The notes under the pieces are model-generated. The model was not told where the DNA came from, did no database searches, and saw nothing but the letters and a program-made list of their open reading frames with translations. From a virus: a stretch of DNA of 26,310 nt. A program made the position numbers and the translations under genes. The stretch lies in the IMG/VR virus record IMGVR_UViG_3300043395_001487, positions 1 through 26,310 of that record; one strand, given 5' to 3'. Below are positions 1-26,310 of the stretch, piece by piece (positions within the stretch are counted from its first letter, which is position 1; every line of letters starts with the position of its first letter).

Positions 1-24
1 CCCGTTCGCTGGCTTAATCAATAG
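1..24 (+). CDS. 3' end of an upstream gene (probably major capsid protein)
   Basis: The first frame reads PVRWLNQ and stops at TAG, 22-24. Frame 3 also closes early, so the choice of frame is not certain. In phages with this gene order (terminase, portal, scaffold, capsid, then small genes and neck proteins) the gene at this point is usually the major capsid protein. That identity is inferred only from position; seven residues carry no family signal. The stop codon runs straight into the G-run of the hairpin at 23-43. Confidence 0.4.
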   Translation, partial: PVRWLNQ

Positions 25-43
25 GGGGGCTAATAACCCCCCT
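23..43 (+). terminator. G6/C6 hairpin with T-rich tail, probable terminator or attenuator
   Basis: Six G (24-29), a loop CTAATAA (30-36) and six C (37-42) form a perfect stem, followed by TTCTCTT. The T tract is interrupted, so termination may be partial. A leaky terminator just after the capsid gene would let capsid mRNA dominate while still feeding the downstream neck genes; this is inference from position. Confidence 0.6.
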
Positions 44-62
44 TCTCTTATCAGAGGCTTTC

Positions 63-290
63 ATGGCAACATTTCGCTGCAAGAGAAGCGGTCAGACCGT
101 AACTTTTACACTTCAGCATGACATTGACAGCATGAGAGGTCATCCTGACTATGTATTGGTTGATGAGGAAACTAATGAGGAAAAACCCTTAGTTAGCCCT
201 GATGCCGTTAGGACTGACACTGCTTTCAGTGCGCCTGTGCCTTCAGGGAAGAAACTTGGTCGTCCACGCAAAGAGGTAGCAAATGTCTGA
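63..290 (+). CDS. Small hypothetical phage protein, 75 aa
   Basis: AGAGG sits 5 nt before the ATG. The first half (residues 1-35) is mixed and could fold into a small beta domain; residues 36-75 are proline- and charge-rich and look disordered, ending in a basic GRPRK patch (residues 66-70). I do not recognise the family. The stop lies inside the start of the next gene (8-nt overlap), so the two are probably translationally coupled. Its place right after the presumed capsid gene suggests a head-decoration or late structural accessory role, but nothing in the sequence proves that. Confidence 0.65.
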   Translation: MATFRCKRSGQTVTFTLQHDIDSMRGHPDYVLVDEETNEEKPLVSPDAVRTDTAFSAPVPSGKKLGRPRKEVANV

Positions 291-486
291 GATTGATGCT
301 CGTGAGTTTGGTCAACTGGAGGCTGAAGTTCGTCAGCTTCAGAAAGATGTGACTGAACTCCGTGATGATGTAAAAAAACTGCTTGAACTTGCCAACCAGA
401 GCAAGGGTGGGCTATGGATGGGAATGGCAATGGCCTCCTTTATTGGAGGCATAGTCACTTTTGTGACTGGAAAGCTGATCAAATGA
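283..486 (+). CDS. Coiled-coil plus one membrane segment, 67 aa (XhlA/holin-like)
   Basis: GAGG lies 6 nt before the ATG. Residues 8-40 (EFGQLEAEVRQLQKDVTELR and onward) show heptad-like spacing of Leu/Val and many charges, a likely coiled coil. Residues 44-63 are a Gly/Met/Phe-rich hydrophobic stretch, a single membrane helix, with a short basic tail KLIK. This arrangement resembles small hemolysin XhlA-type lysis accessories and some holins. It is far from the endolysin gene, so a holin role is uncertain; it could instead be a virion or inner-membrane protein. The ATG overlaps the preceding gene and the stop overlaps the next ATG (AAATGA). Confidence 0.7.
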   Translation: MSEIDAREFGQLEAEVRQLQKDVTELRDDVKKLLELANQSKGGLWMGMAMASFIGGIVTFVTGKLIK

Positions 487-890
487 AAGAAGGTCTGCTC
501 TCAGGGGTAATCTGCCCTACTGCAACTCAGGATGTCAGCACAAACCTGAAGAACAGAAACCATGCTTTCAAGGAGTATGGCTACGGCCCTCCTAACCCTA
601 ATGAGCCTAATGAGGCTTTCTGGCTGAAAAAAGCCAAAATGTATAACGCTCCTACGGATTCCATCAAGGGAATGCGTTGTGGCAACTGTGCGGCCTTCAT
701 TCAGACCCCGAAAATGATGGAATGTATCGTTTCTGGGCTGGAAAAAGATGAAAAAAGCAACGAATTGAGCTATGACGAGCAATTCGTGAAGGCCGCTGAC
801 CTTGGATACTGCGATTTGTTCCAATTCACCTGTGCTTCGGCCCGTACTTGTGATGCTTGGAAGTCTGGTGGGCCAATAACCAAGGATTAA
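483..890 (+). CDS. Cys-rich protein with HiPIP-like Cys pattern, 135 aa
   Basis: Start chosen at the ATG in the AAATGA overlap with the upstream gene; an upstream in-frame ATG at 414 lies deep inside that gene. The protein has seven Cys: C11, C66, C69, C81, C110, C117 and C123. C66-x2-C69-x11-C81 followed by LGYCDLF (residues 107-113) resembles the high-potential iron-sulfur protein pattern, in which a Gly-aromatic-Cys-x2-aromatic motif supplies the last ligand. A further Cys pair (FTCASARTC, 115-123) follows. Cluster binding is inference; a zinc or disulfide fold is the alternative. A redox-type protein inside the late structural region is odd, though it may simply be a virion accessory. Confidence 0.7.
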   Translation: MKEGLLSGVICPTATQDVSTNLKNRNHAFKEYGYGPPNPNEPNEAFWLKKAKMYNAPTDSIKGMRCGNCAAFIQTPKMMECIVSGLEKDEKSNELSYDEQFVKAADLGYCDLFQFTCASARTCDAWKSGGPITKD

Positions 891-892
891 CC

Positions 893-1066
893 ATGAAAAA
901 ACCGTCGATGGGCATGAAAAAGGTGGGCAAGGTTATGCACGAGTACAAGGAAGGAACCTTGCATTCTGGCAAAAAAGGCCCAGTGGTCAAGTCTCGCAAG
1001 CAGGCGGTGGCTATTGCCTTGTCTGAGGCTGGGATGTCTAAGCCCAAGAAAAAGGGCATGAAATGA
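893..1066 (+). CDS. Small basic protein, DUF6496-like, 57 aa
   Basis: AAGGA lies 6 nt upstream of the ATG at 893, which decides the start over the in-frame codon at 857. The core GKVMHEYKEGTLHSG and SRKQAVAIALSEAG (about residues 11-49) match what I know of the DUF6496 family, in which a short helix ends in a conserved QAVAIALSEA block. The C-terminus is KPKKKGMK. Function of the family is unknown. It is very Lys-rich and is the first of three consecutive basic proteins linked by ATGA overlaps. Confidence 0.75.
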   Translation: MKKPSMGMKKVGKVMHEYKEGTLHSGKKGPVVKSRKQAVAIALSEAGMSKPKKKGMK

Positions 1067-1218
1067 AGCCGATCTGGGAACAAAAGCGTCCCAAGAGCCT
1101 TGGTAAGCCTAAAACCCTGACTCCCGCTAAGAAAGCGGCGGCTAAAAAGATGGCTAAAGAGGCTGGTCGTCCTTATCCAAACATGGTGGATAACATCCGT
1201 GCAGCGAGGAAAAAATGA
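1063..1218 (+). CDS. Very basic histone-H1-like small protein, 51 aa
   Basis: The ATG overlaps the stop of the previous gene (AAATGA at 1062-1066) and its own stop overlaps the next ATG in the same way, so it sits in a coupled triplet. About a third of the residues are Lys or Arg. Residues 15-34 (GKPKTLTPAKKAAAKKMAKE) are an Ala/Lys/Pro run like histone H1 tails or bacterial KAAP-type DNA-compacting proteins. The rest, GRPYPNMVDNIRAARKK, could be a short helix. Binding of packaged DNA is plausible but is inferred from composition only. No named family recognised. Confidence 0.65.
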   Translation: MKPIWEQKRPKSLGKPKTLTPAKKAAAKKMAKEAGRPYPNMVDNIRAARKK

Positions 1219-1514
1219 AATCTCCTGCTTGGCAAAGAAAAGAGGGGAAATCTCCCTCTGGGGGGTTGAACGCCAAGGGCAGAGCCTCTTATAATGCGTC
1301 AACAGGGGGCAATTTGAAGCCTCCAGTTAAAAGCGGCGACAACCCTCGACGGGCCTCCTTCTTGGCAAGAATGGGCAATATGCCTGGGCCTGAGTATAAA
1401 GATGGTGAGCCGACAAGACTACTCCTATCCCTCAAAGCCTGGGGCGCAAGCTCAAAAGCAGATGCTAAGGCGAAAGCCAAGGCGATTTCTGCAAGAAACA
1501 AGGCAAAGAGGTGA
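1215..1514 (+). CDS. Basic protein, DUF6321-like, 99 aa
   Basis: Start overlaps the previous stop (AAATGA). Residues 4-60 hold the pattern PAWQRKEGK, GGLNAKGRASYN, NPRRASFLARMGNMPGP that I associate with DUF6321, followed by PTRLLLSLKAWGASSK. After residue 78 comes an Ala/Lys tail (KADAKAKAKAISARNKAKR). The family is common in environmental phages and has no assigned function. The similar sequence block sometimes occurs at the end of larger virion proteins, so a structural or DNA-associated role is likely but unproven. Confidence 0.75.
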   Translation: MKSPAWQRKEGKSPSGGLNAKGRASYNASTGGNLKPPVKSGDNPRRASFLARMGNMPGPEYKDGEPTRLLLSLKAWGASSKADAKAKAKAISARNKAKR

Positions 1515-1517
1515 TCA

Positions 1518-2180
1518 ATGGCTCTGCCGACATATCTTGAAATCGTAAACGATGTTCTCACTCGTATGCGTGAGACTACTGTTACGACTGTCTCTCAGAC
1601 TACGACATCAACACTGGTTGGCAAGTTTGTTAATGACGCAAAGCGGCAAGTCAATGATGCGTTTGACTGGTCTGCCCTGAATACTGCTGTCAATGTCACC
1701 TTGGTTTCTGGGCAAACCGACAATTACACTCTGACTGGCTCAACAGCCAAATTCAAGATTGTTGACATCATCAATACAACGAAGTTTTACCAAGTCGGAC
1801 TGGTTTCGGCTGCTAGGTATGACACGATGTATTACTCAACAGCCACCCCTCCGAGCACCATTGTGAACTATGTTGCACTGGATGGACTGGACTCTAACGG
1901 CGATCAAAAGATCAAGTTTTATCCTGCCCCTAGTTCTGCTGACAATGTTCGCTTTTCAATCATTGTCCCTGAAGTAGATTTCAGTGCTGACACGGACACC
2001 ACGAAGATGCCAGAAGATGCAATCATCTTTGGCGCTTTGGCTCGTGCTCTGGTTGAGCGTGGAGAAGATGGTGGGTTGAGTTCTTCTGAGGCTTTTGGCT
2101 TGTATCGTGCGGCTTTGGCTGATGCGATTGCCATTGAGAACTCTCGTGACCCCAGCAAATACGCTTTCGAGGCCATTTAA
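1518..2180 (+). CDS. Head-tail adaptor (connector) protein, 220 aa
   Basis: AGAGGTGATCA precedes the ATG. The N-terminus (residues 1-50) is helical, with MALPTYLEIVNDVLTRMRE and a later FVNDAKRQVNDAFDWSALN, a pattern typical of short-tailed phage adaptor proteins that plug the portal. The middle (55-155) is beta-rich, and a final helical part (163-220: PEDAIIFGALARALVERGED and onward) matches the adaptor proteins of the T7 gp11, SU10 and P22 gp4 functional class. Location just before a gp10-like protein supports the call. The exact family was not confirmed by a search. Confidence 0.7.
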   Translation: MALPTYLEIVNDVLTRMRETTVTTVSQTTTSTLVGKFVNDAKRQVNDAFDWSALNTAVNVTLVSGQTDNYTLTGSTAKFKIVDIINTTKFYQVGLVSAARYDTMYYSTATPPSTIVNYVALDGLDSNGDQKIKFYPAPSSADNVRFSIIVPEVDFSADTDTTKMPEDAIIFGALARALVERGEDGGLSSSEAFGLYRAALADAIAIENSRDPSKYAFEAI

Positions 2181-3739
2181 TGTCTCAAAGACTGCAAACC
2201 TACTCAATCACAGCGCCAGGATTCTTTGGGCTGAACACACAAGATTCATCTCTTGATCTTGCGTCTGGGTTTGCTTTAGTTGCCAACAACTGCATCATTG
2301 ACCAGTATGGTCGTATTGGTGCTCGTAAGGGCTGGACGAAGGTAAATTCGTCTACGAATGCAGACCTTGGAACGAACCAGATTCAGGCGATTGGCGAATT
2401 GATTGCCAATGATGGCACTTCATACATCATCTGTGCTGGAAACAACAAACTCTTTAAAGTCAGTGGCACTTCACTTGTGACATTGACCTATGGGGGGGGA
2501 GGTACTGCCCCGACAATCAGTGCTAACAACTGGCAGATGGCTACTTTAAATGGCGTTTTGGTGCTATTCCAATCAGGCCATGACCCTTTGCAGTTTGACC
2601 CGAGTGTTTCTACAACGACCTTCAAGCGAATTAGCGAGGCATCTGGCTATGCAGGCACTGTCCAGCTTGGGAACTGTGTTCTATCTGCTGCTGGTCGTCT
2701 TTGGAACGCAAGCACATCGACAAACAAAGTGGTTGTCCAGTGGTCTGACTTGAAGGCTCATCAAACCTATACGGGTGGTTCGTCTGGGACTTTGGATACG
2801 ACTACTGTATGGCCTAATGGCACTGACACCATCGAGGCGCTTGGATTCCATAACGGATTCTTGTTCATTTTTGGCAAGAACAACATTCTGATTTACTCAG
2901 GTGTTGATGACCCTGCCACGATGACTTTGTACGATGTTGTGACTGGCATTGGTTGCATTACAAGAGATTCTTTGGCATACACAGGCACAGACCTTATTTT
3001 CCTGTCTTATACAGGAGTTCGGTCTGTTTTGAGGACGATTGCTGAGAAGTCTGCTCCTTTCCGTGACTTGTCTAAGAATGTTCGCAATGACTTGATGGGC
3101 ATTGTGAACAGTGAGACATTGGCAAACATCAATGCTGTCTATTCCCAGAACGATGCCTTCTATTTGCTGACATTGCCAAGCAGAGACATTGTTTACTGCT
3201 TTGACATGAGGGCTGGACTGCAAGATGGAGCCGCCCGTGTGACCACATGGGACTCAATTCTGCCGAGAAGCCTATTTGCCTCGCAAAATGGCACTCTCTA
3301 CATTGGAAAAGAAGGGTACTTGGCTACTCATACTGGTTATAACGATAACACTTCTACATATCGGATGCAGTATGAAACAAACCATACCGACCTTGGTGAG
3401 CCAACAGTCACAAGCATTTTGAAGAAGATCATCCTGACTGTCATTGGTGGCTCAAACCAATATGTGACGATCAAGTGGGCGTATGACTTTACTGGTGATT
3501 TCAGATCAGACAATGTGTTGATTCCAACACAAAGCATTTCTGAATATGGAGTTGCTGAGTATGGTGCAAATGGCTCACCAGTTGCTTACTATGCTGGTGG
3601 TGTTGCTATTCAAAGGCTTATTTCCACTGCCAGCGGGTCTGGGAAAGTTGTTCAAACTGGATATGAAGCAGAAATCAATGGAAGTCTGTTGAGTTTCCAA
3701 AAGATTGAGATTCATGCCAAGAATGGCAAAGTGATGTAA
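2180..3739 (+). CDS. Neck/tail stabilisation protein, P22 gp10-like, 519 aa
   Basis: The start overlaps the adaptor stop by one base (TAATG), indicating coupling. Near the N-terminus is NNCIIDQYGRIGARKGW (residues 36-52), typical of the packaged-DNA stabilisation/tail hub family in short-tailed phages, where it follows the adaptor and closes the portal channel. The body is beta-rich with repeated aromatic/Gly blades (for example ALGFHNGFLFIFGKNNILIY and LIFLSYTGVRSVLR), consistent with a beta-propeller-like tail nozzle. Length near 500 residues is usual. No long tape-measure protein is present anywhere in the window, in line with a short tail. Confidence 0.75.
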   Translation: MSQRLQTYSITAPGFFGLNTQDSSLDLASGFALVANNCIIDQYGRIGARKGWTKVNSSTNADLGTNQIQAIGELIANDGTSYIICAGNNKLFKVSGTSLVTLTYGGGGTAPTISANNWQMATLNGVLVLFQSGHDPLQFDPSVSTTTFKRISEASGYAGTVQLGNCVLSAAGRLWNASTSTNKVVVQWSDLKAHQTYTGGSSGTLDTTTVWPNGTDTIEALGFHNGFLFIFGKNNILIYSGVDDPATMTLYDVVTGIGCITRDSLAYTGTDLIFLSYTGVRSVLRTIAEKSAPFRDLSKNVRNDLMGIVNSETLANINAVYSQNDAFYLLTLPSRDIVYCFDMRAGLQDGAARVTTWDSILPRSLFASQNGTLYIGKEGYLATHTGYNDNTSTYRMQYETNHTDLGEPTVTSILKKIILTVIGGSNQYVTIKWAYDFTGDFRSDNVLIPTQSISEYGVAEYGANGSPVAYYAGGVAIQRLISTASGSGKVVQTGYEAEINGSLLSFQKIEIHAKNGKVM

Positions 3740-3749
3740 GGAATAAATC

Positions 3750-4025
3750 ATGGCGAATTACACGAAATCCACAAACTTTGCTTCCAAAGACTCTCTTGCC
3801 TCTGGTAATGCCAACAAGATTGTTCGTGGAACTGAGATTGATACTGAATTCAATAACATTGCCACTGCAATTGCGACTAAGGCAGATGGAACATTCACTA
3901 ACTTCTCATTCGTTGAGACTTCTGGTGTTTTGTACATTGTCTCTAGTGGCACGAGTGTGGCAAAGATTGATGGCTCAGGAAACTTGACTGTGCTTGGCAA
4001 TGTCATCGCTAACGGGACGGTGTAA
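3750..4025 (+). CDS. Short tail-fibre-like protein, 91 aa
   Basis: AAGGA overlaps the preceding stop codon and lies 7 nt before the ATG. Residues 1-47 (ANYTKSTNFASKDSLASGNA followed by TEIDTEFNNIATAIATKADG) match the N-terminal module seen at the start of many phage fibre proteins. The rest, with VETSGVLYIVSSGTSVAKI and a final GNLTVLGNVIANGTV, is a short beta-strand repeat of the trimeric fibre type. At 91 residues it lacks a receptor-binding tip, so it may be a fibre stub, an adaptor or a head fibre. No frame continuation follows, so it is not an obvious frameshift of a longer gene. Confidence 0.65.
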   Translation: MANYTKSTNFASKDSLASGNANKIVRGTEIDTEFNNIATAIATKADGTFTNFSFVETSGVLYIVSSGTSVAKIDGSGNLTVLGNVIANGTV

Positions 4026-4027
4026 AT

Positions 4028-4390
4028 ATGAAACCCTCTGAAATCATCACGGCAGATGCAAAGCGCAATGGTGTGAATCCTGCGCCGATTCTGAACAAAC
4101 TTGGTCGCAGTTTGAAAGAAAAGAATGCGATTCTGATGCAATCTGGCAATAGCGTCCTGATTGTTCAGAAGATTGATAAAGGCATTGCTGAACTGCACCT
4201 TTACACGGTTGATGACCGAGCAGCATTGATTCGTGCATTGCGTGAGTTCATTGCAAAAATCCGTAGTTCAGACCTAGATGCAGTGTATGGCAATGCTGAC
4301 AATCCGCAGATTATCCAAATGTTGAAGGCTTTGGGGGTTGAGGTCATTGATTCTGACTTGCCTGAGTACAACTGGAAAGCACTTGTTTAA
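4028..4390 (+). CDS. Hypothetical phage protein, possibly GNAT-like fold, 120 aa
   Basis: Two bases separate it from the fibre-like gene; the ribosome site is weak (GACGG), suggesting translation coupled to the upstream gene. The alternating pattern NAILMQSGNSVLIVQKI, GIAELHLYTVDD, then a long helix RAALIRALREFIAKIR and a last strand-helix unit (IIQMLKALGVEV) has the strand/helix order of a small acetyltransferase-like domain, but I see no clear acetyl-CoA pyrophosphate-binding motif. Similar proteins sit between fibre and ejection genes in many environmental podoviruses. Function unknown. Confidence 0.65.
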   Translation: MKPSEIITADAKRNGVNPAPILNKLGRSLKEKNAILMQSGNSVLIVQKIDKGIAELHLYTVDDRAALIRALREFIAKIRSSDLDAVYGNADNPQIIQMLKALGVEVIDSDLPEYNWKALV

Positions 4391-4399
4391 GGAACGATC

Positions 4400-5950
4400 A
4401 TGGGCGCAGTAACAACAGTAATTGACACAGCAACCGATGTCGTAGGTGGTGCAGTTGATGCAGTCAGCAATCTTGGTTCTCAAGTTGATGATTTCGTCAA
4501 TGATGAAATCCCTGGAGGCTGGGCAACAGTTGGACTAGCCGCTGGTGTAGCCGCTGGCCCCGATCTTTTTGCGGCTGCTCCTACTGGAACTGAAGGCGGT
4601 CTTTTAGGTGGTTTGGCTGAAGATGTTGCGGCTCAACAAGCTGCCGCCGCTGGAATGGCTGGTGCAGATTATGGCTTGGCTGGCATGACGCTTGCTGATG
4701 AGGTTGCCGCACAACAGGCTGCTGCCGCTGGCATGACTGGAGCAGGAGCAGGTGCTTTAGGAGCCGCTGGTGCTGGTGCTCTTGGTGCTGGCGCCGCTGG
4801 TGCAGGCGGCGCTCTTGGTGCTGGAGGTGCTGGTCTACTAAGCGGAGCCGCTTCTGGTATTGTTAAAGGATTGACTAGCCCTCAGACAACTCAAGGGTTG
4901 TTGACTGGTGCAGGAGGTCTGATTCAAGGTCAGCAAGATATTGAGGCTCGTCGTCAATTGGCAGATCAACTTCGTGCGGCGGCTCAACAGGCTTCTGCAC
5001 AGGCTCAATTCCGACCTGTTGGCATCACAACTCGATTTGGCACATCAAACTTCCAAGTTAATCCGCAGACTGGGCAATTAGAGGCTGCTGGATACGGCGT
5101 TTCTCCTGAAATGAAGGCTCTGCAAGACCGTTTGATGGGCTTGGCAGGCACAGGATTGACTCAGGCAGAGCAGGCTCAAGCAGAATTTGCTCCTTTGGGC
5201 GGTGCGGCACAAGGTCTATTTGGTCTTGGCGAGAAGTATTTGGCTCGTTCACCCCAAGAAGTTGCCCAGCAGTATGTTGAGCGTCAACAAGCCGTTTTGC
5301 GCCCTGAACAAGAGCGTCAATTGGCAAGCATTCAGAATCGCTTACAGCGCACTGGTCGTGGTGGTTTGGCGGTGGCTCAAGGTGGTGAATTGCAACCCAC
5401 TAGCCCTGAGTTGGCGGCATACTACAACGCTCTTGCCCAGCAGAATCTGCAACTAGCCGCCCAAGGTGAGCAGGCTGGTCAACAGGCTACTCAGTTTGGT
5501 GCAGGGTTGTTTGGTCAGGGAGCCAACTTGCTTGGTCAGCGTTATGCTGGTCAGCAGGCTGCTTTGACACCGTTTAGTCAGTATTTGGCTGGTGTTAGCG
5601 GAATTGAGACTCAGGCTCAACAGCCTTTGGGTCTGTCTGCAAACTTGGCTAATCTGGCTTCTACGGCTGGTTATCGTGCTGGTTCGCTTGGGTTGCAAGG
5701 CAACTTGGGTGCGGCTCAAGCGATATATCCTGCCAATGCTTACAGCCCTGCCTCTCAGATTTTGGGTGGCTTAGGTCAGAGTCCTTTGGCGGCTGGATTG
5801 ATTGGTCAAGGCGTAAGTGGTTTACTTGGCGCTGGAATTGGAATGCTTGGCAGTGGAACACAGGCTTCTCTTGCCAACACTGCTCTAGGTAGTTCAGGGT
5901 TTGGCACTGGCCTTGCCTATGGAAACCAAGATTACGGTCTGTTTATCTAA
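4400..5950 (+). CDS. Ala/Gly/Gln-rich internal virion (ejection) protein, 516 aa
   Basis: AAGGA lies 6 nt before the ATG. Residues 72-86 (LAEDVAAQQAAAAGM) and 98-112 (LADEVAAQQAAAAGM) are a near-perfect internal repeat, followed by a silk-like Gly/Ala run at about 114-149. Residues 170-240 and 280-440 are helical and Gln-rich (for example QEVAQQYVERQQAVLRPEQE). The C-terminal 100 residues are Gly/Leu-rich with hydrophobic patches that could enter a membrane. Large Ala/Gln-rich proteins between the tail and lysis genes of podoviruses are usually stored in the capsid and ejected with the DNA. Assignment is by composition and position. Confidence 0.65.
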   Translation: MGAVTTVIDTATDVVGGAVDAVSNLGSQVDDFVNDEIPGGWATVGLAAGVAAGPDLFAAAPTGTEGGLLGGLAEDVAAQQAAAAGMAGADYGLAGMTLADEVAAQQAAAAGMTGAGAGALGAAGAGALGAGAAGAGGALGAGGAGLLSGAASGIVKGLTSPQTTQGLLTGAGGLIQGQQDIEARRQLADQLRAAAQQASAQAQFRPVGITTRFGTSNFQVNPQTGQLEAAGYGVSPEMKALQDRLMGLAGTGLTQAEQAQAEFAPLGGAAQGLFGLGEKYLARSPQEVAQQYVERQQAVLRPEQERQLASIQNRLQRTGRGGLAVAQGGELQPTSPELAAYYNALAQQNLQLAAQGEQAGQQATQFGAGLFGQGANLLGQRYAGQQAALTPFSQYLAGVSGIETQAQQPLGLSANLANLASTAGYRAGSLGLQGNLGAAQAIYPANAYSPASQILGGLGQSPLAAGLIGQGVSGLLGAGIGMLGSGTQASLANTALGSSGFGTGLAYGNQDYGLFI

Positions 5951-5960
5951 GGAGCAAAGA

Positions 5961-7151
5961 ATGGCAACAGACATTGTTGGAAGCCTGTTTGGTGTATCTC
6001 CTGAGATGTACCAGCAGCAGATGAATCGTCAGGCACTTTCGGATGCCATCAAAATGCAAGAACTTAGCCCTTTGCAGAGGGCTGGGGCACTGACACAGGC
6101 TGGTGCTTACATGGCTGGTCAGGGCATTGGCGGTGCTTTTGGCATTGAAGACCCGATGCTGAAGATGATCAGTAATCGTAATGCTCTGGCTCGTCAGTTT
6201 GATGTCAATACGCCAGAAGGTTTAGGCCAGTTTGCTCAAGCATTGCAACAGGCTGGAGACATTCAAGGTGCTTTACAGGCTGCTAATGTTGCAAATCAAA
6301 TGGCTAGTCAAGTTGCAAAGACTCGACTTAGCCAACAACAATTGGCTTCTGCTGAGATTACTGGTCAGCGTGAACAGCAACTTCAGTCGGCTTTGTCTCA
6401 ATTGCCTGAAGATGCTACTGAACAACAAATTCAAGCCATTTTGCGTCGTTATGGCGACCCCAAGACTGTTTTGCAAGCAATAGAGCGTAAGAGTAATCTT
6501 GAGGCGCAACTTGCGGAGCGTCGCCGCATTCAAGAAGATCAAAATCAATTCCGTCGTGAGCAGATGGACAAAGATCAAGATTTCAAGCGTGAATTGGCTC
6601 GTTTACAGGCTGATTTGAAGGCTGGAACTACCTCTTTGCAGCAACAATTGATTCAAGAAAAGATTGATGCGTTGCGGCAGAAGAAACAGGATGCTATTGA
6701 AAAGCAATTGTCAACCGCTGAAGGTGTTGTTGACAATACAAAGGTTGTGCTGGACAAGATTGTTGAAGCTGAGAAATTGGTGGGCAGAGGAACTACTGGT
6801 GTTGGCAGTTACTTATCAATTGTCCCTGGAACTCCTGCAAAAGAGCTTTCAACTGTTCTTGGAACAATCAAGGCTCGATTGGGCTTTGATCAGCTTCAAC
6901 AAATGCGTAATGCTAGTCCGACTGGAGGCGCTTTGGGTCAAGTTTCCAACAGGGAATTGGCATCTCTCGAAGGCGCACTGTCGTCGCTTGATCAAGGACT
7001 ATCTCCTGATGCGCTTCGTCAGAATCTGAGGCAAATCAGAGAAAGCTACACTCGTTGGCAAAATTCTGCTTTGGGCAAATTGCCTGAAGAGCGCCAGCGT
7101 CCTGATGTAACTGGTGCTGGTGGCGTGGTAGATTTCAATTCACTGAAATAA
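5961..7151 (+). CDS. Gln-rich coiled-coil ejection protein, 396 aa
   Basis: AAGGAG overlaps the preceding stop and lies 6 nt before the ATG at 5961, which fixes this start over in-frame codons further up. Residues 1-100 include GVSPEMYQQQMNRQALSDAI and a Gly-rich AGAYMAGQGIGGAFGIEDP. Residues 115-270 form a long charged/Gln-rich coiled coil (QREQQLQSALSQLPED, QLAERRRIQEDQNQFRREQM). The C-terminal part has a compact domain ending NSLK. Second of three large proteins likely to be internal virion proteins that form or line the DNA-ejection conduit. No enzymatic motif seen. Confidence 0.65.
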   Translation: MATDIVGSLFGVSPEMYQQQMNRQALSDAIKMQELSPLQRAGALTQAGAYMAGQGIGGAFGIEDPMLKMISNRNALARQFDVNTPEGLGQFAQALQQAGDIQGALQAANVANQMASQVAKTRLSQQQLASAEITGQREQQLQSALSQLPEDATEQQIQAILRRYGDPKTVLQAIERKSNLEAQLAERRRIQEDQNQFRREQMDKDQDFKRELARLQADLKAGTTSLQQQLIQEKIDALRQKKQDAIEKQLSTAEGVVDNTKVVLDKIVEAEKLVGRGTTGVGSYLSIVPGTPAKELSTVLGTIKARLGFDQLQQMRNASPTGGALGQVSNRELASLEGALSSLDQGLSPDALRQNLRQIRESYTRWQNSALGKLPEERQRPDVTGAGGVVDFNSLK

Positions 7152-7160
7152 GGTGATGAC

Positions 7161-9239
7161 ATGGATGTTCGTCTTCCAAATGGAACTGTAATCAAGAATG
7201 TGCCTGAAGGAACATCCAAGGCGCAAATTCAGGCTCTAGCCATTAGGAATGGGTTAGCCAAAGAAGCAGATTTTGGCGCAGTTCCTCAGGCACAAGAATC
7301 TGAAGATTCTGGAGCAATGTATTCACCAGAAGGAATACCTTTAATTGCGACAAGAGAAATGCCAACAAGACAACAGGTTTATCAAACAATCAAGCCTGTT
7401 ATTGCGCCAACTGTTGAGGCGCTTGGCTCTGTTGCTGGAGGCGTTCTTGGTGCGCCTGCTGGCCCGATGGGGATGCTTGGCGGTGCTGGCCTTGGCTATG
7501 GCATAAGCAAAGAGGCTTTGAACCTTGCAGATATTTATTTTGGCGGTCAGGCTCCAAGACAAGGCATTCAACAAGTAACAGAGCCTATTCAGAATATCCT
7601 TGAAGGCGCAACTTATGAGGCCGCTGGTCGAGTTGCTGCGCCATTGATTGCTCGTGGCCTTGGAAGAGTTGCTGATGTTGTTTTGCCCTCTGCACCATCT
7701 TCTGCACAACTAAAGGCTGGTCAGATTGCAAGGGAGACTCTTGGAAAAGACTTGCCTGCGGTATTAGACATCCTTAAAAATGCCAAGCCTGGTCAGAGCG
7801 TGGCTGAAATTACCGCATCAATTGAAAACCCAACTTGGCAGGCTTTGGTGAGTAATGCTCTTGAGCGTGACCCACAGTTTGTTAGAAAAGTTCGGATGTT
7901 TGGTGAAGATGAGTCTTTGAAGGCTTTATCTAAGTTGGCTGGTGGAGAAAATGCCGCAGAAACTAGGCAAATTTTGGAAAATGCTAAGTCTGCACTGACA
8001 ACGGTTACTGGGCCAGTTCGTGAAACAGCTTTGAATCGTGCCAATCTTGGTAGAGCCGTTGCTGAATATGAGGCCGAGGCTGGAAAACTCTCCGCAGAAG
8101 CGGCGGATGAAGTTCAAAAAGTGCGTGATTTGATAAAGGCAGGTGAATTGGCTCAGGCTTCTGCCCGACTTGATTTGATCAAGCGTGGTCTTCCTGTTGG
8201 GCTTACCAAATACACATATAAAAATGAGTTAGCTGAGAAAGCCTTTGGAGAATGGTCAGACAGAGCTGCTCAGGCATCTCTTGATCTTGGTCAAGGCTCT
8301 CGATTCGCCCAAAGTGCGGCTGATGCTCTAAGAAGTGTTGGAATTAAGCCACTACAAGGCAATGCCTTGGCGCAAAGAATATCAAGCATTGCAGACAATC
8401 CGTCTTTTGCTGGAGATGATGTTCTGATTGGGGCTGTCAACAGTGTTGCCGATGACATTGCAAAATGGACTAATAACGGTGGAATCATTGATGCCCGTGC
8501 CTTAGATGCAATTCGCAAGAACTCTGTCAATGCTGCCATTCAAAAACTGCGTCCAGGCATGGATGCTACGGCGCAGAGAAACCTTGCATCCAAGGTGCTG
8601 ACAGACATCAAGCCATTGCTTGTCAATGCCATTGAGGATGCTGGAGGCGTTGGTTATCGGCAGTATTTAGATGACTATGCCAAGGGTATGCAACGGATTG
8701 CCGAGAGAAAGTTATCTGGAGAGGCTCTGAGGCTCTGGAAAACCAATCCTGATGAGTTTGTCAGGCTGGTCAACAATGAGTCTCCTGAGGCCGTTGAGAA
8801 GATTCTTGGCCCTGGTCGATACAACATTGCTACCGAACTGTCTGACAATGCTTTGTCTACGCTTACAGAGCAGGCTCAAAAGCGTATGACTCAGCTTTCT
8901 GTGGCTGAACAGGCTTCTGAAGGCAAAAAAGCCTTGTCTGAACTGATTAAACAACAGACATCTGTGTTTAGATTTCCGTCTTTCCTAAGTTTCTGGGCTT
9001 CTGCTGGAAACAAGGCGCTTTCCGAATTTGAAAAGGCTGTTGGCAAAGAAACCATCAATTTGCTGACTCAGGCCATGAAATCCCCTGCTGGTGCTGCCAA
9101 TATTCTTGAGCAATTGCCTGCGGTTGAGCGCAACAAAGTTCTTTCTTTGATGGCAGACCCGACGAAATGGAGCACTAAAACTGGCTTGACTGGCAGTGCG
9201 GTATTACGGGAGGCGGCACAGTCCCTAACTGAAGAGTAA
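7161..9239 (+). CDS. Large internal virion / DNA transfer protein, 692 aa
   Basis: AGGTGATGAC precedes the ATG. Residues 1-32 (MDVRLPNGTVIKNVPEGTSK and onward) are a small N-terminal module common to virion proteins of environmental podoviruses. Residues 75-130 are Gly/Ala/Pro-rich and hydrophobic (GSVAGGVLGAPAGPMGMLGG), a possible membrane-active stretch. From about 170 to 690 it is almost entirely helical and Ala/Leu/Lys-rich. No lytic transglycosylase signature is visible. Size and position as the last and largest of three make a conduit or ejection role the best guess. Confidence 0.65.
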   Translation: MDVRLPNGTVIKNVPEGTSKAQIQALAIRNGLAKEADFGAVPQAQESEDSGAMYSPEGIPLIATREMPTRQQVYQTIKPVIAPTVEALGSVAGGVLGAPAGPMGMLGGAGLGYGISKEALNLADIYFGGQAPRQGIQQVTEPIQNILEGATYEAAGRVAAPLIARGLGRVADVVLPSAPSSAQLKAGQIARETLGKDLPAVLDILKNAKPGQSVAEITASIENPTWQALVSNALERDPQFVRKVRMFGEDESLKALSKLAGGENAAETRQILENAKSALTTVTGPVRETALNRANLGRAVAEYEAEAGKLSAEAADEVQKVRDLIKAGELAQASARLDLIKRGLPVGLTKYTYKNELAEKAFGEWSDRAAQASLDLGQGSRFAQSAADALRSVGIKPLQGNALAQRISSIADNPSFAGDDVLIGAVNSVADDIAKWTNNGGIIDARALDAIRKNSVNAAIQKLRPGMDATAQRNLASKVLTDIKPLLVNAIEDAGGVGYRQYLDDYAKGMQRIAERKLSGEALRLWKTNPDEFVRLVNNESPEAVEKILGPGRYNIATELSDNALSTLTEQAQKRMTQLSVAEQASEGKKALSELIKQQTSVFRFPSFLSFWASAGNKALSEFEKAVGKETINLLTQAMKSPAGAANILEQLPAVERNKVLSLMADPTKWSTKTGLTGSAVLREAAQSLTEE

Positions 9240-9241
9240 TC

Positions 9242-9742
9242 ATGGAACCGATCAGCACTGCATTAGCCGCCTTTGCAGCCGTACAGAAGGCTGTACAAGT
9301 CATTAAACAGGCTCAGAAGACTGTTAATGATGTTGGCTCACTCGCTCCTATGCTGGGGCAGTATTTTGGGGCTAAGAAGGACGCTACGCAGGCGCTAGAG
9401 CAGGCCAAGAAAGAGGGTGGCTCATCCCTTGCCAAAGCAGTTGAGATTGAGATTCAACTGATGCAACAAAGGGAGTGGGAAGAGGGTCTGAAGATGATCT
9501 TCTTCCAGACTGGACGGGCTGATGTTTGGGAAGCCATCCAAAAGCGTGTGGCTGAGGGCGAACAGGCAGAGCGTGAGGCTCGTCGCCGTGCCAATGATGC
9601 CGCCAAGAAACGGGCTAAGAAGATGGCTCAGATGGTTGAGATAGGCATTGCTATTGGCCTTCTCGTGCTTCTGGTTCCTCCGCTGATCTGGGTGCTGATT
9701 CAGGGTTTGTTGTACGCCAAAGAACAAGGGTGGTTCAAATGA
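9242..9742 (+). CDS. Helical membrane-anchored protein, 166 aa
   Basis: Residues 1-30 form an Ala/Val helix (ALAAFAAVQKAVQVIKQAQK); 45-130 are charged, with a strongly basic block around 111-128 (REARRRANDAAKKRAKKM); residues 132-158 are a clear hydrophobic membrane segment with a PP kink; the tail is KEQGWFK. It starts two bases after the large ejection protein and its stop overlaps the next ATG (AAATGA), so it bridges the ejection and lysis blocks. It may be a fourth small virion protein or a lysis accessory. Family not recognised. Confidence 0.65.
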   Translation: MEPISTALAAFAAVQKAVQVIKQAQKTVNDVGSLAPMLGQYFGAKKDATQALEQAKKEGGSSLAKAVEIEIQLMQQREWEEGLKMIFFQTGRADVWEAIQKRVAEGEQAEREARRRANDAAKKRAKKMAQMVEIGIAIGLLVLLVPPLIWVLIQGLLYAKEQGWFK

Positions 9743-9990
9743 ACGATGAAGACCCTATGGGCTACTTCCTCAAGAAGTTGGCCCTATACACCGTCGCCAT
9801 GCTCTATATCGTGCTGTTGGCTGGCATTCTCACTGGTTGTGATATGCCTGAGTTCTACCGCTATCAGTGCATGGACTCAAAGAACTGGGATAAACCCGCC
9901 TGTAAGCGTCCTGAATGCGAGATTTTGGGCGAATGTCCTGACCAACTGATGAAGCCAGAACTGACTAAGGGGCAAAACAATGAACGCTGA
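9739..9990 (+). CDS. Probable lipoprotein, 83 aa, Cys-rich
   Basis: AAGGG is 8 nt upstream of the ATG at 9739, which overlaps the preceding stop; an in-frame GTG at 9730 is less likely. Residues 11-32 are hydrophobic and end in a lipobox-like ILTGC, so Cys-32 could be lipidated. The remainder is short and Cys-rich (YQCMDSKNWDKPACKRPEC, then GECPDQL). Lipoproteins next to holin and lysin genes often act as outer-membrane spanin subunits, but it lacks the proline-rich sequence of a classic Rz1, so that role is a guess. Confidence 0.7.
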   Translation: MNDEDPMGYFLKKLALYTVAMLYIVLLAGILTGCDMPEFYRYQCMDSKNWDKPACKRPECEILGECPDQLMKPELTKGQNNER

Positions 9991-10330
9991 AACTATTGAA
10001 GCCAAGATCAAACTGATGATTGCCGCCACCTTCTGTTTTACAGTGGTGTGCATGGTCAGTCTGTCCATGTTTAGCCTTGTGTTTGTTCCTCAGCCAATGT
10101 CTGGGATTGCCCCTGCTGACAAACAGTTTTTCTTCCTTTTGTCTGACATGAGTAAGTACATACTTGGCTCATTGGGCACTTTGCTTGCTATTAAGGGCAA
10201 AGACATGGTGAAAGAGGCTTTGAGCAAGGAGCCTGACCCTGAGAAGCCTGAAGAAAAGGGCACTTGGACGGGTAGAGGCGATAAACCTGAATGGGTAAAG
10301 GAGAAGACTGATGCTACCAATGATCGCTAG
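9980..10330 (+). CDS. Small membrane protein in the lysis block, 116 aa
   Basis: AAGGGG lies 7 nt before the ATG, which overlaps the lipoprotein gene by 11 nt. A hydrophobic helix spans residues 10-36 and a second, weaker one about 56-73 (KYILGSLGTLLAIKG). The C-terminal 40 residues are highly charged and Pro/Glu/Lys-rich. Two membrane segments with a charged cytoplasmic tail fit a class II holin, antiholin or pinholin topology, but the next gene is the better holin candidate. Its stop lies inside the next gene's start region (20-nt overlap). Confidence 0.65.
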   Translation: MNAETIEAKIKLMIAATFCFTVVCMVSLSMFSLVFVPQPMSGIAPADKQFFFLLSDMSKYILGSLGTLLAIKGKDMVKEALSKEPDPEKPEEKGTWTGRGDKPEWVKEKTDATNDR

Positions 10331-10790
10331 TATTGTTTCTGGGCTGATTAGCAATGGCTTGCCAAAGGTGGCTGATGCGGTCATGGAGAAGGGCGTTGAC
10401 TATGTTCAGGGCAAGCTGGGCGTAGAGTTAAAGCCTGAAGGTCAGATGAGCCAGGAAGATGTCTCTAAGCTCAAAGAAGCGGCTATGAAACACGAAGAGT
10501 TCATGGCTGAACTGGACGAAAAGAGCCGTCAGAGAGCCACTGATATGCAGATGCAGGCCATGAAGTCAGATGACCCATTGGTGCGCCGTTTCGTCTATTT
10601 CTTCATTGGTTTTTGGTCTATCTTTGCCGCAGCATTCATTCCTAGCCTGATTTGGCTGGACATTCCTGACCAAAATATGCGCTTTGCAGACACGATTGTC
10701 GGCTATGTGATGGGCAGTGTTGTGACCTCTATGTTTGCCTTCCTTCTGGGGTCTAGTCAAGGCTCACGGATGAAGGATGACAAGAAATGA
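10311..10790 (+). CDS. Holin candidate, GTA-type 3TM holin-like, 159 aa
   Basis: AAGGAG is 7 nt before the ATG. The N-terminal MIASIVSGLISNGLPKVADA with a following helix, a charged middle (residues 45-90, KLKEAAMKHEEFMAELDEKS), and hydrophobic segments at about 94-115 and 127-147 resemble the holin family associated with gene transfer agents and many phages (PF11351-type), where ADDPLVRR-like text precedes the membrane pair; here it is SDDPLVRR. It would permeabilise the inner membrane to release the endolysin encoded immediately downstream (overlap of 4 nt, ATGA). Confidence 0.7.
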   Translation: MLPMIASIVSGLISNGLPKVADAVMEKGVDYVQGKLGVELKPEGQMSQEDVSKLKEAAMKHEEFMAELDEKSRQRATDMQMQAMKSDDPLVRRFVYFFIGFWSIFAAAFIPSLIWLDIPDQNMRFADTIVGYVMGSVVTSMFAFLLGSSQGSRMKDDKK

Positions 10791-11437
10791 CCCCTGCAAT
10801 AGAGCAATTGGTAGCCGCTGGCGTGAAAGAGCCTGATAAATGGCTCTCAGCCATCCAACATACTTGCAGTCAGTTTCAGATCAGTAATGAGCGTAGGATT
10901 GCTGGTTTCTTGGCTCAGACTGCCCATGAATCGGCTGGATTTACTGCTTTGACAGAGAATCTGAACTACTCTGCCGACACAATGGCGGTAGTTTGGCCTA
11001 ATCGATTCGCTGAAAAAGGGCCTGATGGCAAGCCCATCAAAGAAAATGGCAAAAATAAGCCTAACAAGTTTGCCCTTGCTCTGCATCGCAAACCAGAGAT
11101 GATCGCTAATGTAGTCTATTCTGCCCGAATGGGCAATGGGTCTATTGAGTCTGGAGAAGGCTGGAAATACCGTGGTAGAGGCTTAAAACAGCTCACAGGC
11201 AAGGATAACTACACTCGGTGTGGTCAGGGGCTAGGAATCGACCTTGTAGGCTCTCCTGACCTCCTTTTAGAGCCTCAGTATGCTGCCATGAGTGCTGGAT
11301 GGTTTTGGAAGACCAATAAGTGCTTTGAATTTGCTGACAATAACGATTTTGACGGTCTAACCAAACGAATCAATGGTGGATTGATCGGCTTGGCAGACCG
11401 TAAAAGTCGCTATGAGCGTGTTTTAGCGACATTCTAA
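10787..11437 (+). CDS. Endolysin, GH19 chitinase-like muramidase, 216 aa
   Basis: The ATG overlaps the holin stop. Residues 43-52 (AQTAHESAGF) contain the catalytic Glu-48 of glycoside hydrolase family 19; TENLNYSADTM follows with Glu-57 as the likely second acid. GRGLKQLTGKDNY (about 129-141) is the conserved substrate-groove segment, and the C-terminus carries FDGLTKRINGG. No signal peptide is visible, so export depends on a holin. It would cleave peptidoglycan glycan strands at lysis. Length is normal for phage GH19 lysins. Its TAA overlaps the TAG of the converging leftward operon. Confidence 0.9.
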   Translation: MTPAIEQLVAAGVKEPDKWLSAIQHTCSQFQISNERRIAGFLAQTAHESAGFTALTENLNYSADTMAVVWPNRFAEKGPDGKPIKENGKNKPNKFALALHRKPEMIANVVYSARMGNGSIESGEGWKYRGRGLKQLTGKDNYTRCGQGLGIDLVGSPDLLLEPQYAAMSAGWFWKTNKCFEFADNNDFDGLTKRINGGLIGLADRKSRYERVLATF

Positions 11438-11724
11438 GTTCTTATATCCACCCATCTGCTTTTGCAAACCTCTTTGAATCGGTCTTTGGGGTGAGGACAA
11501 TCTTGTGGCGGGACAACTACCATAAAGACTGCCTGATACTGACCCCTTGACCCTGGCTCTCTGACCCACCTATCAATGTAGGCATCAGGCATCTTTCTCA
11601 GACTGCTCTTGATGGTTTTGATGTGATAGATGTGAGGCAATTCAGCATGGATTTGCTTGGCAGTTTTGCCATTAGGGTTGTCCCTGAGAACTGCTCTGAT
11701 TGCTGGTGTATGCGGCTTTTTCAC
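11434..11724 (-). CDS. Winged-helix-like small protein, 96 aa (GTG start)
   Basis: A GTG at 11724 has AGGAG 5 nt upstream; the longer frame opens only with TTG, so GTG is preferred. Residues 5-45 (HTPAIRAVLRDNPNGKTAKQ then IHAELPHIYHIKTIKSSLRK) look like a winged helix with a recognition helix near 33-43, followed by a wing-like GSRGQYQAVFMVVVPP. It is the last gene of the leftward operon and overlaps the preceding gene by 53 nt. A transcription-regulator role is plausible; no named family. Confidence 0.65.
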   Translation of the reverse strand: MKKPHTPAIRAVLRDNPNGKTAKQIHAELPHIYHIKTIKSSLRKMPDAYIDRWVREPGSRGQYQAVFMVVVPPQDCPHPKDRFKEVCKSRWVDIRT

Positions 11725-11881
11725 GCTTTCTCCTGAAGAACCAATCAATAGCCCATTTGCTCACTCCAAACCGACTGGCAATCTCTTGGTGAGAAAACCC
11801 CTGTTCTTTGAGCTTCTGTGCCCTTGCATGATCAAAATTAGCTGGCTTTTTTCCAGCCCCTGGTCGTGCTCCACCTCTCAT
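11672..11881 (-). CDS. Helix-turn-helix protein, 69 aa
   Basis: Start at the ATG overlapping the upstream stop (AAATGAG), with AGAGGA 5 nt before it. After a basic N-terminus (MRGGARPGAGKKPANF) the segment ARAQKLKEQGFSHQEIASRF followed by GVSKWAIDWFFRR is a textbook helix-turn-helix of the resolvase/recombinase-tail or sigma-like type. RPGAGKKP is a motif often found at the N-terminus of small phage DNA-binding proteins and small terminases. It could be a transcription regulator. It is one of three candidate DNA binders near the left end of this operon that might act at the operator array at 22028-22099. Confidence 0.7.
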   Translation of the reverse strand: MRGGARPGAGKKPANFDHARAQKLKEQGFSHQEIASRFGVSKWAIDWFFRRKREKAAYTSNQSSSQGQP

Positions 11882-12090
11882 TTGTTTCCTCTGCTTTCTA
11901 TTGCAACAGCACAGTCCCAAGCCGTTCCATCATCTTCCCATAGGTCTTCACACAGTTGGGCACACGCCTCACGCTCATGGGCAATAGCAAGGGCGTAGAA
12001 ACGCACCAATTCTTTTCGATGGTTAATCATGACATCGTGTGACTCAAAACCAGCCTGTCTTGCCATTTGGAGAATTTCATCTTGAGTCAT
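11878..12090 (-). CDS. Hypothetical phage protein, 70 aa
   Basis: AAGGAG lies 7 nt before the ATG at 12090; the longer frame to 12195 is inside the upstream gene. Content: MTQDEILQMARQAGFESHD, then ELVRFYALAIAHEREACAQL and CEDLWEDDGTAWDCAVAIES. The pattern AREAGF, helix, EREACAxxC, xAIRxRG is very widespread in phages and prophages, where the function is unknown. It overlaps the upstream gene by 14 nt and the next by 4 nt. Confidence 0.75.
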   Translation of the reverse strand: MTQDEILQMARQAGFESHDVMINHRKELVRFYALAIAHEREACAQLCEDLWEDDGTAWDCAVAIESRGNK

Positions 12091-12529
12091 GGTTCTTCTC
12101 CTTGAGTTTGGCTTCAATGGCTTTTGCAAAATTAAAACATTTTTCAAATGTGTAAAAACCATTTTGTTCATCAAGAATCTTTGATACATCAACATCCGTC
12201 AGCCCCTGCCATTCACGCTTGGGTGGGGATGTGTAGAGGTGATGAACCCCATCAGGCAATTCACCGAACCATTTTGCTGTTGGCACAAATTCGTATTTGT
12301 CTTTCTCTTTGTGTCCTAACGCCACAGGCTCTGGCTCTGGCTTACGCTTTGGCTCCCAACCCAATGCAGTTGCTATACGAACAGCCGCAGAATGGTCTAT
12401 GACAGGCTCTGGTTGTTCCAAGGCTTGTTTGATGGCGGTGATGGCGTCAATCGTCCTTAGTGTTGTCAACCCTGCTTTTTCAAAATGTCCCAACGCCTCC
12501 AACGCCAGCCTCAATGCTTCGTCTTTCAT
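12077..12529 (-). CDS. Hypothetical modular phage protein, 150 aa
   Basis: AGAGGA is 5 nt before the ATG, which overlaps the upstream stop. The N-terminal module (residues 1-40, KDEALRLALEALGHFEKAGL and ITAIKQALEQPEP) and the C-terminal module (LYTSPPKREWQGLTDVDVSK, about 97-118) both recur in many mosaic early-region phage proteins, joined by a Pro/Glu-rich linker (KRKPEPEPVALG). The role is unknown. The last helix FNFAKAIEAKLKEKN is charged. Confidence 0.7.
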   Translation of the reverse strand: MKDEALRLALEALGHFEKAGLTTLRTIDAITAIKQALEQPEPVIDHSAAVRIATALGWEPKRKPEPEPVALGHKEKDKYEFVPTAKWFGELPDGVHHLYTSPPKREWQGLTDVDVSKILDEQNGFYTFEKCFNFAKAIEAKLKEKNHDSR

Positions 12530-12681
12530 TTCAATCCTCTCATTTCCCAGCCCAAAAGAAAGTATTTCCAGCGGGTCTGGACAGTATTGCTGACATAGCC
12601 CTGATTTTTTCTTTTCAACTCTTCCTTTGAATAGCCGTTTGCCTTCATTAGCATTTCAAAGACCTTTTGAGCTTCAATCAT
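12526..12681 (-). CDS. Small hypothetical protein, 51 aa
   Basis: ATG overlaps the upstream stop (ACATGA); GAGGG lies about 4 nt upstream. It encodes MIEAQKVFEMLMKANGYSKE then ELKRKNQGYVSNTVQTRWKY and FLLGWEMRGLK, a short, probably all-helical protein with a Trp/aromatic C-terminal helix. The exact fit between neighbours (4-nt overlaps at both ends) is the main reason to accept it. Similar short proteins with a VQTRWxYFxxGWE ending are frequent in phage early regions, to my recollection; no function known. Confidence 0.65.
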   Translation of the reverse strand: MIEAQKVFEMLMKANGYSKEELKRKNQGYVSNTVQTRWKYFLLGWEMRGLK

Positions 12682-12995
12682 GTTGCCCTCATAATTCGTT
12701 GATTACGACCTGATTTGCCTTTGCGAACACCAATAATTTCAATGTGACCCTTTTCGTATAGGGCTTTGAATCTACCAGTCACAGAAGAGTATGGGAGATG
12801 CGGGAACTCGGCAAGCACTTCATCTGAAATACAACCCTCTGGGAAGCGTTTTATGGCCTCCAAGACCATTTGCTCCATCTTTGTTGTATCGATTTTCTCT
12901 GCTGCCTCATACGAGGTTACAGGGTCATCTCTACGAACCAGCCTATGGATGGGTGTGCCGAACTTCTCTTTGACGAATTGAAATGGATTGAACAT
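12678..12995 (-). CDS. Winged-helix DNA-binding protein, 105 aa
   Basis: AGGAG is 6 nt before the ATG. The N-terminus (residues 19-34, VRRDDPVTSYEAAEKI) is the typical lead-in of a phage winged-helix family in which DPxTSxxAA is conserved. Residues 40-90 form the wHTH (MVLEAIKRFPEGCISDEVLA, then YSSVTGRFKALYEKGHIEII), with the recognition helix near SSVTGRFKAL and a wing GVRKGKSGRN. Likely a regulator or a replication accessory. It is preceded by the only sizeable gap (about 100 nt) in this operon. Confidence 0.7.
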   Translation of the reverse strand: MFNPFQFVKEKFGTPIHRLVRRDDPVTSYEAAEKIDTTKMEQMVLEAIKRFPEGCISDEVLAEFPHLPYSSVTGRFKALYEKGHIEIIGVRKGKSGRNQRIMRAT

Positions 12996-13093
12996 GATTG
13001 ACTCCTATGAAAAATGGTGGGGTACTCGCTGCGTCTGGAAGGTACTTTCGACACGCATTTGCTATGCCGCCAGCATCCACTTTCCCCCGTAAC

Positions 13094-13342
13094 TCAGAAT
13101 GGCAAATCGTCATCCATCTCTTTAGACGGACGAGGAGTTGACTTGGCAGGCGGTTGCTCATCCTTGGGCGACAGTGCCAGACCCATAAATTTGCCACTCT
13201 TGCCCTCTTTAATCCAGGCTGATAGCCAATAGTCAGTGCCATTGACAATCATGCTTCCCTTGTAATCGGGGTGTTTCTCAGACTCTTTCTTGTCGTTTTT
13301 GAACAAAACGCCTGAGTTATCTCGTGCTTGCTTTTCCATCAT
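13094..13342 (-). CDS. Small SSB-like protein with acidic DDDLPF tail, 82 aa
   Basis: Two adjacent ATGs occur at 13342 and 13339; AAAGG spacing favours the second. The body (residues 8-62: [20 protein letters not shown], then [20 protein letters not shown] and [13 protein letters not shown]) is beta-rich and OB-fold-like. A Pro/Ser/Lys linker leads to the extreme C-terminus MDDDLPF, the same kind of tip that bacterial single-strand DNA-binding proteins use to recruit partners. It sits directly downstream of the ERF protein, as SSBs often do. Single-strand DNA binding is inferred from tail and context; the domain is shorter than classical SSB. Confidence 0.7.
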
Positions 13343-13956
13343 TTGCCTTTCAGTGATTCATTGTGCTTCTTGAGTGCTGATCGCACATTGCTGGGCAGTT
13401 GCCCCCAAACATGGGTTTTCTCGTCAGCGTCTGTCAGACCCGAGAACTCTTCCCATGCGCCAATAATGTCGTCGGCATCAAAGCGGTCTTGGATGGCGAT
13501 TGCGACATCTTGTAATAGGCTCTCTCGTGACTCGTCTACCTCTACTTTGGTAGGACGAACGACAGGGCCATCACCTTTCTTGCCTGTTGTGGCATCTAGC
13601 GCATCATGCTCAACAATCTCAAGTGCTGCCACCCACAGATAGCGTCTGAGGTAGGTCTGCACAGCGCCAAGGTTTTGCACCTCATGGCAACCTTTGAGTG
13701 CGGCTGATGACATGGGGGATTCAATAACGATGACCTCATCTGGCTTCTCGTTGTTGACAATACGCATATCTGCTGTTTCTTTGCCAAAGCTAATCACTGA
13801 GGTTAGACCAACCTCTTTGAAGATTTGCAAGGCGGGAACTACGAAGTCTGATAGTTCAAAGTATTTGTAACCAGCGAACTTGTTTTGACCAGACTTGTTG
13901 AGTTTTGATTGATGGAAGCGTTCACGAGCTTCATTGAGTTTTTGATACACATTCAT
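13339..13956 (-). CDS. ERF-family single-strand annealing protein, 205 aa
   Basis: AGGAG is 6 nt before the ATG. Residues 21-50 ([20 protein letters not shown], then [11 protein letters not shown]) and 95-117 ([20 protein letters not shown] followed by VEH) are hallmark segments of the ERF superfamily, which anneals single-stranded DNA during phage recombination and genome circularisation. The C-terminal 60 residues are a charged helical tail. Together with the SSB-like protein downstream and the RuvC-like protein on the opposite operon it makes a recombination set. No cognate exonuclease gene was seen in the window. Confidence 0.9.
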
Positions 13957-13983
13957 AGGTAACTCCTGTTGATTGAAGATTGA

Positions 13984-14187
13984 TTATAAATTTTTGTCGC
14001 CTGTTGACTCAAGTTTTTTCAGCAGATCAGAGATGATGATTGACATTCTGTGTATCTGCTTGTTGTGCTGACCCAACATGACCACAAAGTCATTCACCTG
14101 AGTTTCCAAAGAGTTAAGCCTTGTCAGCAACTCTTCTTCTCTCGGGCTATTGCTAGTCAGGTTGATAGAGCCAGTCTCTGTATTCAT
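13984..14187 (-). CDS. Small coiled-coil protein, 67 aa
   Basis: AAAGG lies 7 nt before the ATG. Residues 17-60 (EEELLTRLNSLETQVNDFVV, then MLGQHNKQIHRMSIIISDLL) show heptad-like Leu/Ile/Val spacing, a probable coiled coil, with a charged C-terminus (KKLESTGDKNL). It overlaps the upstream gene by 35 nt, which is more than its neighbours do. Function unknown; may be a short oligomeric accessory of the ERF module. Confidence 0.6.
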   Translation of the reverse strand: MNTETGSINLTSNSPREEELLTRLNSLETQVNDFVVMLGQHNKQIHRMSIIISDLLKKLESTGDKNL

Positions 14188-14416
14188 GTTTTAGCCTTTC
14201 AATGACCTTCTTAATGTCTTTGATGATGTTCTCTGGCAGATCGCCTGTGAATGGCTCATCTTCATCATTCTTGAAGACAGGCTCGTCATCATCGTTGATG
14301 AAGATTTCATATTTACATTCGAATCTTCCATCGCAATCAAAGTCTTGATCAATGACTTTCATGTAATACCAGTCGCCATTGAACGACCCTAAATCTTGCC
14401 AAGCATCGTCACTCAT
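14153..14416 (-). CDS. Acidic hypothetical protein, 87 aa
   Basis: AAGGAG is 6 nt before the ATG at 14416 and the start overlaps the upstream stop, which rules out the longer frame to 14452. The protein is strongly acidic (for example FINDDDEPVFKNDEDEPFTG) with aromatic residues at both ends (GSFNGDWYYMKVI and YRDWLYQPD). Small acidic early phage proteins often mimic DNA or inhibit host enzymes, but that is only a possibility here. Family not recognised. Confidence 0.65.
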   Translation of the reverse strand: MSDDAWQDLGSFNGDWYYMKVIDQDFDCDGRFECKYEIFINDDDEPVFKNDEDEPFTGDLPENIIKDIKKVIERLKHEYRDWLYQPD

Positions 14417-14604
14417 TTGAAGCTCCTTTTGAGTTGCTCTGCTGCAATCCAAGCGCCTAGTAGAGTGGCCTTAGAGTGCAACTCAGCAATGTCAGCCATA
14501 TAGCCCTCATACTGCTTGTGCAGGCATTTGTCGTGCAGACTCCTGACCACACGCTCCATCTCCATCAGCAAACTGCTGTAATCAACAAACTCACTTTTGC
14601 TCAT
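14413..14604 (-). CDS. Small hypothetical protein, 63 aa
   Basis: AAGGA lies 8 nt before the ATG at 14604. The sequence SEFVDYSSLLMEMERVVRSL followed by HDKCLHKQYEGYMADIAELH and SKATLLGAWIAAEQLKRSFK is wholly helical. Two in-frame codons further upstream lack a ribosome site. It overlaps the gene before it by 14 nt and the next by 4 nt. Family not recognised. Confidence 0.65.
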   Translation of the reverse strand: MSKSEFVDYSSLLMEMERVVRSLHDKCLHKQYEGYMADIAELHSKATLLGAWIAAEQLKRSFK

Positions 14605-14767
14605 AATGCTTTTCCTTGTTCTCAATGGGTGTCCAACCAAACTTCTTCCATGTTTGCGTCACATCAGTGGCTGATGCTGGCACATACACGAATTTCTTGT
14701 CTAGCAAGGTCTGAGGGCGAACCTCAGTCTGTGGGCGATGTTCCATCTTGATTGCCTTGAGTTTCAT
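14591..14767 (-). CDS. Small hypothetical protein, 58 aa
   Basis: ATG overlaps the upstream stop (AAATGA). It encodes MKLKAIKMEHRPQTEVRPQT, then LLDKKFVYVPASATDVTQTW and KKFGWTPIENKEKHYEQK. The TDVTQTWKKFGWTP stretch, with its spaced Trp residues, is the most distinctive part. Acceptance rests on the unbroken chain of overlapping stops and starts in this operon. Family not recognised. Confidence 0.6.
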   Translation of the reverse strand: MKLKAIKMEHRPQTEVRPQTLLDKKFVYVPASATDVTQTWKKFGWTPIENKEKHYEQK

Positions 14768-14943
14768 TTGACCCCCATTAGATTTAAGATTGCATCAATT
14801 GTTTTCCTGTCATAGGTTCCGTGGCACTCCAACTTTGCAACTGGAGTTCTAGTCATGTTTACAATTTTGACTGTGACCAAGAACTTGTCTCCCTTCTTAG
14901 TTGGGTCTGGAATATCCATGCTAATTCCTGTTGGCTTAGTCAT
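14764..14943 (-). CDS. Small beta-rich hypothetical protein, 59 aa
   Basis: The ATG shares one base with the TAA of the upstream gene (TAATG) and has GAGG about 8 nt upstream. The protein reads MTKPTGISMDIPDPTKKGDK, then FLVTVKIVNMTRTPVAKLEC and HGTYDRKTIDAILNLMGVK. Strand-rich first half and a final helix. Neither a metal site nor a membrane segment is evident. Family not recognised. Confidence 0.6.
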   Translation of the reverse strand: MTKPTGISMDIPDPTKKGDKFLVTVKIVNMTRTPVAKLECHGTYDRKTIDAILNLMGVK

Positions 14944-15146
14944 TATTTACCCTCCAGTTCATCATCAAGCAACGAATCAACGATGTAATCTTGTTTTTCC
15001 TTTTCCATCTCGGCAAAAGTCTCGTAGTGGGCCTCACCACAGCAGCCAAGGCGATATTTTTCTTGCCCACAATAGCAGCAATACTCTGTTGAGTCTCTCA
15101 TCTGGTCGTCCCAGATCAGTTTACGCAAAGCCTCTTTGTCCATCAT
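14943..15146 (-). CDS. Zinc-ribbon-like small protein B, 67 aa
   Basis: Two adjacent ATGs (15146, 15143); GGAGAG spacing slightly favours the second, which forms a TGATG overlap with the upstream stop. Residues 22-36 (YCCYCGQEKYRLGCC) give CxxC followed after 8 residues by CCG, a likely zinc-binding knuckle, then six residues and a Phe. The rest is a charged helix (EMEKEKQDYIVDSLLDDELE). It is clearly related to the gene immediately upstream (15143-15349), so the pair arose by tandem duplication. Role unknown. Confidence 0.7.
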   Translation of the reverse strand: MMDKEALRKLIWDDQMRDSTEYCCYCGQEKYRLGCCGEAHYETFAEMEKEKQDYIVDSLLDDELEGK

Positions 15147-15349
15147 TTGCTCTCCAACTGGTTGAGATAGTTGATGGCGATGGAATAGCGACTGTCAGCA
15201 GACAGATCACGGAACTTGAGCCAGGATGACTGACCGCAGCACTCATCACGGCTCAGACGCTCTCTCATGCAGAAATAGCAGTATTCCATGCCTGAATGAG
15301 CATCGTATGCCTCATTGATCTTCTTCTCAGAATGAATCTTCATTTGCAT
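15143..15349 (-). CDS. Zinc-ribbon-like small protein A, 68 aa
   Basis: The ATG at 15349 shares one base with the upstream TGA and has GGAGAG 5 nt before it; the in-frame GTG at 15352 is too close to that site. EYCYFCMRERLSRDECCG (about residues 22-39) repeats the CxxC / CCG layout of its neighbour B, with Phe at the same distance after CCG. Ends in a helix (SRYSIAINYLNQLESK). Probable zinc-binding accessory protein; duplicated with gene B, possibly to diversify binding partners (inference). Confidence 0.7.
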   Translation of the reverse strand: MQMKIHSEKKINEAYDAHSGMEYCYFCMRERLSRDECCGQSSWLKFRDLSADSRYSIAINYLNQLESK

Positions 15350-15831
15350 CACATCTCTCCCAGAGTTTCAAGAAGTGCCTTGGCATCCTTGTAAATTGTG
15401 TTGTCTGTTGTGCCTACCATGATGTCCGTCTTGACATAGCGTTTGAGTGAGCTGATCAGCATGAGGTTGATCTCATGCACTTTGAGTTCATCATCGTCTA
15501 GGGCGAGTTTATTGGTGATGGCCTGTTTCTTACGCTCTAGAGCTTGTTGCTGACGCTCGATCTGGCGCAACTGATACTCTTCAAGTTCTTGCACATCATC
15601 AATTGGCTTTGTAGGGTATTCATCATCCATGACCATGACACGGAACTCTGCTGTCATCTGAGCAGTGTTCTCAATGCGATTCCTGATGATGTCGGCTACA
15701 TCAGTCCAGTGGTTGTTACGGATGGCTTGACAGAGTGCTTCTGAGCCTTGGATGGCCTCAGTGATGTCGTCAATGTTGATGTCTTGAATAAACGCCCATT
15801 TTTCAAACTTGATTTTGTCAGATTCATTCAC
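15349..15831 (-). CDS. First gene of leftward operon, coiled-coil protein, 160 aa (GTG start)
   Basis: AGGAG (15839-15843) lies 7 nt before GTG at 15831-15829; the open frame continues upstream to 15882, but only the GTG has a ribosome site and the segment above it is occupied by a leader hairpin. Residues 1-80 are helical and acidic (FEKWAFIQDINIDDITEAIQ); residues 85-115 (YQLRQIERQQQALERKKQAI) form a strong coiled coil; the C-terminus is LLETLGEM. Family not recognised. As the promoter-proximal gene it should be among the most abundant early products. Confidence 0.65.
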   Translation of the reverse strand: MNESDKIKFEKWAFIQDINIDDITEAIQGSEALCQAIRNNHWTDVADIIRNRIENTAQMTAEFRVMVMDDEYPTKPIDDVQELEEYQLRQIERQQQALERKKQAITNKLALDDDELKVHEINLMLISSLKRYVKTDIMVGTTDNTIYKDAKALLETLGEM

Positions 15832-15849
15832 TTTGTGACTCCTGTTGAA

Positions 15850-15867
15850 CACTGCGTTGTTGCAGTG
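15850..15867 (-). promoter_or_regulatory. Leader hairpin just upstream of the ribosome site
   Basis: CACTGC and GCAGTG (15850-15855 and 15862-15867) form a perfect 6-bp stem with a 6-nt loop. In the leftward transcript it ends 6 nt before the AGGAG at 15843-15839. It could affect mRNA stability or translation of the first gene, or be bound by a protein. Confidence 0.5.
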
Positions 15868-15884
15868 GGGTCTATTGTGCATTG

Positions 15885-15913
15885 ATTACACACTTAGTCA
15901 ACAGGGTGTGCAA
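15885..15913 (-). promoter_or_regulatory. Candidate sigma70 promoter of the leftward early operon
   Basis: On the minus strand TTGCAC (15913-15908), a 17-nt spacer and TGTAAT (15890-15885, five of six matches to the -10 consensus). The start of transcription would fall near 15878, giving a leader of about 47 nt before the GTG at 15831. It lies in the divergent gap between the leftward and rightward operons. Confidence 0.5.
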
Positions 15914-15962
15914 AAAAGCAACGATTGTATTTTTCTATTGGATTTTCAGTTCTGATAGCATT

Positions 15963-15989
15963 TTGAAAACACCGAAAGTTGTGTAATAT
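15963..15989 (+). promoter_or_regulatory. Weak promoter candidate upstream of the secreted peptide gene
   Basis: TTGAAA (15963-15968) and TAATAT (15984-15989) are separated by only 15 nt, shorter than the usual 16-18, so it may need an activator or be wrong. The predicted start, near 15996, lies just before the AAGGAG of the peptide gene. Confidence 0.3.
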
Positions 15990-16014
15990 GTGGATTCTTT
16001 TTAAGGAGTGTCCC

Positions 16015-16167
16015 ATGTTCAAGAAAATTGTTTTTGGTTGGTTAGCGGCTGTTTTTACCACTGTGGTATGGGCTAATTGCTCGACTCACACAATCATGTC
16101 TGGAAGCAGAATAGTGACTTGTACGACCTGTTGCTATTTTGGTAATTGCACAACAAACTGTTTTTAA
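16015..16167 (+). CDS. Secreted disulfide-rich peptide, 50 aa
   Basis: AAGGAG (16003-16008) lies 6 nt before the ATG at 16015, which decides the start over the in-frame codon at 15979. Residues 1-20 (MFKKIVFGWLAAVFTTVVWA) are a classic signal peptide: Lys pair, hydrophobic core and a VWA cleavage site. The predicted mature 30-residue chain has six Cys (C22, C36, C39, C40, C45, C49), with the dense part CTTCCYFGNCTTNCF. An even number of Cys in an exported chain points to disulfides in the periplasm or outside. Role unknown; candidates are a superinfection-exclusion or envelope-acting peptide. It stands alone between the two divergent operons and just ahead of the strong promoter at 16175. Confidence 0.8.
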   Translation: MFKKIVFGWLAAVFTTVVWANCSTHTIMSGSRIVTCTTCCYFGNCTTNCF

Positions 16168-16174
16168 TCTAGCG

Positions 16175-16203
16175 TTGACAAAAAAATCATGCTAGGATAA
16201 ATT
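16175..16203 (+). promoter_or_regulatory. Strong sigma70 promoter for the rightward replication operon
   Basis: A perfect TTGACA (16175-16180), 17-nt spacer and TAAATT (16198-16203). The -35 is flanked by CTAGC (16169-16173) and GCTAG (16191-16195), an inverted repeat that could serve as an operator. The same text TCTAGCG followed by TTGACA recurs at the terminase-side promoter (23071-23085). Confidence 0.65.
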
Positions 16204-16216
16204 TGAAACCTGGCTA

Positions 16217-16282
16217 GATAGGAAGTCATGAGCCTATCGAAAAGCGAACCCTCTCCGCCTGCCTGCGTTTCTTTTAGAGAGG
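16217..16282 (+). promoter_or_regulatory. Structured mRNA leader with two hairpins
   Basis: GATAGG/CCTATC (16217-16222 and 16233-16238) and CCTCTC/GAGAGG (16250-16255 and 16277-16282, with a nested CGC/GCG) form two stems in the untranslated leader between the promoter and the HNH gene. Possible roles are antitermination, attenuation or control of translation; no known riboswitch core recognised. Confidence 0.45.
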
Positions 16283-16301
16283 TCTTGAGAGCGGAAAATT
16301 C

Positions 16302-16832
16302 ATGAGAAAAAACCTTAGCAAGAAGTTACGCTTTGAAGTTTTTAAGCGTGACCAGTTTCAATGCGCTTATTGTGGCGCACATCCTCCAAGTGTTGTTTTA
16401 CAGGTTGATCACATTCATCCTGTAGTTGATGGCGGAACAAACGACATTGACAATTTAATCACAAGTTGTCAGCCATGTAACTTGGGCAAAGGAACAAGTC
16501 TTCTTAGCAATGTCCCACAAAGCCTGAAAGAAAAAGCGACCCTCATTGCCGAACAAGAGCAACAATTAAAAGGTTATTACGAGGTAATCAAAGATCGTGA
16601 TGACCGATTAGAAGATGAAATGTGGGTTATTGCTGACATCATTGATACCGATAGCCCCGTAAATGGGATGAAGCACGATTGGTTAATTAGTATTAAACGA
16701 TTTTTGACTAATTTGGATTTTTATGCAGTTAAGGATGCTGCCGAAATTGCCAGAGCAAAGTTTCCACACGGAGGAAAAAGAACTTTTCTTTATTTTTGTG
16801 GCGTTTGTCATAGGCGCTTAAGGGGTCAATGA
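16302..16832 (+). CDS. HNH nuclease-domain protein, 176 aa
   Basis: GGA lies 6 nt before the ATG, a weak site after the structured leader. Residues 9-67 form an HNH domain: LRFEVFKRDQFQCAYCGAHP supplies a CxxC zinc pair, LQVDHIHPVVDGGTNDIDNL the DH catalytic core and the Asn, and ITSCQPCNLGKG the second CxxC. The remaining 110 residues are helical with two more Cys pairs near the end (YFCGVCHRR), an unusual C-terminal extension. As first gene of the replication operon it may process DNA at or near the origin, or be a free-standing homing-type nuclease. The stop overlaps the next start. Confidence 0.8.
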   Translation: MRKNLSKKLRFEVFKRDQFQCAYCGAHPPSVVLQVDHIHPVVDGGTNDIDNLITSCQPCNLGKGTSLLSNVPQSLKEKATLIAEQEQQLKGYYEVIKDRDDRLEDEMWVIADIIDTDSPVNGMKHDWLISIKRFLTNLDFYAVKDAAEIARAKFPHGGKRTFLYFCGVCHRRLRGQ

Positions 16833-17602
16833 TGGCAAGAATTAGAACAATCAAACCTGAGTTTTGGCGTGACGAGAATCTCTCTAATGTGTCGGCAGAA
16901 GCCTGTCTTTTGGCTATTGGGCTGCTCAACCATTGTGATGATGAAGGCTATTTCAATGCCAATCCTAAGTTGGTTGAATCCGATGTTTTTCCACTCAGAA
17001 AACTCTCCGTTACCACTACGGTAGCACTACGGGAGTTGTCCAGTATTGGTTATATCAGGGTGTTTGATGGCACTGATGGCAAGTCTTATGGGCATATTGT
17101 CAACTTTTTAAAACATCAGGTCATCAACAAAAAAACACCTAGCAAAATCAAAGACTTAGAAAAACTACAGGAGGACTACGGTAGTGATACGGTAGGACTA
17201 CCTACAGGAAAGGAAAGGAAAGGAAAGGAAGTGGAACATATAGATGCTTACGCATCTTTGTCGGAAACTGCGTTTCCTCCCTGCCCTCATCAAAAGATTC
17301 TTTCACTTTATTCAAAGCACTTAGGGCATTTGCCACAACCAAGGGTTTGGGATGGCAATAGGGCATCCATGTTGCGCCAGAGATGGCTTCAGGCTGCTAA
17401 ACCATCTACCTTTTCGCCTGATGGCTATAAAACCGAATCTGATGGGCTTGCATGGTGGGATTCGTTCTTTTCCTACATTGCGAATGACACGAAACTTACA
17501 AAAGGGTTTGAGAATGGAGGCAGGGTTTGGCAAGCTGACCTTCCTTGGATTGTGACTGCCAACAACTTTGCCAAAATAATTGATGGGAAATACAACAAAT
17601 GA
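16832..17602 (+). CDS. Replication-initiator-like protein (winged helix N-terminus), 256 aa
   Basis: AAGGGG is 6 nt before the ATG at 16832; an ATG at 16829 is too close. MARIRTIKPEFWRDENLSNV, LLAIGLLNHCDDEGYF and the following helices (residues 1-115) match the N-terminal domain of many phage replication proteins that act like lambda O or DnaD-type loaders. A Lys/Gly/Glu linker (residues 125-136) is encoded by a GGAAA repeat. The C-terminal part (145-256) includes ILSLYSKHLGHLPQPRVW and a Trp-rich segment typical of helicase-loader interaction domains. Iteron-like repeats lie inside the gene. No DNA polymerase or helicase gene is present in the window, so it probably recruits host replication proteins. 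Confidence 0.7.
   Translation: MARIRTIKPEFWRDENLSNVSAEACLLAIGLLNHCDDEGYFNANPKLVESDVFPLRKLSVTTTVALRELSSIGYIRVFDGTDGKSYGHIVNFLKHQVINKKTPSKIKDLEKLQEDYGSDTVGLPTGKERKGKEVEHIDAYASLSETAFPPCPHQKILSLYSKHLGHLPQPRVWDGNRASMLRQRWLQAAKPSTFSPDGYKTESDGLAWWDSFFSYIANDTKLTKGFENGGRVWQADLPWIVTANNFAKIIDGKYNK
17015..17205 (+). repeat. Iteron-like 11-bp repeats, candidate replication origin
   Basis: ACTACGGTAG occurs at 17015-17024 with ACTACGGGAG at 17026-17035 (11 bp apart), and again at 17175-17184 with GATACGGTAG at 17186-17195 and ACTACCTACA at 17197-17206 (each 11 bp apart, about one helical turn). An 11-bp period is not a codon multiple, so the repetition is at DNA level. A polypurine tract follows directly. 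Lambdoid phages place their origin iterons inside the initiator gene in the same way. Confidence 0.5.
17207..17230 (+). repeat. (GGAAA)4 GGAA pentanucleotide repeat in coding sequence
   Basis: Four exact GGAAA units plus GGAA encode the linker TGKERKGKEVE of the initiator-like protein. Gain or loss of one unit would shift the frame, so the tract could be a slippage site. It may alternatively be the easily melted or purine-rich flank of an origin. Confidence 0.75.
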
Positions 17603-17895
17603 GTTTTATCAAAGCCGAGAAAAAAGAAGAGGTATCTACTGATGACCTTTACTGTTCAGCCAATGGTTGCACGAACCGCTGGTCTGTGCAGATGGATGGC
17701 AAGCCAAAATGCAGTTTTCATCAGTGGTTTGGCTCAAAACCAATTGAGTATGGTTCAATGCACTTGCAACCCAACGACTATGCAGGCGACCCTAAAGGCT
17801 GGGCAAAGAGGATTCTTGACAGGCATAACGCTGGCATAGAGGTTCATGCCTTGAGCCTGAAATTTGCAAAACAGGCGCTGAAGATTGACCTATGA
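17599..17895 (+). CDS. Small Cys/His protein, possible zinc finger, 98 aa
   Basis: Starts in the ATGA overlap with the initiator-like gene. Residues 16-42 hold LYCSANGCTNRWSVQMDGKP then KCSFHQWF; two Cys, then Cys and His at a distance fit a C2CH zinc site. The C-terminal half (GDPKGWAKRILDRHNAGIEV) is helical. In many phage operons a short zinc protein of this kind follows the initiator gene; its function is unknown. The stop overlaps the next ATG. Confidence 0.7.
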   Translation: MSFIKAEKKEEVSTDDLYCSANGCTNRWSVQMDGKPKCSFHQWFGSKPIEYGSMHLQPNDYAGDPKGWAKRILDRHNAGIEVHALSLKFAKQALKIDL

Positions 17896-18083
17896 ACATT
17901 AACCAAGCAAACCGAATACTTGATGAACACAAAGAGCGACAATGCCACTCCATGCTCACAGTCACCAGAGCCTTGTGGATCACAGGGGATTTATCAACAA
18001 TGGATGAACCATTGCCTGAGACTTGCCAAGCATCCAGGCTGGAAAGCACATATCTGGTGGACGGTGAAGGACTTGGACAATGA
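17892..18083 (+). CDS. Small protein, first of two out-of-frame overlapping ORFs, 63 aa
   Basis: The ATG overlaps the upstream stop (CTATGA), like most starts in this operon. The first 35 residues (MNINQANRILDEHKERQCHS then MLTVTRALWITGDL) look like a real helical phage domain. The rest (STMDEPLPETCQASRLESTY onward) is less convincing, while the other frame of the same stretch looks protein-like. So either two genes overlap by more than 100 nt, or this N-terminus is joined to the other frame. Confidence 0.55.
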   Translation: MNINQANRILDEHKERQCHSMLTVTRALWITGDLSTMDEPLPETCQASRLESTYLVDGEGLGQ

Positions 18084-18162
18084 CCCATCAGGACTGTTTA
18101 CAGGCTTCAAAGACGAGTTTTTAAGGAGAGTAAAAGATGGAAGCGTTGACAAGAGTGATTGA
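17920..18162 (+). CDS. Small Trp-rich protein, overlapping ORF in +1 frame, 80 aa
   Basis: The frame opens at TTG 17920 / ATG 17923, with another ATG at 18004; none has a convincing ribosome site. Residues 24-73 (YQQWMNHCLRLAKHPGWKAH, then IWWTVKDLDNDPSGLFTGFK) look like a genuine folded domain with conserved-looking Trp, Pro and Gly. Residues 3-23 look like accidental coding. It extends to within the next gene (26-nt overlap) and contains that gene's AAGGAG. Translation by re-initiation or by frameshift from 17892-18083 is possible. Confidence 0.55.
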   Translation: MMNTKSDNATPCSQSPEPCGSQGIYQQWMNHCLRLAKHPGWKAHIWWTVKDLDNDPSGLFTGFKDEFLRRVKDGSVDKSD

Positions 18163-18430
18163 AGAGCAACAAAAGCGGATTGATGACTTGCTCGAAGGCA
18201 ACAAAAAACTGATCGAAAGATCGGCTAATGTGTTCAAGCAAAACGAAGATCTATTGGAGTCCGTTGCTAGGCTACTTGACTTCAGGATCAAAACCGATGG
18301 TTGGACAGATAAAGAGCGTGAAGCATACGGAACTTTGAAACATGAAGTGCGTATTCAGATGGTTGAAGCAGGGTATTGTGTGAACTGCTACAACTTCATG
18401 GCTCATTGTGAGTGTGACTATGACGATTAA
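18137..18430 (+). CDS. Coiled coil plus C-terminal zinc knuckle, 97 aa
   Basis: AAGGAG lies about 8 nt before the ATG. Residues 2-48 (EALTRVIEEQQKRIDDLLEG and onward) form a long coiled coil; residues 54-75 are helical; the C-terminus GYCVNCYNFMAHCECDYDD has CxxC and CxC, a compact metal-binding knuckle. Probably a small oligomeric DNA- or protein-binding accessory. Family not recognised. Confidence 0.7.
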   Translation: MEALTRVIEEQQKRIDDLLEGNKKLIERSANVFKQNEDLLESVARLLDFRIKTDGWTDKEREAYGTLKHEVRIQMVEAGYCVNCYNFMAHCECDYDD

Positions 18431-18438
18431 GGAAAGCC

Positions 18439-18657
18439 ATGAGACATGACATTGACTACAAGAAGGTTCATTGCAAGGTTGGCGATAGAGTGCCTGTCTA
18501 CCCTTTTTCTGGAGATCCGTTTATAGGTGTTGTCAAGAATGTTAAGATGAACAAGTTTGGTAGGGTGAGTTATGTCATTGGGGATAGAGAGGTCTTTGCT
18601 GAAGAGCTTTTGCCAGCCAAAGGGCAAACTAAACTCAAGATGAGGGTTTGCGTATGA
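18439..18657 (+). CDS. Small beta-barrel-like hypothetical protein, 72 aa
   Basis: AAGGA lies 5 nt before the ATG. HCKVGDRVPVYPFSGDPFIG, VVKNVKMNKFGRVSYVIGDR and EVFAEELLP (about residues 11-59) give a run of short strands separated by Gly/Asp turns, as in SH3-like or KOW-type barrels. Function unknown. Its stop overlaps the next ATG (GTATGA). Confidence 0.65.
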   Translation: MRHDIDYKKVHCKVGDRVPVYPFSGDPFIGVVKNVKMNKFGRVSYVIGDREVFAEELLPAKGQTKLKMRVCV

Positions 18658-19490
18658 ATCCATTTAAGATCACAGAGCCTACCTGTATTAGCTTTTCAGG
18701 CGGCAGGACAAGTGCTTACATGCTCTATAGGGTGCTCGAGGCTCACGACATGAGCTTGCCAGAAGAAGCTGTTGTGTGTTTTGCCAACACAGGCAAAGAA
18801 GATGAAGCAACTCTGAAATTCGTTCATGACTGCGAAACACATTGGAATGTGCCAATAGTCTGGCTTGAGTTCCAAATGCATGAGGAATCTTCAAAGAGAT
18901 TCAAAGTCGTGACTTATGAAACTGCAAGTCGAAATGGCGAGCCTTTTGAAGCGGTCATCAAGATGAAAAACTATCTTCCTAATCCAGTTACTCGTTTTTG
19001 CACAATTGAGATGAAGATCAGAACCATATCAAACTACCTTCACTCAATCGGCATGACTGATACAAGAAGCCATGGGGAAACTATGTCATGGGTGGGCATA
19101 AGAGCAGATGAGCCTAGAAGATTGGCTAAGATTGGTCGAGACAGAGCGCCTCTAGCCGCTGCTGGAGTTACAAAAGAAACTATAGCGGAATTTTGGAAGC
19201 AACAAGACTTTGATCTTGGATTGCCAAACATAAATGGGGTTACTTACCATGGTAATTGTGACCTTTGCTTTCTGAAGGGCCAAAGCCAAATTTTTAGTCT
19301 GATTAGAGAAAAGCCAGAAAGGGCTATTTGGTGGGCAAAAATGGAAGCTACATCATCTGCAAGCAAAACATCTGGTGATGTTTTTAGACAAGACAGACCA
19401 TCTTATGCTCAAATGCTGAAATTCTCTCAAGAACAGACTGATATGTTCATGGGTGAAGATGAAGCAATTGCCTGTTTTTGTGGGGATTGA
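18654..19490 (+). CDS. PAPS-reductase-like PP-loop enzyme, 278 aa
   Basis: GAGGG is 7 nt before the ATG at 18654, which overlaps the previous stop. CISFSGGRTSAYM (residues 11-23) is the PP-loop that binds ATP or PAPS phosphate; FANTGKEDEATLKFV (43-57), TRFCTIEMKIR (113-123) and WVGIRADEPRR (146-156) are the other conserved blocks of the phosphoadenosine phosphosulfate reductase / alpha-hydrolase family common in phages. CDLC (202-205) and CFC (274-276) add four Cys that could bind zinc or an Fe-S cluster. Reduction of PAPS, or a nucleotide/DNA sulfur modification as in DndC-like proteins, are both possible; substrate cannot be told. Confidence 0.85.
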   Translation: MNPFKITEPTCISFSGGRTSAYMLYRVLEAHDMSLPEEAVVCFANTGKEDEATLKFVHDCETHWNVPIVWLEFQMHEESSKRFKVVTYETASRNGEPFEAVIKMKNYLPNPVTRFCTIEMKIRTISNYLHSIGMTDTRSHGETMSWVGIRADEPRRLAKIGRDRAPLAAAGVTKETIAEFWKQQDFDLGLPNINGVTYHGNCDLCFLKGQSQIFSLIREKPERAIWWAKMEATSSASKTSGDVFRQDRPSYAQMLKFSQEQTDMFMGEDEAIACFCGD

Positions 19491-19491
19491 T

Positions 19492-19998
19492 ATGATTTAC
19501 TGCGGAATTGACCCAGGCTTGATAAGCGGCGCAGTAGGCGCAATCGACCATCATGGCAACTTTATCGGGGCGTTCATGATTGAGCATCAGGACAAGCGAA
19601 TTTTGCCCATCGTGTTTAAAAACTCACTACTGAAGCTGATCGACCCGAAAGAAGGGGCTGAAATTGCCATCGAGAATGTTCACTCTATGCCTGGGCAGGG
19701 AATAGCCTCAACAGCCCGTTTTATGCGTGCTGTCGGCGTTATAGAGGCCGTCTGTGAATTAACCCGATACCCTGTGCATATGGTAGCCCCTCAAACATGG
19801 AAAAAGTATTGGCATCTAACCAGCAACAAGGATGAAAGCCTCGATGTGGCCAGGATGATCTGGCCTGAAGCGCCACTCAAGAGAAAAAAAGATCATGGCG
19901 TGGCTGAGGCTTTGCTGATAGCCGATTACTGGCGGCAAGTCCATCAAGGGGTTAAGCGTGAAAACAGTCCTATTTCAAACCAAGTTAACCCAAGCTGA
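19492..19998 (+). CDS. RuvC-like Holliday-junction resolvase, 168 aa
   Basis: Start at ATG 19492, two bases after the previous stop, with GGGGA just before. YCGIDPGLISGAVGAID (residues 3-19) carries the first catalytic Asp-7; EIAIENVHSMPGQGIAS (57-73) carries Glu-61; KKDHGVAEALLIADY (132-146) carries the C-terminal acidic pair (Asp-134 and Asp-145). This is the RNase-H-fold set of RuvC-type endonucleases. It would resolve branched DNA before packaging, in line with the ERF recombination protein. Length fits phage RuvC homologues. Confidence 0.9.
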   Translation: MIYCGIDPGLISGAVGAIDHHGNFIGAFMIEHQDKRILPIVFKNSLLKLIDPKEGAEIAIENVHSMPGQGIASTARFMRAVGVIEAVCELTRYPVHMVAPQTWKKYWHLTSNKDESLDVARMIWPEAPLKRKKDHGVAEALLIADYWRQVHQGVKRENSPISNQVNPS

Positions 19999-20254
19999 AG
20001 CCCAGATATTGCAAACCTTGGGCAATGGGGTCAGGGCTGAAGGGTTTAGGGTAGCCATGACTTGGGTGTCTCATTTTTACAACATTGGGCTTAGGGATGA
20101 TCTGAATTTGGACTATGTTGGGCTGGCGGTCAGGGTCAATCCTGAATTGGTGATGAATTGGGAGGACTACCAAGCCCTAGAAAATGCCTCTAAAACCGAT
20201 TTAAACGCCCTACAAGCCGTTTTTTCAGGGTCAGACGATAGTGTTGAAGGGTAA
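19958..20254 (+). CDS. Hypothetical protein, last gene of rightward operon, 98 aa (GTG start)
   Basis: GTG at 19958 has AAGGGG 6 nt upstream, inside the 3' end of the resolvase gene (41-nt overlap). The protein reads TKLTQAEAQILQTLGNGVRA, EGFRVAMTWVSHFYNIGLRD and a long acidic C-terminus (NWEDYQALENASKTDLNALQ). All-helical; the N-terminal helix-turn-helix-like spacing is suggestive only. Family not recognised. Confidence 0.65.
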   Translation: MKTVLFQTKLTQAEAQILQTLGNGVRAEGFRVAMTWVSHFYNIGLRDDLNLDYVGLAVRVNPELVMNWEDYQALENASKTDLNALQAVFSGSDDSVEG

Positions 20255-20282
20255 GAGGTCAAAATGCCTGAAACTAGGGGCG

Positions 20283-20305
20283 AAAAAAAGCCCCAAAAAA
20301 GGGGC
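20283..20305 (-). terminator. Intrinsic terminator of the leftward operon 21786-20332
   Basis: On the minus strand GCCCC, a T6 loop and GGGGC form a 5-bp GC stem (20305-20290), followed at once by seven T (20289-20283). This is a canonical factor-independent terminator for leftward transcription. A second stem GGGGC/GCCCC (20277-20281 and 20290-20294) exists on the plus strand but lacks a T tract there. Confidence 0.85.
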
Positions 20306-20331
20306 AAACCTTGGGGAAAGTGAGTGAGTGT

Positions 20332-20385
20332 TTACTTGCGTCTGAATATGATTCTAAGGATTAGGGCAAGACTGGCGTAGATCAT
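20332..20385 (-). CDS. Possible 17-residue hydrophobic peptide
   Basis: ATG overlaps the stop of the preceding gene (CCATGA) and the frame reads MIYASLALILRIIFRRK. Eleven hydrophobic residues followed by RRK resemble a minimal membrane peptide. The length is too small to be sure; it may be chance. Confidence 0.3.
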   Translation of the reverse strand: MIYASLALILRIIFRRK

Positions 20386-20531
20386 GGGTTAATCCCAAGC
20401 CTACGAAGTGCGACATAGTGCAGCAAAACATGGGTTTTAGTCATGTATTGGGTTGGGTTGGCTGCGCTTAGTTTGATCTCATCAGGGCGAAGCAGGGACA
20501 GAATCAGGGCGAGATATTCTTTTTTGCTCAT
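20382..20531 (-). CDS. Small hypothetical protein, 49 aa
   Basis: ATG overlaps the upstream stop (GCATGA), with AAGG 7 nt before. The sequence MSKKEYLALILSLLRPDEIK then LSAANPTQYMTKTHVLLHYV and ALRRLGINP is helical and amphipathic. The operon-like overlaps support it. Family not recognised. Confidence 0.6.
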   Translation of the reverse strand: MSKKEYLALILSLLRPDEIKLSAANPTQYMTKTHVLLHYVALRRLGINP

Positions 20532-20878
20532 GCTGCCACCTTAACATCGTGGCAAGACTCGCACCCATTGCAGTCTGTAAGGTCATTCTGGCGAGATACA
20601 AAATCGTCCATTTCCTGATAAGTGTCGAAGTCGTATTCTTCGCCACATTGACCGCATGACCATGACCATTGAACATCAAACCCAATGGAACAATAAACGC
20701 AACCTACCCAGTCTTCATCCCAAACCCAAACATTGCCAGACGATTGGTTGACACCTGCTTGGGTATAGGGTGAAGTTGAAAGCCCATTTTCTCGGATGGC
20801 TTTTAAGCACTCTGCAAGACGATCAAGATCGGCCCCTGCGAATTGTTCAAACAATGATTGTTTTTCGATGCGTTTCAT
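20528..20878 (-). CDS. Cys-rich zinc-binding-like protein, 116 aa
   Basis: AGGTG sits 5 nt before the ATG. Residues 1-45 are helical (FEQFAGADLDRLAECLKAIR). From residue 50 on: VWVWDEDWVGCVYC (CxxC), WSCGQCGEEYDF (CxxC) and CNGCESC (CxxC-x2-C). Three Cys pairs, the first two forming a likely zinc ribbon. No catalytic motif. Family not recognised. Ribosome site AGGTGTCAA is shared with two other genes of this operon. Confidence 0.7.
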   Translation of the reverse strand: MKRIEKQSLFEQFAGADLDRLAECLKAIRENGLSTSPYTQAGVNQSSGNVWVWDEDWVGCVYCSIGFDVQWSWSCGQCGEEYDFDTYQEMDDFVSRQNDLTDCNGCESCHDVKVAA

Positions 20879-20950
20879 GTTGACACCTATTTAGTGAACC
20901 TGGAAAAGCCCAGGCCAAAGCCCACTAGATAATGGGCGATGGTATGGGTT

Positions 20951-21163
20951 TTAATCCCTGAAACTAGGAAGCTGGAAAACACCATTCTTACCCGATTTCA
21001 TGCCCCCAGCAGGGATAACATTAGGGGCATCAATGCATCCACCCAACAGGGCAAAACAATGCAAGGGTTCAAGATTTCCAAGGGCTTTACGCCATGTGTC
21101 TTGATCAGTGAAACCTTGTCGAACGAGGGTTGATTTAGGGTTTGAAAATGTATCGAGTTTCAT
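20951..21163 (-). CDS. Small hypothetical protein, 70 aa
   Basis: AAAAGGTGTAACC precedes the ATG, a good site. Sequence includes KSTLVRQGFTDQDTWRKALG and a Gly/Pro-rich end GGCIDAPNVIPAGGMKSGKN. Mixed composition, no membrane segment. The antisense frame in the same place lacks a ribosome site. Family not recognised. Confidence 0.6.
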   Translation of the reverse strand: MKLDTFSNPKSTLVRQGFTDQDTWRKALGNLEPLHCFALLGGCIDAPNVIPAGGMKSGKNGVFQLPSFRD

Positions 21164-21165
21164 GG

Positions 21166-21315
21166 TTACACCTTTTCACTTTTGAGGGCTTGCAATTGGG
21201 CTTCAAGTCTTGCGATGGATTGTCTTACCCGTTCTTTTTGCTTCGGGCACTTAGACTGCTTCAAGACAACATTTTGCCAATAGATCGAATTTTCAAGGGT
21301 TTTAATGCTTGTCAT
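21166..21315 (-). CDS. Small basic helical protein, 49 aa
   Basis: GGGGTGAACC precedes the ATG. The product, MTSIKTLENSIYWQNVVLKQ then SKCPKQKERVRQSIARLEAQ and LQALKSEKV, is basic and ends in a coiled-coil-like helix. The stop lies two bases before the next ATG. Family not recognised. Confidence 0.6.
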   Translation of the reverse strand: MTSIKTLENSIYWQNVVLKQSKCPKQKERVRQSIARLEAQLQALKSEKV

Positions 21316-21318
21316 GGT

Positions 21319-21402
21319 TCACCCCCACACAATCAAGATACAGGCGAGAAAGAAAGCCCCAATGATGGAACCAATGGAAACGATGAGATCGGGTTTTTGC
21401 AT
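21319..21402 (-). CDS. 27-residue single-pass membrane peptide
   Basis: AGGTGTCAATC precedes the ATG. MQKPDLIVSIGSIIGAFFLA followed by CILIVWG is a short polar start and one membrane helix. It sits four bases before the next start, in an operon where the ribosome site is shared with real genes, so it is probably translated. Could be a small inner-membrane regulator. Confidence 0.5.
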   Translation of the reverse strand: MQKPDLIVSIGSIIGAFFLACILIVWG

Positions 21403-21435
21403 GATTGACACCTATTTGAGTTGAGTTGGAAGGGA

Positions 21436-21786
21436 TTAGGCATTGGCCTGCTGAATGGCCCATTTATCTAAAATGCTCACTTGCTGGTCATATTCGGTCT
21501 GAGTGATATGACCTTGCATGAGCTTTTTGTCCAAGCGATTCATGTGCTTTTCAACAGTCGCCTCAATTTCATATTCCGACAATGTGCGGGTTTCGGCTTC
21601 AAACTCTTGGGCTTTGAGGAAGTTGGAGTAGATCGCCTCGAATTTGTCCCCAAAAGCCTCATAAAGGCGTTTGGAGTTGACAGAGTCGGCCAGTTGAAGG
21701 GCACACCCAATGGCGCTCATAAATGACCCATAGTGGCCATCAGTGAGAATCTGGGAAACTTTGAATAATTCGGATTTGTTGAGCAT
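21436..21786 (-). CDS. Helical protein with SHOCT-like C-terminus, 116 aa
   Basis: AGAGGTGTCAAG precedes the ATG at 21786; the open frame upstream to 21942 has no ribosome site. Residues 1-85 are helical (FKVSQILTDGHYGSFMSAIG). The C-terminal LDKKLMQGHITQTEYDQQVS resembles the short SHOCT-type tail (Gly-x-Ile-Thr-x2-Glu-[FY]), often used for oligomerisation. First gene of the leftward operon that ends at the 20283 terminator. Function unknown. Confidence 0.65.
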   Translation of the reverse strand: MLNKSELFKVSQILTDGHYGSFMSAIGCALQLADSVNSKRLYEAFGDKFEAIYSNFLKAQEFEAETRTLSEYEIEATVEKHMNRLDKKLMQGHITQTEYDQQVSILDKWAIQQANA

Positions 21787-21813
21787 CTTGACACCTCTTG
21801 AAAAGTTGATGAA

Positions 21814-21842
21814 GTATGAGAATAAATTTTTTACCCTCATAC
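21814..21842. promoter_or_regulatory. 7-bp inverted repeat in the leader of the leftward operon
   Basis: GTATGAG (21814-21820) and CTCATAC (21836-21842) are perfect inverted arms around a 15-nt AT-rich centre, 28 nt upstream of the ATG at 21786. Either an operator or an mRNA hairpin. Together with 21843-22027, which holds no gene, only weak -10-like A/T patches are seen here. Confidence 0.45.
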
Positions 21843-22027
21843 CTATATAGCAGGGAAGAATCGTGCCAACCCCCATATTTCCCTTATAAATCAACGATAA
21901 TGGTTTTCCCTTAAGATTAAAGCAATAAGTTATTATCATCATTGAAGTTATAGGTGAGGGTTGGATATGCTTGGATTAGATATCTGAGTGAGGGTAATTA
22001 GTCCCCTTGGGATGGTGCTTCCCTCGC

Positions 22028-22099
22028 ATACCCCCTAGGGTATATATAAATACTCCCCAGGGTATGCTTGCCCACTTGGTCATATACCCCCTAGGGTAT
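22028..22099. promoter_or_regulatory. Array of three 16-bp operator-like palindromes
   Basis: ATACCCCCTAGGGTAT at 22028-22043, ATACTCCCCAGGGTAT at 22050-22065 and ATACCCCCTAGGGTAT again at 22084-22099. Arms ATACCC/GGGTAT flank a 4-bp centre; the middle copy differs at 2 positions. Start-to-start distances are 22 and 34 bp. A TATATATAAATA stretch lies between the first two. This is the layout of a repressor or activator site cluster, as in lambdoid switch regions. Confidence 0.65.
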
Positions 22100-22217
22100 C
22101 TGCTGGCATGGTGTTGTTTTTGAGAGACATGGTAGGGGGGGAGGGGTGTGTGTGGTGAGGAAGATTTGTAGGAGCCACCCAAACTCTGAAAAAGGCAATT
22201 TAGAAAACACAATGGAG

Positions 22218-22508
22218 ACGACTAGGTAGCAAGAAGAAGGTCGGACGAATGGTATAGGCGTGAGAAGGCAGTCGTAGCAATTCTCATGGTCTTGAGAATC
22301 CACTGACTAAAGTGGTGGGTGTCGTTTAGCGGTTAGGGTGAGTTAGTCCCTATGGTGGCGATCAGGTCGTATTACTGAGCTTCCTCAATGCGTACCATTC
22401 TTTAGCCACCGTCCCCTGACTTCCTGGTGAGGATTGCCCTGCTCTTCGCAGTGGGGACATCCGTATATCTCATGCCTTTGAGGGTGCGACTGCCACACCC
22501 GACATCCC
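22218..22508 (+). ncRNA. Candidate large structured RNA (closed multibranch domain)
   Basis: Stems seen by eye: ACGACT/AGTCGT (22218-22223, 22270-22275); ATTCTCA/TGAGAAT (22280-22286, 22293-22299); CCACT/AGTGG (22300-22304, 22311-22315); an enclosing stem GGGTGTCG with CGACATCCC (22317-22324, 22500-22508, one bulge); inside it TAGGG/CCCTA (22334, 22348), GGTGGC/GCCACC (22354, 22405) enclosing GGTCGTAT/ATGCGTACC and TGAG-CTTC-CTCA, GTCCCC/GGGGAC (22411, 22453) enclosing CTGC-TCTTC-GCAG, and GGGTG/CACCC (22482, 22496). The base pairs leave few gaps. One pair is U-G only if read on the plus strand, which weakly favours that strand; read leftward it would be the 3' end of the HNH message. No known RNA class recognised, and no promoter found. 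Confidence 0.5.
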
Positions 22509-22516
22509 TTTAACTC

Positions 22517-22969
22517 TTAACGCCAATCTGTCGAATCAAGGTTCGATTTGCCTATGTTACACGCCTCGCAAAGTACTTGCAAGTTGTTTTCGTCAAGTTC
22601 TAAGTCTGGGAAAAGCGACCTTGGCTTGATATGGTCGACATGGATATAACCACCAGTTTCCCCGCAACACTGGCATTTCTTACCAAACCTGACGAGCACC
22701 TTGTAACGGAGTTCCCGCCATTCCCTAGTCTTATAGAAGAGTTTGCCCATTCCGACCTGATAGACAGGGGTTGGCTCAAACTTGGGCTTTGGCTTTGGCT
22801 GGCTTTTCTTGGCTATGGCATAACCGATCTGGGATGCCTTTTGGTTGATCAAATCCCTGATGACAGAACTACTCATTGCCAGTTTTTCTAGCGTTTTCTT
22901 AGCCTTAGCCGCCTTTTTCTTGCGACTGAGCTTGACTGCTGCCATGCCCTGCTTTGTGTAGATTGCCAT
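22517..22969 (-). CDS. HNH endonuclease, 150 aa, divergent from terminase
   Basis: The frame is open to 23068, but the promoter on this strand (23096-23069) would start the message near 23062, so the ATG at 22969 (MAIYTKQGMAAVKLSRKKKA) is chosen; its ribosome site is weak. A Lys/Ala-rich basic N-terminus (residues 14-32) precedes the C-terminal HNH domain: KTREWRELRYKVL, CQCCGETGGYIHVDHIKPRS (CxxC and DH core), ENNLQVLCEACNIGKSN (Asn and second CxxC). HNH proteins next to terminases often assist cleavage of packaging substrates, but those are usually co-oriented; here it is divergent, so a free-standing nuclease is also possible. Confidence 0.75.
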   Translation of the reverse strand: MAIYTKQGMAAVKLSRKKKAAKAKKTLEKLAMSSSVIRDLINQKASQIGYAIAKKSQPKPKPKFEPTPVYQVGMGKLFYKTREWRELRYKVLVRFGKKCQCCGETGGYIHVDHIKPRSLFPDLELDENNLQVLCEACNIGKSNLDSTDWR

Positions 22970-23068
22970 GAAAAAAGCCCACTGGTAGAGATACAGTCGT
23001 GCCCCCTGCAAAGCAAGGGCTGTACCTCTGCCAATGGACTCTTTGTTCGGCACGAACGAACAATCCAT

Positions 23069-23108
23069 ATTCTAGCGCCTTGACAGTTTTTGTCAATGGG
23101 ATTACCCT
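23069..23108. promoter_or_regulatory. Divergent promoters sharing a TTGACA-TGTCAA palindrome
   Basis: TTGACA (23080-23085), 5 nt, TGTCAA (23091-23096): each arm is a perfect -35 for one strand. Leftward: TTGACA at 23096-23091, 16-nt spacer, TAGAAT at 23074-23069. Rightward: TTGACA at 23080-23085, 17-nt spacer, TACCCT at 23103-23108. A protein bound to the palindrome would control the HNH gene and the packaging genes together. Confidence 0.6.
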
Positions 23109-23126
23109 ACTCCATAACTTCCTTCT

Positions 23127-23534
23127 ATGGGCAAAAGAATGAGTGATGTTTCCGTCAAGAGAGGTCGTGGTCGACCTAAGAAAACAATTGGTCAGATGAC
23201 TGTAAAAGACTTGTCTAAACAGAAGCAAGACTTACTACCAGTTACTGAAGGGCAAAGACTCAAAGCCCTGAAAAACATCCTCCTCAACTCTGCTGGCACA
23301 AATGTCGTCCATAAAGCGATTGAAATCGCTATGAATGATGAACACCCTGCCCAAGCCTCTATGATCAAACTACTGATGGACAGAACCCTGCCTGTCAGTA
23401 TGTTTGAGAAAGAAAAGAACCAAAGAAGTGCCGTGACTATCAATATCACAGGCATTGGGGATAACCCTATATCCATAGGCTCACCTGATGAGCCTGAGTC
23501 TGAAATCATTGATGTCGAGGATAAGAATGGCTGA
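23127..23534 (+). CDS. terS: Small terminase subunit candidate, 135 aa
   Basis: ATG 23127 or 23139 (MSDVSV); neither has a strong ribosome site. A basic SVKRGRGRPKKTIGQMTVKD at residues 9-28 has an AT-hook-like GRGRPKK core. Residues 35-95 are helical (GQRLKALKNILLNSAGTNVV, HKAIEIAMNDEHPAQASMIK), with LLMDRTLPVSMFEK; the C-terminal 40 residues are acidic (SPDEPESEIIDVEDKNG). Position directly before the large terminase with an 8-nt overlap is the main reason for the call. It would recognise phage DNA and feed it to the large subunit. Confidence 0.7.
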   Translation: MGKRMSDVSVKRGRGRPKKTIGQMTVKDLSKQKQDLLPVTEGQRLKALKNILLNSAGTNVVHKAIEIAMNDEHPAQASMIKLLMDRTLPVSMFEKEKNQRSAVTINITGIGDNPISIGSPDEPESEIIDVEDKNG

Positions 23535-24786
23535 TTTACAGTTCAAGTTACTTCCTTGGCAGCAAACTGTCTTTGGTGACAAAACCCGCTTCAAAGTCGT
23601 AGCCGCTGGTCGGCGTTGTGGTAAATCCCGCCTTGCCGCCACTAGCCTGATCATTGAAGGTTTGCGCTGTCCTGCTGGCTCAGCAGTCATGTATGTGGCT
23701 CCTACCAACGGTCAGGCTCGTCAGATCATTTGGGATGTGTTGCTGGAGATTGGGCGTGAAGTCATTGCTGGTAGCCATGTGAATAACCAAGACATCACCC
23801 TGATCAACGGGGCAAAAATCTATGTCCGTGGGGCTGATAGACCAGATACGCTTCGTGGCGTGAGCCTGACATTCGTGGTTTTAGACGAAGTGGCTGATAT
23901 TAAGCCTGAAGCCTGGGAACAAGTCATCCGAGCCGCCCTGTCAGACAAAAAAGGCAGGGGACTGTTCATTGGTACGCCAAAGGGCAGAAACTGGTTCTAC
24001 GATATGTACAAACTTGGCTTGGAAGAGGAAGACCCAGAATGGAAATCTTGGCACTTCACTACGGCTGATAACCCTCTGATCGACCCAAAAGAGATCGAAA
24101 ATGCCAAGAAAACTATGTCAACCTTTGCCTTCAACCAAGAATACAAGGCGAGCTTCAACAATGCTGGAGCCGATGTTTTCAAAGAAGAATGGCTGAAATA
24201 CGGGGTTGAGCCTCAATATGGCAGTTACTACATAGCCTGTGACTTGGCTGGCTTTGAAGAAGTGGCTAGAGCCGCTGCGAACGCCAAAATCAAGCTAGAT
24301 GAGTCTGCCATAGCAGTTGTCAAAGTCACAGATGATGGCGTTTGGTTCGTCAAAGAGATTGTCCACGGACGCTGGGACATCCAAGAGACTGCCACTAAGA
24401 TTCTGATTGCCATTCGGGAATATAGGCCACTGGCAGTAGGCATTGAGCGTGGAGCACTGAAAAACGCTGTAATGCCCTATTTGTCAGACATGATGCGTAA
24501 AAACAACTGTTTTGCCCATATCCACGATTTGACTCATGGAAATAAGAAAAAAGCAGACAGGATAATTTGGGCATTGCAAGGGCGGTTTGAACATGGCAGA
24601 ATTGTGCTAAATTCTGAGGAAGACTGGGACGAGTTTATAGACCAACTATTGCTTTTCCCATCAAAGGGGGTGCATGATGACTTGCCTGATGCACTTTCTT
24701 ACATAGATCAGATGAATGTCACAACCTACTTTGAAGGCGACAACGAAGACGATTGGGAGCCAGTCGACATAATTTCGGGGGTGTGA
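23527..24786 (+). CDS. terL: Large terminase subunit (ATPase-nuclease), 419 aa
   Basis: GAGG lies 6 nt before ATG 23527, deciding this start over the in-frame codon at 23488. Walker A GRRCGKS (residues 28-34), Walker B VVLDEVAD (117-124) with the catalytic Glu-121, coupling motif GTP (149-151). The RNase-H-like nuclease has Asp-239 (ACDLAG), Glu-307 (GIERGA) and Asp-384/Asp-388 (HDDLPDAL). It packs DNA into the prohead using ATP and cuts it. All key residues are present and the frame is intact. The stop shares a base with the portal start (TGATG). Confidence 0.95.
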   Translation: MADLQFKLLPWQQTVFGDKTRFKVVAAGRRCGKSRLAATSLIIEGLRCPAGSAVMYVAPTNGQARQIIWDVLLEIGREVIAGSHVNNQDITLINGAKIYVRGADRPDTLRGVSLTFVVLDEVADIKPEAWEQVIRAALSDKKGRGLFIGTPKGRNWFYDMYKLGLEEEDPEWKSWHFTTADNPLIDPKEIENAKKTMSTFAFNQEYKASFNNAGADVFKEEWLKYGVEPQYGSYYIACDLAGFEEVARAAANAKIKLDESAIAVVKVTDDGVWFVKEIVHGRWDIQETATKILIAIREYRPLAVGIERGALKNAVMPYLSDMMRKNNCFAHIHDLTHGNKKKADRIIWALQGRFEHGRIVLNSEEDWDEFIDQLLLFPSKGVHDDLPDALSYIDQMNVTTYFEGDNEDDWEPVDIISGV

Positions 24787-26310
24787 TGGAAGAAAACCAG
24801 TTTGACCAGCCTAGCGACTCAGACAAAGAGATAGTCAGCTTTGTTGTTGACCATTGTGACCGCTGGAGAGACTGGCGAGACACCAACTATTTGACGCTTT
24901 GGGAGCGTTACGAGCGTATCTTCCGAGGCGAATGGGCTGCTGAAGACAAAACCAGAGAGTCTGAGCGTAGCCGCATAGTCACCCCCGCTACCCAACAAGC
25001 CGTAGAAACCCGCCATGCCGAGATCATGGAAGCCATCTTTGGTCAGGGTGAGTTCTTTGACATCCAAGATGATGTGCGTGATGTCAATGGAACTCCGCTA
25101 GATGTTGGCTTGATCAAGGCTCAACTGATGGAAGACTTCAAGCGGGACAAAATCCGCAAGTCTATCGATCAGATTGAGCTGATGGCTGAAATCTATGGCA
25201 CTGGCATTGGCGAGATCATCGTCACCACCGAGAAAGAGTTTGTTCCTGCCACGCAACCAATCCCTGGTCAGACAGGACAAGCCGCAATTGGCGTGATTGA
25301 GAAAGACCGCATTGCAGTCAAAATCAATCCCATCAACCCTAAGAACTTCCTATTTGACCCTAATGGAGCATCAATTGATGAGTGCATGGGTGTTGCCATC
25401 GAAAAGTATGTTTCTATCCACAAGGTTGTTGAGGGTCAGGAAAAGGGTATCTATCGCAAAGTGGAACTTGGGCTGGATTCACTAGACGATAGGCTGGAAC
25501 CCACTCAAGAACTGACTCAGTACCAAGACGACAAGGTGAAGTTGCTCACCTACTATGGTCTGGTTCCCCGTGAGTATCTGGAACAACTGGAAAACAATGG
25601 GGCAGAAGTTGTTGACTTGTTCCCTGAAGACAGCATTCAAGACGAGTATTCTGACCTTGTTGAAGCCATCGTTGTGATTGCCAACGATTCTGTTTTACTC
25701 AAGGCGCAGAAGAATCCTTACATGATGCAAGACCGTCCTGTGATTGCCTATCAGGACGACACTGTTCCAAATCGGCTGCTTGGTCGTGGTACTGTTGAGA
25801 AGGCTTACAACAGCCAAATGGCTATTGATGCTCAGGTTCGTACGCACCTTGACTCTCTGGCACTGACGACCAGCCCAATGATGGCTATGGATGCCACTCG
25901 ACTGCCCCGTGGTGCTAAGTTTGAGGTTCGTCCTGGCAAAGCCATTCTGACCAATGGCAATCCGAACGAAATCCTGTTCCCATTTAAGTTTGGAAACACA
26001 GATGCTGGAAACATGACGACTGCTCAGGCGTTTGAAAAGATGCTTTTGCAGGCGACTGGCACTCTGGACTCTCAGGGAATGGTCAGCCAAGTCTCTCGGG
26101 ATGCTGGAAATGGTGGTATCAGCATGGCTGTTGCCTCCATCATCAAGAAGTACAAGCGCACTTTGGTGAACTTCCAAGAAGATTTCTTGATTCCGTTCAT
26201 CCAGAAGGCGACTTACCGCTATATGCAGTTTGACCCTGAGCGTTATCCCACTGTGGACATGACATTCATTCCGACTGCCACCTTGGGCATCATTGCTCGT
26301 GAGTACGAAC
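24786..26310 (+). CDS. Portal protein, P22-like, N-terminal 508 aa (cut by window edge)
   Basis: The ATG shares one base with the terminase stop and the frame stays open for 508 codons to the window end. DRWRDWRDTNYLTLWERYER (residues 25-44), then TPATQQAVETRHAEIMEAIF (68-87) and the later LGRGTVEKAYNSQMAIDAQV match the helical wing and stem regions of P22-type portals. DNPNEILFPFKF-like text appears as GNPNEILFPFKFG, then a long helix with SMAVASIIKKYKRTLVNFQE. It forms the dodecameric DNA channel to which the adaptor at 1518-2180 binds. The 3' part is missing. Confidence 0.85.
   Translation, partial: MEENQFDQPSDSDKEIVSFVVDHCDRWRDWRDTNYLTLWERYERIFRGEWAAEDKTRESERSRIVTPATQQAVETRHAEIMEAIFGQGEFFDIQDDVRDVNGTPLDVGLIKAQLMEDFKRDKIRKSIDQIELMAEIYGTGIGEIIVTTEKEFVPATQPIPGQTGQAAIGVIEKDRIAVKINPINPKNFLFDPNGASIDECMGVAIEKYVSIHKVVEGQEKGIYRKVELGLDSLDDRLEPTQELTQYQDDKVKLLTYYGLVPREYLEQLENNGAEVVDLFPEDSIQDEYSDLVEAIVVIANDSVLLKAQKNPYMMQDRPVIAYQDDTVPNRLLGRGTVEKAYNSQMAIDAQVRTHLDSLALTTSPMMAMDATRLPRGAKFEVRPGKAILTNGNPNEILFPFKFGNTDAGNMTTAQAFEKMLLQATGTLDSQGMVSQVSRDAGNGGISMAVASIIKKYKRTLVNFQEDFLIPFIQKATYRYMQFDPERYPTVDMTFIPTATLGIIAREYE

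Follow-up and report, generated by a model that had tools for sequence, protein, structure and literature searches.

A large, pseudoknotted RNA is encoded on the minus strand of the window, by which we mean the whole 26,310-nt stretch of viral DNA analysed here (positions 1 to 26,310 of IMG/VR record IMGVR_UViG_3300043395_001487), and the slot that it fills is often exchanged among phages that have otherwise identical packaging genes. The conserved core of this RNA, which we call type A, runs on the minus strand from 22508 to 22267 (242 nt), begins 8 nt past the stop codon of an HNH endonuclease gene on the same strand, and is supported by covariation both in 24 unique relatives and in an alignment that was not fitted to structure. 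A first-pass annotation of the sequence had proposed a gene-free structured element at this place, and covariation strongly supports a large structured RNA there.

The RNA is previously unclassified. Rfam holds no family for it, nor for the two RNAs that fill its position in related phages (types B and C), at gathering thresholds or at E<=5, and family models of group I and group II introns, RNase P, tmRNA, known ribozymes and riboswitches gave no match; ARAGORN detected neither a tRNA nor a tmRNA in the window, nor any in eight relatives. The exact A and B patterns are absent from 84,980 bacterial and archaeal genomes, and the region has no blastn match in isolate phages; for the type B locus the blastn comparison with phages spanned only part of the RNA, so that its absence there is weakly supported. 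No description of these RNAs was found in the openly searchable literature. The phages are freshwater (lake) phages of about 35 kb and have no close isolate, the nearest isolate TerL being less than 60% identical. No integrase was found in 19 records of relatives, and the phages are therefore probably not temperate. Genes for a replication initiator, SSB, an ERF recombinase and a RuvC-like resolvase accompany the packaging genes in the window. TerL is of the Terminase_6N type with hits to an RNaseH-like C-terminal domain (nuclease-type), and the neighbouring 135-aa gene, without a Pfam or PHROG match, is assigned as TerS by position only.

Covariation and fold of the type A RNA

The significance of the structure comes from comparative evidence and not from folding energy. 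Compared with shuffled sequence, as the first-pass annotation had suggested, the span 22218-22508 that it had delimited is unremarkable on both strands (plus: z -1.12, 30 of 200 shuffles equally good; minus: z -1.38, 19 of 200), and the trimmed core, at a z of about -3.4, folds alike on both, so that energy does not tell the strands apart. The search for compensatory changes in homologues, a check suggested alongside the first, spoke for the structure: when the helices of 24 unique type A cores (64 pairs) are tabulated and checked by hand, 26 pairs are compensated (both sides changed, still standard), against 7.6±1.6 in shuffles, of which none in 2000 reached as many, and 96.1% of the cells are paired compared with 91.8% after shuffling. 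Between the window and its most divergent relative, L268, 23 pairs are fully compensated and standard in both sequences, 35 are identical, three are changed on one side (two of these unpaired in one sequence) and one is unpaired in both. A plain MAFFT alignment unfitted to structure (A3) still contains 19 compensated pairs against 5.1 in shuffles, with a covariation score of 0.109 against 0.048, and when the partners are slid by one to three columns pairing falls to 34-47% and the compensated pairs to at most six. Unaided, RNAalifold recovers P1, P2, H5, H3 and most of H2, and the covariance model R1 matches the core over its full length with 218 bits, the window being part of the training set.

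Read 5' to 3' on the minus strand, helix P1 encloses a multibranch loop with P2, H8, H7, H10/H6 and H5, and is followed by H3, H2 and the 3' end; P1, P2, H2, H3, H5, H6, H7 and H10 are supported by covariation. The 5' strand of P1, GGG(A)UGUC (22501-22508), pairs with GACACCC (22317-22323), and three of the seven pairs are compensated, UGUC/GACA in the window being replaced by AGUC/GACU in L262 and by CUUUU/AAAAG in L268. The 5' hairpin P2, GGGUG-UGGCAGUCG-CACCC (22482-22500), has a stem that is compensated in L268 (GGGCG/CGCCC), and its loop (22487-22493) forms a pseudoknot, K1, of 7 bp with 22268-22274 within the 3' end CGACUGCC (22267-22274). The seven nucleotides CGACUGC and their partners are invariant in all 24 cores, so that covariation provides no test of K1 within type A, and its support consists of perfect complementarity and an equivalent pairing in type B. 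This is the 8-bp helix GGCAGUCG/CGACUGCC (22267-22274 with 22487-22494) which the annotation had described as closing the domain: the helix exists, with seven of its pairs invariant in the 24 cores, but it joins the loop of the 5' hairpin to the 3' end of the core, and the main closing helix is P1.

Of the remaining helices on the minus strand, H7, H10, H5 and H3 correspond to stems that the annotation had placed inside its closing helix, and together with P2 they proved real and covarying. The H7 arm GUCCCC/GGGGAC (22411-22458) carries two hairpins, CUGC-GAAGA-GCAG and UCCU-CACC-AGGA, and is compensated among relatives, where the second hairpin becomes CCC-GAAA-GGG, the other CCGU-GAAAA-ACGG in L268; a hairpin of H7 is confined to the clade of the window and L268. 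H10 (GGUGGC/GCCACC, 22354-22410), which encloses H6, reads GCAGGU/ACCUGC in L268 and has three compensated pairs. In the hairpins H5 (UAGGG/CCCUA, 22334-22353) and H3 (CCACU/AGUGG, 22300-22315), five of six and four of five pairs are compensated (four of six and three of five in the unfitted alignment), and in H2, AUUCUC-AAGACCAU-GAGAAU (22280-22299), three of six, with a loop that is invariant in the cores used. The outermost stems of the annotated element (about 22218-22260), on the other hand, fall outside the conserved core, in a linker that varies in length and sequence among relatives. Type A further contains two near-identical 8-nt loops, AAGACCAU (22286-22293) and AAAGGCAU (about 22473-22480), both closed by CUC/GAG; the two hairpins are invariant except for the H2 stem of L268, and, judging from their sequences, the paired loops are possible protein-binding sites.

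The assignment to the minus strand is drawn from GNRA apical loops and from sigma-70 promoters that face the RNA. Among short perfect hairpins, GNRA loops occur in seven contexts on the minus strand and none on the plus strand of type A, and in ten and one, respectively, in type B (17 against 1 for both types together); L268 possesses an additional GUC-GAAA-GAC hairpin in the minus reading. Variable G-U and A-C events in type A are balanced, with about five of each, some of the G-U pairs fitting the plus strand, and one G-U in L081 (type C) is consistent with plus, contrary to the minus call. The plus strand was considered first and was rejected on account of the apical loops and promoters. 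The annotation's separate plus-strand RNA, ending at a convergent HNH stop, has consequently to be reversed: the RNA begins after an HNH stop codon on its own strand.

Three unrelated RNAs in one slot

A search with the neighbouring TerS yielded 80 loci. In almost all of these relatives blastn finds a conserved block from 22132, and only some matches extend through 22508; in L002 and L005, with a TerS identical to that of the window, the match breaks at 22265 and resumes at 23073-23077. Clustering revealed three unrelated cores at this one position, type A (as in the window), B and C, which pattern scans located in 31, at least 120 and 27 stretches, respectively; a scan with an HNH profile added further divergent members of type A, above all L268 and L262. 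The copies of A, B and C with enough contig adjoin terS, and all TerS loci with at least 450 nt upstream carry one of the three types except the partial locus L271, which is also one of three untyped TerS loci, the other two being truncated type C.

The three types have their flanks and tail in common and show no detectable homology between their cores. Homology of A to B or C was considered and rejected: at E<=5 the type A covariance model fails to match loci of the other two types, and we therefore regard the common loop-to-3'-end topology as an analogy. In type B this pairing covaries (its fifth pair is standard in 76 of 109 sequences, against a shuffled mean of 42 and maximum of 57), and in type C P1 covaries from GGGUGUC/GACACCC to GAGUGUC/GACACUC. 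By eye, one part of type B recalls the HDV ribozyme, a comparison that was dropped because Rfam gives no match and the likeness is not conserved across type B.

Identical 310-aa TerL segments accompany different RNA types in four sets of phages (A/B or B/C). A tree of 135 rows requires at least 30 changes of type, compared with 41 (minimum 36) for random labels; near-identical branches are poorly resolved, which makes the figure of 30 soft and the identical-TerL cases firmer, and the number of swaps is uncertain because common flanks could yield chimeras in metagenome assembly. The window's own arrangement, at least, recurs in L006 (99.6% over 1,557 nt); its breakpoints relative to L005 coincide with the -10 element and the core's 3' end.

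Two further observations concern the surroundings of the slot. One contig of 35,041 bp (L098 and L100) has type A RNA at both ends, overlapping by about 229 nt, which would mean that the assembly is circular or that a terminal repeat lies in the RNA. L271, L063 and L023 have long insertions between the RNA and terS with tRNA-like stretches (e.g. GTTCGAATC), in which ARAGORN finds no tRNA.

Promoters, tail and the HNH gene

Most type B and all type C upstream sequences (80 of 90 and 13 of 13 unique ones, against 6% of shuffled ones) have a minus-strand sigma-70-type site of at least 9/12 whose end precedes the RNA by 5-12 nt. Type A has no promoter at the RNA itself (0 of 21); here, all 15 unique loci have a strong sigma-70-type site (at least 10/12) at a distance of 96-101 nt upstream of the HNH start (1.7% in shuffled sequence). 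In the window this promoter for HNH and RNA is TTGACA-N16-TAGAAT (23069-23096, minus), with 11/12 of the consensus. A candidate divergent promoter of terS, TTGACA-N17-TACCCT (23080-23108, plus), was read directly from the sequence; its -10 element is weak, and the promoter scan did not return the site. The two have a palindromic -35 region, TTGACAGTTTTTGTCAA, in common, and with this arrangement the polymerase may have to choose between the two promoters, serving one at a time.

On its 3' side the RNA is followed, on the minus strand, by a tail common to A, B and C phages (22132-22266), which blastn matches in nearly all relatives, then by variable palindromic repeats and the leftward genes. 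The tail consists of the variable linker (22201-22266), differing in length and sequence among relatives, and a C-rich, G-poor, rut-like tract (C 0.37, G 0.12) ending in CACCACACACACCCCUCCCCCCCUAC (22132-22157); it has no stable fold (z +0.7), and no U-run terminator follows the core. A pseudoknot of a G/C-rich tract with a hairpin loop of the tail was dropped, the pairing not being kept. The palindromic repeats (22028-22110 in the window) read ATACCCCCTAGGGTAT in the window, and in the same place relatives have arrays of AGGGTTTACCCT or TTAGTTAGTGTGTGCTTACT, or CCGACCGGTCGGTTAATTAA.

The HNH gene (22517-22969, minus) encodes 150 aa from a conserved start at 22969, a longer reading of 183 aa to 23068 not being conserved. 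Its product is an ordinary phage HNH protein (phrog_144), in which Pfam finds only PF01844 (41.4 bits, cut-off 21.4) and a weak HNH_5. Of 39 type A loci, 38 have it; the remaining one breaks off 34 nt beyond the point where the search pattern starts, and among the type B loci listed none was found. The nuclease thus lies within the cassette that replaces the allele: HNH is present in each A locus that reaches it, and A and B sit on near-identical flanks. The linkage suggests homing of type A, with the HNH protein as a candidate homing endonuclease that would spread it.

The 5' leader of the HNH mRNA is a second structured RNA (22970-23065, minus), in which a pseudoknot between a hairpin loop and a downstream partner, itself covarying, is accompanied by a 10-bp stem and then UUUUUUC-AUG. 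All 29 pairs are kept in five of five sequences, and ten are compensated (0 of 500 shuffles). The 10-bp stem is terminator-like and abuts the start codon, so that the leader, by its predicted fold, resembles an attenuator or a riboswitch. In type C phages (L063) the leader stands before a small ORF as well.

Possible functions of the exchanged RNA

By description, the nearest kind of known RNA are GOLLD and ROOL, large ornate phage RNAs that are pseudoknotted and form cages and whose function is unsettled (PMC12286853). GOLLD combines a constant 3' with a variable 5' region, its members often exceed 800 nt, and it usually lies near tRNA islands (PMC12286853). The RNAs described here are likewise phage-encoded, elaborate and noncoding, and their constant tail with an exchangeable core is broadly like the organization of GOLLD; they differ in a core of about 242 nt, in the position beside terS and in the absence of any tRNA found, and the GOLLD and ROOL covariance models in Rfam match neither A, B nor C. 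A further large noncoding RNA in a gap without ORFs is the abundant transcript of about 800 nt of the lytic phage ICP1, of unknown function (PMC7567579), which is longer, adjoins lysis genes and is set beside our RNA by description.

The first-pass annotation had thought of the packaging RNA of phi29-like phages, which has 174 nt (120 are sufficient) and is present in five copies with gp16 (PMC11476376). A plus-strand RNA of this kind would suit the position next to terS and terL, the stable closed fold of the core and the G-U pairs that fit plus, but we strongly disfavour it and regard it as very improbable: TerL is nuclease-type rather than a gp16-type ATPase and stands with a gene in TerS position, the RNA lies on the opposite strand, diverging from terS, with GNRA loops and promoters on minus, and the pRNA family model is not matched at gathering or E<=5. 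Moreover, the RNA type is not tied to TerL and shows no co-evolution with the motor, and three unrelated RNAs, with identical TerL segments carrying different types, would be difficult to explain for a component of the motor; rapid replacement by an unrelated RNA without a change of TerL speaks against a part of the packaging motor and in favour of an accessory trait on which selection changes. The chance is just as slight that the inverted repeats are kept as DNA, be it as pac or cos site, origin or recombination hot spot. The place beside terS, among palindromic repeats, would agree with such an element, but helices nested over long distances, together with a pseudoknot and GNRA loops that show compensatory change, are characteristic of RNA, promoters are aimed at the element, and three unrelated versions would need to play one DNA-site role.

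Two other explanations bind the RNA to the transcript that contains it. Type A could be the partner or product of the HNH gene, as a 3'-UTR RNA that would be bound by the HNH protein in an RNP nuclease or would control the HNH mRNA, for which its linkage to HNH, its position against the HNH stop codon and the lack of a separate promoter argue. The adjoining HNH-encoding ORF also recalls the HEARO/OMEGA RNAs of IscB and IsrB; here, however, the protein is an ordinary HNH-only one of 150 aa without RuvC, PLMP or other IscB/IsrB domains, the RNA lies 3' of the gene, no HEARO match was found, and B and C fill the slot without this HNH, so we hold this explanation to be improbable. Alternatively, the RNA and the constant rut-like tract could be a cis-acting leader of the leftward operon that would set how far the polymerase reads on, by antitermination or attenuation. 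This idea is modelled on HK022 put and the Bacillus EAR element, which likewise are structured RNAs near an operon start with no intrinsic terminator after them, and the three cores would be replaceable solutions to one task; a role in antitermination is hypothetical here. The unstructured tract without a U-run terminator that follows the types, the promoters immediately in front of B and C, and the lack in the window of a minus promoter-like site (at least 9/12) between tract and leftward genes are in favour of it. On the other hand, the leftward ORFs mostly begin 300-450 nt further on, beyond the variable palindromes, moderate promoter-like sites (at least 9/12) occur there in 84 of 121 relatives (44% expected by chance), put and EAR elements are much smaller than our RNA, and frequent swapping is not obviously predicted by a cis switch. 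On balance, we consider such a leader possible though unlikely.

The explanation that we favour, and to which we give a somewhat better than even chance, is that of an exchangeable accessory RNA, driven by host sigma-70 and acting in trans, whose alleles are swapped and whose type A is driven by HNH homing. The RNA would be made early by the host RNA polymerase and would engage a factor of the host or of a competitor, for instance the defence, transcription or translation machinery, with different alleles favoured at different times; the HNH protein, as a homing endonuclease, would carry the type A allele into backgrounds of type B or C, and type A RNA might be cut out of the HNH transcript or work within it. 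More tentatively, and with somewhat less than even confidence, the three unrelated pseudoknotted RNAs might be 'antigen-like' alleles, kept diverse by the selection that host defence or rival phages exert, and an attached homing endonuclease would spread one of them.

The RNA resembles a trait for competition or defence that can be swapped, or an element of transcription control, more than it does a component of the packaging machine. Unrelated RNAs that replace each other on near-identical backgrounds constitute a natural swap experiment: the task of the RNA must be one that A, B and C can all perform, and differences between the phages that bear them point to the selected function. At least three comparatively supported RNA classes and a structured HNH leader, all absent from Rfam, are added to those known. 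In the more tentative case of 'antigen-like' alleles, the trait exchanged at this phage locus would be a large folded RNA and not a protein.
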